Notes under the pieces: generated by a model
What the model was told of the DNA's origin: nothing
Seen by the model: only the letters and a program-made list of their open reading frames with translations
Database searches by the model: none
Assembly: GCF_949987535.1 (NCBI RefSeq)
Contig: NC_080080.1
Location: forward strand, 57,696,668-57,760,667
Direction of reading: 5' to 3'
Source: Balaenoptera acutorostrata
Taxonomy: Eukaryota; Chordata; Mammalia; Artiodactyla; Balaenopteridae
DNA length: 64,000 bases
Program-made: the position numbers and the translations under genes
In this document: positions 1 to 64,000 of the stretch, in pieces
Position numbering within the stretch: position 1 is the stretch's first letter
How the letters are laid out: every line of letters starts with the position of its first letter

Positions 1-425
1 AGATGAATGGATAGAGAAGAAGTGGTATATAAATACAATGGAATACTATTCAGCCATAAAAAAGAATAAACTTTTGCCATTTGCAGCAACATGGATGGAC
101 TTGGAGAGCATTATGCTAAGTGAAATAAGTCAGACAGAGAAAGACAAATGCTGTATGATATCACTTATATGTGGAATCTAAAAATACAACAAACTAGTGA
201 AGATAACAAAAAAGAAGCAGACTTACAGATATAGAGAACAAACTAGTGGACACCAGTGGGGAGGGGGGAGGGGCAATATACGGGGGGAGTGGGAGGCACA
301 AATTATTGGGTGTAAGATAGGCTCAAGGATGTATTGTGCAACATGGGGAATATAACCAATATTTTATAATAACTATAAATGGAGAGTAACTTTTAAAAAT
401 TGTATAAAAATAATTTTTTAAAAAA
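1..425 (+). mobile_element. L1 3' end (ORF2 C-terminus plus 3' UTR)
   Basis: The sequence reads as the last part of L1 ORF2 (the typical motif of aatactattcagccataaa followed by a Met-Asp-Leu-Glu stretch), the ORF2 stop near GGAATCTAA, a G-rich 3' UTR segment (about 258-295) and an A-rich tail ending near 425. The element runs off the left edge. Several substitutions indicate an older copy than the one at 22.4-24.6 kb. Confidence 0.85.
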
Positions 426-944
426 TTTAAATGGAATAATAATAATACTTAGTTAATGGGGTTATTATGAAGTTAAATGAGATAATGGATGTTGAAGGCC
501 TAGCACAGCATTTGATGCAGCTGATTTTTTAATAAAGTAAATTTCCTTCATTGTGAAAAAAGAAAAATAATGTAGGTAAACCTCAATGCTGACATAGCCC
601 TGAGACTTGTATGCTTTGCTGACATATTTACTAAGGGAGTCTTGATTTTTGACTTCGTATAAAGATAATAGTATTGAGTAGATATAAAATCCTTTTTAGT
701 TCCTATCCTGGGTTAAGCAAAACTGGCAAAAATAAAGTTCCTGCAGAATGTTGTTATTTTTTTTGCCCCCTCTTTACCAAATCTCAATGTAATTACTTTC
801 ACATAACTATATGCAATTTATTTTGAAGGTTATTATAAGCAACAGTCTGTGGGCTTCTAAAACTCATCTTAAATCCCTGTAAGAATGTTCGTTGTATTTC
901 TCAAGGTTCTCCTTGTCATTCCCTGGAAGAAAGTTCTGTATGAT

Positions 945-947
<3 letters not shown>
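426..947. other. Unassigned AT-rich sequence
   Basis: No coding exon, RNA gene or recognisable repeat is seen. It is AT-rich intergenic DNA between an L1 tail and a TA microsatellite. Confidence 0.5.

Positions 948-1023
<76 letters not shown>
948..1023. repeat. (TA)n microsatellite
   Basis: An uninterrupted alternating TA run of about 76 bp (some 38 units). The small open frame reading Tyr-Ile repeats across it is an artefact of the repeat. Confidence 0.98.
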
Positions 1024-1029
<6 letters not shown>

Positions 1030-2620
1030 TGTTCTCCTGAGAACTTGGATTGCTTTTATCTGAGAGATCAATAGGAATGTGCTAAGATTATAAATTCCAT
1101 GATCTTACCTCAGATCAGCAGAATTTGAAGTTCTGTTGTTGGGGCCTGAGTGATTCTAGTTTTATAAGCTCTTCAGGTAACTCAGGTACTCAGAAAAGTG
1201 TGGGAATCCCTCTTATAGACAAGATTTATATAATTGACTAGATTTCTCTTCAAACTTGGCCACTGGAAAGCTGAAAGACACATTTATGGTGCACTGGTAG
1301 CAGGTGTGTAGATTATTATATTACGCTTTTTATTCTTTTCCTGTCTCCCTGTGTTCTCATCTTTGGTTTGTTTTTAATTTCTTCTTTCACCTCACTTCTA
1401 ATTTAAATTCTTGTCATGTTACATATTCACATATGCCATCTTAAATCCTTTTTGGAATATGACAAGAAACAGATATGTAGATAGCCACACAAATATATAA
1501 ATAATTATTACACTCAGCTTCTGTCAAGAAAAATATTGCAGTTGGTACACAGATTAAGCACCCTTGGCTGATCTGGAGAAAGCCGCACGCACGTGTGTGT
1601 GTGTGTGTGTGTGTGTGCTTGCACGTACGCTCACTCATGCTGAGAGAAATGGGAGAGGAGGTCATGCGTGTGCATTACAGAACTATTGTACATCTGTTTA
1701 AAAATCAGTAAATGATTTTTCAATTTTTTTGTCAAAAAGCAACTATATTTCCTGGTTGCTCTTCATTAAACTCATGGTACATGTACCAGCTAGAAAACTC
1801 ACATCTGAAACAATGACATGGATGTTTTGCTGGGACTGACCCATTCCCTCCATTGTGCTCTTTTTTGCTTGGCCCCAAACCCTTCCACCTTAATCCCTGT
1901 CTCGTCTTCCATTACTTGCTAGCTAATTCCCATGAAGGCATTAATTTATAGCAGCTTTAGAGAGTGATTCTTAGAATTAGTAAAGGGGACCCACAGATTG
2001 TTTTGCTGTGTTTCACTAAGGGAAAATACACTCTCTGCCTTTCTATCTTTACTACAACCACCAAGCCTTTGAGAATCACTACAGATGGAATTAAGCCTGG
2101 CAATTATACCACATGGGTAACTGTCTGCTTTATTTATCTGGATGACTGGTCGTGTGTCTGCAGCTGAGAGAACCAGACATTCCTCTCTTGTTTTACTCTC
2201 CTCAGTCATTCCCAGGAGGAAGCTCCAAGAGCTAGTGAGACCACAGTTTGAAACATATCAGCTAAATGACATCAGGGAGCCAATGGGGTGATGCGGCCTG
2301 ACACCAGCTCTCTGCCTTAGAAACCAAACTGAGGGCTCTCAGGCTTCACTGTATTTGCTGGGTTTTCACTTTTTGCATATCTACTTGTCACACGGCTCCA
2401 TCTGTTCTGAAACATAAGTGACAGCTAGGCTTCACCATACCAAGATCAGCTTTATAATAATTGGGTCATGTTGGTTCAGCTGAAAACCCTAGAGTCTGAT
2501 AAATCTAATTGGGAAATATTCTTCAGGGCTCTGTAGGTCAACACAATACTTGTCAAGCTGCTACTAAATTTTGAGATAAGTATTAAGCACAGGGATCCAC
2601 CTAAAGACAAGGTCCTACTT
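1024..2620. other. Unassigned intergenic sequence
   Basis: No exon-like segment with splice sites and no confidently named repeat is seen, apart from the short GT tract at 1592-1617. The small open frames here (60-90 codons, overlapping on both strands) have no recognisable protein features. Confidence 0.5.
1592..1617. repeat. (GT)n microsatellite
   Basis: About 13 GT units preceded by the related CGCACGCAC stretch. Confidence 0.95.
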
Positions 2621-2624
2621 CAGC

Positions 2625-2930
2625 TCAACCAACGTTCTGAGCACCTAGTTTGTGAAGGGTATGGGCTACGCATTACAGGGATCTGGAGATGGGAAAACTG
2701 ATCATTAGAGTTGATAACAAGAGCCAACATTTAGTGAGCACCTGGTAGTTAATATACGTAATTTAATTGAATTTGAAAAAGTTGAGCATAACTCACTTCT
2801 TACAAATAAGATAAAAGGATAAGAATAAGGATGAGGAATGGATAAGGAACTCGCCCAAGGCTATTTAAATAGGTGTTGGAGCTGGGATGCAAAGCTGCTG
2901 TCTTTTCCCAACTATGGTGCCACCCCCAGC
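2625..2930 (-). mobile_element. L2-like and MIR fragments
   Basis: The segment at 2625-2695 resembles an L2 3' end read in reverse (gagcaccta, then a gatggg stretch). The segment at about 2715-2930 matches MIR in reverse: an aacatttagtgagcacctgg start, then aactcgcccaaggc and a gagctgggatgcaaa end. Both are old, diverged copies, and the border between them is uncertain. Confidence 0.6.
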
Positions 2931-2940
2931 ACAGAGTGCA

Positions 2941-2943
<3 letters not shown>

Positions 2944-2978
<35 letters not shown>
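2944..2978. repeat. (GT)n microsatellite
   Basis: An uninterrupted GT tract of about 17 units. Confidence 0.97.
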
Positions 2979-2979
<1 letters not shown>

Positions 2980-4079
2980 TCATAAGATATGTAAATCAAT
3001 AACTATAATACCAAGAAGAAGAAAATAAAGAAAGTGTGATGGAAGAGAGACCAACAATGTGCTATAAAGATTTGGAGGAAAGAATTCTATTAGGAGGAAT
3101 TGGAAAATTGACTTTTGAATTGAGTTAAAGCCCTTAAGGAATGGATGGAATTGGGAAAGATGGAGTTGAGACTGGCATACCATGAGGAAGAATCAGCCTG
3201 AGAAAACACCTGGAGACAGGAAAAGCCTGGTTAGTTTAGAGAAGGGTGAGAACTCCCATTTAGTGAGCATCTCAGGTAAGTCCAAGGGCCCATCAGGAGG
3301 ACAACATTGTGGAGAGCCCTGGATGCCCGGCCAAGATGAGGAATTTCTCTTAAATTTGCTGATGGACTCTCAAGGTTGTTGGGCAGCAGAGAGACTGACA
3401 ACAGTTGCATGTAAGAAAGTGAATAGCAGATTGCAGACAGGAGTGGTATTTAGAAAGCATGAAGGACAGTTAAAAGAGTTTTAGAGAAGTCCAAGAAAGA
3501 ATGAGGGTGACTTGGCTGTGGGCATCAGGAACTCACAGGAGGGGGACAAATCCAAAACCCATTGTAGAGATATCTTCAGGACTTTGGCAATGATTAGAAA
3601 GATTAGGAGCAGATTTGGGGAGAAGTTCAGTTTGGGACATGTTGAGCTTCAAGCAAAAGTAGGAAATCTAGGTAGAGATGCTTAGAGGGCAGTTGGCATA
3701 GCTGCCTAGAGTTTGGAAAGAGAGGATTAGTAGAACATGAGAGATTTTGGCAGAGAGGTGATTGTAGACACTATAGGAGAATAGGTGATTGCAGAAAGGC
3801 ATAAGGAAGCGATGGGAGATAAAGATCCTCATCAGAGGATCTTCAAACAGTGTGGGTCCATTCATTTGGAGATAGATTTATCAGGAAAGTTGATAGATGT
3901 AAAATGAAAACAGTGATGAAGAGCAATTTAATCCCATCAGAAACTAGTATCTTGACCTCTCAAAATACGATAATGGTTATCAACTATAAACACAATCTGA
4001 CTATGGAGAAAAAAATCTAGGTGCAGTGAAAGAAGAGCTGTATAGAATCAACAAGCAAACTTACCTTTACATGTTACTG
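2979..4079. other. Unassigned sequence with ancient-repeat character
   Basis: The purine-rich stretch at about 3230-3860 (phrases such as ttgggacatgttgagcttcaa and gggcagttggcatag) resembles an abundant old mammalian interspersed repeat whose family I cannot name. A 100-codon open frame at 3182-3484 lies in it and shows no domain or splice structure. Confidence 0.4.
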
Positions 4080-5000
4080 AATGCAGATCCTTGTGCCTGA
4101 TGCACAGTGAGGCCAAACAAACCTAAATATTGTTGGAGTTTGGAACAGAGAAATATTTATTGCAGGGCTGAGCAAGGAGAATGGGTAGTTTGTGCTTTAA
4201 AAAAAAAAAAAAACTCCCAAAGGTTTTATTTATTTTTTTAATTTATTTGTCTGCAGCGGGATCTTCATTGCCACTTTTGGGATCTTTGATGCCACATGTG
4301 AGATCTTTTAGTTGCAGCATGGGAACTCTTAGTTGTGGCATAGGAACTCTTAGTTGTGGAAGGTGGGATCTCGTTCCCTGACCAGGGATCAAACCGGGCC
4401 CCCTGCATTGAGAGCGTGGAGTCTTAGCCACTGGGCCACAAGGGAAGTCCCTCCCCAAGGGTTTTAGCAAAGCACTTTTAAAGGCAAGGTGCGGGAGGTG
4501 CATGCCAATCAGCTCCTGCACAATTCTCTGACTGGTTGATGGTGATCAATCCTTAGGTGGCAGAAGGTCTGGGGGCTACATGCTCATGATCATCAAGTAG
4601 TTAATTTCTTCCCTTTGGTGGGGTTTTTAGCATCTATAAAACTCAGGAAATATACATCAGATGCTATTATCTAGGAACTTCAGAGGAGCTAAAGCAGAGG
4701 ATATGGGGGATGGGTCTGTCCTGGGAAGGCCCCATAGGGTCCTGCTTGGCTATATACAGAACTCCACACACACAAAAGACTTAACAAGGAGGAAAGAGCC
4801 ACCCCCATGACTTTAGAAAAGATTGGATGACAGCCTAGGCCTCTTGATTTGTGATATTCAGGATTCCCCTGGGTTGGTTTTTGTTGTTGTTGTTTGAATA
4901 ACTGTCAGCCTGAAGTCCCCTCTTTTCAGCCTTCTCCTTTCAGTTTGTTTTACTATGACTTGTGTAATAGGAGCAGACACAGGCAATTCCTCTGTAAAAT
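4080..5000 (-). mobile_element. Probable solo LTR of an endogenous retrovirus
   Basis: The sequence on either side of the SINE at 4229-4450 reads as one LTR-like unit in reverse: a tttattgcagggctgagcaagg motif (a reversed AATAAA in an R-like region) near 4155, continuing past the SINE to about 5000. It rests on resemblance to laurasiatherian class I LTRs. The ends are not fixed by a target duplication. Confidence 0.35.
4229..4450 (-). mobile_element. tRNA-Glu-derived SINE (CHR family, short form)
   Basis: Read on the minus strand, it has the tRNA-like head (ggacttcccttgtggcccag near 4440) and a box-B-like block, and its poly(A) end lies at the left (T-rich 4229-4250). Near-identical flanks CTCCCAAAGGTTTTA (4214-4228) and CTCCCCAAGGGTTTTA (4451-4466) are the target-site duplication, with slight divergence. 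Confidence 0.9.
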
Positions 5001-5958
5001 ACAAATTTAAAGGGGAGGCTGAGACAGATCCACCCTTTTTCCTGCTTGCCCCAGCCCTGGATCCTGTTTCATTACCGAGTAATTACCTGGGCAGTGCTAC
5101 AACCTGAGTGAACATTTACTCAAGCCAGAAGCACTTCAAATGGCAAGAGTATTCTTTCAATATTTACCGTTCTGCCATGGACAGCTTAGGCCAGAATGCT
5201 GCTAATGACTTTCACACACACAAAGGTTAATAGATTTGAATGATAGCTATCATGTTCTTTAGTCACTTGGTGAGTGGCAAATACTGCTATAGGGCATTTA
5301 ATGATTGAGGATGTAACTACTATAAAATAACAAAATAACATCGTGGAAATCGACCCCTTTATATAGGCATTAGGTCCCACTCACAGCAGCACGTGAGAAA
5401 GGGCAGCTCACCTCTGTCCATCCTCTGCTCTCTACCCGCAAAGCATGAATGGCTCTTTAAGGAAATACATTTAGCCCAGAGTGAATATTGCTTTGGCTTC
5501 TTCCTGTTTCCTCTAGTTGTAAAATTCAGGAGAGGTAGCAAGTGAGAATCTGTTTCAAGATTTTAACTCTTCTAAAGAATCAGATCTTGTTCATTGTAGA
5601 TTTGGTTTTTTTACCTACTCTTTAAGAAAATGGAAAGGTTGTATAACTCTAAAATAATTCAATTGAGCCAACCAGTAAGGGGTTGGGGAGAAGGATTTTG
5701 GAGTTCATTAGTCCCTGAGTTTAATTTTTGCTCGCTGATTTCATTATCACTAAACCATGAAACCAAGTTATTCTGGAGGACCAACTGTGGCAGGCTGTAG
5801 GTGCTGGGTTATGAGGATGAACAAGCAGGCACAGTGCCTGCTCAGGGAACATACATGTTAGTCGGAGAAGACAGGCAATTTAAAAAAATGTCATGATGAA
5901 AATCAAAACAGCCACTAGATTCAGAGTTCCCAGGTGGTCTGGTCAGGGAAGCTCTGAG
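5001..5958. other. Unassigned intergenic sequence
   Basis: No gene is seen. A diverged L2-like piece may lie at about 5755-5890 (caggcacagtgcctgctcagg region). Confidence 0.4.
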
Positions 5959-5959
5959 G

Positions 5960-6095
5960 TACTGTGTAACTCTTGCTCTCTGAGTGATGCTGGCAAATTT
6001 CTTAGCTTCTCAGTTTCCTCATAGGGTTTTGGGGAGGATTCAGTTAAATGATATTTGCAAATCACTAAGTACGTAAGTCTGGCATGTGGGAAGCA
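5960..6095 (+). mobile_element. MIR fragment
   Basis: It contains the MIR core-like string cttctcagtttcctcatagg followed by a gaggattcagttaaatgata segment and a tctggcatgtgg end, in the usual order. Confidence 0.7.
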
Positions 6096-6139
6096 CACAC
6101 ACAATGAACATTACCTAATATTATTTTAAGCTCCTCAGT

Positions 6140-6246
6140 CACAGAATTTTGAATCATTTTGTTCATTTACTGTTGTATCCCCAGTACCTAGAGCTGTGCT
6201 TGACACATGGTAGGCACTTAATAAATATTTGTTGGCTGAATGACTT
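6140..6246 (+). mobile_element. L2 3' end
   Basis: The run gtatccccagtacctagagc, then cttgacacatggtaggcact and taataaatatttgttggctg, is the conserved L2 3' terminus with its TGAATGA-like end. Confidence 0.85.
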
Positions 6247-7770
6247 TAATGATGAAGAGAATCATAATGGGAAAAAATGACAACAGTGGAGATAAAATTA
6301 AACTACAAAAAGGATGCATAGGCTGCTTGATGGAGCCTTGGTAAATTGAATGTGACAAAGTGTAGCTTCTCAGGGAGAGACTAAGCCGAAAAGCAGAGTT
6401 AGTGGTCAGAAATTGAAATCCTAACTAATCCTCAAATCAAGAAATCAGATACTTCCTTCTCTCCTTTACCCACTAGAGGGAGTGTATTACTTCCCACAAG
6501 TCAGCCTTTGCCAAGTACATCTGACCCTGAAGCCCTTTAAGATGATAAGTTAATGGAACAATTAGAGCTGATGCTACAGCCTGTACGTTTTGATTTAACT
6601 AGATAGTTACAAAAAAAGGTCTCAGATCAAATCACATGGTAGCCAAAAGAAATGATCAAACTCAGAAGAAAAGAAAATCAAAGGAAATAATTTTTATTTC
6701 ATTGACTGCAAAAAGAATAAAATCTTTAGTAACAGGCTGTGTATCTGCTCAGTTTTAAATCTTTAGGCACCCATATTACGATGCTCTAAAAATCATTATG
6801 CAAATGTTATTACTTGATTTTTTTAGAAATCAGTTTGCCAATGTTCTTTTTTTTTTTCACATTTTCTTGAATGCTTGATTCAGATAGTTTGTGAATCATA
6901 ATATCTTGCTTCTCATGAAAACTTTCTCTCTCATATTCATGGATGGAGTCTGTAAAGTATGAATGGTCACTATGAAATCAGTGTTGAACATATGTTGAAA
7001 TGGTGAGACAAGCAGCATAAGTAGAGCAGTAATCCTCTCACAGAGCCTGGTAATCCTCTGACCCTGGGGGGCGAGGAGACCTGCCTCTGTACAATGTGCG
7101 GGTGAAAGTCCCAGGGTCCTGCCTCAGGTGACTGCTATGTGACTTCCTGGAACTCTCTGGTATGACACACTGTTGCTTAAATGAAGATGATTTTATTATA
7201 AAAAGAACAATTTTTGAAATGCCTTTGGCATTTTATATGTCTAAATAGAATGTTGTCTGGAATTTTTCATGTTGTTTAAAATTTCAGAAACTCAAAGTTA
7301 TCAACAAAAGTCATTCTATGGTTCCAATTCCAAATTCAAGGAGGCGCCTGTGTTAAAGTCAGCTGCCTCCCAAAAGGCTAACAAGAGAGACCCCAGTTGG
7401 AGCTGGCTTTCTTGTTAAGGTTTGATGACTGGGAGAGGGGAGAAGGCAGCCTGTCTTAGAAAATGCAGTTTGCAGAGAAAGTGGGATGTTTTGCTTCCCA
7501 GAGCCCAAAGAGATGGAGGTGTCAAGAGAATCCTCATAAGGCTTGGCGCTGCCTGAAAAAAAGAGAATGGACACTTTTCCCCTTAATTAGATATCTTCTT
7601 AGGGACTTGTTGATCGGTCCCATTCTCCTTACGCAGGGGGAAGGTCATTGGAGTGACCTGGCACTTAACACTCTGGGCCAATGATGCAACCTCCTTGTTT
7701 TCTCATTGACAAAACCAAGGGGTGACTCTATGAGCCTTTTAACTCCTCTACATAGTAAGTAAAAGACTTG
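6247..7770. other. Unassigned intergenic sequence
   Basis: No exon, RNA gene or named repeat is recognised. Open frames around 7359-7684 overlap one another on both strands and show no domains. Confidence 0.5.
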
Positions 7771-8138
7771 GGGCTTCCCTGGTGGCGCAGTGGTTAGGAA
7801 TCCGCCTGCCAATGCAGGGGACACGGGTTCTTGCCCCGGTCCGGGAAGATCCCACATGCCGCGGAGCGGCTGGGCCCGTGAGCCACAACTACTGAGCCTG
7901 CGCGTCTGGAGCCTGTGCTCCGCAACAAGAGAGGCCGCGATAGTGAGAGGCCCGCGCACCGCGATGAAGAGTGGCCCCCGCTCACCGCAACTGGAGAAAG
8001 CCCTTGCACGGAAACGAAGACCCAATACAGCCAAAAATAATAAATAATAAAAAAAAAAAAATAAATAACAGTGTGTGTGTATCTATAAGGGGTTAATTGT
8101 ATAAAGTTCTATACTTTAAAAAAAAAAAAAAAAAAAAA
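7771..8138 (+). mobile_element. CHR SINE with an extra 3' tail
   Basis: It is a full CHR SINE: tRNA-Glu-like head from 7771, CpG-rich body, and a cacagccaaaaataataaat tail ending near 8067. About 50 bp of non-SINE sequence (8068-8117) and a second, longer A tract (8118-8140) follow. The flanking repeat AAAAGACTTG occurs at 7761-7770 and 8139-8148, outside the second A tract, so the whole 368 bp inserted as one unit. Open frames of 85-129 codons lie within it on both strands and are not genes. Confidence 0.93.
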
Positions 8139-8148
8139 AAAAGACTTG

Positions 8149-8560
8149 TAGGACTCATTATCCTGAGATGTGGACCAAGGTGGAAATCAAAATAGTTCAA
8201 AATACATTCAGTGGACTCATGGCTAACAGATGGGAGTGTAAAGAATAACGCAGACAGAGATGGAGAAGCGTCCGCAGAAACCTGTGTTGGAAGTGAGCCG
8301 GTTTCAGGACAGCTAGTTTGAGGAGAGACAGCTTGTAGTAAAGTTAAAGGGACAAATACTGGGGGCCGCGGGGGGGGGGGGGCTAAGGCTTTACAATCGT
8401 CGATTTGATAATTATATTTGAAAGCGATTCCTTTGGGATCTGAGAAAAGAAAGCACACAGGAAGGCTCAGGAGAGAGAGAAACAGCTGACACATTTGAGA
8501 ACCAAGTACCAAAATGGGGTTGACAGTTGAGAGGTCAAAATTCAAATGTTAGCAGGTGTA
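8149..8560. other. Unassigned sequence with a 13-G run
   Basis: No gene is seen. A ggggccgcg stretch is followed by a homopolymer of 13 G at 8370-8382. The 150-codon frame crossing this area on the minus strand owes its proline and phenylalanine runs to the G and A homopolymers. Confidence 0.5.
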
Positions 8561-8830
8561 TGCTCCCCCTGGAGGCTCCGGGGGTAGCCTGTTCCTTGCC
8601 TCTCGCAGCTTCTGGTGGCATCCTGGTGGCTTCTGCTGGCATTCCTTGGCTTAGTGCCATATCACTCTAACCTCTGCCTCTGTCTTCACGTCACCTCTCC
8701 CTTGTGTGTGTGGAGTTCTCCGTCTGCCTCTTCTCTTACAAGAACACTTGCGATGGCATTTAGCGCCCGCTCCGATAACCCAGGATAGTCGCCCCATCTC
8801 AAGGTCCTGAATCGTGTTGGCAGAGACCTT
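8560..8830 (-). mobile_element. MaLR-type LTR fragment (ERVL-MaLR)
   Basis: The order cttgcctctcgcagcttctg, cattccttggcttagtgcca, ctctgcctctgtcttcacgt, then tcttacaagaacacttgcga matches the reverse strand of an MLT1/MST-like LTR. Other copies lie at 32.4, 43.7 and 51.6 kb. Confidence 0.65.
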
Positions 8831-10615
8831 TTCTTCCTGACTCCTGAGTGAGGGTGCGTGTGTGTGTAGATAAGTACCTTTTGCTCTTCAGTCAGTGTTT
8901 AGCTGACTGAGTCTTCTTGGGGCTCTAGACCCCCTTCTCAGAGGTGGAGAAGAATGGCCCTCGGCTGTCACACTATCGTTGATGACCACTAACCATCTGT
9001 GTGCCTCAGTCTGCCACCTCAGGCCTGTCCCTCGGGTTCCCCCGCCTCGTGGTGCCATCACTTGTGCAGTGACCTTGAAGTCACAGCTAACTGCTTACTC
9101 TCGGATCAGCAGCCAAACTTCTCTGATTCTCAGCTGTGTGAGCCCCAAAGTACACAGCAGCACAGAAGCCAGCCCTAAGGGTCCCTTAACAGCGTGAGTG
9201 CTTTCTTCGGGTGCTGGACCCTTGATCGCTGAGGTTCTCTGGTGCCAGAAAGTCTGCAGGACCGCAGGATCCTCTGCCCCAGAAGCTGATGTGCTCCTCT
9301 GGTAAACAATCATCCTTATCTCAGACATGGGGTTGGCTGCTTATCAGGCAGTTCGTTCACTGACCTCAATCAGGAAAACAACCGCTCATCTGCCAGGCCC
9401 TAGGAAAATTACTGAACTGTTTAAGACGGCAAAATCAATAGCCAAGAACTCTGTAGCTTGACCTTGGAATTATTACGATGACTGAAGACTCAGCCCACGG
9501 GGAAGACAATTGTGGAGTGAGTTCAATCATAAACACGCCAGGCCTGGAGGAAGAAAAGGGCAGGGCCCACACAAACACGGCTTTCGCTGGTGAGTCTGGA
9601 CATGCCCAGCTTCTGAGGCTCCAGAATGAGAGCTGATCCAACTGAAGCAGGTACTTTGATGTTGAATTCCCAGACTCTGGTACTGAAGGTCTTCATTCCT
9701 GCACTCCCTTTCCTGGTTTGCTCACATTCTAACCAAGTCTCTAGATCATTGTCTACGTGACAGTATGATGTACATACATTCATGATGAAGATGAAGAAAT
9801 ATACATTTTACAATGAGAAAAACTACAAAGTGGCCATTTTGGATATGAATAATCTTCGCGTGACATATTTCTTAGGGAAGATTTGGGGCCAGTACACTGA
9901 TGTTTTGTTGACTTGTTTACATAGTTCCTAGTTTATTCCATGAGCCCAACCCAACCTCATTTACTTTGCTATTTGGTGTGGTTTGGGAGCTTGAGCCTTG
10001 GGTGGAAGTGAAGTTACATGTTCTAGTCCAATCTACTTTAGATGGTAATCTCTAACCCCCGAAATGCCACAAACTCTTTTTTGTTTAGTTCCCCCTGTAA
10101 TATACATGGTACAGTAAATTAATGACGAGGATCTGAAAATGGAAAGGATCATGGCTACAGGAAGGGCTTAGAATCATTTGAGAGAAAAGAGTAAAATGAA
10201 TGCAAGATATTCCTATTATTCTACATATTCATCATATGAGTTATAAGCTTAAAGGTTGGTTAATGAAATCATATTATGTGTTCTAAAAAATAGTAAAAAC
10301 TACATTTTTACTGCAAAGAAAAATACATATGAGAAAAATACATGGGAAAATGTATGGTTCCCATAATAATTAAAGAACAGTTTTTTTCTCTTCTATGAAA
10401 AGCTAACTTTTTGACATATTTAGAGCATAAATAAGTAAAGGGAATTTGTTTGCTTTTGAAAGTGAATTAATACATAGTTTGTCTATTTTCCCTATTCTCC
10501 CAATAAGTGAAAGCCTCTGTAAGTCTTTATTGGTTCCTGATCTCTTCTCCCCTTTATGAACAACTTAACCTCTTTCTCCCCCTTCTACTATCACACAGTA
10601 TTTGTATTTCACCCT
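8831..10615. other. Unassigned intergenic sequence
   Basis: A moderately GC-rich stretch (about 8840-9700) holds several short overlapping open frames (68-86 codons) with no recognisable domain. The remainder is AT-rich. No splice-bounded exon or RNA gene is recognised. Confidence 0.5.
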
Positions 10616-10617
10616 AG

Positions 10618-10835
10618 AGTTTCTGAGCTTGAGTTCTGGACTCAATCTCTGGATTCAAATTCTGGATCTACTCTTAGTCATATGATCTTGGGCAAGTTTC
10701 TTAACCTCTCTGGACTTTGGTTCCTTCACTTGTAAAGTGGGTATAATAATAGTATATACCTTAAAATGTTGTAGTAAATTAGTGCTGGGTTCATAGAAAG
10801 CTCTCAATAAGTGTAAGCTAGTAGCATTACTTTCT
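10618..10835 (+). mobile_element. MIR element
   Basis: Near full-length MIR: ggattcaaattctggatcta, then gatcttgggcaagtttctta, acctctctggactttggttc, a taaagtgggtataataatag core and tcaataagtgtaagctagta at the end. Confidence 0.85.
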
Positions 10836-10869
10836 TTTAATATATGATATATTGTTTCTTGTATTAGAC

Positions 10870-11020
10870 TGATTTATGTTTGTGTCCATCTCTCCCACTA
10901 ACTTGTGAGCTCCTGAAGAAGACATGGGACTATCCTCTTCACCTTTATGCATCTCCCAGGTGCTGTGCACAGAGCATTATACACAGTAGATATCTAATAA
11001 GTGTTTGTAGAATTGAATTA
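10870..11020 (+). mobile_element. L2 3' end
   Basis: The order cttgtgagctcctgaagaag, ggtgctgtgcacagagcatt and tctaataagtgtttgtagaa is that of the L2 3' terminus. Confidence 0.75.
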
Positions 11021-12111
11021 TCTCAGGCATTTGGAAAATCTATGCACATACTCTGATGTTTCAAATTAACATTCAGAAATTCAGTATATTGCAGAAGCCA
11101 ATTCTAAAGGGAAAATGTCTCCTTAAAGACCACACTTGAATCATTTCTCCCTCCTACTGTCTACAGGCTCAAGCTTAAATCAGGCCTCTTACCTGCTGTT
11201 TGCATTGGGTCTCCAGACATGTCAGTGGGCTTGCTCATCAGCCCTGCCTTATACCACTGATAATGTCAGAGCTGATTCTCCCCTTGAGACTTATATCAGA
11301 TCATGTCTTCCTGTGGGATGTATGGAATATTCCAAAGCAGCCCTCCACTTCGGTTCTTATAGTTAAACAGCTCTCAACTCTCTTAGGACCCAGTGTCTAT
11401 CTAATGTGAAGTGGGATTTGCAAAGTTGAAATCTCATGAGTCCCATTCTACTTATCCTATAAACAAATAATAAATGTATAATACCATTTAATATGAAAGC
11501 TCACACAGCCACCCATTTTAAGCAGTAACCTTTGCTAAGAGATATGTTTTTTTTAAGGGTCTCCTCTGGAGGCATCTGGCTGAAACCTCTGAGCAGCTGG
11601 GGCAGGTAAAGGTGGGCATGTGTAGTGATAGTGGATCTGCTGCATAACTCTTGGGTCTAAGAAATGTCACATTTCCTTATTTGTTCAAAATCAAATCAAA
11701 TCTGGTTGTGAGCTTTATCTCCCCAATCTCAGTCAGGATTGGGGGAATTCCTTCCATTTCCTGAGGGTCAAGAAGGGGGTGTTTCCACGGTTAAGGACAG
11801 TAGGGAATAGGAATTTTGGACCATAGTTGAAGTCCTCCTTGCTCAAGTCCTGCAGGTGGGCAGCTGCAGCCCCTCCAGGTTGAGTGGAGCTGTAAGAGCC
11901 CTTCAGAGCCGGCTCTCCTCCGAGCCTGCTACCCAGCCTTCACCTTGTGGGTGCTTCCACTAGAGCTCAGTGAACCTACTCAGCAGGAGACTGTGGACTT
12001 CTTCTACTCTTGAATACCAGCCCCTTCTCAATCTGTCTCAGCCCGTCAACCTCCTCTTGCCCTGGTTTTAGAGGTTTGCTTTCAGGTCACGCAGTTAAGA
12101 CAAAGTGTTCT
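11021..12111. other. Unassigned intergenic sequence
   Basis: No gene or named repeat is recognised. Small open frames at 11136-11409 overlap in two frames and lack protein features. Confidence 0.5.
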
Positions 12112-12242
12112 TTCAAATATATTCTCCCATTCAGTAGGTTGCCTTTTGGTTTCGTTGACAGTTTCCTTCGCTGTGTTTCACTGTGCTGTACACCTGCAAC
12201 TAATACAATATTGTAAGTCAACTATAATTCATTTTAAAAAAG
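12112..12242 (+). mobile_element. Very short L1 with inverted 5' part
   Basis: Bases 12179-12242 are the + strand L1 3' terminus (ctgtacacctgcaactaata through an A tail). Bases 12112-12178 directly before it are L1 ORF2 sequence on the opposite strand (ttctcccattcagtaggttg, then tttccttcgctgtg). The opposed halves fit a twin-primed insertion. No clear target-site duplication is seen. Confidence 0.65.
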
Positions 12243-13224
12243 ACCTCTTATTTCTTCCCAATGACAGAAGCTTCCAAGATGAAACTGCTTGGATAAAAAG
12301 TTAAGGAAGAGAGAAAAAATTTCTCACTCTGTCCTGAGTCTTATACAGTAGAAAGAATAAGATAGAGTTTGATACTTCTGTAAACTATTTTGCTATGTAT
12401 TTGACTAAAGCCATTTGCCTCACTACAGCTTCTCTTTCAACCCAAACTCAGAAATGTAGGCAGAAAGGCCTGCTGCGACTAGCCAAATGGGCAGGGTAGG
12501 TGTCATCGGCTGGACTTGGGCCCAGTGTGTGGCTGAAAGGAGTTGACAGAACCTTGCTTTGTTTGGACAATGGAAACCTCCAAGGGACTAGATTGGGACC
12601 AGTATCTTGATTCTCATTGGGGAAGTATGTGCTTTTTCCATGGAAAGCATCCTAAAAAGCAACCAAGGAGGACCAGATTCTGGTCCTTCTTATCTTTGTT
12701 GTGATAAGCCTGCATTTTAGCCAATATTACATGTGTGTCTGCTCTATATAGAAAATAACAAACCAGTCCTTGAGTAGACCATTGCCCTTTTGAATCAAAG
12801 GAACAGGTTTATTTAATGGACTCATTTTGTTGATAACATATTCAGAGCAAAAATTTTAAGTTTTAGAGTCAAAATTCATCCATATTAGTTAATGCTCAGG
12901 AATAACTATGAATTAAAAAAAAAGTAAACTAGATTTCAATTTCAAGCATTAATAAATTGAACTAATATAGTAGTACCAAATTCAGGTTCTTAAATTTTTT
13001 CTCTAAAAAATTAAGCATACTTGTAATTAGAACCTGAAATTTTAATTAATTAATTAATTATTATTATTTATTATTAATTTTTTTTATTAATTCTGAGAAT
13101 TAGGACCTAGCTTGAGTATCACTGGGAATTTGGGACAGTAAAGCTAGGCTTAGGTATATTTCTTTAAAAAAAAATTGTTTTTTCAGGGTATGGAAACTTT
13201 TCTTCTTCTTTCTCTTTCTTTCCT
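12243..13224. other. Unassigned intergenic sequence
   Basis: AT-rich, with a TTAA/TTA-repeat stretch at about 13039-13090. No gene is seen. Confidence 0.5.
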
Positions 13225-13667
13225 TTAAAAAAATTAAGATATAATTGACATATAACATTATGTTAAAGATGTGCAACGTGTTGATTTGTTTTTTGTTGTA
13301 TTTTTTGAATTTTCTTTCTTTTTTTTACAACGTGTTGATTTGATACACATGTATATTACAATAAGATTACCACTGTCGGGCTTCCCTGGTGGCGCAGTGG
13401 TTGAGAATCTGCCTGCTAATGCAGGGGACACGGGTTCGAGCCCTGGTCTGGGAAGATCCCACATGCCACGGAGCAGCTGGGCCCGTGAGCCACAATTGCT
13501 GAGCCTGCGCGTCTGGAGCCTGTGCCCCGCGACGGGAGGGGCCGCGATAGAGAAAGGCCCGCGCACCGCGATGAAGAGCGGTCCCCGCACCGCGATGAAG
13601 AGTGGCCCCCGCTTGCCGCAACTGGAGAAAGCCCTCGCACGAACCGAAGACCCAACACAGCCAAAAA

Positions 13668-13706
<39 letters not shown>

Positions 13707-14135
13707 GAAAATCCTTTAAAAAAAAAAAAAAAAAAAGATTACCACTGTCGTGTTAGTTAAAGCCTCTATCACATCACATAATTATTATTTCTTTTTTGTG
13801 GTGAGAACGTTTGAGATCTAGTCTCTTAGCAACTCCGAGATATATAATACACTATTGTTGACTATAATCATTATAGTGCATTAGATCTCCAGGACTTATT
13901 CTTATCTTAACTGGAAGTTTGTGCCCTTTAACCAATATCTCCCCAGTTCTCCAGCTCCTGGTAACCACCATTCTTTTCTCTGTTTCTAGGAGTTTAACTA
14001 TTTTAGAGTCCACATATAAGTGAGACCATACAATATTTGTTTTTTTCACTGTCTGATTTATTTCACTTAGCATAATGCACGCTGGGCACAAGTCCATGTT
14101 GTCACAAATGACAGGATTTCCTTCTTTCTCCAGGC
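13225..14135 (-). mobile_element. Old L1 3' region, split by a SINE
   Basis: Minus-strand L1 3' UTR and ORF2 end: it starts aaaattaagatataattgac at 13225-13250, is interrupted at 13379-13734 by a SINE, and resumes to about 14135 with ccacatataagtgagaccat and a caaatgacaggatttccttc segment. A related copy is at 26885-27180. Confidence 0.85.
13379..13734 (+). mobile_element. CHR SINE with 16-bp target-site duplication
   Basis: A full CHR SINE with an AAAT-repeat tail (about 13665-13706) and a final A run. The exact 16-bp repeat AAGATTACCACTGTCG flanks it at 13363-13378 and 13735-13750, inside L1 sequence. The body carries a 24-bp tandem duplication (GCACCGCGATGAAGAG starting at 13563 and 13587), shared with the copy at 38.4 kb. 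Open frames up to 135 codons across it are SINE sequence. Confidence 0.97.
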
Positions 14136-14141
14136 TGCACA

Positions 14142-14215
14142 GCACAGCTGCCCCCTCAATAAAGAATTATCCAGTCCCAATGTCAATAGTTCTGTTGTTG
14201 ACAACCCTTGGTGTT
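14142..14215. mobile_element. hAT-Charlie-like fragment
   Basis: The string aataaagaattatccagtcc, then aatgtcaatagttctgttgt and a ttgacaacccttg end, resembles the terminal part of a MER20/MER33-type hAT element. It directly follows the L1. Confidence 0.45.
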
Positions 14216-14440
14216 TACCAATCCAGAGAAGAATATTTCTGTGACTTTAAGACAGCAGTTGCTGGGACTGAGCAGTTGTGTGGCTATGGCAATTCCAACA
14301 AGGATGAAGTCAGCAGGTGCCAACAGAATCCTCTCTATGGCCAGAAAGCTGACCTTTGTGCCATCATTTGAGGATACAGGAGGGACTGAAGTTAAAGGAA
14401 TGAAAGTGTGAGATGGTCACACTATAAAAATATTGAATCA
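14216..14440. other. Unassigned sequence
   Basis: Open frames of 98 and 67 codons overlap here in two frames. No intron boundary, domain or processed-pseudogene hallmark is seen. Confidence 0.4.
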
Positions 14441-14506
14441 CTAAGTTGTACACCTGAAACTAATAAAACATTGTAAATCAAGTATATTTCAATAAAACAA
14501 AAACAT
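14441..14506 (+). mobile_element. L1 3' terminus
   Basis: The sequence ctaagttgtacacctgaaac, then aataaaacattgtaaatcaa and an A-rich end, is the terminal about 65 bp of an L1 3' UTR. Confidence 0.8.
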
Positions 14507-14789
14507 ATGTACTACCAGGTGTAGGTGTCCCGTATAAGGAATACATCAGAATATTCTTAAGAATCATAATAAAAAATCATAACAGTAAAACAAATTAGAG
14601 ATATTAAAAAGAGTTTACACGAGGAAGTGGGACTGAAGAGATGTTTGTCTGAAAAGTTTTGTTATTTTTTACTAGGAGGCCCTCAGTATTATTTTTTCTA
14701 TGTGTATGTATGTTATACAAAATTAATACATACATATGTATGCTTATTAAACAAAATTAGGAAAGAAAGAAGCAAACATTTCAGTGCCC

Positions 14790-15830
14790 ATTGTATTTTT
14801 TAACAGCTTTATTGAGGTTTAATTGACATTCAAAAAAGTGCAAATATTTAAAGTATACAATTTGATAAGTTGACTTATGTATACCCTCATGGAACCATCA
14901 CTACAGTCAAGAGAATGAACATGTGCATCATTCCCAAAAGTTTCCTCATGCCCCTTTGTTATTCCTCCCTCCCTCCCTTCTTCCTCCCCACCCACCCAGG
15001 CAACCTCTGATCTATTTTGTGTCATAACATATTCGTTTTTATTTCCTAGAACGTTATATCAATGTAATCATGGTATATATACTCTTTTGTCTGCCTTATT
15101 TCACTAAGCTTAATTACACTCTAATTCATCTGTGTCATAAAGTGTATGAATAATTCACTCCTTTTTTTTATTGCTGAATTGTAGTTCATTGTGTGGATAT
15201 ATCACAGTTTGTTCATTCATTGAATTGATGGCCATTAGGGTTGTTTCCAATTTACAAACACTAGATATTTGTATGGACATGTTCTTTTATTTCTCTTGAA
15301 AATATTTGGGAATGGAATGGTTGGATTACATGGAAGACATATATATATTAAGAAACAGTCAAACTGTTTTCTGGAGTGGCTGTACCATTTTGCATCTCTA
15401 TCAGCATGCGTAAGAGGTTCAATTGTTTTACATCCTTTCATATACTCAGAATGGTGAGTCTTTTTTTTCTTTTTCTTTTTTTAATTTGGCCACACCTGAT
15501 GGCATACAGGATCTTAGTTCCCCAACCAGGGATCGAATCTGGGCCCAGGCAGTGAAAATGCCGAGTCTTAACCACTGGACCACCAGGGAATTCCCTGGTC
15601 AGTCTTTTAAATTTTAGCCATTATAACAGGTGTGTAGTGGTATCTCACTGTATTTTAATTTGCATTTCCTTAATGGCTGAACACCTTTTCATGTGCTTAT
15701 TCACCCTTCTTGGTGCAATGTCTATGTTTTTTGTCTACTTTATAATTGAGTCGCTTGTTTTATTATTCTGGATATGTGATTTGCTTGACTCTGTTAAACT
15801 ATGTTCTTTTTTTGTTGGCATTTGCCTCTT
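14790..15830 (-). mobile_element. Old L1 (3' part), split by a SINE
   Basis: Minus-strand L1 beginning aacagctttattgaggttta and including a tgaattgtagttcattgtgt segment, a gccattagggttgtttccaa segment and an ORF2-derived ggaatggaatggttggatta region. The SINE at 15465-15596 interrupts it. The continuation reads to about 15830. Confidence 0.8.
15465..15596 (-). mobile_element. tRNA-Glu-derived SINE (CHR family, short form)
   Basis: Minus strand: T-rich tail at 15461-15483, body ttggccacacctgatggcat, head ccaccagggaattccctgg. Flanks GGTGAGTCTTTT (15453-15464) and GGTCAGTCTTTT (15597-15608) form the target-site duplication. It lies inside an L1. Confidence 0.92.
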
Positions 15831-16515
15831 TTATTCTCCCTCTGCACAGCCTGGGAGAGTGAAATTAAAATATTATTTAAAAATAAAGTTAAATTGAACC
15901 CACTTGGCGCTAATCAAATTGAGCACCCAAGTCTTAGCCAACAGGCAGTTGCCTACCAACTTATGGGGGGGTGGGGAGTATTAATTTACAAAGCAGGGAG
16001 TGGCTGTCTTGGTTTTCACCGACCTCTTGGTCTATGGGCTGAAGGTTTTATACCTAAGACTCTTCAGGTGTCTCCTATGAAGGAAACAACAGGTGCGTTG
16101 AAAGGTTTTCTCAGGTAGATGCTGGGTTTGGATCAGATCAGATAACCAGGTCTGCAGTTGCCCCCAGGGAGCCCCTGGAAGTGCAGGTTCAGGTCTGAAC
16201 TTGTGTGTGATCAGGAGACAGTAACTGCAGTGGCCCCACCTGTTTGACTTGGCAGGAAGTTCATGCTCTTGATTCTCTCCTCATTAATATCAAACAGTTC
16301 CCGGTTGATTCATCTCCTTTTAGGTTACGTGCAGATTTCTGGATCCAGGCCCAATTGGCCAGTTTGTCTATCATTCCTTATCAAACATTCCCTGCTCTTT
16401 TTCCTGTTTGTTTGACATGGGAATTTTGGAATTTTTTTAACCTCTTGTCAGACACAGTTTATCTAGTGTAGATAATTCTAAGATGTAAATAGGATCACCT
16501 AATGTTTTATAAATA
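15831..16515. other. Unassigned sequence
   Basis: No gene or named repeat is recognised. An open frame of 105 codons at 15801-16118 has no visible domain. Confidence 0.45.
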
Positions 16516-16516
16516 T

Positions 16517-16860
16517 CTTTTTTTAAAAATTTTTTTATTGGAGTATAGTTGATTTACAATGTTGTGTTAGTTTCAGGTGTGCAGAAAAGTGAATCAGTTA
16601 TACATATACATATATCCACTCTTTAAAATTATTTTCCCATATAGGTCATTGCAGAGTATTGAGTAGTGTTCCCTGTGCTATACAACAGATTTTTATTACT
16701 TATTTATTTTATATATAGTAGTGTGTATATATCAATCCCAATCTCCCCATTTATCCTTGGTAACCATAAGTTTGTTTTCTACATCTGTGACTCTATTTCT
16801 GTTTTGTAAATAAGTCCATTTGTACCATTTTTTTTTAGATTCCATATACAAATATCATCT
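16517..16860 (-). mobile_element. L1 3' UTR
   Basis: Minus-strand L1: ttattggagtatagttgatt at its 3' end, then gtgttagtttcaggtgtgca, ttccctgtgctatacaacag and the agattccata segment that adjoins the ORF2 stop, with a short T run (about 16827-16837) in that spot. Confidence 0.9.
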
Positions 16861-17139
16861 TAAGCATATTCAAGTATAAGACATGGCACAATTTGAATTA
16901 TTAGCAAAAAATTTTAGGTACATCTGAGATTGTGAACTTCCTATATAGATTCGAGTGCCCTCTTCTGGACACCTGAGCAAACCAGACTAGACCTCAAGCC
17001 AATATCCTCCACCTCCCACCCTTCCCACTCCTCACCCCACTCCCCTCACAGCCCCACCAAAAATGGCCCTGTCCTTAAAAATCTTATGTTCTGGGTCAAG
17101 AGACAGCACATACACAGGTAAGTTTGGGCATTTAAAAGA

Positions 17140-17238
17140 TGATGCATATGTATAACTGATTCATTTTGCTGTACACCTGAAACTAACACAACATTGTAAA
17201 TCAACTATACTCCAATAAAAATTAATTTTAAAAAAAAG
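17140..17238 (+). mobile_element. L1 3' terminus
   Basis: The run gtataactgattcattttgc, then tgtacacctgaaactaacac, atactccaataaaaattaat and an A tail, is the last about 100 bp of an L1. Confidence 0.9.
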
Positions 17239-17509
17239 ACGATGTTAGAGTCATAGAGAATTTTTTACAAATCAGTAACAGCGAACAGATTTTTAGAAGT
17301 GTGTCGTGAAGGTTCAATAATTGTTGGAGGAAAACAGGAAATAAACTTTCAGATTGGGTTTATCCTGTAAAATCTGGAATGAACGGCTTCTGAAAATTAA
17401 CCATGTTGCCTCGTGTTTGTTAGTGGTTTCACTGAATGCAAAGCCATGGCTTTAAGTGACCCCAGCATCTTGCTGATGATTTTTTAAAAGACTGGAGTGT
17501 GGAAAAACA
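17239..17509. other. Unassigned sequence
   Basis: No gene or named repeat is seen. Confidence 0.5.
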
Positions 17510-17690
17510 CTTACGATGCTCTGTAAAAGAAGGTTTGGGTTCAAGTTTGGCCTCTGCCATTTACTACCTAAGTAACTTAGTCTCTCTGAAATTTAGTTTT
17601 GTTCATCTATAAAAAAGAAATATCCTCTCTCACATAAGAAGATATTTGAAAGAGCTTTGTAACTGTAAAGAAAATGCTAATTATCACTCA
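17510..17690 (+). mobile_element. MIR element
   Basis: Order of MIR blocks: gggttcaagtttggcctctg, then taagtaacttagtctctctg, a ttcatctataaaaaagaaat core and a late aagagctttgtaactgtaaa end. Confidence 0.8.
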
Positions 17691-18374
17691 GAGGGAATTT
17701 TTCAGTGACTAAGAATGTCTTTTTTTTTTTCTTCTTTAATCATCACTTAAACAAACATATTTCATTCTAAAACTCCTTGGAGTAATTTGGGCCTTCTGAG
17801 TGGGCTGTCCTAACTTGGCACTGCTTACTCAGTCTTGAAGTTAGCACTTCCCTGTGTCTGCGGTGTCTGGGTTGGTCTCCTTACTCTGATGGAGACATAG
17901 ATTAAAGAAGGCAGAGCTTTTCTCCCTTTTAGCGCTGAGTCCACACCAAAGAAGAAATGAAGGCAGAATTGCTAAGTCACCTGCTGTCTTCAGAACACTG
18001 CAGAATCAAACTATTTCTTCTTCTAGATGTCAGCTCTTGGGGCCCCAGGGTTCAACGCTGTGCATCTCCATTTGACCTCATCAGTGTTTAATCTGCCTAC
18101 ACTCCAGAACCACACAACAAACCACAATGGCTAAAACCTGTCTGACCACCATCTTGGTTTCAACCAAAAGCCTCTTTTGTTAAATCAACAGTTTAAACAC
18201 CAATGCATTTTAGAATCTTAGCTACAATATTAGCAAAGGGAAAAAATAGTTAATGCAGTTTCACTTTTTTTTTGCCATTGGGTATGTGGTAACTAACACA
18301 TTGACCTAATTTTTGGAACTTAAGCCTGGACTGGTATGTCACAGAATTTTTTCCTATTTGTGAAATACATTCAT
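17691..18374. other. Unassigned intergenic sequence
   Basis: No gene, RNA gene or named repeat is recognised. Confidence 0.5.
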
Positions 18375-18500
18375 ATACACTATCATTGTGTGATTCTATC
18401 AGGAAGTGTGGGAGATGATTACTCCATTTTAGAGATTTGGAACTGAGAACAATTATGTGTTGCTTAAGATCTCACAGCCACTAAGGTAGACTGAGACTAA
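18375..18500 (-). mobile_element. MIR fragment
   Basis: Reverse MIR: attactccattttagagatt, then ttggaactgagaac and a gatctcacagccactaaggt end. Confidence 0.65.
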
Positions 18501-18769
18501 AAAGAAAAAGAAAATTCTGCCAAATCTCCATCAAACTTCATTGCTTCAAGGAGCTGGGGAATGATAATGAAAGTTTCTTTAAAAAGACATACGATCTACT
18601 CATGAAGTGAAATGAGAGGACTTTTGTGCTGGGAAGGGTGGCCAGGACCATCTGCAGCAACTTGGCTCTTCCAGGTCACAATAACACCCTGAAGGCATAG
18701 CAAACGAGGGTTAGTTCATCAAGGAGGATTACAGTTGCTTTCCTCACTTATTGAGTGGAAGTGGCACAA

Positions 18770-18940
18770 CATAAAATTAAGAGGATGGGCTTTAATGTCA
18801 CCATGTTCTTGTCCTAGCTCTGCCACCTACTAGCTTATGTGCTCTGGGGGAAGTCACCTAGTCTCTCAAAGTCTGTGTTTCTGAAAAATGTTGAGACGAT
18901 TAAAAGAGATAATGACCTTAATAAAACCTGACCCAGGGTC
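18770..18940 (+). mobile_element. MIR element
   Basis: Blocks in order: cctagctctgccacctacta, ggggaagtcacctagtctct, then gacgattaaaagagataatg. Confidence 0.8.
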
Positions 18941-21337
18941 CGCTGTAGAGTTCTTAAGGAACACAGAAGAAATGGAAGATAGAACAGAAGAAATCTGCAG
19001 CGTCATGCAGGTATAGGTGATGGTTTTGGTTTGTAAAGGTGTGTCCCTTTGTCTGAACACAAGCCAAGATATCTTTTGTTTGGCTGACAGAGGGATGGCC
19101 TACCTAGTATCTAGGATGTAAAACAACTTTTTGGAGGCAAATAAAATAGACAGGAATTCCTTGACTTTGATTGAAAGGTGGTGTGCATTTAATTTTTTTT
19201 TTTTTCAGTTTGTTAGTGTGGGACTTTATTCCAGCATCTTCTCATAAGTTTGGAGGGATGTGGGTCTTTCCAAATCCTGTCATGTCAGCACAAGTAAAGT
19301 ATGAGAGAGATAAAGAACAGGAGAAGACAGTGGGATAAGTATGCCAAATTAGTTATATCTTCCTTCCTTTCAGTTGGTGTTCTTTATTGTAAGTTTTTGT
19401 GTCATTGTAACAGGAGACCATTACTACAGCTGTAGATAAATACAGCTGAGGGTGTGGTGAGAAAAGATTTTGTTGGGAAAATACCTTTTATGATTTTTTT
19501 CTCAAAGTGAATTCAAGGAAAAAAGGTTGTGACCTGGCTGGGTATGAGGATGGAGGTAAAGAAAGAGCAAACATATAAACAGAGCCTATCATTTTTCCTT
19601 ATAGTGACGTCTGAAGGTTACATTCCTACAAAGAATTGTTTGTACTACCGAGGAGTCCTTGCTGCTCGTAAATTATGGTTCAGTAGTTCAGAAATTAAAT
19701 TGCTTCCTCCTGGACCAGACCATAGAGGTTTCTCACCTCATGCTGCAGACAAATTATAACCCGTTAGAGTACCCAGTGGCATGAACCTCTCCCCAGGATA
19801 GGTAGCAGTAGTGTTACAATACTCACCCAGCCTTTCTTCAGCTCTCAGGAACAGAGGCTCAGATGCTGAATTTTCTACAAAGAGTATAGTCTATATTACC
19901 AGGCAAAACCTATCGTTTGGAGGTTTCAGGAAAGGGTAGGTCAAGGATCCCCCATGGCAACTTTATTATAGTTGTAGAAAGCAAGCCAGATGGTAAGAGA
20001 GAGAAGCTACCTGGCAAGGCAGGTGAGGAAAGAACTCCTTTTCACCACATGACTGTTGATCCCATTTGAACCAGACCTTTTATCATCCTGGCCGAGGAAA
20101 AGGAAGTGGGTCCTAGACCCATAAACGAAAAGAAATGAACATGAGGTCTGCTCTTTGCTGATCCCATATTTGGATCAGTAGAGTTCCAAAGACACCACTC
20201 TACAGGAGGAATAAAGCATCACTGGGAATGTTATAGGATGGAAGAAATTTCGTCACTGGAATTCCTTCCAGGGAGAGAATTGTTAAGTGTCGAGAGGAAT
20301 ACTTTGATAAGCTGCTTAGAATGGGGGTTGGATGGGGGTGAGACTCCCAGGGGAAATGCTCCAGGAACAAAGTATGATTGCCAACCTGCCTTCTAAAGAG
20401 AAAGGGTCGGCTTCAGCCAAGTCTGTGTATTACTGAGGACAGCACACAAGTTTGGAGCCAGAGCAAAATTGTAAGGACATAAGGGAGGCTCTCCCTACCA
20501 CCAAAGGTCCTATTCCTCTGCCTTCCCCTGGAAGTACTCACTCAGCCTCTATCCACTTAAATGCCAAAAGTACCTTGGCCGTGTGATCCCCGAGGGCAGC
20601 TGGCTGAGTCCTGGTCGGCCATGACCATGATTGCCTTGGTTGGGAGCATAGTGCAGCCTGGAGGGTGGTGTGGGCAGCAGGCCCAGGCACCTTGTGCTGC
20701 AGAGAGAGTGAAGGAGGGGACCTCCAGGGAGTGGGGACCCAGTCTTCCCAGCTCCCACTGTTACCCGTCCTAGAGTAGCAAGCGGCTCAAAATCCAAGTT
20801 GCTGAAGGATGAATCGGCAGCACTCTTATTCTAGTCGCCATGTACCCTCTCTGTACTTGCAGGAGAGTCTCCCCTCTCACACATATTCCCTCCATTCCCA
20901 CTGTGTGAGGAGGGCTGGGAAGGGTGTGCCCTTATATGCCCTTATGGCTGTTTCTTCTTTCTGGGGGAGAATTCTGACATGCTCCCTCCTTTCAGAGCAT
21001 GGGGCAGAGGAGCAGGGGCCTGCCACAGAAATCACTTCTCTATTTGCCAATAGTGCTGTTCACGCAATGCTCATGCCCATTTGGCCTAGAGGGGAGCTTG
21101 GGCAACCGTGTGCTGTGTGCTCCTGTGGCCTCTCGCCCACTTGGCTTCTCATACGCCCCTCGCTGAGTGTCCTGTGCTGACCTGGCTCCTCCACAGGCCT
21201 CCTGCCCGTGCAGATCCTACGCTTGGGTACCAGGGTGTCAGCTGTCAGGCCTCAGGACTGAAAGCAGAGAACAAGGAATGTTTATCTGATTAGGTCTGTA
21301 TGAGATTTTAAAACCAAATTTAAATGATTTTAGAATC
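18941..21337. other. Unassigned intergenic sequence, possibly with old retroviral remnants
   Basis: About 2.4 kb without a recognised gene. Open frames of 61-123 codons at 20549-21293 overlap in several frames on both strands, with no domain, splice sites or start context to support any of them. The GC content rises at 20540-21250. It could hold an old ERV interior, but no diagnostic motif was found. Confidence 0.4.
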
Positions 21338-21349
21338 AATCATTTTTCT

Positions 21350-21516
21350 ATTTTTTTTTTTATTTTTAAGAATAAGGAAGAGGTTTTTTTTATTTTTGCA
21401 ATTGTCTGAAACTTGTTTTATTTTTATTTTCTTAAAAATGTTTATTGGAGGGTAGTTGATTTACAATGTTGTGTTAGTTTCAGGTGTACAGAAAGTGAAT
21501 CAGTTATACATATGGG
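21350..21516 (-). mobile_element. L1 3' end
   Basis: Minus strand: T-rich end, then tggagggtagttgatttaca, gtgttagtttcaggtgtaca and agttatacatatggga. The repeat AATCATTTTTCT (21338-21349) and AACCATTTTTCT (21653-21664) encloses this L1 together with the adjoining SINE. Confidence 0.8.
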
Positions 21517-21652
21517 AAGAAGGTTTTTATTTATTTATTTATTTACTGGCCATGCCACACGGCTTGCAGGGTCTTCCCTGACCAGGGATTGAACCCGGGG
21601 CCATGGCAATGAAAGCACGAGTCCTAACCACTGGACCTCCAGGGAATTCCCC
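21517..21652 (-). mobile_element. tRNA-Glu-derived SINE (CHR family, short form)
   Basis: Minus strand: TTTA-repeat tail, then actggccatgccacacggct, a tgaccagggattgaacccgg block (box-B-like) and the head ggacctccagggaattcccc. It abuts the 5' side of the L1 piece, within one pair of flanking repeats. Confidence 0.9.
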
Positions 21653-21664
21653 AACCATTTTTCT

Positions 21665-22317
21665 TATAACAAATGTCTTATTTTATCCTTTGACTAATAA
21701 AAGAAAACAAAACAGAAAATTTTGCTTGCAGAAATGTTTCCTGTAGAAAACAAAATGGAAAATATAATCTTACTTTGAAAAAAAAGTTAACATGTTTAAC
21801 CCAGATGTCAGCTAGGAACTCCCTGTAGTTTGAGAAAACATTTAAAGGTTTTAACTGATTTCAGGCTGTACTGAAATAATTGCTACTTGCATAGCTTTCT
21901 TTCAGACAGCTAATCTAATCTTACAGTCATGTGGTATGGTTTTCAGATGAACTTCCATCTGGATATATGTTTAATTTGGGGCACCACATTTAAGAAAATC
22001 TTGGAAAATTTGAGGTATATTCAGAGGAGATGATGAAAATGATCAAGGGATAGGAAACCATGTTAAAGAAGGTTCAGGAATTAGTTATCTTCTTCCTAAA
22101 AAAAAAAATTACTTCAGGGGGAAACGTTAACTGTCTTAAAATATTTAGAAGACAACTAGATTTATTTTGTCCATATCAGGAAAACATAATTATATCTAAT
22201 AAACAGGGAGTTATAGAAAAATGAGTTTGACTCAGCGTAAGGAAGACCATTCCAGCAATTGGTATCCTCTAGAAACAAAATGCAATGCCTAAGAAAGGAG
22301 TGAGTTTCCCTTCCTTA
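21665..22317. other. Unassigned intergenic sequence
   Basis: No gene or named repeat is recognised. Confidence 0.5.
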
Positions 22318-22369
22318 AAATCATTCAGTCAACCAGCAAATATTTTCTGAGACTATGTTCCAGGCATTG
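22318..22369 (-). mobile_element. L2 or MIR terminal fragment
   Basis: The string aatcattcagtcaaccagca, then aatattttctgagactatgt and tccaggcattg, is the reverse of a typical L2-type terminus. It is cut by the L1 that follows. Confidence 0.55.
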
Positions 22370-24594
22370 TTTTTTTTTTTTTTTTTTAACGTCTTTTTTG
22401 GAGTATAATTGCTTTACAATGGTGTGTTAGTTTCTGCTTTATAACAAAGTAAATCAGCTGTACATATACATATATCCCCATATCTCCTCCCTCTTGCGTC
22501 TCCCTCCCACCCTCCCTATCCCAGCCCTCTAGGTGTTCACAAAGCACCAAGCTGATCTCCCTGTGCAATGCAGCTGCTTCCCACTAGCTACCTATTTTAC
22601 ATTTGGTAGTATATATTAGTCCCTGCCACTCTCTCACTTCGTCCCAGCTTACCCTTCCCCCTCCCTGTATCCTCAAGTCCATTCTCTATGTCTGTGTCTT
22701 TATTCCTGTCCTGCCACTAGGTTCTTCATAAGCACTTTTTTTTTTTTTTAGATTCCATATCTATGTGTTAGCATACAGTATTTGTTTTTCTCTTTCTGAC
22801 TTACTTCACTCTGTATGACAGACTCTAGGTCCATCCACCTCACTACAAATAACTCAATTTCATTTCTTTTTATGGCTGAGTAATATTCCATTGTATATAT
22901 GTGCCACATCTTCTTTATCCATTCATCTGTCGATGGACACTTAAGTTGCTTCCACGTCCTGGCTATTGTAAATAGAGCTACAATGAACATTGTGGTACAT
23001 GACTCTTTTTGAACTATGGTTTTCTCAGGGTACATGCCCAGTAATGGGATTGCTGGGTCATATGGTAGTTCTATTTTTAGTTTTTTAAGGAACATCCATG
23101 CTGTTCTCCATAGTGGCTGTATCAATTTACATTCCCACCAAGAGGGCAAGAGGGTTCCCTTTTCTCCACACCCTCTCCAGCATTTATTGTTTGTAGATTT
23201 TTTGATGATGGCCATTCTGACTGGTGTGAGGTGAAACCTCATTGTAGTTTTGATTTGCATTTCTCTAGTGATTAGTGACGTTGAGCATTCTTTCATGTGT
23301 TTGTTGGCAATCTGTATATCTTCTTTGGAGAAATGTCTATTTAGGTCTTCTGCCCATTTTTGGATTGGGTTGTTTGTTTTTCTGATATTGACCTGCATGA
23401 GCTGCTTGTAAATTTTTGAGATTAATCCTTTGTCAGTTGCTTCATTTGCAAATATTTTCTCCCATTCTGAGGGTTGTCTTTTGGTCTTGTTTATGGTTTC
23501 CTTTGCTGTGCAAAAGCTTTTAAGTTTCATTAGGTCCCATTTGTTTATTTTTGTTTTTATTGCCATTTCTCTAGGAGGTGGGTCAAAAAGGATCTTGCTG
23601 TGATTTATGTCATAGAGTGTTCTGCCTATGTTTTCCTCTAAGAGTTTTATAGTGTCTGGCCTTACATTTAAGTCTTTAATCCATTTTGAGTTTAATTTTG
23701 TGTATGGTGTTAGACAGTGTACTAATTTCATTCTTTTACATGTAGCTGTCCAGTTCTCCCAGCACCACTTATTGAAGAGGCTGTCTTTTCTCCATTGTAT
23801 GTTCTTGCCTCCTTTACCAAAGATTAGGTGACCATATGTGTGTGGGTTTCTATCCTGTTCCATTGATCTATATTTCTGTTTTTGTGCCAGTACCATACTG
23901 TCTTGATTACTGTAGCTTTGTACTATAGTCTGAAGTCCAGGAGCCTGATTCCTCCAGTTCCATTTTTGTTTCTCAAGATTGCTTTGGCTATTCAGGGTCT
24001 TTTGTGTTTCCATACAAGTTGTGAAATTTTTTGTTCTACTTCTGTGAAAAATGCCAGTGGTAGTTTGATAGGGATTGCATTGAATCTGTATATTGCTTTG
24101 GGTAGTAGAGTCGTTTTTACAATGTTGATTTTTCCAATCCAAGAACATGGTCTATCTCTCCATCTGTTTGTATAATCTTTAATTTCTTTCATCAGTGTCT
24201 TATTGTTTTCTGCATACAGGCCTTTTGTCTCCTTAGGTAGGTTTATTCCTAGGTATTTTATTCTTTTTGTTGCAATGATAAATGGGAGTGTTTTCTTAAT
24301 TTCACTTTCAGATTTTCCATCATTAGTGTATAGGAATGCAAGAGATTTCTGTGCATTAATTTTGTATTCTGCTACCTTACCAAATTCACTGATTAGCTCT
24401 AGCAGTTTTCTGGTGGAATCTTTAGGATTCTCTATGTATAGTATCACGTCATCTGCAAACAGTGACAGCTGTACTTCTTCTTTTCTAATTTGGATTCCTT
24501 TTATTTCTTTTTCTTCTCTGATTGCTGTGGTTAAAACTTCCAAAACTGTGTTAAATAATACTGGTGAGAGTGGGCAACCTTTGAGTACTGCTTA
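22370..24594 (-). mobile_element. 5'-truncated L1, 2.2 kb
   Basis: Minus-strand L1 with its poly(A) at 22370-22387, a 3' UTR of about 350 bp, then ORF2 upward to about 24594, where it is truncated within the reverse transcriptase region. A T run at 22736-22749 lies right at the ORF2 stop. It is the least diverged L1 in the window. No convincing target-site duplication was found. Confidence 0.95.
22748..24543 (-). pseudogene. L1 ORF2 fragment (reverse transcriptase C-terminal part), frameshifted
   Basis: Two overlapping minus-strand frames, 23992-24543 (183 codons) and 22748-24148 (466 codons), together cover the later half of L1 ORF2. The upstream frame holds the reverse-transcriptase catalytic block (FADD, about 30 residues in). 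The downstream frame holds the ORF2 C-terminus with the [11 protein letters not shown] segment and a [10 protein letters not shown] segment, ending THRYGI then stop. ORF2 normally has about 1,275 residues with an N-terminal endonuclease, which is absent here. At least one frameshift near 24.0-24.15 kb separates the frames, so the element cannot move by itself. Confidence 0.93.
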
Positions 24595-24800
24595 CATGTC
24601 ATTTTCTCAGGGAAGTCTTTCCTGAATCCTACCACTAGTGCTTGTTTGCCTGTCTGTGCTCCATACTGTGTTATACAGGCTGGATCACAGGAGCCTTGAT
24701 TGCCTTCTTCCCTATTGTACCCTAGGATCTGGTAAGTGAAAGGCCCAGAGTAGATACTCAAATATTTGTTACATGAATAAATGAATAAAATGAATGTTTG
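24595..24800 (+). mobile_element. L2 3' end
   Basis: The string agggaagtctttcctgaatc, later gtagatactcaaatatttgt and tgaataaatgaataaaatga, fits the L2 3' terminus. Confidence 0.7.
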
Positions 24801-25147
24801 GAAGGGCAGCCACCACACACTAGCTGACACCATAAAGAGATAGGCAAGTAGAAAACATTATGGACATAGAAATGATTTGGTGAGATGGGAAATGTTTTTT
24901 TTCCCCCCTCTTTTATCCCAAAATATTTAGAATAATCACAAGGAGAAAGGAAAAGAATAATTTAGTTGCATAACGCATTTTTATTTTGTATAATTCCTAG
25001 GACTTAAATGATAGATTAATTTCATCTGCTTTTTGGAAGAGGAAAGAAGTTCCCTTAACTTTGAACATACCTCTCAGAAATACTTCAGCTTAACTTTCTG
25101 GTTCCTAAATACAGGTATCTCCAAAAGAATAATAGAGAACATGCTGA
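24801..25147. other. Unassigned sequence
   Basis: No gene or named repeat is seen. Confidence 0.5.
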
Positions 25148-25455
25148 CTGTTGTAGATTGAATTGTGTAAAACACCCCCTCCCCCAACATTTATATGTTG
25201 AAGTCCTAACCATCAGTAACCTCAGAATGTGGCTGTATTTGGAGACAGGGCCTTTAAAGAGGTAATTAAAGTTAAATGAAGTCATATGGGTGGGTCTTAA
25301 TCAAATATGACTGGTGTCCTTATAAGAAAAGGGACAGACACCAAGGCTGCTTACACACAGAGAAGAGGCCACATGAAGACACAGCAGGAAGACCACAATC
25401 TGCAAGCCAAGAAAAGAGCTCTTAGGAAAAACCAGATCTGCTGACGTCTTGATCT

Positions 25456-26022
25456 CGTGAGGCAGGAGATAGATGGGCCCCAGGCTGAGCAGCTGAAGTC
25501 TATCCCCTGTGGACAGAAACTCCAAGATAAAGATAATGGCCGGGGCAGAGAGGAGCTGAGTCCTGCCCAGATAAAAGATAAACAGACCACATATTTCCCA
25601 TTCTTGAGGTCAAGGAGACATTCCCAACTACACATGCCCAGAAAGGTTCCTTGGGGGCCATAAAGGGAGGGGACATCACCCCATAATATGTGATGTCAAC
25701 CTTCCCACAGGCCTCTGCACTGGAGTCTGTCTTGGCTAAGAGATGCTCACACACACAGGGGAGGACCCTGAATTAAACCAAATATGGACTCAGAGTCAGG
25801 CAAAGCAAGATGATTGGCCAGAGGAAGCCCAGAAGAAATGCCCCATATAAGTGATTTAAACTACCATGAAGGTGCGACTCTCTCTCTGAGCCTGCCTGTG
25901 TGTGTCTATTCACACGTACTCTATTTTTTTCCTCCTAATAAATACTTTACCTGTTGCACTACTTTTCGTCCCTTTGTTGCAATTTATTTCTATAAAGCGG
26001 ATATGCCAGGACCTTGTCACTA
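25456..26022 (+). mobile_element. Solo LTR of an endogenous retrovirus
   Basis: It has an LTR-like order of signals: a reverse CCAAT (gattgg, about 25811), a TATA-like CATATAA ending at 25850, then AATAAA at 25937-25942 and a U5-like stretch after it. It sits inside the older MaLR LTR. No gag, pol or env sequence adjoins it, so it would be a solo LTR. The family is not identified. The boundary with the tRNA-like segment downstream is unclear. Confidence 0.5.
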
Positions 26023-26137
26023 GCCACTGGCCCTCGCGGTCTAGGGGCTAGGATTCAGTGCTCTCACTGCAACAGCTTGGCTTCAATCTCTAGTTGGGGA
26101 ACTGAGATCCAAGCCACTGCCGGCTGAGGCCACCCAA
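26023..26137 (+). mobile_element. tRNA-Glu-like SINE head
   Basis: ccctcgcggtctaggggcta then ggattcagtgctctcactgc and a gcttcaatctctagttgggg end follow the length and order of tRNA-Glu (CTC anticodon region), with many mismatches in the box-B area. A short gatccaagccactgccggct tail follows, as in CHR-like SINEs. It is not a functional tRNA gene. Confidence 0.6.
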
Positions 26138-26262
26138 GATCACTTGGACTTGCAGCTTCCAGAACTTCAAGAAAATAAATTTTTGTTGTTTAAGCTGCTC
26201 ACTCTGTTGTATTTTTTTATGGTTGCCCTTGTAAACGAATACAGTGACCTCTTAATTTATAA

Positions 26263-26880
26263 TAGGGGAAACCCACTCCATAAGTTGGAATTCTCCAAAT
26301 TGACTAAAGGATTGGTGTATCGCTTTATTCTTTTCTTGAGTTATTTTGCCTGAAAAAAAAAATATATTTGCAGTGTTAGTTCTAAGAAAGTGTAGAAAAG
26401 CTCACTCTGAGTTGGGTAGAATACACTAAGTGTGTGTTTATGCCTCCCCAGACAATGGCCACAACTGGTTATTCTGTTCATGTTACAACACCGGCCCAAA
26501 GATCCCAGTATCTTCATGAAGTTTCCAAAGATTCCATGTTTTCAAAACCACTCAGGCTTAAAACCTGTGAATAATTTTCACTCATCTTTTTTTTTTTCTT
26601 TACCACCTAGGTATTGTCAGTGACCAATTCTTGTTGATTATTATTTCAAAATGCCTCTTTCATACATCACATTGTTCTTCTTCACACAGTCATCAGGAAC
26701 ACCCAGACTCTCATGACTTTACAGATAAGTTATTGCCAAGCCCTCCTACCTAGCTATCTTTCTCTAATCTTTCGCTTCCATTCTGCAACTACTGACAGGT
26801 TGATATTCATTAAATGCCATCTTTTTTTTTTTTTTTCATTATCAAGAAGCATTTATTTAGTGTCTGTATTTTTCTAAGTA
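26263..26880. other. Unassigned intergenic sequence
   Basis: No gene is seen. A T run lies at 26821-26836. Confidence 0.5.
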
Positions 26881-26884
26881 GAGA

Positions 26885-27180
26885 GTTTTTTTAAAAAATT
26901 GAGATATAATTGACATATAACATTATATTAGTTTCAGATATACAACATAATAAGTCCATATTTGTATATATTGTGAAATGATCACCACAATAAGTCTAGT
27001 TAACTTCACTACACATAGTTACAGAATTTTTTTCTTATGATGAGACCTTTCAAGATCTACTCTCTTGGCAACTTTCAAATATACATACAGTATTATTAAC
27101 TATAGTCACATTATATCCCCAGGACTTAGAGCTTTTTTATAAGCCAAAGTATAACCCCTCCCACCCCCCATTTACCTCTA
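26885..27180 (-). mobile_element. Old L1 3' UTR
   Basis: Minus strand: attgagatataattgacata, then gatcaccacaataagtctag, tctactctcttggcaacttt and ttaactatagtcacattata. The same family as the copy at 13.2-14.1 kb. Confidence 0.85.
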
Positions 27181-27427
27181 ATATCTGTCTCTCCTTTACT
27201 TCCAACTTTAGAGACTATACCCCTTGATTATCTTTTCCCTCCTCTTTTTTTCTCCATTAATTATCTGATTTTTCTTCTGTTTTCTACTTGTTCCTTATTA
27301 CTTACTATATCTATTCAGCATATCAACCTGTTTGTTTTTCTCATCTTAAAAGACAAACAAAAATGAAAATAAAGCTCTTTTTGTGGTCTTTTCATGTCTC
27401 TTTCTTTCTGTCATTGACTTTTCTGAA
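27181..27427. other. Unassigned pyrimidine-rich sequence
   Basis: No gene or named repeat is seen. Confidence 0.5.
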
Positions 27428-27536
27428 AAAATAGGCTTCAGTAATTGTTCTCAAAGTGTGGTTTGTGGGCCCCAGGGGGAGGGATCCCCAAGACCATTTG
27501 AGGGGATCTATCAGGTCAAAATTATTTTCATGATAC
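27428..27536. mobile_element. hAT-type DNA transposon fragment
   Basis: The string ttctcaaagtgtggtttgtg, then agggatccccaagaccattt and gtcaaaattattttcatgat, is typical of an old hAT-derived element. The family is not settled. Confidence 0.5.
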
Positions 27537-27652
27537 TTTTTTTTTTTTAATGGGTGGGGAATTATTTTATTCACAAAATTTTAATATCAACAATATTGCA
27601 AAAAAATCCAATTATATGTATTCCTAACTCTCTTTTTTCTTTTTTTCTCTTT

Positions 27653-27655
<3 letters not shown>

Positions 27656-27691
<36 letters not shown>
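27656..27691. repeat. (CA)n microsatellite
   Basis: About 18 CA units after a T-rich stretch. Confidence 0.97.
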
Positions 27692-27696
<5 letters not shown>

Positions 27697-27889
27697 TAAA
27701 TGCCATCTTATCAGTGTGCTGCTGAGGAGCTTCCGGGTGTCCTCTTGGTTAGAAATTAAAGCATAAATGTTTGCACCTGTAATTAAAAGGACTCCCCAGT
27801 CTGGTCGCACTGTATTAACGCAGGCTTCTTTCCCAGGATTACATAGCATCACATCTACATTTCAGCATGATGGACAGTTTCCTCACCAT

Positions 27890-28075
27890 TTCTTGAATAT
27901 CTGCTGCTTATTTCCAACACTGCACCATTTCTCCATGATCTTGCCTCTTCATGTAATATTTCCCACACTTCCTGCTCCCTCTCCTCTCTACTGGAAAAAA
28001 TTTTGCACCTGCTAAGGCCTACCTGACCTACATCTCCAGGAAGCTTTCCTGATCATTGCATTCATGTCTGTCTCA
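27890..28075 (+). mobile_element. L2 fragment
   Basis: It contains the L2-like block catctccaggaagctttcct with gatcattgca after it, preceded by a cttcctgctccctctcctct stretch. Confidence 0.5.
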
Positions 28076-28527
28076 GATCAGTTTCCATGGCTTGCATAAT
28101 TTGAATTGCTCGTTTAAGGTCTCAGGATTTAAGCTTAAAATTTATAGTCACCATAGTTGCAAATTTTTGTTTTGCTCTAAGTGTCTGTTGAACAAAATAC
28201 AGTAAGCTCCAATATACATCCCCACTAGAATTTGTGTCAGAATGTCCAGTCTTCAGATAAATTTCAAACCCAGACACAGTGTTTCACAGGTACCCCACAT
28301 ATTCTCTGCCTCAAGACCTTTCATAAAACAAGTTTTTAGTCTCTGAAGTGAATTAAGCAACCATGATCAATAATACTTGATTGACCTCTGAAAATGCTGG
28401 CACCTCTCTTCCTTGAGTCAAATACTTATAGAGTGGACAAATTTGAGAATACAGTCAAGACCATACCAAAGATCAGAGAATGTAGGTCATTTTGGGAATA
28501 ACAGTGATCTGTGGATAGAGATCACAG
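28076..28527. other. Unassigned intergenic sequence
   Basis: No gene or named repeat is seen. Confidence 0.5.
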
Positions 28528-29430
28528 TTTCCTGGTGGTTCTTAATCATAGCTTCACATTAGAATCAACTGGAGAGTTAAAAACCAAAAAACTGAAGTAT
28601 AGTTGATTTACAGTGTGTTAGTTTCAGGTGTACAACAAAGTGATTCAATTATAAACATATCTATTCTTTTTCAGATTCTTTTTCATTATAGGTTATTACA
28701 AGATATTGAATATAGTTCCTGTGCCATACAATAGGTCCTTGTTGTTTATGCATTTTATGTATAGTAGTTTCTATCTGTTAATTTCAAACTCCTAATTTAT
28801 CCCTCCCTCAGCCTTTCCCCTTTGGTAACCATAAGTTTGTTTTCAATGTCTGTGAGTTTATTTCTGTTTTGTAAATAAGTTCATTTGTATCATACTTTAG
28901 ATTCCACGTATAAGTGATATCATATGATATTTGTCTTCCTCTATCTGACTTTCTTCACTCAGTATGATAATCTCTAGGTCCATCCATGTTGCTGCAAATG
29001 GCATTATTTCATTCTTTTTTTATGTCTGAGTAGTATTCCATTGTATAAATATACCACATCTTCTTTATCCATTCATCTGACAATGGACATTTAGGTTGCT
29101 TCCATGTCTTGGCTGTTGTAAATAGTGCTGCTATGAACATGGGGTACATGTATCTTTTTGAATTAGAGTTTTTATCTTTTCCAGATATATGCCCAGGAGT
29201 GGGATTGCTGGATCATATGGTAACTCTATTTTTATTTTTTAAGGAACCTCCATACTGTTCTCCACCGTGCCTGCACCAATTTACATTCCCACCAACAGTG
29301 TAGGAAGGCTCCCTTTTAATTGGAGACATTTTTTAAAACCCAATTATATCAGACCAATACTACTCTCTGAGGATGGGACTCAGGTAGCAGTCTTTGAGCT
29401 CCCCAGGTGATTCTAATGAAAACCACTACC
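28528..29430. mobile_element. MER5A element split by an L1
   Basis: The first part (28528-28577) reads ttcctggtggttcttaatca then cacattagaatcaactggag. The second part (29325-29430) ends ccccaggtgattctaatgaa and aaccactacc. These are the two ends of a MER5A hAT element, separated by 750 bp of L1. Confidence 0.7.
28578..29324 (-). mobile_element. L1 3' part inserted into MER5A
   Basis: Minus strand L1: actgaagtatagttgattta, gtgttagtttcaggtgtaca, then ORF2 C-terminal sequence (caatggacatttaggttgct) ending near attcccaccaacagtg. Related short motifs at the two edges (ggagagttaaaaacc and ggagacattttttaaaacc) may be a worn target-site duplication. Confidence 0.88.
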
Positions 29431-29653
29431 ATAGCTCATAAGATAAACATGTGGAATGGGTAAACAGCAACAGCTTGGACTTCTGCATCCAGAAAGAGAT
29501 ATTTGTTATAGCAGAGAGTGTCTTGGTGTCTCTATGTTTGCCCAATGGGGGATCCATTTTCAACTCAGACACTATTTACTTACTCAAAATGGAGATGTCT
29601 ATCCTCACAGTCAGAAAATAGAGTTGTGTGGCTACACAAATAAAAATGTAACC
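29431..29653. other. Unassigned sequence
   Basis: No gene is seen. The 197-codon frame starting at 29456 runs from here into a SINE and is not considered a gene. Confidence 0.5.
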
Positions 29654-29668
29654 CCTTTGGGGGATATT

Positions 29669-30029
29669 TATTTATTTAATTTCTTTCTTTTATTTATTTA
29701 TTTTTGTCTGCGCTGGGTCTCTGCTGCTGCACACGGGCCCTCTCCAGCTGCAGCAAGCGGGGGGTCACTCGTCACCGTGGCACGTGGGCCCCTTACCGTG
29801 GTGGCCTCTGCCACTGAGGATCACGGGCTCCAGGTGCGTGAGCCCCAGCAGCTGCAGCACGCGGGCCCAGCAGTTGTGGCTCTTGGGCTCACAGAGCTCA
29901 GGCTTAGCAGCTGTGGCACAAGGGCCCAGCTGCTCTGCGGCATGCGGGATCCTCCCGGACCAGGCGTCGAACCCGTGTCCCCTGCATTGGCAGGCAGACT
30001 CCCAACCACTGCACCACTGGGGAAGCCCT
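29669..30029 (-). mobile_element. CHR SINE, longer and diverged
   Basis: Minus-strand CHR SINE: TTTA-repeat tail, a GC-rich body with extra related blocks (gcagctgtggcacaagggcc and others), and the head caccactggggaagccct. Flanks CCTTTGGGGGATATT (29654-29668) and CTTTTGGGGATATT (from about 30030) are the target-site duplication. The body is longer and more diverged than in the other copies. Confidence 0.88.
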
Positions 30030-30045
30030 CTTTTGGGGATATTAA

Positions 30046-30239
30046 ATAGATATTTTATGGAGCATTTTAGAGGAAAAAATCATGGTTGTTCCTAACAATT
30101 GATTGAGACTCAGTTGAACTGAGCAACTGCTTGACTAGAACCTGATAGAATTTTCTGTAAATAAGAACACAGGTACTTAGGTTTGGTGTTGACTGATTCT
30201 TCAGACTAAGTGAGCTCTCCTGTCATTTCTATGTGTGCC
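30046..30239. other. Unassigned sequence
   Basis: No gene or named repeat is seen. Confidence 0.5.
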
Positions 30240-30420
30240 TTTCACTCATTGCACTTGTTGCTAGAGTTTACATTGATCTGTATGATTTTTGAAACATTTT
30301 CTGTTTAATCCCTACTGCATTGTAAGCTCTAAGTGTGCAAAGACTGTGTTTTTACTCATTGTATCCTCACCCAGCCTTGTCCTTAGTATGGATTCAAACA
30401 TACTTGCTAAATGAAAGAAG
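30240..30420 (+). mobile_element. L2 3' end
   Basis: The order cattgtaagctctaagtgtg, actcattgtatcctcaccca and acatacttgctaaatgaaag follows the L2 terminus. Confidence 0.65.
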
Positions 30421-31529
30421 GGGGGGTGGTGAGGGAGGAGGAGGACCTGCCTCCTGGAGAAGTATTTTATGCCTATTGGAATCTCCACTCACAAAAGTTC
30501 TGCTCCATAAACTTTCTAGAAATCCAGCACATGCAAAGAAAACCCCCAACACATTTGCTAAGCTAATGGGATCCCATCAGGTGTCTGAGTCAGTATCTTT
30601 TATAACATCCCTCCTTATTTCTTGCATTTTAAGACATAGTTTTATAAGCTACCAAGAGATTAAAATGAGAAAAAGATTGTGTCTTTTGTCTTGTTGAAGA
30701 CCGTACTGTATTCCCAACGCCTATCACAGTGTGGAGATTAGAGTAGGTACTCAATAATATTTATTTCATAAATTCTGAATAGAGTGAAGAAATCTATGAA
30801 GGAATGAAGTGGCACCTCAGCACACATTACTAATAAAACACTGGAGAGGGAACTGACAGATTTTAGACAAATTAAGGAGAACATCTAGACTGGTCTAGAG
30901 CTAAGAAAATTTAACTACAAAGCTACAACAAGGGTATGATAAGCACAGATGATTTCAACAACATTTTTTAAACAAATACATGCAGCATCTTTTCCCATCC
31001 TTCCAATGGCATTAGAGACACAGATGTGTGTGAGCAGTCTTTGAAGACCAAGTTAGAATGGTAGGTTATAAAATTCCTAGTGTTCTTCATATACATCCTT
31101 TGAAGTCTAACTTGATTTGTTTTAGTTCTTAAAACTCTGGGATAGTTTTCATGGCGACTACATCAAAAGAGTACAGATTGAATGTCTCAGCAAGTGACAG
31201 CAGAACATGGGCTTGGTACCTGCATGAAGGATTTGAAACCCAAAGCCTCATTTTTCATTACCCTGTTTCACCTCTTCTTCCACTTTATCCCTGTGATGTA
31301 TTGGTGATTCTGTAGCATAACAATGAAGGAAATTGACTGTAGCAAACTTCTTAATCCTGCTCTAATAAATTACGTGTTTTTGAATAGCTGCTCCTCTTTC
31401 TGTGGTGTCAGAGAAAAGGGATTAATCCATACTCTACACTGATATTTTTGTTTCAAGCTGAGTGCCAAAGGCAAAACCTGTACTCTGAAGACTCACCTGG
31501 TTTATCTGAAAACTTCTATAGTCCCAATC
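30421..31529. other. Unassigned intergenic sequence
   Basis: No gene is seen. A purine-rich GGGGGTGGTGAGGGAGGAGG stretch lies at 30420-30445, and a possible L2-like end at about 30690-30780. Confidence 0.45.
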
Positions 31530-31610
31530 AGATAAAGTCCAAGCTCTTTAGTTTGTTCATGAAGGCCTTCCGTTAATGTATTCTGTCATCTTTCTAACCT
31601 CTCCTTTATT
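31530..31610 (+). mobile_element. L2 fragment
   Basis: The block agataaagtccaagctcttt then catgaaggccttccg is characteristic of L2. Confidence 0.6.
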
Positions 31611-31611
31611 A

Positions 31612-31990
31612 TTAGTCAGGGTTTTCCAAAGAAACAAAACTAACAGTGTGTGTGTGTGTGTGTGTGTGCGTGTGTGTATGTGTTCATGTATATCTATCTA
31701 TATCTATCTATCTATCTATCTATCAATCTATCATTTATCTATCTACACCTATCTCAAAGGCCTTCTGTTGGCAGAACTCCTTGCTTGGTGGAGGTCAGTT
31801 TTTGTTCCATTCAGGCCATCAAACAATTGGATGACACCCATCTGTATTATCTACTTAACTCAAAGTTCACCCATTTAAATGTTCATGTCATCCAAAAAAT
31901 ACCTTCACAGACTCATCTAGAATAATGCTTGACCAATTATCTAGGCACCATGGCACAGCCACATTGACACATAAAATTAACCATCACTCT
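31612..31990. repeat. Compound microsatellite in an old repeat
   Basis: A (GT)n tract (31645-31682) is followed by TATC units (31691-31745). The flanks (attagtcagggttttccaaa on the left, cattgacacataaaattaac on the right) match the two edges of a common old mammalian repeat with a simple-repeat centre, whose family I do not name. Confidence 0.6.
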
Positions 31991-32127
31991 TTCTATCCTA
32001 ATTATTTAGATTTCCTTAACATCATCATTCCCCTCAGTACATATTATACTCATTCTAGCCTCTTTCCCCCAGTAACAACCACTCTTCACCTGCCAATAAT
32101 GTCCTCCAAATTCCCACCCTCTAGTCT

Positions 32128-32283
32128 AATGATTCTCAAACAGTGTTATGTATCAGAATCACCAGAAGCAAGCAAAGAATAGAGTGGCCCAAACTTGTGG
32201 AAGTAACATAAGGCCTGCGTATCTTCATTTTACCAAATTCCATAGATGGTTCTGATACACACCCAAGTTTCCGAACTGAACTA
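32128..32283. mobile_element. MER5A-like fragment
   Basis: ctaatgattctcaaacagtg, then tatcagaatcaccagaagca and a ttccatagatggttctgata segment follow MER5A order. Confidence 0.6.
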
Positions 32284-32376
32284 GAGTTTTGACTGTAGTC
32301 AAAAGTATACCTTGCCTTCAAGTGTTTTCCTGTATTCCCTTCATTTGTGAAATTATACTTCCATAAACCCATCCAT

Positions 32377-32785
32377 ATTAGTTTGCTCGGCTTTCATAAA
32401 AAATTCCACAGGCTAGGTGTCTCGAACAACAGAAATTAATTTTCTCCATGGTTCTGGAGGCCAAGAGTTCAAGATCAAGGTGTCTGCAGTGTTGGTTTCT
32501 CCTGAAGCCTCTCTTCTTGGCTTGTAGATGGCTGCCTTCTTGCTGTGTCTTTACATGGTCTCTCCTCTGTGTGTGTGTGTACCTCTGGTGTCTCTTTGTG
32601 TGCCCACATTTTCTCTTTTTAAAAGGACACCAGTTAGATTGGATTAGGGTCCATCCTAAAGACTTCATTTTAACTTAATTACTTCATTAAAGCCCTATCT
32701 CCAAATACAGTCACATATTGAGATACTGGGGTTAGAGTTTCAACATGTGAATTTTGCGGGAGGGAGCACAATTCCATGCATAACA
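32377..32785 (-). mobile_element. MaLR-type LTR
   Basis: Reverse strand of an MLT1/MST-like LTR, nearly complete: tattagtttgctcggctttc, catggttctggaggccaaga, gcttgtagatggctgccttc, atctccaaatacagtcacat and an end at acaattccatgcataaca. Confidence 0.8.
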
Positions 32786-32992
32786 CCATCCCAATTCCAA
32801 AAGTAATTTTGACTTTCATGAATTCCTTTACTTTAAATATGTACCATGCAATTTCAAATATCCTTATGCATTACCTCAAAATTGTTTTCCAAGTGAGTTA
32901 TATTTTTATGTATTTATCTGTAACTTCTGTACAGTGTAAGCCTTTTGAGGGTGATGACCTTGTATTCAACTTAATCTAATAAATGAAAGATT
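32786..32992. other. Unassigned sequence
   Basis: No gene is seen. A weak L2-like end lies at 32920-32990 (gtaagccttttgagggtgat). Confidence 0.4.
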
Positions 32993-33172
32993 CTCAATCC
33001 TGGATGCACTTTGGAAACATTTGGTGAAATTTAAAAATCTTTAAGCTCAGGCTTCACTTCCAGAGATTCTTTCTTAATTACCAGAAATGGACATTGGTGC
33101 TGGTGTGTTTTAGAAGCTCTCCAGGTGATTCTAGTGTGTTCTCAACCAGAGTTGAAGGCCACTGCTACAGTG
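32993..33172. mobile_element. MER5A element
   Basis: It runs from ctcaatcctggatgcacttt through ctctccaggtgattctagtg to gttgaaggccactgc, with the usual MER5A layout. Confidence 0.7.
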
Positions 33173-33294
33173 GAAAGAAGTGGGAGGAAAGCACCTTTGT
33201 TTGTTTTGTATCATAGTGTATCCCAGGGCAGTGCTAGACACTTGGTAAGTGGTAAATTAAAGGATGGAAAAAATGAATCTGGTTTTCACCATTT

Positions 33295-33440
33295 TTTAGC
33301 CGTGTGAGCTCTGTGAAAGCTTTCATTTCCCTAAATCTGTTTCCCATCTTTATAAAATGGGGATAACAGTAACTATGGTTTTGGAGAATAAATTAGATGA
33401 CAAAATAAGTTATTTGGCCCAGAGTAGATGCTTGTCAACC
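33295..33440 (+). mobile_element. MIR fragment
   Basis: Core tttcccatctttataaaatg with gggataacagtaactatggt, and a late agagtagatgcttgtcaacc block. Confidence 0.75.
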
Positions 33441-34010
33441 TTTAACTTCCTTCCCTTCAAGAGTTTGTGTTCTCACCTTGTTTCTGACACTGGCAGAAAT
33501 GCTGTGAGCACAAGAAAAAGTACGTGTGAAATGTGTATTGAGCGAATGAATGAGATATGGAAAACTAAACGATAGTTACAGGACTGAGTGATTTAAACTG
33601 GGCCTAGAAAGTCAGTCACAATGTCTCATTTTAATTGTTGGCTTTGTGGATCCCGCTGCCCCACTCTGGCAGAGATAAGACAGCAAGTGTTAATCGCAGG
33701 ATGTGTTGCAATTATTTACACTGTAATATTTTTGCCAGTAATACTGTAATATTTCTGCTGAATGGAAAAGAAAAGCAGTTATAATTTATGTGTATTTTCT
33801 CTCCTTAAAATTAATGTGCAGTGACTAAGAAACTGGAATGTGATCAAATGAACTCATCTGTCCCCAAACCTTACTTGCAATAATATGTTTGATTTTCACT
33901 GAATCCCAGCGGCCTTTGAGGTTATTGTGTAGTGTGAAGACTGGTAGGGGAGGGGAGAAAGGAGGGAGGGAGAGAGAAACACACTTTTTTTTTTCTGGTA
34001 GACCTGGGTT
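33441..34010. other. Unassigned sequence with a short duplicated motif
   Basis: No gene is seen. The motif CTGTAATATTT occurs twice at about 33720 and 33744, within a stretch (33600-33790) that has no repeat character. Confidence 0.45.
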
Positions 34011-34560
34011 TTTTGATTTTTTAATTTTATATTGGAGTATAGATTTGCAACGTTGTGTTAGTTTCAGCAAAGTGTACAGTTAGTTGTGTACAGCAAAGTG
34101 ATTTAGTTGTACATATACATATATCTATTCTTTTTCAGATTCTTTTCCTATATAGGTTATTATAGAGTATTGAGTAGTTCCCTGTGCTATATAGTAGGTC
34201 CTTGTTGACTATTTTATATATAGTAGTGTGTATATGTTAATCCCAAACTCCTAATTTATCCCTCTCCACCACATTTCCCCTTTGGTAATCATAAGTTTGT
34301 TTTCTAAGTCTGTGAGTCTGTTTCTGTTTTGTAAATAATTTCATTTGTATCATATTTTTAGATTCCACATATAAGTGATATGGTTGATTTACAAATTTAT
34401 ATGTTTCAGGTATACAACACAGTGATTCACAATTTTTAAAGATTATACTCCATTTATAGTTATTATAAAATATTGGCTATATTTCCCTGTGCTGTAAAAT
34501 ATATTCTTGTAGCTTATCCATTTTATACATAGTAGTCTGTGCTTCTTAAATTGTCTCTTC
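34011..34560 (-). mobile_element. Two adjoining L1 3' UTR pieces
   Basis: The first (34011-34380) begins ttttatattggagtatagat and ends at attccacatataagtgatat. The second (34381-34560) repeats the same part of an L1 3' UTR (ggttgatttacaaatttata, then ccctgtgctgtaaaatatat). Both are minus strand. They are probably two insertions, since they repeat the same L1 segment. Confidence 0.8.
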
Positions 34561-34566
34561 AGTTGT

Positions 34567-34628
34567 CTATGGTGTGTGTATGTTTGTGTATGTGTGTATG
34601 TGCATGTACGTGTGTACACACACACACA
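34567..34628. repeat. TG-rich imperfect microsatellite
   Basis: TGTG and TATG units changing into an ACAC run at 34615-34628. Confidence 0.85.
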
Positions 34629-35641
34629 TGCTTTGGTAACATCCTCTTCCCCATTCACCAAGTTAAATTAAACCTGGCCCAGAGGTCAGGACTTTGTAAG
34701 CTGGCAAAGGACGACTTCTATTCATAAATTTTGCTAATTGTTCAGCACCCACTTTTTTTCCTCTCTAGATGTAAAGCATGGGAATCCTGATTTTTTTCTC
34801 CTTTCTTCTTCACATTTCTCAGAAAGTACACGTAAAGGGAACAAGTGAGTTTTTGCAAATCACTCTTATAAATCTGTCTGAACAAGTAAAAATAGCCTCC
34901 GGAAAATGGCTCTATTCCAAGGGCCTCGCTTCAAAAGAAACCCGAGCACTGTGAGAGTCAGGGAGGGCGGTTGAAGACAGGCAGCTGTCCGTGTTAGACT
35001 GATCCAGCTCAGTAAGAGCTAAGAAGTGGAAACATAAAGAACAGATAACAAAATATGTAAAGTTTACTTGTTGAAATTTTCTCACAGAAGTCTGCTTGGA
35101 TGAAAAATGATACAGGAAAATTTGTATGCAGTGCCACTGTATACATTAGACCTTAAATTTTAGTCCTACTGTGGAATTTGTTTCAATATGACAAAGATAA
35201 TTTAAGAACTCTTCCTGTGAGGAGAATTTTTTTTCTGGATTATTTTGACATTTTATTTAAAATTTCCACTATATATAGAAATGATTCTAGTTTGCTGGAA
35301 AATGTTTTTTTCCTATACCTGTACTCTGTGTAAACTTTCTTTCCACAGGAGAGCAAGTTGATTTTGAATTCCTCAAATGCAACTTTCACACTGGACTCAT
35401 TAAAGGTGCAAAATTATTTATCCTTAACCCTTGGCCTTGAAATCAGAAATAGCTGGTTCACACGTTTAGCAGAACTGAGAAAGGTAACATGAGGCAAGTG
35501 CCATATATTATGGGGCAACACCCCATAATCAAATACAGTATTTCTTCAGCAAAAGATGTTTATTCAGTCTAAAGTGGGTATGTGAAGACTACAAATGGCC
35601 TCATGTTAACTCAGGTCAGGTTCACCACCAAGTGAGTCGCA
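34629..35641. other. Unassigned intergenic sequence
   Basis: No gene or named repeat is recognised over about 1 kb. Confidence 0.5.
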
Positions 35642-35653
35642 CCAGATTTATTT

Positions 35654-35951
35654 ATTTATTTATTTATTTATTATTAATTAATTTATTTTTGGCTGTGTTG
35701 GGTCTTCGTTTCTGTGCGAGGGCTTTCTCTACTTGTGGCAAGCGGGGGCCACTCTTCATCGCGGTGCGCGCGCCTCTCACTATCGCGGCCTCTCTTGTTG
35801 TGGAGCACAGGCTCCAGACGCGCAGGCTCAGTAGTTGTGGCTCACGGGCCTAGTTGCTCCACGGCATGTGGGATCTTCCCAAACCAGGGCTCGAACCCGT
35901 GTCCCCTGCATTGGCAGGCAGATTCTCAACCACTGTGCCACCAGGGAAGCC
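35654..35951 (-). mobile_element. CHR SINE with target-site duplication
   Basis: Minus-strand full copy: TTTA-repeat tail, cgcggtgcgcgcgcctctca body, head accagggaagccc. CCAGATTTATTT flanks it at 35642-35653 and 35952-35963. It has no 24-bp internal duplication. Confidence 0.96.
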
Positions 35952-35963
35952 CCAGATTTATTT

Positions 35964-36399
35964 TTAAATGTTAACTTTTCAAAGCTGTTGAGATTTGAAA
36001 TCTTGGGTAACGAATTGTGAACTCTGTTTCCCCATGTCCCTTCTCAGCCGTCACTTCCTCTCAGCTGTGTCCCTCTTCGTCCATTTTCCCAAGCTGACAA
36101 TCCCAGAGATCATCTTTGCTCCTGGCCTCTGCTAGAGCCCCCTTTCCTGTATCCCACGTGTTGTCTATTTACACGGCTGCCCCGCTCTTAACTATCCTTC
36201 TATCCTATATCTTTGGAAAGCCTGTGCTCAAAGTGGATCGGTCTAAGCTCATAGAGCCCCAAATGATTCTTTAAATTCTATGGTGACTAGCAGTCTTCTT
36301 TCTTTCCTCACGCAGGACTCCCTTTAATGTTCCAGATCTTGATTAGAATGGGCCTCAAAGGTAAGGATAAAGATCTGTGCACAGTCCCAGCCATTACCA
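35964..36399. other. Unassigned sequence
   Basis: No gene is seen. It may belong to the same L2 stretch as the following segment. Confidence 0.4.
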
Positions 36400-36765
36400 C
36401 AACCTCTTGTTCACTTCCGCCCCAGGCCTTACCCTCTAGGGTTACCCAACCTTTCTCTCTTCCCTAAACACTCCATAAGCTTCCCAGCCCCCAAGCCACT
36501 GGTCGTGAAGCCTCTTCCTGGAATTAACCCTCCTTCCCCACTTTATTTTTTTTTTTGCCAGTTTCCACTTAGACTCTTCTTTGATTCTACAGAAAATTAA
36601 TTTTACCTCTCACTGAGCCTCCATCATAAATACTTTGAAGATTTTTCTATTGCACCACATAAACAGTGCAATCCAATTATTTTGATTCTATGCTTCTTTC
36701 CCACTGGCCTTCATGAAGGCTGGGATTGGGTCTTATTCATCTTTGTATTTACACTGGGAGAAGAG
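36400..36765 (+). mobile_element. L2 fragment
   Basis: It holds L2-like blocks in order: acttccgccccaggccttac, agcctcttcctggaattaac, cttcatgaaggctgggattg and cttattcatctttgtattta. Confidence 0.6.
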
Positions 36766-36884
36766 AGTGCCAAATGCATTTGGGGAAAGATATGCTACAC
36801 AAAATGAAGCAGGTCTTTTTTTTTAAGTGTAGGACTTCTCATTGCCTAACCCATACAAAGAGACACTTTTCCCTATAGTTATTT

Positions 36885-37135
36885 ATTTTTTTAAATTTAT
36901 TTTATTGAAGTATGGTTGACTTACAATGTTGTGTTAATTTCTGCTGTACAGCAAAGTGATTCAGTTATACATAGATATACATTCTTTTTCATATTCTTTT
37001 CCATTATGGTTTATCATCACAGGATATTGAATATAGTTACTGTGCTATACAGTAGGATCTTGTTTATCCATTCTAGAATATATATAATAGCTTGCATCTG
37101 CTAATCCCAAACTCCCAACCCATCCCTCCCCACCC
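36885..37135 (-). mobile_element. L1 3' UTR
   Basis: Minus strand: tattgaagtatggttgactt, tgttgtgttaatttctgctg and actgtgctatacagtaggat, ending near ccaacccatccctccccacc. Confidence 0.9.
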
Positions 37136-37154
37136 CCATAGTTCTTATAATTTC

Positions 37155-37618
37155 CTGACCTTATTCCTATCATGGGTTGAATGGTGACCCCCCAAAAGAT
37201 GTCCACATCCTAATCCCTGGAACCTGGGAATGTCATATTATATGGAAAAAGTGTTTTTGCAGATATAGCTAGGGATTTGGAGACGAGATCAGCCTAGATT
37301 ATCAAGGTGGGCTCTAGATTGAATGACAAATTTCCTTATAAGAGATAGGAGAGGAAAAGACACACACACAGAGGAAAAGCCCGTGTGAAGACAGAGACAG
37401 AGATTGGAGTGATGCAGCCACAAGACAAGGAATGCATAGAGACACCAGAAGTTTCAAGAAGCAAGGGAAGAGTCTTTGCTAGAACCTTTGGAGGAAGCAC
37501 GTTCCAACGACACCTTGATTTCAGATTTCAGGCCTTCAGAACTGTGAGAGAAATTTCTTTTGTTATAAGCTGCCCAGTTTATGGTAATTTGTTACAGCAG
37601 CACTAAGAAACTAACACA
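37155..37618 (+). mobile_element. MLT1 LTR, near complete
   Basis: Forward MLT1: atcatgggttgaatggtgac, aaagatgtccacatcctaat, gtcatattatatggaaaaag, cagccacaagacaaggaatg, then caacgacaccttgatttcag and a ttacagcagcactaagaaac end. Confidence 0.85.
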
Positions 37619-38059
37619 CTCCCCTTTTCTCCTCACCCCATTGGTTGTTGTTACATGTTTAGTTTTCGTACAGCTCTGCATGTGTTGCTTGTATTTTCCA
37701 CTCTACTCTAGGGTGACCCCACCCACTTCAGATCACTACGTCTTTTTTTCTTTTTTTTCTGATCCAGATCTTTACTTCCTGTGCCCCAGATCTGTGTATC
37801 CAACTTCCTAATGCACGCTTTAGACTGGCTATCCTACAGACACTGGCTATTTAAATTGAACTCATATCTCCCTTTCTTCTACAAAACTGCTTCCCTTTCT
37901 GTACGTCCTATTTCTTGCATGGTACCAGCATCAGGAGGGCACTTTAATTTCTGACCTTAACTCCCACATCTTGACAGTGTCACAAGTCCTTGTTGAATAT
38001 ACTTTATTTAATCATTTTAATCTTTTTATTATTGTTATTTTACATGTGGTCCTCTATTG
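37619..38059. other. Unassigned sequence, possibly L2
   Basis: No gene is seen. Some phrases (cctatttcttgcatggtacc) are L2-like but not decisive. Confidence 0.4.
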
Positions 38060-38305
38060 TACTGTTCTTTTTACATAAAATTACATTTACCATTTTAACC
38101 ATGTTTAAGTGTACAGGTCAGTAGTGTTCCGTATATTCACATTGTTGTGCACAGATCTCTAGATCTTTCCATCTTTCATCTTGTGACATTGAAACTCCCT
38201 CCCCCTCCCCCAAGCCCCTGGCAACTACCCTCCTACTTCCAGTTTCTATGATTTGACTACTTTAGATACTTCATATAAGTAGGATCATATAGTATTTGTC
38301 CTTTT
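38060..38305 (-). mobile_element. Old L1 3' region
   Basis: Minus strand: attacatttaccattttaac, gtacaggtcagtagtgttcc, gcacagatctctagatcttt and ttcatataagtaggatcata. Confidence 0.75.
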
Positions 38306-38400
38306 GTGTTTTTGTTTTGTTTTGTTTTTTTGTTTTTTTTGTTTTTTTTGTTTTTTAATTTTTTTTTTAATGCTATTCTTGTCTGCTTACATTCTTTTTA

Positions 38401-38714
38401 TTTATGTATGTATGTATGTATGTACGTATGGCTTTGTTGGGTCTTCGTTTCTGTGCGAGGGCTTTCTCTAGTTGTGGCAAGCGGGGGCCACTCTTCATCG
38501 CGGTGCGGGGGCCACTCTTCATCGCGGTGCGTGGGCCTCTCACTATCTCGGCCTCTCGTTGCCGAGCACAGGCTCCAGACGCACAGGCTCAGTAATTGTG
38601 GCTCACGGGCCGAGTTGCTCCGCGGCATGTGGGATCCTCCCAGACCAGGGCTCGAACCCGCGTCCCCTGCATTGGCAGGCAGACTCTCAACCACTGCGCC
38701 ACCAGGGAAGCCCC
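38401..38714 (-). mobile_element. CHR SINE with internal 24-bp duplication
   Basis: Minus-strand copy with a TATG-repeat tail (38404-38427) instead of AAAT. GCCACTCTTCATCGCGGTGC starts at 38487 and again at 38511, a 24-bp tandem duplication at the same place as in the 13.4-kb copy. The target-site duplication is not clear because the flank is T-rich. Frames up to 140 codons across it are SINE sequence. Confidence 0.95.
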
Positions 38715-39381
38715 GTTTTATTTTTTGAAAGGAATTTATTCTTTTAATTATAGAACAATTTCAGACAAGCTGAAATTATTGAGAAGTGGGAAGAAATAAT
38801 TTACTTGCCATTGTCCTGTCATCTAAGACACTCACTATTAACTTAGTGCATTTCATTCCAGTCATTTTACTATTATTTTTTTCATATTTTTGATCAGAAT
38901 GTAAATAATTTTGTATACCCACAGATGAATGAATGAAAAAAACTCATCACTTTTCAAAATTATTGGTGTTTGTTTTTAGACATAACATAATTTCTCACCT
39001 GTTATCAACAATCCCCTAAATTCATTTCAAAATAGTATTTGCTTTTCATCTTCACTTTGACTTCAAACACAGCCCAGACACTAAACTCATTTTCCCCCTT
39101 ATGTTCCTTCCCAGTGGAGCCATCATTATTAAAATAGCGTGAGATGGCGATTCCCTTATGACAGCTACTCCACGTTGCCCAAACATGCTGAAGAAGGATC
39201 ATATGCAACTGTTCCTGAAATGTCATCATTCACTTTAGATTTCACAGTTGATGTTAATATGAGAAGAATAAATGATTCACATACTGCCTAGCCTACAGCT
39301 AATTAGTTTCATCATGCAGTTGAGGATCACAAAGCCAAAAGTGTAAATGCTCTGCCTCCTATGACAACCCCAGAGAGTTGC
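38715..39381. other. Unassigned intergenic sequence
   Basis: No gene or named repeat is seen. Confidence 0.5.
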
Positions 39382-39468
39382 ATACTGGTTATCCATGACC
39401 TACTACTGGTTATCCAGGACCTACTACTGGTTATCTAGGACCTACTACTGGTTATCCAGGACCTACCT
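39382..39468. repeat. 21-bp minisatellite, about four units
   Basis: Units of the form CTACTACTGGTTATCCAGGAC repeat with few mismatches (one unit has ATCTAGG, the first ATCCATG). Being a multiple of three, the array leaves an open frame that reads TYYWLSR repeatedly on the + strand. There is no sign that it is translated. Confidence 0.92.
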
Positions 39469-39665
39469 ACCACCTGCAGACATGTGGGCACATCCAGCCC
39501 CATCCAGAGCTTTCATGGTTCAGAGAGATGTGGAATCCCATCAACTTCTCCCCATCCCCCACTCAACAGGTTGGTTCTAACTTTCAGGTCATCGCATGGT
39601 TGCCTCAGTTGCTCTCAAATCATTTGGGTGCTGGTGCAACTCTTCCCTGAAAAATCCATGTGCTG

Positions 39666-39967
39666 GGGCTTCCCTGGTGGCGCAGTGGTTGAGAATCTGC
39701 CTGCCAATGCAGGGCACACGGGTTCGAGCCCTGGCCTGGGAAGATCCCATATGCCACGGAGCAGCTAGGTCCGTGAGCCACAACTACTGAACCTGCGCGT
39801 CTGGAGCCTGTGCTCTACAACAAGAGAGGCCGCGACAGTGAGAGGCCCGTGCACCGCGATGAAGAGTGGCCCCCTCTTGCCGCAACTAGAGAAAGCCCTT
39901 GCACAGAAACGAAGACCCAACACAGCCATAAATCAATAAATAAATAAACTACATTCCTTTAAAAAAA
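39666..39967 (+). mobile_element. CHR SINE with target-site duplication
   Basis: Full forward copy with AAAT tail. AAAATCCATGTGCT flanks it at 39651-39664 and 39968-39981. Confidence 0.97.
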
Positions 39968-39981
39968 AAAATCCATGTGCT

Positions 39982-40892
39982 ATGGTCCGATTCACACAGT
40001 GTTTCCTGAGGATGACACTTGCTAAGATTCCCCAAGGAGAGGGCCCAGTGTTTCCCTACAAAAGCAAGAAGCCTGGTCTCCCTTTGGCAGACTGGGACAG
40101 GCATCTGTTCCAGGAGTAATTTCTCTTGACTTTCAACCTTCAGAAATTCACTGCAGCACTTTCCCCCAAGAGAAGAAGGTTAATGCCAACAGGCCCAGGG
40201 GAAGTATCCATGTTCACCATTCTAGCTGGATTTTATAACATCCCATCAGCAAACTATCTTTATAACATCAGTAGGTCCTTGTTTCTGAGACTGCAATGAC
40301 ACAAAAGGAAAAAGTCTGGGCACAAAGGAAATTGTTTATCTTTCTAGTTTCATTCCTAAGCCTCTAGTGGCTCTTAGCCATTATCTCGAATCCCAGATCC
40401 TGTTGAACCCACTTTTTTGGTAAACATTGGGACCTCTGGAAATCCTGTCTTTTTGTTGAGCTATTTGATGGAGAAGCAAGCTCTCCACATGCCATCCTAT
40501 CTCTAGATATTTCCAGGCCTGGTTGAATCTGCAAATAGAGTACAACATCTGAGTTTATAGTGACAATAGTTGCAAATCCCAGCACTAATCAGCATGGGAG
40601 GTGCATGGAACAATGTGACAGAGGGCTTCTAGGAGGCAGCACTTAAAATACCAGGCATGTCAGCAAAAGGAAAGTCTGTGGCAGGTAGCAGGCCCCAGGC
40701 AGTGTTAAGGATCAAAGGCAAGACTCCTGTCTTTTAAGGGAATAATTGTCTCACAAACAAAAGATTGGGTCTGAGCCTCTGGGGGGTATGAAAATGTAAG
40801 GAATGAGCCCCAAGGAGAGGCACAGAGCCTAGCGATCTCAATCAGGTTGAAAACTGAGCTCGGGTTTTAAGAAATAGGCAGTTGCTCAATAA
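39982..40892. other. Unassigned intergenic sequence
   Basis: No gene or named repeat is seen over about 0.9 kb. Confidence 0.5.
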
Positions 40893-41735
40893 TCAAAACT
40901 GGTGTGTGCTGTTGGTGGGAATGTAAATTGATACAGCCACTATGGAGAACAGTATGGAGGTTCCTTAAAAAACTAAAAATAGAACTACCATATGACCCAG
41001 CAATCCCACTACTGAGCATATACCTGGAGAAAACCATAATTCAAAAAGACACATGCACTCCAGTGTTCACTGCAGCACTATTTACAATAACCAGGACATG
41101 GAAGCAACCTAAGTGTCCATCAACAGATGAATGGATAAAGAAGATGTGGCACAAATATACAATGAAATATTACTCAGCCATACAAAGAAATGAAATTGAA
41201 TTATTTGTAGTGAGGTGGATGGATGTAGAGTCTGTCATACAGAGTGAAGTAAGCCACAAAGAGAAAAACAAATATGGTATGCTAACACATATATATGGAA
41301 TCTAAAAAAAAAAAAAAAAAAAAAAAGGTTCTGACGAACCCAGGGGCAGGACAGGAATAAAGACGCAGGCGTAGAGAATGGACTTGAGGTCATGGGGAGG
41401 GTGTAGGGTAAGCTGGGATGAAGTGAGAGAGTAGCATTGACATATATACACCACCCAGTGTAAAATAGATAGCTAGTGGGAAGCAGCCACATAGCACAGG
41501 GAGATCAGCTTGGTGCTTTGTGACCACCTAGAGGGGTGGAATAGGGAGGGTGGGAGGGAGGGAGATGCAAGAGGGAAGAGATATGGGGACATATGTATAT
41601 GTATAACTGATTCACTTTGTTATAAATCAGAAACTAACACACCATTGTAAAGCAATTATACTCCAACAAAGATGTTAAAAAAATAAAACAAAACAAAGAA
41701 CAATACAGAAAAAACAAACAAAAAACCTGGTGCAT
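40893..41735 (+). mobile_element. L1 3' end (ORF2 C-terminus plus 3' UTR)
   Basis: It opens in the ORF2 C-terminal region ([11 protein letters not shown] motif, frame 40904-41305, 133 codons), reaches the ORF2 stop at GGAATCTAA, has a run of 23 A at 41304-41326 at that stop, then the full 3' UTR and an A-rich tail. It lies on the strand opposite to the L1 at 22.4 kb and belongs to the same family. Confidence 0.93.
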
Positions 41736-41794
41736 GTTTCAGACCCAGAAAATGTTGAGCTGATGCTATATCCCCGGCTTGTGGTAAAGAGCAG

Positions 41795-41945
41795 GGTTTT
41801 TCAACTGTTATTGTACATTCAATGATTAACCTGAGGATCTTTTGAAAAATGCAGATTCCGATTCAGCAGATCTGGAATGGGTTCTGATCATCATTACTAA
41901 CAAGCTTTCAGGTGATGTACATGCTGCTGATCTGTGGACCAAACT
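41795..41945. mobile_element. MER5A fragment
   Basis: gggtttttcaactgttattg, aatgcagattccgattcagc and tttcaggtgatgtacatgct follow MER5A order. Confidence 0.65.
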
Positions 41946-41974
41946 TTTTTTGCCTTATTTTTTGTTTTTGTTGA

Positions 41975-42470
41975 TTTTTAAAAATTCTTGGAATACTTTT
42001 AGATTTACAGAGAAGTTGCAAATATAGTACAGAGTGTTCCCATATACTGTTCATCCCACTTCCCTAACATCAATATCTTACATCATAGGGTACATTTGTC
42101 AAAACTAAGAAATGAACATTGGTACAATGCTAGTAACTAAACTATAGACTTTATTCAGATTTTCTCCAGTTTTTCCACTAATGTCATTTTCTGTTCCAGG
42201 ATCCAATTCAGGATCCCACATCGTGTTCAGTTGTCATGTCTCCTTATTTTCCTCCAATCTGTGACAGTTTCTCAGTTTTTCCTTGTTATTCAAGACCTTG
42301 ACAGTCTTGAAGAGTATTTTGTAGAATGTCCCTCAGTTTTTCTTCACATGTCTGACACTTCCTAATGATTAGATTTGGGTTATGGGTCTCTAGGAAGAAG
42401 ACCACAGAGGTAAAGAGCTTCATCATATCAGGGGGCACATGACATTAGCAAGATTTAACAAAGAGGATGT
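41975..42470 (-). mobile_element. Old L1 3' UTR region
   Basis: tacagagaagttgcaaatat, agtacagagtgttcccatat, tctccagtttttccactaat and atgtctccttattttcctcc are typical of an L1M-type 3' region on the minus strand. Confidence 0.75.
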
Positions 42471-42566
42471 TAAACTTGATTACGTGTTTAAAGTGATGCC
42501 CACCAGGCTTTTAAAATTACTATTTTCCCCTTTCCAGACTCTTCTTTGGAAGTGAGTCTAAATGTG

Positions 42567-42935
42567 GGCAATGGTTCTCAAATTTGAGCACTCACAAGAA
42601 TCACCTGGAAGACTTGTTAAAACATCGATGACTAGGCCCCTTTCCCATTTCTGATTCAGCAAGCCTGGGGTGGGGCCCAGGAATTTGCATTTCTAAAAGT
42701 TCCCAGGTGATGGTGATATCACTGATCCAGGGACCACACTTCGAGACTTCGAGAACCACTGGTCTGGCGCATTTGTCCTTCATTTCTGAGCCATATGCTT
42801 GACTAGATTCACCTGGGAGAAATTCTAAATTCATATTGTCAGGTCTGGTCCCTGGCAATTTGGATTGAGAAAATCTAGGTGGCACACATGAGTTGGCATT
42901 TTTACAAATGCAGGTGAACCTTGGGAACCACTGAA
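42567..42935. mobile_element. MER5A and a second MER5-like copy in tandem
   Basis: The first (42567-42765) has both termini: caatggttctcaaatttgag and gagaaccactgg, with gtggggcccaggaatttgca between them. The second (about 42780-42935) is more diverged and ends ccttgggaaccactga. Confidence 0.8.
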
Positions 42936-43699
42936 GTTCATGCTACTTTACTGGTGAATGTGTCACTGTGGCCTCAGGACAATGCTAAGGCAGCAGATGG
43001 GTTTCAAACAGCTCCAACTGTGGGAAGAAATGGGCAGGAGAGCCTGGGAACCCAGCAGGGTCTGAATCATCAGCCTTCTGCCTGCCTGGCTCTGACCTTG
43101 CTGTCTTTCTTCATCCCCCCAGGAAGCCTCTCTATTATTTTGATTTGTCCAAATCACATGACTGCTCAGAAGTGGACAGCACTCAACTCCAAGACCAGCC
43201 TAAAGTTAGCAATCTGCTGAAATTCTGAAACAGAATAAAGCACAACATAGTACTGTTTTCTAGTGTCAAGTAATTTATTTTATTGTCTAAATCTTATATC
43301 CTTCAGTGTTCACCCAAAAGAAGTTGTATGATTCTGAATATTTCAAGAGAAAACTGGCGGGAGGCGGCAGGGGAAGATGAAAAAGCTAGAGAAATAAGGA
43401 AAATGTTTTTCTTACTTGAACTGAGGAAAAAAATTTAATTTATATAATTTTATTATATAATTGTACTATTATTTACTACTTATATTTAGCCTTTTATTCT
43501 ATTATCAAAATTACTATATTATTATTATTATCTATATAAAGTTACATCTATCCTTGGTAAATAAGATGATAACTTTTAACTGACCAAAACCAAAATCCAG
43601 TAAAATAAAAACAATGAGTTTAAATGTCATTTTGTATAATTAAATAAACTCCTTATTTTAAACATAAACTGTCCAAGATCTTTAAAAATTAGTTTCTCC
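42936..43699. other. Unassigned intergenic sequence
   Basis: No gene is seen. AT-rich from 43430 onward. Confidence 0.5.
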
Positions 43700-44164
43700 C
43701 TTTACTAGTTTCCTAGGGCTACAATAACAAATCCTCACAAGCTGGTAGCTTAAAATGAGAGAAATTTATTCTCTTAGAGTTTTGAAGTCCAGAAGCATGA
43801 AATTAAGGTGTTGACAGCCTTCTGGAGGCTCTGAGGAAGAATCCACGCCCTGCCTCTCTCCTAGCTTCCTGTGGCTGCTGGTAGTTCTTGGCTCATGGCC
43901 ACCCTCCAATTTCTGCCTCACTTGATCTTCACATGACCTTTTCCTCTGTCTCTGGGTCTCAGATCTGTCTCTCCTTCTCTTATAAAGACATGTGTCATTG
44001 GATTTAGGGCACACCGTAAATCCAGGATGATCTCATCTTGAAATCCTTAGTTTAATTACATCTGCAAAGACCCTATTTTTAAACAAGTTCACATTCACAA
44101 GTACTGGGGGTTAGGACTTGGACACATCTTTTTTTTGGGGGGGGGTCATAATTCAACTACTACA
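43700..44164 (-). mobile_element. MaLR-type LTR, near complete
   Basis: Reverse strand: agtttcctagggctacaata, ttgaagtccagaagcatgaa, tcttataaagacatgtgtca, ttgatttagggcac-like block, catctgcaaagaccctattt and attcaactactaca at the end, with a G run near 44140. Confidence 0.8.
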
Positions 44165-44832
44165 CTTCCTAACCCCTACTAAAAAATATTGAACAAATGT
44201 GTGAAGAAGGGTGCCATGTTATTGCTTGCTTGTGTGTCCGTGTGCCTTATTCCATTCAGTTCTGTCTGCTGTTTACCTTCACCTACTCTTTTGAACAGTA
44301 GGGGCAATGTAGAAACACCCTGAGTCTCCCAAATGGCCAAGTCGCCAGTCTTTTTCCATTGTCCTTGAGCAGCACACACTGAGGGGGTGACCAAAGAGGG
44401 CTGCCTTCCCGCGTTCCATAAACACCCTGCAAAACCCAACTAATATAAGAAGAGAGCCATGTAACTCTTTAGATCACTACCTTCTGTTTGCTACAGCACC
44501 TAAACTGTTTGTAGTAGACTTTTCCTATTGTCAATACATTTTCCTTTAAAAAATTATTAAAGATTTTTTTTCTTACAATATAGTTTTAATCTAAGTGCAT
44601 TAGAGGTGCATGAAAAATTTGAAGGCTCAACATCACTAAGGTCACTAAAAGGGTGGGATACTCAGGGTTATTTCTGCAGAAAGCTTTCGAATTTAACACA
44701 ACCCTTACTCATTTGAGGTTAGACTCATGAAGAGACAGACAGCAGGACAGCTTTTTTATCCTGTTTCTTTCCTAATCAACGAATTTTAAACTCTTGTGTC
44801 CTTCTGCCTTGTAGCATTCCAAGCAATTTTTT
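44165..44832. other. Unassigned intergenic sequence
   Basis: No gene or named repeat is seen. Confidence 0.5.
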
Positions 44833-44846
44833 AAATATTTCATTTG

Positions 44847-45143
44847 GGGCTTCCCTGGTGGCGCAGTGGTTGAGAGTCTGCCTGCCAATGCAGGGGACAC
44901 GGGTTCGAGCCCTGGTCTGGGAAGATCCCACATGCTGCGGAGCAATTAGGCCCGTGAGCCAAAATTACTGAGCCTGCGCGTCTGGAGCCTGTGCTCCGCA
45001 ACAAGAGAGACCGTGATGGTGAGAGGCCCGCGCACTGCGATGAAGAGTGGCCCCCACTTGCCACAACTAGTGAAAGCCCTCGCGCAGAAACGAAGACCCA
45101 ACACAGCCATAAATAAATAAATAAATAAATAAAAATTTAAAAA
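44847..45143 (+). mobile_element. CHR SINE with target-site duplication
   Basis: Full forward copy, AAAT tail at 45110-45132. AAATATTTCATTTG flanks it at 44833-44846 and 45144-45157. No internal duplication. Confidence 0.97.
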
Positions 45144-45388
45144 AAATATTTCATTTGTATTTACTGATAACTATCTGTCTCACATGACTTTTGTAAAATG
45201 AGCTTGGCTTTTTATATTAAATTTTCTGTTGGCATTATCTGTGAAATAATTATAAAAGTGTGTTTTCTTGATGAAAAAGCTGTGGTAGGCAAAATGTTAT
45301 CCACCACTCTTGTATCCCAAGCAAAGAAAGCCTACAAACACAGTAGTTGTTATGATCCTGAGTTTTAAATATCACACTTGAGACTAAA

Positions 45389-45606
45389 ATGGGGGTTAGC
45401 AAATATTTTTCTATAAAGGTCCAGACAGTAAATATTTGAGGCTTTGCGAACCATGTGGTTGGTGTCTGTCACAACTACCCCACTCTGCTGTTGTAGCCTG
45501 AAAGCAGCCATAGATAATAAGTAGGGCTGTGTTCCAATAAATCTTCACCTATAGGTGGTGGCTGGATTTAGTACATAGGTCATAGCTTGCCAACCCCTGC
45601 TCTAAA
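45389..45606. mobile_element. hAT-type DNA transposon, both ends present
   Basis: It starts ggggttagcaaatatttttc and ends cttgccaacccctgctctaa, so the termini are inverted copies of each other. The inside (gtaaatatttgaggctttgc, cctgaaagcagccatagata, gtgttccaataaatcttcac) is that of a common old mammalian non-autonomous hAT element. Confidence 0.8.
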
Positions 45607-45689
45607 ATAGCAAACGGTTCTCCACACTTTTACCATACAGAGAGATCTCCATGTGGAAACATTGGGGAATTTAGCATAATTTCAGATTC

Positions 45690-45810
45690 TCTTTCATAAT
45701 GCTGGAAACATTTTGCACATCTCTTTCATTCACCATTATACACCCAGTGCCTAGCACAGGGGTCTTTCATTTAGGAGGCACTCAAAAGTTTATTGAATGA
45801 ATAGCAAATG
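45690..45810 (+). mobile_element. L2 3' end
   Basis: caccattatacacccagtgc, ctagcacaggggtctttcat, then aagtttattgaatgaatagc. Confidence 0.75.
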
Positions 45811-45889
45811 AGTGAAGCCTGAGTTTTTCTAGCATGCCAGTCTCTGCAGAGTGTGCACTATGCCTTGTCCAGCTCCAATGCAATTCAAA

Positions 45890-46285
45890 TCACATATATA
45901 TGAAATCTAAAAAAAAAAAAAAAAGGTTATGAAGAACCTAGGGGCAGGACAGGAATAAAGACACAGACATTGAGAATGGACTTGAGGACACAGAGAGGGA
46001 GAAAGGCAACCTGGGATGAAGTGAGAGAGTGGCATGGACTTATATATACTACCAAAAGTAAAATAGATAGCTAGTGGGAAGCAGCCGCATAGCACAGGGA
46101 GATCAGCTCGGTGCTTTGTGACCACCTAGAGGGGTGGGATAGGGAGGGTGGGAGGGAGGGAGATGCAAGAGGGAGGAGATATGGGGATATATGTATATGT
46201 ATAGCTGATTCACTTTGTTATAAAGCAGAAACTAACACACCATTGTGAAGTAATTATACTCCAATAAAGATGTTAAAAAAAAACA
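45890..46285 (+). mobile_element. L1 3' UTR
   Basis: It begins only a few bases before the ORF2 stop, with 16 A at 45909-45924, followed by the same 3' UTR as in the 40.9-kb copy and an A-rich tail. Truncation lies nearly at the start of the 3' UTR. Confidence 0.93.
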
Positions 46286-46539
46286 AAAACAAATTGCTTA
46301 GCTGAAATAACTCAAGTTCAATATTCCAAAACACTGGAAACTCTTGTATGGTGGGGTTCTCCTCTCTCCTTCTCTGCAGGAATATGATAAGCTCTGTACT
46401 TCTGTGATGGATCAATATAGTTACAATACCTTTCTGTAAAAAGAGAACCAATATTTATATCTATATCTTATCTGTATTACATCTATGTCAATCAATCCAT
46501 TGGCTCATTGATAGCAATGGGGAAATGGGGATGATGAGA
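46286..46539. other. Unassigned sequence
   Basis: No gene or named repeat is seen. Confidence 0.5.
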
Positions 46540-49240
46540 CTGAAGCAAAATAGGGGCCGGGTGGCAGCACTTGACTGCCAAAGCCAGGGCATTGCAGCTA
46601 AGGGGGCTTGACTTGGAGGGCATTGTGGAGACGATTAATAGAACATGGCGCCCCTAAAGGCAAAATAGATGAATAACCAATGGGGGTACTGCTTAATCCA
46701 TACAATCAAAAGAAGGCAAGAATAGATGAACAGTAGGCTGAGGGTGGTCACCCCCATAGAAATTCATGATCCTTTGCCCAGATCTCAGACCTCAGGCAGT
46801 TTTCAGACCCAGAAACCACTGGCTGAAGAGGTGGCCAAGTCCATAGGAGGAAGTATCTTGAAATATCATGGGAAAAAATATAGTATGTTAATTTCCCCCA
46901 TTTTCCTCAAAAAGACCTATGGTAATTCAGCTGAGAAAATACACACTGGGGAAAGAGGAATATCCAAATATTTTGAGGGTATTGGATCTGAATTAACATT
47001 GATTCACAGAGTTCCAAAACATCATATTAGAGAGGAGGCATACCGGGGCCAAGTAATAAACAATATCCTGGTCAGAGTCTGGCTCTCAGTAGGTCCAGTA
47101 GGTCCGTGGACCCAGCCAGTGGTCACCTCCCCAGTCCCTGAATGTAGAATTGAGATTGATGTAGGTGGCTGTTGCAGTAGCCTCCATCTTGAATTCTTCT
47201 CATTCAAACCAAATGAGCTATCATAGTGAGAAGGTGACGTGGAATCTTTTGAAACTGCACCTCTACTCTCCCATCCTTTCTATCCCCATCCCCTTGTCAG
47301 TCCTGGCTAAGATGGTGAATCCAAAAATATTGCATTTGGAGGTGGTGATGAAGAGGAATGGTAGAAATTAATGCTACTCTAAAGGATCTTAAGAATGCAA
47401 GGGATAGTGGTCCATATCACAGCTCCATTTAATTCACCAGTCTCACCACTGTACAAACTAAATGAATCTTGGAGAATGACTGTAGGCCACAGCAAGCTCA
47501 AATAATAGCCCCAATTGTGGCTACTGTGCTAGATGTGCTACCTTTGCAAGAGCAGATTAATATGGCCTCAGGTACATGGCATGCAGACAGGGATTTGGCA
47601 TTTTTTTCTGTCCCGATCAGGAAAGATCAGAGACTGTTTGCAATTACATAGAACTGATAACAATATACATTTACAGGTTTGTCTGGGGCTACATTACCAC
47701 CTGCTCTCTGTCATAATATAATCAGATAATATACAGGTTGTCTGGACGTCCTGCGCAACCTTGTGTTGATTAGGAGGGTGAGCAAGAAGTGGCTAGCGTA
47801 CTGGAGGTGTTGGTAAGACACAGGGATTGCAAAGTATGGGAGTTAAAGTTGGTGACAACCGAGGGAACCTCCACTGTTGTAAAGTGTTTAGTGATCCAGG
47901 TGGGTCAAGGGCAGGTGAAGACATCTCTTCCATAAGACAAATTGCTGCATCTTACCTTTCTACCAGAAAGAAGGAAAAAGAATTCCTGGTAGGATGCTTT
48001 GGCCTATGATGCCAACATATCCTATATCTAGGAATGTGTTCCAGCCCATATAGTGGGTGACAAGTAAATCTCCCTGCTTTGAGTGAGGCCTGGAACAGGA
48101 AGTCAGGGCTGCAATGCAAGCAACCCTGCTGCTTGGGCCAGATGATCTGGCAAACCCTATGCTGTTGGAGGGGTTAGTGACGGGAAAAGATGCAGTGTGG
48201 CACATAGGTGAAGCCTGGGTGGGAGCAGCCAACACAGACCTCTGGCATTTGGGAACAAGGCCATGTCATCTGCAACGGAAATTTATATGTTTTTTGAAAA
48301 AGAGTTCCTGGTGTGTTAAGGGGGCTGAGTAGAGACAGAATTCTTGATTATAGGACACTAAGTAACCATGGGTCTGGTACTGTCCATTACGATCTGGGTT
48401 CTGTCAGACCCACAGAGTCATAAACTCAGGCAGACCCAGCAGCAATCCAACATGAGATAGAGATTGTGCAACTGGGTTCGAGGCTAAACAAGACCAGAAG
48501 ACATGAGGTAACTGCATGAGCAGGTAGCCCAGACCATGTCACCCACCACAGGAGTACCAGCACCCACCCCCTCAGATCGTTCCTAGAACTGGGGTGGGGG
48601 CTGGAGGGGGGGAGGGGTGTCGCGTGTGACCAGCTGAAGCAGTGGGAGAAGCCTGGACATCTGTTATGGATAGCTCAGCTCAGCGAGTGGATGCAGGCTG
48701 AAAGTGAGCAGTGGTTTGATTATACTCAGGTTGGGAGGGTACTTGAAAACCAGTGGTGAGAAAAATCGTCCCCATGGACAAAGCTCAGAGTGGTGCTCCT
48801 GTTACTAATTTTGTGTGGAGGGAGCAGTGGCCTGAGATGAGAATATACACATCCTCATGGGGGAATACAGTCTGATAGGCTGGTCAGGGGTTTGAAGGAA
48901 AAGGACTAAAAAATTGGAGACAAAGAAGTTTGGCATAAAGGAATATGGATGTACTTACAGGAAAGGGGATAATGTGTAAAGATCTTTAATACACATATTA
49001 ATGGACACCAGAAAGCCTTCATCACAGAAAAGGCAGGAACAACCAATCAGACGCATGACTAGGCCAGTGTACATTGGCCGGTCTTTGAACTGACACGGTG
49101 ATCACAGGAACGGAGGGACCACGGGGGCAGAGTTAGAGGCTGCGCCCTGCTCTGGTCCATCGACATCTTTGAACGCCTAACCTGCCAGCAATGGACACAA
49201 ACGCTGAGTTCCCAAAGTGACTTCTTTGAGGAGATGATTT
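46540..49240 (+). pseudogene. Decayed endogenous retrovirus interior (ERVL-like pol)
   Basis: About 2.7 kb of + strand sequence that reads, in short shifted frames, like retroviral pol. At 47469-47651 a frame carries a reverse-transcriptase-like stretch (motif WHADRDLAFFSVPI), and the frames at 47827-48330 continue with segments like the rest of the RT and connection region. An open frame of 166 codons at 46726-47226 precedes it and may be gag-pol border sequence. The segment after 48.4 kb has no clear frame and may be integrase or later. Stops and frameshifts break every part, and no intact gene remains. No flanking LTR pair was identified. An old ERVL or MaLR-related element is the likeliest reading. 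Confidence 0.6.
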
Positions 49241-49245
49241 TCTTT

Positions 49246-49250
<5 letters not shown>

Positions 49251-49276
<26 letters not shown>

Positions 49277-49290
49277 TTATTTATTTATTT
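49251..49290. repeat. (TTTA)n repeat
   Basis: About ten TTTA units, followed by a T-rich stretch. Confidence 0.9.
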
Positions 49291-49299
49291 TTTTTTTAA

Positions 49300-49490
49300 T
49301 TTAAAAAATTTTTTTATAAACCACTTTATTGAGATAATATATCACACAATTCTCCCATTTAAAGTACACAATTCAATGGTTTTTAGTATATTCACAGGCT
49401 TGTGCAACCAACACCAGAACCAATTTTAGAACATTTTCATCAACACAAGAGATAATCCCACCCGCCCATAAGCAGTGAGGAGTAGATTTT
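49300..49490 (-). mobile_element. Old L1 3' fragment
   Basis: aaaccactttattgagataa, cacaattctcccatttaaag, tacacaattcaatggttttt, then gcaaccaacaccagaaccaa. Confidence 0.75.
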
Positions 49491-50560
49491 CTATACGTGA
49501 TTTTCCTTATGTTGGGGGATCAATGTGCATCCAACATATGAGGCAACACAGTGGACATTTTCTTGAAAAATCCAAGGAATTTTAACATCTTTGGTGCCTA
49601 ATTTTAATCTCATTAGTACCTTCATAGGTGAGTCATTTCCTGGAGTCAGCCTCATGCCTATTCAATTGAGTGGGCATAACTTTACAAATTGTACAAATTA
49701 ATGTAAAAAAAAAAATCATAACGTTGAACTGCCTAACATAGGAAAGGAAGAAAAACAGAAACAAACTATAGTATCTTTTCCAATTCTAGTTAGGACATTA
49801 AATCAATGGTGTCTGCAAAATTGCTTAGCCTCATATTAGGTGTATAATCCTAGCTGTTCCATAAATGTTTGTTGAATAATTTTCGGTAAGACCATTGGCC
49901 TGGATAAGTGTCTTTGCGGATATTTAGATAGTGGACATTTAACATTTTAATGGGAATTGTTATAGAACGTTGTATTTCCTTTCCTGTCTTAAAAAGATTT
50001 TAATTAATTTCACTTTTTCTTAATAACTCTGTGTCAGAATATGGACATCAAGCACTGCCTAGAATTAACAATGATGTCCTTGGGGCTGATGGTATGTGTA
50101 AGGCTGTGCTTGTTTTGTAAGTTATCCTTTAGAGACTCCTCTTCTCTAGTTGGTGTATTTACTATTATATTTCATTTCCTCTGTTCTGATTCCTTACAGA
50201 TATCCATGGACATCAAAGTGTTACAGTCAAGGTTGAAAGGAGCAGAATTTAGCCTAGATTAAGGGGGATTTACTAAGAAGATATTTGGTGTTCCCATGGC
50301 AATGACGACTATCTAAGCTTATGCGAAATTGAGCTGGCATATGGAAAAGCATCAACAACAAGTCTTTGTGTATTTGTGTATATAACACGATCTCTTTGCT
50401 TCTTTTTATTTTACTTTTTATTTTTAATTGAAGTATAGTTGCTGTATTTCCTTCCTTTTTTTTCTGCTTCATTCTCTTGCTCAATATGTACATGACTTAA
50501 AATGATTGTTCTAGCCCTGACTAAACTTAGCTTTTTGGTTCAAATGCCAAATGCCATCCA
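49491..50560. other. Unassigned intergenic sequence
   Basis: No gene is seen. A short L1-like stretch (ttttaattgaagtatagttg) lies at 50422-50445. The segment could hold upstream non-coding exons of the FABP12 relic, but none is recognisable. Confidence 0.45.
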
Positions 50561-50577
50561 TGAAGTCTCTGGTTTTT

Positions 50578-50720
50578 TTTTTTTTTTTTTTTCATTCTTG
50601 CTTCCTATTTTTTTTTTTAAACATCTTTATTGAAGTATAATTGCCTTACAATAGTGTGCTAGCTTCTGCTTTATAACAAAGTGAATCAGTTATACATATA
50701 CAATATGTTCCCATTTCTCT
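50578..50720 (-). mobile_element. Short L1 insertion with exact target-site duplication
   Basis: The 17-bp repeat TGAAGTCTCTGGTTTTT is present at 50561-50577 and 50721-50737. Between them, read from the left, are a T run, 16 bp of other sequence (50593-50608), a second T run, then L1 3' UTR (acatctttattgaagtataa on). It is 5'-truncated to about 100 bp of L1. Confidence 0.93.
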
Positions 50721-51228
50721 TGAAGTCTCTGGTTTTTAGTTCAAAGTATCAAAACTGAGAATATGATAAGCTCGCTAAACAGCTGATAAATTGGCTTTTT
50801 TTTCTAGATCATCCTTGCTCAGAGAAAGAGAGAGAAAGAGCTGGAGCTTAGGGGTCCTATGGCATAAACACAGCTGCCTAGGTTTACCCCTTACACATTG
50901 CTCTGTGTGTGCGGCAGTTCTTAGGGAAGGAACTAGAGAGAATTTGTAACATCCAGTTTTGATCCTAAATTAGAGATGGAAAAGTTATATCTAGTCCTGC
51001 TAAAATCTGTACCATGCTCCATTATCATCCTGACTTACTTACATTTGAGAGAGCTTTCCGGCTTTGGATGGTTTGATGGGAAGATGACAAGGATTAGAGT
51101 GTCTTATTTTTTTCCCTGACTTTTCTGCACTATCTACCAGAATTGTATTAAAAACAGGTTCCAACACTATTTCAGGGAACATACTCATTCATATGATGCT
51201 ATTTTTCTTTAAAGTCAACTTAGGCAGA

Positions 51229-51301
51229 ACGGTTGATCGGTTCCGGGGAACATGGAAATCCATTCCTTGTGAAAATTTTGAAGAATATATGAAAGAACTG
51301 G
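51229..51301 (+). pseudogene. FABP12: FABP12 relic, coding exon 1
   Basis: 73 nt, the normal length for a family exon 1, ending after one base of a codon and followed by the donor GTGAGCC. It encodes VDRFRGTWKSIPCENFEEYM then KEL. The first codon is ACG where the family has ATG. The bases before it (atttttctttaaag ending at 51214) resemble a splice acceptor, so a leader exon may begin at 51215. The only in-frame ATG upstream without a stop is at 51196-51198, within that acceptor-like region. Confidence 0.88.
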
Positions 51302-51639
51302 GTGAGCCATGTTTACTTGCATATCATGGCCAGTAAAAATGGGAGCTTTGATAGCACAGAACTTGCTCTGTGTGAACCCCTCCCTTCAGTTTTTCACACA
51401 GAAACAATAAATATTAATTTAGCACCTAGATACAGTTCTGCGTAAAACTGGTTAAAATTGACATAACCCCTCCTCTCATATAATTGACCACGGATTTACA
51501 TAGATAAAACATGCATGTGCCATATACTAAATGGCAAATGATTTCAATAAATGATTTTAAGCAAAAAGTCACAATTATTTAAAAAAAATGATCATTTTGC
51601 AAACATTTGCTCTAAATTTTCTGAGGATTTTCAGAATAG

Positions 51640-51960
51640 ATCTTGTGTTCCAGTTTCTGATGGCTGCTGGCATTCCTTGGCACATGGCCACAACACTTCA
51701 GTCTTTGCTCCTATTGTCACATTTTCTCCTCTTCTGTAGTTTAATATCCCTCTTCCTCTTCTCACAAGGAAAATTTCTTCTTATACAGAAATTTGTGACT
51801 ATATTTAGGGTCCACCTGGATAATCCAAGGTAATCTCCCTATTTCAAGATCCTTAAATTAGCCATATTTGCAAAGCCCCCTTTGGCATATAAAGTAACAT
51901 TCACAGGTTCCAGGGACTAGGACGTGAGTATCTTTGGGAACAATTTTCCAACCTGTCACA
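51640..51960 (-). mobile_element. MaLR-type LTR fragment
   Basis: Reverse strand: gatggctgctggcattcctt, ttatatttagggtccacctg-like run, caagatccttaaattagcca, and acattcacaggttccaggga. It lies in intron 1 of the FABP12 relic. Confidence 0.75.
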
Positions 51961-52029
51961 TCTTGCCATCATGTTTCACAATATGAATTCCATGAACCAT
52001 GTTACAGTGTCTCCCCAATGTATCTTCTC

Positions 52030-52375
52030 CTAGAAGTTTAACTTAGGTATTGAAGTATATGTAATACTATTTCCATAGAATATACTCCTACATGTACTGC
52101 ACAAAGTTGTGTGTGCAATGATGTTCACTACAGCATTATTTGTAATACCAACAAAAAAGGAAACAACAAAATGCCCATCAATAAGGGGACAGATGAATAA
52201 ATATTAGTATTAGTATGTATAGAATTTTTAATAGTGGCAATGGTTGTATAACATTGTGAATGTACTTAATGTCACTTAATTGTACACTTTAAAATGGTTA
52301 AAATGGTAAATTTTATGTTATATGTATTTTACCACAGTAAAAATACATAATAGAAAAAACAAACCCTATACATGT
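52030..52375 (+). mobile_element. Old L1 3' end beside the cut exon 2
   Basis: gttcactacagcattatttg, gaaacaacaaaatgcccatc, then the 3' UTR blocks acttaattgtacactttaaa and atatgtattttaccacagta with an A-rich end near 52360. It fills the place where the first part of coding exon 2 should be. Confidence 0.8.
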
Positions 52376-52400
52376 GAACATGTAAGAATGTAAGGGAAGA

Positions 52401-52475
52401 AATAAAGATCTGGAAGAATCCTTTAAACTGAGAGAAGAGTTTGAGGAAACCACACCAGGTGGCCATAAAACTAAG
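52401..52475 (+). pseudogene. FABP12: FABP12 relic, 3' remnant of coding exon 2
   Basis: It encodes SFKLREEFEETTPGGHKTK (52419-52475) and then the donor GTGAGACC. The family exon 2 has 173 nt, so it would start near 52303, where an L1 tail now lies. Before SFKL two extra codons (six nt) are present compared with the family. A stop (TAA, 52383-52385) closes the frame just upstream. Confidence 0.85.
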
Positions 52476-52609
52476 GTGAGACCTTCAACACTCTTTCAGA
52501 TAAATTTCATAAGAATGTTAATTTTGAAATCATCCCAAGTAAGTAAGCAGTTATAGCAAACATATCTAAAATCTGTGTTAGATTAATTTGGGACTTCAGC
52601 CTAGGTCTG

Positions 52610-52775
52610 AGGATCTCAAATTTTAATACACACATAAATCTCTCAGGATGTTTGTAAAAAATACCTACTTCTAGGTCTCATCCCAGAGGCTCTGATATCT
52701 GGGGCCAGTACCTGAAAACTGTATTTTTAACAATTCTGATGCAGATGCTTAGCAGAACACATTTTGAGAATTATT
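52610..52775. mobile_element. MER5A element
   Basis: ctgaggatctcaaattttaa, cccagaggctctgatatctg, ttctgatgcagatgcttagc and attttgagaattattt. Intron 2 of the FABP12 relic. Confidence 0.7.
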
Positions 52776-53274
52776 TCTTTAGATTGTTCTCTCAGAAACA
52801 AAACGTCTATCTTTCTATTTTGCAGCAGTTTTCCACACATAGAATTACAACGAATAAAACTTGTATTAGCCAGTATACGTGAGGTCATATCAATCACAGT
52901 AACAAATTATCCACAAGCTCTCAGTGGCTTACACATTTGGAGTTCTAACTCATAGTACATATTCAGTGTTGTGGTGGAGTCAGAGAAGTTTCTGTGTAAG
53001 GGGAGAATGGGGCAAGAAATGGGGACATATGGTATCTGCCCCTCTTAATTTCTCCAGGGCCCAGGCCAAAGGAGGTTCAACTATCTTATAGTTGGACCAT
53101 CTGAAGTTTGTGTTCTCAGTCAGCAAGGTAGAGAAAGACACACTGGGCTTTTTATTGCCTCAGCCTGGAAGTGACACACACAGTTTCATTCATCTTATGG
53201 GCTCCAAATTGAATACACAACTTATATTACACAATTTATTTATATTTTTTTGTTTATTTTCTGTTCCCCCAAAC

Positions 53275-53390
53275 TAGAATGTAAGATCTTCAAAGAAAGA
53301 ATTTCTTGTCTGTTCTGTTTTACAGAACCCAGTGTTTGTTACATAATGTTTGCTCGATAAATATTTATCATTTGAATGAATACACTCAAT
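53275..53390 (+). mobile_element. L2 3' end
   Basis: ctagaatgtaagatcttcaa, ttgtctgttctgttttacag, then tcgataaatatttatcattt and gaatgaatac. Confidence 0.8.
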
Positions 53391-53764
53391 AGAGGATTGT
53401 TAAACAATATGGAGGGTGAGGTCCTGACAAAAGGAACTGAATACCACATTATCAGACAGTTCTTAAATAATATGAGACTTCAAATTCCTGTATAATATCA
53501 AATGGAAGAAGAATTTTGACCAAAAATGTTTAATAAAGATGACCATAGTAAATTAAAAATCTACTAGAATAAAAAGGCTGAAAAATATAGGAGAGCAGAA
53601 AGAAAATTTGGTGACCATCATTATCTCTGTCACGGGACAGACTGTAAGTAATTTTGGTAGAAGGCCCAACTTGGTAGACGTGTAAACTCTGAGATGTATG
53701 CTTCCCAATGATTATATACTATGGTATTGCACTAGAGTAGAGTTTAATCAGAGATATCTCTAAA

Positions 53765-54035
53765 CTTTGTGGAGCAAGATGCAGACTCTGGCTCAGAACT
53801 GATTCAGTGTGAATCCTACCTCTGCCACCAATCAACCATGTGACTTTGGGCAAGTCACAGACTCTTGCTGACTCAATCTTTTCATTTGCAGAAGAGGATT
53901 ATTATAGTACTTACGTCATAAAATTGTTGTGAGGATTACATGGGTTATTATATTAATACTCTTGAAGAGTGTCTCACACAATAAATAGTGCTACATAAGT
54001 GGTAGTTACTGTTGTTGTGATTATTATTATCATTA
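53765..54035 (+). mobile_element. MIR element, near full length
   Basis: All MIR blocks in order: ctcagaactgattcagtgtg, cctacctctgccaccaatca, gtgactttgggcaagtcaca, gaggattattatagtactta, gttgtgaggattacatgggt and a TTATTAT end. Confidence 0.9.
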
Positions 54036-54045
54036 TTTTTATTGT

Positions 54046-54095
54046 GTTGGCCAAAAAGTTCGTTTGGGTTTTTCCATAAACTGTTGCGGAATATA
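54046..54095. mobile_element. Mariner terminal fragment
   Basis: gtgttggccaaaaagttcgt, ttgggtttttccataaactg is the terminal sequence of a mariner family known from ruminants and whales. Only one terminus is seen. Confidence 0.6.
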
Positions 54096-54467
54096 TTGTT
54101 GAGGTAGGAAGAGGAAATCTGATCTTACAGTAGGGGTTTGAATTAGCTTCATGTGCATTTTTAAGGTTGAAACTTACCTGTGATTCTTTATGCAGAAAGA
54201 TAATACTTGGCCTATACAATAAAATATTTTAAAAAATCTTTACTTACTCAAGATATTTTGTTTTCACTCTTATAAAACTTTTTCTAACCCCAGAAGAATC
54301 AGCCAACAAATTTATTGTTGACAGAGTCTTAAAATAAATGGAATTGTAAACACCATTCTAAAGCTACCTGAGAGTATCACAACAGCTGAAAAGAATTTGG
54401 CACCTGATAAAATTTTAGAGTTCAAATATGACAATCTGAGCTGAATTTGGTCTTGCCTGTTTTTCAG

Positions 54468-54569
54468 AGTACGGTAACCTTAGATGATGACTCTTTGATT
54501 CAGGTTCAGGCCTGGGATGGGAAAGAGACCACCATCAGGAGGGAGCTAGTGGATGGGAAAATGTTGGGG
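54468..54569 (+). pseudogene. FABP12: FABP12 relic, coding exon 3
   Basis: 102 nt, 34 intact codons: [20 protein letters not shown], then [14 protein letters not shown]. It is preceded by ttttcag and followed by gtgact. Length, phase and both splice sites are normal, and there is no stop. It is the best preserved exon. Confidence 0.92.
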
Positions 54570-55029
54570 GTGACTGAGCTGTTTCTCATTATTTTTTTCA
54601 CCTACTCCAACACCTATATATAAAATCACTCAGATAGCTTGTTCTAAAACAGTGGTAGTCAATGTAATTTTTCTTTTCCTCTTGCTTTATAAGAATGGGA
54701 GAGGGGGAATGTTGGCAGATAAATGTACGATCATAAAGATTATAAAATGTGCAAGGATTGAGAAAATAAAAAACTAGAGAGAATTTTAAAAATTGTCTTG
54801 CCTAATTCTTTGATTGGCGTGGAAGGGAAAACAAGCATGTATTTGTGCAAGAAAGATTTCAACAGGGACTGAGAGTTGTTGCTGATCCTCTGCGCCACAC
54901 CAGGATGAATTTCTTAGCGTTTTCCAGATCAACACCAACCAAAAGCATGAAAAGGAAATTTAAACTAGGGAAGCAAAGCTTACGTGTTGTCTGTTTGATG
55001 TCTGGATCAATTGACACAAATAAAAACTA

Positions 55030-55235
55030 ACATTTATGTGGCTACGATGTCGCCATGTTTTCATGTATTATTTACCCAATTTTCATAATAGTCCTGTAAA
55101 ATAAGATTATTTAGCCCATTTAACAGGTGAGAAAATTAAGAGTCAGACCCTGACTTACCTAAGGATATTTGGCCAGGAAAATGTGGTGGTGCTGGGATTA
55201 AAATCCACGTTGGCTTAATTCCAAAGTCTATACTT
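55030..55235 (-). mobile_element. MIR element
   Basis: Reverse MIR: aacatttatgtggctacgat, gcccatttaacaggtgagaa, tgacttacctaaggatattt, gtgctgggattaaaatccac. Confidence 0.85.
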
Positions 55236-55559
55236 TTTTGAGTCTATCCTGCTCCCTCTCAGGACGGCTTCCCATCTTTCTCACTTGTACAAGGTGGAGG
55301 GAAATACGTCCATGATTCTTCTCTTCCCAAACCCCACCTCCACCAAAATGAATAAAATAATTTTGGACATAATATAAAATAGTTCTTTCTAAGGGAATAT
55401 GCAAGAATTGTGTGAAGTTAAAAAAAAATCTGTCCTCATTTCTTAACAGGAATATTTTTCTTTCAACAATGAAGAGTACATTTCATTATAAAGTAAGAAG
55501 TGGAAGACTAAGGATAATTGATTTTATTGATGCCATTAATCACTAAACAGATAGGTATT

Positions 55560-55717
55560 ATAGCTCATTAGAAAAAATACTAGATTCAGAATCCGAAGAC
55601 ATGGATTTCCATATCTGCCTTCAGTACTTATGTGACTTTGGAAAAGTCATTCATCCTTTCCAAGATTCAGCTTTCAAAATGTAGAAAATGTTTTTTTTTT
55701 TTTTTTTTTTTTTTTTT
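55560..55717 (+). mobile_element. MIR fragment ending in a 27-T run
   Basis: actagattcagaatccgaag, gtgactttggaaaagtcatt, then cagctttcaaaatgtagaaa. A homopolymer of 27 T lies at 55691-55717, in intron 3 of the FABP12 relic. Confidence 0.75.
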
Positions 55718-56235
55718 CTTTTGGAGAGAATTAAATACCATCATGTACATATCAATGTTCTGAAAACCATGAAATACTGTATTGATGTAAATTATTATTT
55801 GAAAAATATAGAGTATGTAAAACTCTACAAAAATGCCTCAGTGTAGGCATTTAAAAATGTTTTAATGGATATTTCAAATTCCTATAAATATGCTTTTTTA
55901 TATATATAATATACAAATATATATATATACACACACATTTATATACCATATGTCATGTGTAACATATATATGATTTGCCATGTATATACATATATATACT
56001 CTTACTCTAAGTAGAATGTTACTTTATCACAAGTAAAATATTGTTTCATTAGTGCCAAATCTCATATATGTATATATGGCAAAATCACTCAGCCAATACT
56101 TATGATTTATGGTTGTCTATAAAGATCTCATTTCCAGATTTTTAAGGAATGTATGGATGGATAGTAGTTTATATTTTTCTAAATGCCAATTTCACCAACA
56201 GTACTGAAATGTCTTATCCTTTGTTTGCCTTCTAG

Positions 56236-56310
56236 GAAAGTGCTGTGAACAACGTTGTCTGCACTTGAACATATGAGAGAGTACAAACAAACTCAGTCTC
56301 AAACTATTAG
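56236..56310 (+). pseudogene. FABP12: FABP12 relic, coding exon 4 with premature stop
   Basis: After the acceptor ttctag the frame reads ESAVNNVVCT, then TGA at 56266-56268, then TYERVQTNSVSNY and TAG at 56308-56310. The TGA replaces the Arg of the family's Arg-x-Tyr pair, which holds the fatty-acid carboxylate. CGA to TGA is one CpG transition. The 13 codons after it still follow the extended FABP12 C-terminus. Confidence 0.9.
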
Positions 56311-56349
56311 GCACTCTCAAACTGTGATCCAAACTGCCAAGGCTGTTTA

Positions 56350-56355
56350 AATAAA
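56350..56355 (+). promoter_or_regulatory. Poly(A) signal of the FABP12 relic
   Basis: AATAAA lies 40 bases after the ancestral stop codon, in the short 3' UTR expected for this gene. Confidence 0.6.
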
Positions 56356-57713
56356 AATATTATGACTGCTAATATGAGAGAACCTTTGCACAAACATCAA
56401 CAATTTTGTTTGCCCTGTCGAATATGTCTGTGTCTAATAGTACCTTGGCATTGGCAACTATGAGAAACCAGGATGATACATCCTATTTAAATCAGGGCTG
56501 CTATAATATATTCGGACAGACACTTCATGCTGATTTTTTTTTCTCATTGGACATGTGTTAATCTTTTAAATTCAACATGATCTGAACTATATTGGGAAAA
56601 TAATACTAATTTTTTAATAAACTAGTTGGGACATAGTGTAACTCACAGGTTATATCTCAGCTGTATGTGGAAGGGTAATAAACAGGTTTGGAACCAGAGA
56701 AATAACTGATAATCTAATATAATACCAAACTATTTTTACAGAAAACACGATAGTCACTACCTCCATCACTGAAAACCAACACGAAGGAAAATATTCTATT
56801 TTATTAGCAGCAAATAAAATAGGCCAGAGAGAGATTTTAGAAACCATGTGGACTCATCCTTTATCTTGTAGATAGAGAAACAAGCCCAAATTGATAAATT
56901 ATACATGTCACTATCACCCCAACGGTTTCAGGAAGAACTGGAAATAAGAATCCATGTTTCCTAATTATTTACCTCACAGTCATAATAAAGGGAATTTAGG
57001 TAGAAACAGGTTCACAGTGTATAGTTATGAATCAAATACAACATTACATCAAACTAAGGAATACACAAGCTTCCCTTCGTCTTAAAATGTGTGGCAGGAT
57101 GCCACAGCTAAGTCCAGGTGAGGACGTGGGGTCTGACCATTTGAACTCGTGGCCTGTCACTACTTATTTGCCTGCATTGATCTATACGTGATGGCACTCC
57201 GGAGAAGTGAGAAAAGTGCTTGCTTATTGTGGGTGTACTGAAATGATGCAGAAGACAATGCAAGGCATAGCAAAACATTCTCTGAGCTTCCTGGACTGGA
57301 CAGAGGAAGGAGTCCAGACAGAGGCTGAAAGAGTGGTTCCCCTGGGGCCGGGTAGGTTGTGAAGGTGGGCGGCTCTGTAGCAGGGCCCAGGTAACAGCTT
57401 GCTGCACAGACATGGGAAAGAGCCTTCTCCCCATTGGAAAGGAATCCAGCACCGCTCTGACACCTCAAGGGTCAGTGGCTATGGGACCTTCACGAACAGT
57501 GCTTCTGTCTTTGGTATGAGGGTTCCTTGTCTGCATTAGCAAGGGGTAGTCTCACAGGCAGTAGGAGCCCATGCAGGAAGCCTTGAGGTGAAGCGATAGG
57601 TATCAGGTACAAGCAGAACACAGGACACACTGATGACTCCCAGGCATTTGGATATGGATGTTAATATGATTTTATTTGTCAACAATCTAATGAAGTCTAC
57701 AGACTTTAGGGTA

Positions 57714-57716
<3 letters not shown>
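56356..57716. other. Unassigned sequence with a GC-richer block
   Basis: No gene is recognised. Bases 57060-57480 are richer in GC than their surroundings and keep three overlapping minus-strand frames open (114, 102 and 79 codons, 57108-57468). None has a recognised domain. It may be an unrecognised LTR or old repeat. Confidence 0.4.

Positions 57717-57717
<1 letters not shown>

Positions 57718-57762
<45 letters not shown>
57718..57762. repeat. (CA)n microsatellite
   Basis: About 22 uninterrupted CA units. Confidence 0.98.
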
Positions 57763-57764
<2 letters not shown>

Positions 57765-58120
57765 TACAACTGAAGCTAGCATAATTTTTCAGGGGAGGTT
57801 AACAGCCCACCTTCTTCTCATCCCTTCATCTGACTGAAAATCATTAAAATAGAAGGCCACTCACACTGGCTAATGGACATGGAATATCCCTCAGGTATGG
57901 TTGGGCAATCCATCCAAAACCAAATCCATCAAGACTACCACTGCTCTAAGGTGATGTTGTAATTCAGGATTTATTGCACATTCCAGGCATTGCGTGAGAA
58001 CTGGTGATGGAAGGAGAGCTAAGTCATGTTCACTGTCCTTGATTGACTCGGAGGAAAAGGGATCTGTTGGAAAGTATCATATCAGGCATGCTAACCTCAG
58101 GGAATTTATCAGTATAAATA

Positions 58121-58599
58121 CAGATGGTTCATGATTTTTCACCTTTCAGTGGTGTGAAAGAGATACACATTCAGTAGAAACTGTACTTCAAATTTTGAAT
58201 TTTGATCTTTTCCCCTGGCTAGTGACATGCATTTTGATACTCTCTCATGTTGATAGGCAGGGCAGCAAGCCTCATCTCTGTCAGCCACAGGATCAAGAGG
58301 GGAAACAACTAATATATTTACAACCCTCTGTACCCACACAACCATTCTGTTTTTCACTTTCAATACAGTATTCAATAAATCACACGAGATATTCCATACT
58401 TTATTATAAAATGGGCTTTATGTTAGATGAATTTGCTCAACTATAAGCTAATGTAAGTGTTCTGAGCACATTTAAGGTAGGCTAGGCTAAGCTATGATGT
58501 TTGGTAAGGTAGATGTATTCAGTCCATTTTTGACATGATGTTTTTGACTTATGATGAGTTTATCAGCATGTAACCCTATCATAAGTCAAGGAAGGTCTG
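58121..58599 (-). mobile_element. Tigger-type DNA transposon, non-autonomous
   Basis: Termini are inverted (CAGatggttcatgatttttc and ataagtcaaggaaggtCTG) and TA flanks both ends (58119-58120, 58600-58601). The inside (aataaatcacacgagatatt, ttaaggtaggctaggctaag) is that of a deleted TcMar-Tigger element. The transposase gene is absent. Confidence 0.85.
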
Positions 58600-58601
58600 T
58601 A

Positions 58602-59214
58602 ACAGATTATAAAACAAATGTTTCCACCTAGAAAAAGGAAGATCTAATACCACTTTCTTGGTGAATAACTTTCTTGCTCAGGGGGAAAGAATATTAACAA
58701 TAGGGTGGCAGGAGCAGCAAGGATGAGGACAGCAGTCTTGGTGGGAGAAGAACAGGTAGACCCTGTGTCCTCCTTTACTTCTGTCCTAGGGAGGGCAGCC
58801 TTCTGTGCTGTAGCCTCAGAGCGGTTTGCACCAATTCAATTCAAGTCAGTGATCATTATTCAGGATATTTAGGGAATGTGGACTTATTCCTTGAGAGGTA
58901 TAATCTGACCTGTACTTCCTAAGCTGGGAAAGGTTTTTAAAAAATCAAAACTTAAAAAAAAAAAAATTTAAGTTTTAAAAAAAATGGATTTAAAAAAAAA
59001 TCATACTCTTTGATTCAGATTTGGCCAAAATATTACTAGAACAGAAATCAGAAAACCACTGACTACAGAAAAGGAGGATATTTAGGTCTTATTTAAACAG
59101 TGGAATTAACAAATGTTGCATATTTTCTATCTGGTAAATATGTTTGGGAAAATTATGTTCCATTTGAATAATTCAGTGGACAATAATCTGAGATGGAAAA
59201 TAGAATAACAATAA
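58602..59214. other. Unassigned intergenic sequence
   Basis: No gene or named repeat is seen. Confidence 0.5.
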
Positions 59215-59455
59215 TAATAGCAGACTGTTTTTTCAGTAGTTATTAATTGCCAGACACCGTGCTTAGCACTTTCTGTGCAAACCTCATCTTCTTTCTCTTC
59301 TGTGAAGTATTAACAAAAGCATAAACTAAAACTCAGGGAGGTTAAATATTTTGCCTGAAGTTCCTCAGCTCATCAATACCATGGTCAAAGTTCAAAGCTA
59401 GGTGTCTGTGACTCCAAGTCTATGTTCTTTAACCATGATGACAGAATGCCTCTCC
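59215..59455 (-). mobile_element. MIR element
   Basis: Reverse MIR: attgccagacaccgtgctta, gcactttctgtgcaaacctc, actcagggaggttaaatatt, ctccaagtctatgttcttta. Confidence 0.85.
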
Positions 59456-61110
59456 CAGAAATCAAGATGAAATTATTAGAGTTTCTTTTAGAGTCTTTCT
59501 ATGTAAAAATAAGATAAATAAATGCATACTTAAAACCATTAACCTGAACTTGTAAAGCCTGAGAAAACTACCGTACCTAAACTCTCATGCCCTCAATGTT
59601 TTAAAAAGATTACCTTTTGGAGTTGAAGATTTAAGAAGCAAAACAGCCAAACCATGACTAATCTATCACCTGTATGGGACAGATTTGTCAGAAAATTCTT
59701 GCTCAATGTACTAAAGAAAAGGAATAAACTCTAAGATTCTGAGACCAGAGGAGCTGACTAAGAGAAATGGAAGGTCTAGTAAGTTTTAGCTTAGCATTTG
59801 TAGATAAGAAGTATGTTTAAGTATCAGTGGAGAATATTGTTACATGTTATGAATTTGGGAACGTTTCACATTGACACAGTGTGGAGAAGTCATGGAAAGA
59901 TGCTTCCAGCACTTAGCAGGGCTCTGAGGCTTATAAAATAGAATTTGTCATTTAAGAGACTGGGGAACCGAGGTGCCATTGACAACAGAGGTGACCAGGT
60001 CTTGTCTGTGGTTGTCCCAGATCTGACTGCCCTCTGGTATGTGGTGTGGATTTGCTCTTAGCAATCGCTATAGACCATTTGGAATCCTACAGACAAAATG
60101 AAAGGAAAACTAAAGTCACTAGCCTAAACCTACTCTGAGCAGAATTGTTGATGAGATTTGACATTTAATAAAATGAATATACTGAAACCAGTCCAGCACC
60201 AGATGCAAACATGACTCTTGCTGACAGAAAGAGACTCATTTAAGCCTTATGGCAAAGAATTATACCTTCCTTATTTTGTGATATGAGCACTTCTTTGCAT
60301 ACCCTACAAAACTTATTGATCTAATTTTGGTCATGGGCAGTTTTCAAACACTTTTTAAAATTAATAGACACTTTTGCCAAATAAATTGTATGCAGAGCCC
60401 TAATGTGTACAACAGATCAATGCCGAACCCTTCTGCTTGGGCAGGCAGTCCCAGAATCCCATACGTGATTCCATCTGCCTTTTCCATGTTCCAGGAAGGC
60501 TCTAGAGGACACCTTTAACTCACTTCCTGTCTGCTGATAGCCACCTTCATGAGAGACCCGTGGGTTTGGGACCCAGATTTCTGAGGAGGAGACTCCAGAT
60601 GGCTGGGGCTGGCTTCTCTGATGTGGTGAAATGAGGTTGGTTCTGAGAGGGTTGGAAAACTGAACTGAAAACAGTTGCAGCTACTGGAACCTACTGCTGC
60701 TGGTGGTCTGAAGGAATATTGCTGGGGTCGTGCTGATAGGAACAAAAAACATGACATTTGAGTAAAGCTATGAGGAAGTTAGGGAATGAGCCAGTCATTT
60801 AAGCAGATCAATCAGGAAGTTGAAACCATATTCCAAGCATGTGATGATGTGACTTGCAATGGGGACGGCAAGAAGTCGTGGGATTTGGGATTTAGTTCTA
60901 GAGTTACTGATGGGTTGAATTTGAAAGAAGCAGAGAGCTAAGGGTGATTTAAAACTTTTTGGTCTTAGATTTTAGAGAGATACATGTTATTAAGTGACAT
61001 TACATCTAAGCTATGCTATACAATTGTCTGATTTTATAAATTCACTGGAAAACTGAACAGGGTATGAAAATAAACTGAACTGGCTAGTTTATTTATTTAG
61101 AAAACATTAG
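59456..61110. other. Unassigned intergenic sequence
   Basis: No gene is recognised over about 1.6 kb. The segment near 60890-60960 (gttgaatttgaaagaagcag) resembles the unnamed old repeat also suspected at 3.2-3.9 kb. Confidence 0.45.
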
Positions 61111-61114
61111 AGAC

Positions 61115-61270
61115 ATTCTTCTTGGCCAAGATGGAGTAGCAGGGGTCAGATTTACTTCCCACCTGAAACAATAGAAAACCACACACATTATATGAAACAG
61201 TGGTTTTTAAGACACAGGACTTCAGAAAAATAGAACAGTAATCCCTAAGAGAAGGGAAACAATAAGGTGA
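61115..61270 (+). mobile_element. Old L1 5' UTR start
   Basis: cttggccaagatggagtagc, acttcccacctgaaacaata and agaaaaccacacacattata match the start of an ancient L1 5' UTR. Confidence 0.6.
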
Positions 61271-61549
61271 ACTCATTCACTGCCCCAGTCTCTTCATATA
61301 CTCAGGGGGTACCAACACCTGCTCAGCAGCATGCCCTCTACTCAGAAGTCTGAATCTCAGCTTCATGGGACACCTCCTCAAACCTTTTAAATTGTAAAAC
61401 CCCAGTCTTCTTCCTTTGCTCCTGCAGCTATAAGGGTAGTAGCTAAATCCTGCTGTGTTATCTCTGTGTGACTCTTAGTTCTCTACTACCAGCTTCAACA
61501 ATTCCTTATATTAAAATCTCTCTGCTGTGTGATTTCTACTTGTTCTGAC
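61271..61549. other. Unassigned sequence
   Basis: LTR-like phrases occur (ttaaaatctctctgctgtgt, ttctgactggtatagga near the end) but no firm assignment is made. Confidence 0.35.
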
Positions 61550-61715
61550 TGGTATAGGATGCCTACTATGTGTCAAGCGATATACTAGGTCATTTATACT
61601 TAAGTCTTAGAGAAGTTAAATAATTTCCCCAAGATTATGGAGATGCTAACGGCACATCCAGGATTCATGTCTACCTCATCGTAAAGGCTTTGTTCTAAAT
61701 CACTGAGTAACACTG
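61550..61715 (-). mobile_element. MIR fragment
   Basis: Reverse MIR: ctactatgtgtcaagcgata, tagagaagttaaataatttc, cccaagattatggagatgct and aaaggctttgttctaaatca. Confidence 0.75.
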
Positions 61716-62485
61716 CAGCTGGATAAAAGGCTTTGAAAGTAAGGTAAGGCTTTCGGCATTACTTCTGAGATTGTGCCTAAGCCAGGATTATTTCTAATTA
61801 TGTGTTACTTTTTACTTCAAAAGATGTTGAAGGCTAGAAAAGGTTAGAGAAGGAACGGGAGAATAACTTAATCTCAATAATTCTATAACTATTATTTCAA
61901 TGCCTATAGTAAAGTATTGGGACTTTCTGTTTATTTTTTGGCAATGGTAACCCTTGAATACCAAGCACAAATTTATCAAATGTGAAACTTAGGAGCTCTT
62001 ACATGCAAGATGTAATATCTTGTGTTTGGCAATCTTTATTTTATCTATTCCCTTGAGGAGAGTCTAAAATGTGTTTCAAAATAGTAAAGTCCTGGTAAGC
62101 CCCCAGCTTGCAATAGAACAGTTCAGGTCAGCACAATTTTCAGTCTAGATTCCAGCTCCTTTCTTCCCTTGCAGTACTACCCTTCATTTTTTGTTCATTT
62201 GTTTGTTTCCTAGAGAGTTACCATTTCCTGTACAAATGTAGGAATACGGAGAGGCAGCATGTGTGCGGATGGCTATCAGCATCTCAAGTCTCTATTCCCA
62301 GCACCCACCTCCACTCCCACTACTTAAGGATTGGCAAAGAGAAAAAGATATGCCCTCTCCTACCTTAGGACCTCAAATACATGTTCTTAAAGAACAATGT
62401 TATAAAGATGGAGATATGAATTATCTAAATGAACTTGTATTCATACTATACTGCATGTGCAGATTAGATACAAAGAAAATTTGAG
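61716..62485. other. Unassigned intergenic sequence
   Basis: No gene or named repeat is seen. Confidence 0.5.
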
Positions 62486-62489
62486 ACTT

Positions 62490-64000
62490 TACTTCTAGCC
62501 ATGGTGTAGTGACAAGGATCTGGACTTACCTTTACACCATAAATGGCTAGAATACTGGACAAAATATATGAAGCAGCTATTTTTATATATTGAATTTACA
62601 GGAAATACAGGACCATGATGTTTTAGAGAAGGTAAACACTTGAGGGGAAATCCCACCATTGTCCCAGTTTTCTGCCTGTGGACACTTCCCCAATGGGAGT
62701 GCATGGAGGGGAATCACAAAAAGAGTACAGTGGTCTCACTGAGTTGAGAAGACAGAGATGGGAAGGTAGGGAGTTTGAGGCAGCTGGAAGATGTGGGGCA
62801 GGGTTCTGGTGAGGAAAGATTTACAGAAAAAAGGGCTCTAGAAATCTGCTTTAAAATTCTTCTTCATTCTTGGCAAAATCCTCAGCTGCTCATGCATAGA
62901 ATAAAACTTCAGAGGCCAGGGTTAGAATGACCAGAGGGTTGTAAACTGACAACTCACAGAGCTCATACAGGGCAGGGAGTTGTTTAAGCTCTTGCCAGAA
63001 TGGAGATCTTTGGTATTCAATTATGGGTCAGAGAGACCCCAGAAGGGTCTTCTCTTGGTACTAGAGCTAAACTATCCCCAGAATACAAGTGAGGTTAGAC
63101 CCACCTTAACAAAGGTTAAAAAAATCCTTGGAAGGATTAAGCTGATCTGCCAGTAACTTAAATTTCTGTGAGAACAAAGATCAATGCTCTTTGAAGGAAA
63201 ACAACATTCAGATACTCAACAATATTACATTCATTATGTCCATGCATCCAATCAAAAATTATTAAACACAACAAGAAAAAGGGATGGAAAATGAAATCCA
63301 TAGTGAGGAAAAAAAATCTGTCAGTAGTAACAGACCCAGAGATAACAGAGATGAGGCAACTAGCAGACACAGAATTTAAGATTGCTTTAAAACATATTAA
63401 TACTGGCATACCTTGGAGATATTGTGGGTTTGCTTCCAGATCACCACAATAAAGAAAATATCTCAATAAAGTGAGTCACACACTTTTCTTCATTTCCTAA
63501 TGCATATAAAAGTTAAATTTACACTATACGGTAGTCTATTAAGTGTGCAATAGCATATGCCTAAGAAAACAATGTACATACTTTAATTAAAAAAATAATG
63601 CCATTGAAAAAAGGCTCCAATAGATTTTCTCAATGAAGGATTGCCATAGAACTTTAATTCGTAAAAACAAAAAGTACAGTATCTGCAAAGTGCAATAAAG
63701 CAAAGCACAATAAAATGAGGTATGCCTGTATGCTGAAATGCTAAATGATTTAATGAAAACCTGAGCATAATGAGGAGATAAATGGAAAATAAAGCTTCTG
63801 GCAATGAAAAGTACAACATCTGAAATTAACATTTGCAGGATAGTTTAAGAACAGTTTAGAAACTGCAGAAGAAAAGATTAGTGAACTTGAAGACATAGCA
63901 ATAGAATCTATCCAGATTGAAGCATGGAGAGACGTGAAGACTGGAAACTGCTTTTGGCTACAGAGAGATCCCAAGTTTAAACACCTTTCAGGAAGGAGGA
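62490..64000 (+). mobile_element. Old L1 5' region, split by a Tigger element
   Basis: Forward L1M-type 5' UTR followed by ORF1-like sequence: agtgacaaggatctggactt, ctggacaaaatatatgaagc, tcctcagctgctcatgcata, gcagacacagaatttaagat, then after 63730 gattagtgaacttgaagaca and gcaatagaatctatccagat. It runs off the right edge, and no intact ORF1 is present. Confidence 0.65.
63403..63728. mobile_element. Tigger1-like DNA transposon, internally deleted
   Basis: Inverted termini (ctggcataccttggagatat and aaaatgaggtatgcctg) with TA at 63401-63402 and 63729-63730. The inside has aataaagtgagtcacacact and gcaataaagcaaagcacaat. At 326 bp it lacks the transposase. It sits in an old L1. Confidence 0.92.

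Follow-up and report, generated by a model that had tools for sequence, protein, structure and literature searches.

The closest described case is the loss of FABP9 in whales, for which a GT to GA change at the exon 1 donor, conserved in all cetaceans of the study, was published as a founding loss (PMC6526905); the accessible main text of that article does not name FABP12, and nothing on FABP12 appears in the accessible part of PMC8074237. FABP12 itself "could not be identified" in dolphin and pig according to Table 1 of PMC7193176, an entry that, in the accessible part of the article, stems from a database look-up and comes with no lesions, no baleen whales and no locus. The same source gives lengths of 173 nt for exon 2 and 102 nt for exon 3 and describes the FABP genes as co-located, and FABP12 mRNA is reported in rat retina and testis (accessible part of the review PMC11277531, citing Liu et al., 2008). 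As far as the accessible parts of these sources extend, only PMC7193176 is pertinent to a loss of FABP12 in whales, and an earlier mention may exist in supplements or in a gene-loss survey of whales. FABP9 is a neighbor of FABP12 in the same cluster, and its published GT to GA donor change is also present in the genome studied here, but the loss reported below concerns a different gene.

The locus lies in a window of 64,000 nt, the whole stretch of DNA that was analyzed, corresponding to positions 57696668-57760667 of contig C23 in a genome of 2.77 Gb, and the body of FABP12 occupies positions 51193-56355 of this window on the + strand. Four FABP12 exon pieces, collinear and on that strand, were recovered by tblastn against the window, with E values for the hippopotamus pieces of 1e-11 (exon 1), 2e-8 (exon 2), 1e-16 (exon 3) and 1e-7 (exon 4). 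Using sequences of FABP12, FABP4, FABP5, PMP2 and FABP9 as queries, the FABP12 query, which is 97% identical to gorilla FABP12, gave the lowest E at 4 out of 4 exons. A protein search placed FABP12 proteins first, the nearest being those of gray whale and humpback, with hippopotamus ranked second (best 120 of 170 matches). The initial annotation had recognized the exon pieces of FABP12 in this region, an identity that these searches bear out. Downstream on the same strand of C23 lie FABP4 (from 57794169), FABP9 (from 57812122) and PMP2 (57835193-57838822), a placement for which we take the gene order of the human FABP cluster as reference. Best match and cluster position are thus those of a FABP12 orthologue, but the four-exon structure is not intact, as exon 3 fits and exon 2 reaches at most 89 nt, which defines a broken FABP12 orthologue. 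A CHR-type SINE matches the window six times at near full length and four times in part; together with the nearest proteins, those of gray whale and humpback, and the GT to GA change at the FABP9 exon 1 donor, these matches identify the genome as that of a whale, likely a baleen whale.

Exon 1 has a coding part of 73 nt (51229-51301) ending at a GTGAGC donor, exon 3 (54468-54569), intact as the initial annotation had described it, is open over its full 102 nt and followed by GTGACT, and exon 4 extends from 56236 to the ancestral end at 56310, ahead of a possible polyadenylation signal (AATAAA, 56350-56355). Exon 2, taken with the limits that the gray whale and humpback models give it, spans 52387-52475 and retains its donor (GTGAGA). 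Introns are present and the junctions of exons 1, 3 and 4 are in place, which rules out a processed copy as the identity of this locus, the processed copy of FABP12 being a separate locus on C20. The splice sites, previously considered intact, are so at the GT donors of exons 1-3 and at the AGs preceding exons 3 and 4, whereas the true acceptor of exon 2 is gone. Apart from the lesions described below, the kept coding stretches are open.

Depending on the measure, the kept part of exon 2 amounts to 89 of 173 nt from 52387, to 72 nt by protein match (52404-52475) or to 61 nt by DNA match to the FABP12 retrocopy of the same genome (52415-52475), leaving 84-112 nt missing, in line with the shortening of about 100 nt noted earlier. 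Because the DNA alignment to the retrocopy starts only at 52415, and because the similarity of 52387-52414 to exon 2 is no better than that of shuffles (461 of 500 score as high), the exon start used in the whale models probably consists of rearranged DNA or of sequence borrowed from the intron. We also considered, and discarded, that the first half of exon 2 had been displaced: hippopotamus residues 25-58 found no real match across the whole window (43% over 21 residues at the best E, 0.06), and an equally long piece of exon 3, used as positive control, gave an E of 1e-16. A repeat is found at 52250-52321, with a second copy at 38075-38146, and any role for it in the exon 2 deletion is a guess. 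The deletion, which would have occurred in the whale line, is envisaged to have taken out the last part of intron 1 together with the acceptor and the codons for residues 26 to about 60, and would thereby have cost the protein its second portal helix and first barrel strands. No gap within residues 25-58 was found in any of 45 mammal FABP12 proteins, chosen, with isoforms and partial records left out, from the best 120 of 361 listed. Two fates can be envisaged for the resulting mRNA. Use of a poor new acceptor at 52385-52386 would yield a protein of about 98 residues, or about 110 from an upstream ATG; alternatively, exon 2 would be skipped, and such skipping, which shifts the frame and leads to a stop after six codons, is ruled out as a rescue.

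The premature stop reported for exon 4 is present, a TGA at 56266-56268 in the place where 41 of the 45 mammal proteins have Arg127 (Tyr129 is found in 44 of them), and beyond it the remaining codons still match FABP12 up to the ancestral end. A change from CGA to TGA, before or after the exon 2 deletion, would have removed Arg127, which we assume to be part of the Arg-x-Tyr carboxylate-binding pair of FABP12; PMP2 structures align to hippopotamus FABP12 across residues 1-132. The third lesion, also described in the initial annotation, is the ACG at 51229 in place of the start ATG, Met1 being present in 45/45 mammal proteins. The consequences of this change may be milder, since an in-frame upstream stretch (51193-51228, + strand) carries two ATGs (51193 and 51196) and leads into exon 1 with the reading MMLFFFKVNLGR, which matches the N-terminal extension annotated for sheep FABP12 and resembles those of goat, oryx, dog and ferret. 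The ACG may therefore be bypassed by an in-frame ATG further upstream, and alone need not kill FABP12. However, an AG at 51213-51214 could keep both ATGs out of the mRNA.

The comparison with other whales, made at the level of protein models, separates these lesions by how widely they are shared. The gray whale FABP12-like protein (P0121, 98 aa) runs from exon 1 into the same exon 2 remnant and ends after C-T at the position of the TGA, as does the translation of the window, but it keeps Met1 and differs in 7 of 98 residues, the start included. The humpback FABP12-like protein (P0122, 136 aa, flagged LOW QUALITY) has an exon 2 remnant identical over 30 residues and lacks one residue at the TGA position; unlike the window translation, it begins with upstream exons and leaves out exon 1, making it uninformative on the start codon, and it reads past the TGA position, with several residues differing. 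The hippopotamus protein (P0031), in contrast, is the same protein at full length, with Met1 and Arg127 present, and is 75-88% identical to the window translation over the kept parts. Since the exon 2 cut and the TGA are reflected in the models of both whales, these two lesions would predate the split of the window whale, gray whale and humpback, whereas the change from ATG to ACG, given the Met1 of the gray whale model, is a later or line-specific change, separate from the others. The lesions do occupy separate sites, as the description of several independent lesions implied, and two of the three are common to other whales. The same distribution bears on the possibility that the lesions are assembly or base-call errors in the sequenced animal. 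The animal is represented by a single sequence, and the ACG is absent from the gray whale model, leaving this doubt unanswered for the start codon; the exon 2 cut and the TGA are reflected in the proteins of two other whale assemblies, which answers it for these two, and we regard error as a highly improbable explanation.

A decayed extra copy in the window, with an intact FABP12 elsewhere in the genome, would also account for the lesions. The whale proteins are named "-like" by NCBI, as might be expected of such a copy, but two whole-genome searches, which score the best candidates only and leave gaps and unscored places outside their reach, retrieved no intact second FABP12, either with the human query (16 matches, 39 candidates scored) or with the hippopotamus query (19 matches, 36 scored). 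The best other FABP12-like match was an intronless sequence on C20 near 16773510, 68% identical to FABP12 and 54% to PMP2, which lacks exon 1, is frameshifted near residue 117, has Gly at position 127 and carries an A-rich tail. The remaining matches that entered the comparison corresponded best to FABP3, FABP4, FABP5, FABP7, FABP9 or PMP2, weaker ones on C1, C14, C15 and at C23:57968680 lying outside the comparison. As far as these searches reach, the only second copy is thus a decayed intronless one, which answers the refuting condition of an intact second copy set in the initial annotation. The window locus, moreover, sits at the FABP cluster, and the two cetaceans among the best 120 of 170 protein matches include no full-length FABP12, the hippopotamus coming second; cetaceans were missing from the best 120 of 361 and from the best 120 of 458 rows of two other protein lists, the names in all these lists being representatives of 90% clusters. 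An intact copy elsewhere is accordingly given almost no credence. Loss in place rather than a processed copy, as first proposed, agrees with the introns, the position ahead of FABP4, FABP9 and PMP2, and the lesions shared with the gray whale and humpback models.

The retrocopy also sheds light on the 5′ structure of the gene. Its 5′ end corresponds to window positions 9574-9687 (E 4.5e-14), joined directly to exon 2 without exon 1; this stretch has no repeat copies within the window and ends at a GT (GTCTTC), marking a likely distal first exon at 9574-9688 (+ strand). As the sequence was retroposed, an exon-1-skipping mRNA must once have been made in the germ line. Further candidates on the + strand are a possible distal exon at 3182-3275, which matches exon 1 of the FABP12-like model from humpback and is followed by CAG|GTAAGT, and a possible 5′ exon at 50038-50091, matching the second exon of that model and flanked by AG and GTATGT. 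Weak similarity links 48368-48516 (+ strand, best piece E 1.7e-5) to a 5′ exon from an exon-1-skipping FABP12 isoform of dog, and 46359-46403 (+ strand, 15 residues, E 6.5e-5) to one from a FABP12 isoform of sheep. Upstream exons are spliced to exon 2 in annotated isoforms from sheep, dog, macaque and Bos as well as in the retrocopy, so that distal first exons and mRNAs skipping exon 1 are likely to be long-standing features of FABP12.

These exons are relevant to another reading, in which the gene has been remodelled and still encodes an FABP12-like protein, shortened to 98-110 residues, by way of the new exon 2 acceptor combined with exon 1 or with distal first exons. The gray whale and humpback annotations contain the same in-phase remnant, NCBI annotates a coding "FABP12-like" gene in gray whale, the frame from exon 1 through the remnant and exon 3 is open in the window up to the TGA, and one of the upstream exon candidates has a perfect donor. 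The TGA, furthermore, belongs to the last exon and so is not expected to trigger nonsense decay. The AG before 52387, however, has only 8 pyrimidines among its 18 upstream bases, compared with 14 and 15 at the acceptors of exons 3 and 4, and 66% of the AGs in the window equal or exceed it; one prediction program would choose the same AG twice, so that two models, that of humpback being of low quality, are not two proofs. In its boldest form, this reading would have baleen FABP12 rebuilt rather than simply lost, with distal first exons lying as far as 48 kb upstream joined to the shortened exon 2 at its new acceptor, to yield a mini-FABP that has neither the portal helix nor the arginine for carboxylate binding. 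The loss of these elements, together with the first strands, weighs against any such product, and we attach a low probability to the shortened protein in general and an equally low one to this rebuilt version.

The kept codons provide little to distinguish function from decay. On a tree of 91 kept columns the hippopotamus branch measured 0.060 and the window branch 0.103 changes per site (about 1.7 times more), the latter being a sum over branches in a rough tree with hand-placed whales and parts that are plainly wrong. Val116, present in 45/45 mammals, is replaced by Gly in all three whales. Unique residues nevertheless fell at conserved sites in 2 of 7 cases in whales and in 42 of 87 in other mammals (a protein proxy), and this lack of excess, which favors the remodelled gene, does not support relaxed selection on the kept codons, of which the branch length gives a mild sign. 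The neutral share of nonsense changes over the 96 kept codons is 3.4%, under an assumed 4:1 transition weight, and the absence of further stops is therefore no evidence for function.

Taken together, these data identify the locus as the FABP12 of what is likely a baleen whale, without the first half of exon 2 and with a stop in the last exon, and very probably as a unitary pseudogene that decayed in place: introns are kept, lesions are common to the protein models of relatives, and the genome searches contain no intact copy. Judging from the sequence, it is likely that no working protein is made from it. Decay is not cluster-wide, since FABP4 retains the ATG, GT and AG signals of exons 1-3 and PMP2 those of exons 1-4 together with its stop; both genes look intact, a reading that for FABP4 would apply to exons 1-3.

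The initial annotation had related the loss to aquatic life, a view weakened by the full-length FABP12 proteins of dugong (P0013) and northern fur seal (P0036), which make water a poor cause, and by the failure to identify FABP12 in pig as well as dolphin in the accessible part of PMC7193176. The evidence points instead to a cause peculiar to whales, or to a gene that was simply dispensable. FABP12 would thus likely be a unitary pseudogene with two lesions common to at least three baleen whales, lying beside the known FABP9 loss, and a second dead gene in one whale FABP cluster in which FABP4 and PMP2 look intact. Its lesions can be ranked by how widely they are shared and could be typed in toothed whales.

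In the humpback whale, the FABP12-like model (P0122; 136 aa, low quality) starts about 48 kb upstream, and matches to both of its upstream exons are present in the window, at 3182-3275, with a perfect donor (CAG|GTAAGT), and at 50038-50091. Weak matches were also found to 5' exons from FABP12 isoforms of the dog (48368-48516) and the sheep (46359-46403), in which the 5' exon is spliced directly onto exon 2 and exon 1 is skipped. Elsewhere in the genome of the same animal, an intronless, frameshifted FABP12 retrocopy lacking exon 1 lies on contig C20 (L001:1504-1840; from C20:16773510), with a 5' end derived from window positions 9574-9687. This retrocopy is a natural trace of an ancient transcript in which exon 1 was skipped.

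Six SINE-like copies of the CHR type, each almost full length (7770-8047, 13378-13680, 35673-35953, 38412-38714, 39665-39945, and 44846-45126), showed 80-88% identity to a consensus sequence.

Across aligned pieces of 51229-56268, 7 of the 98 residues of the gray whale model (P0121) differ from the window, including the start, which seems high for close whales and possibly reflects fast decay or divergent haplotypes.

An intronless stretch on C13 (L003:1504-1722; from C13:26335945), 73% identical to FABP9, is apparently a retrocopy. In the cluster gene FABP9 itself (C23:57812122-57815019; L014), the exon 1 donor is changed from GT to GA, matching the change published for cetaceans; therefore, the cluster contains two dead FABP genes.
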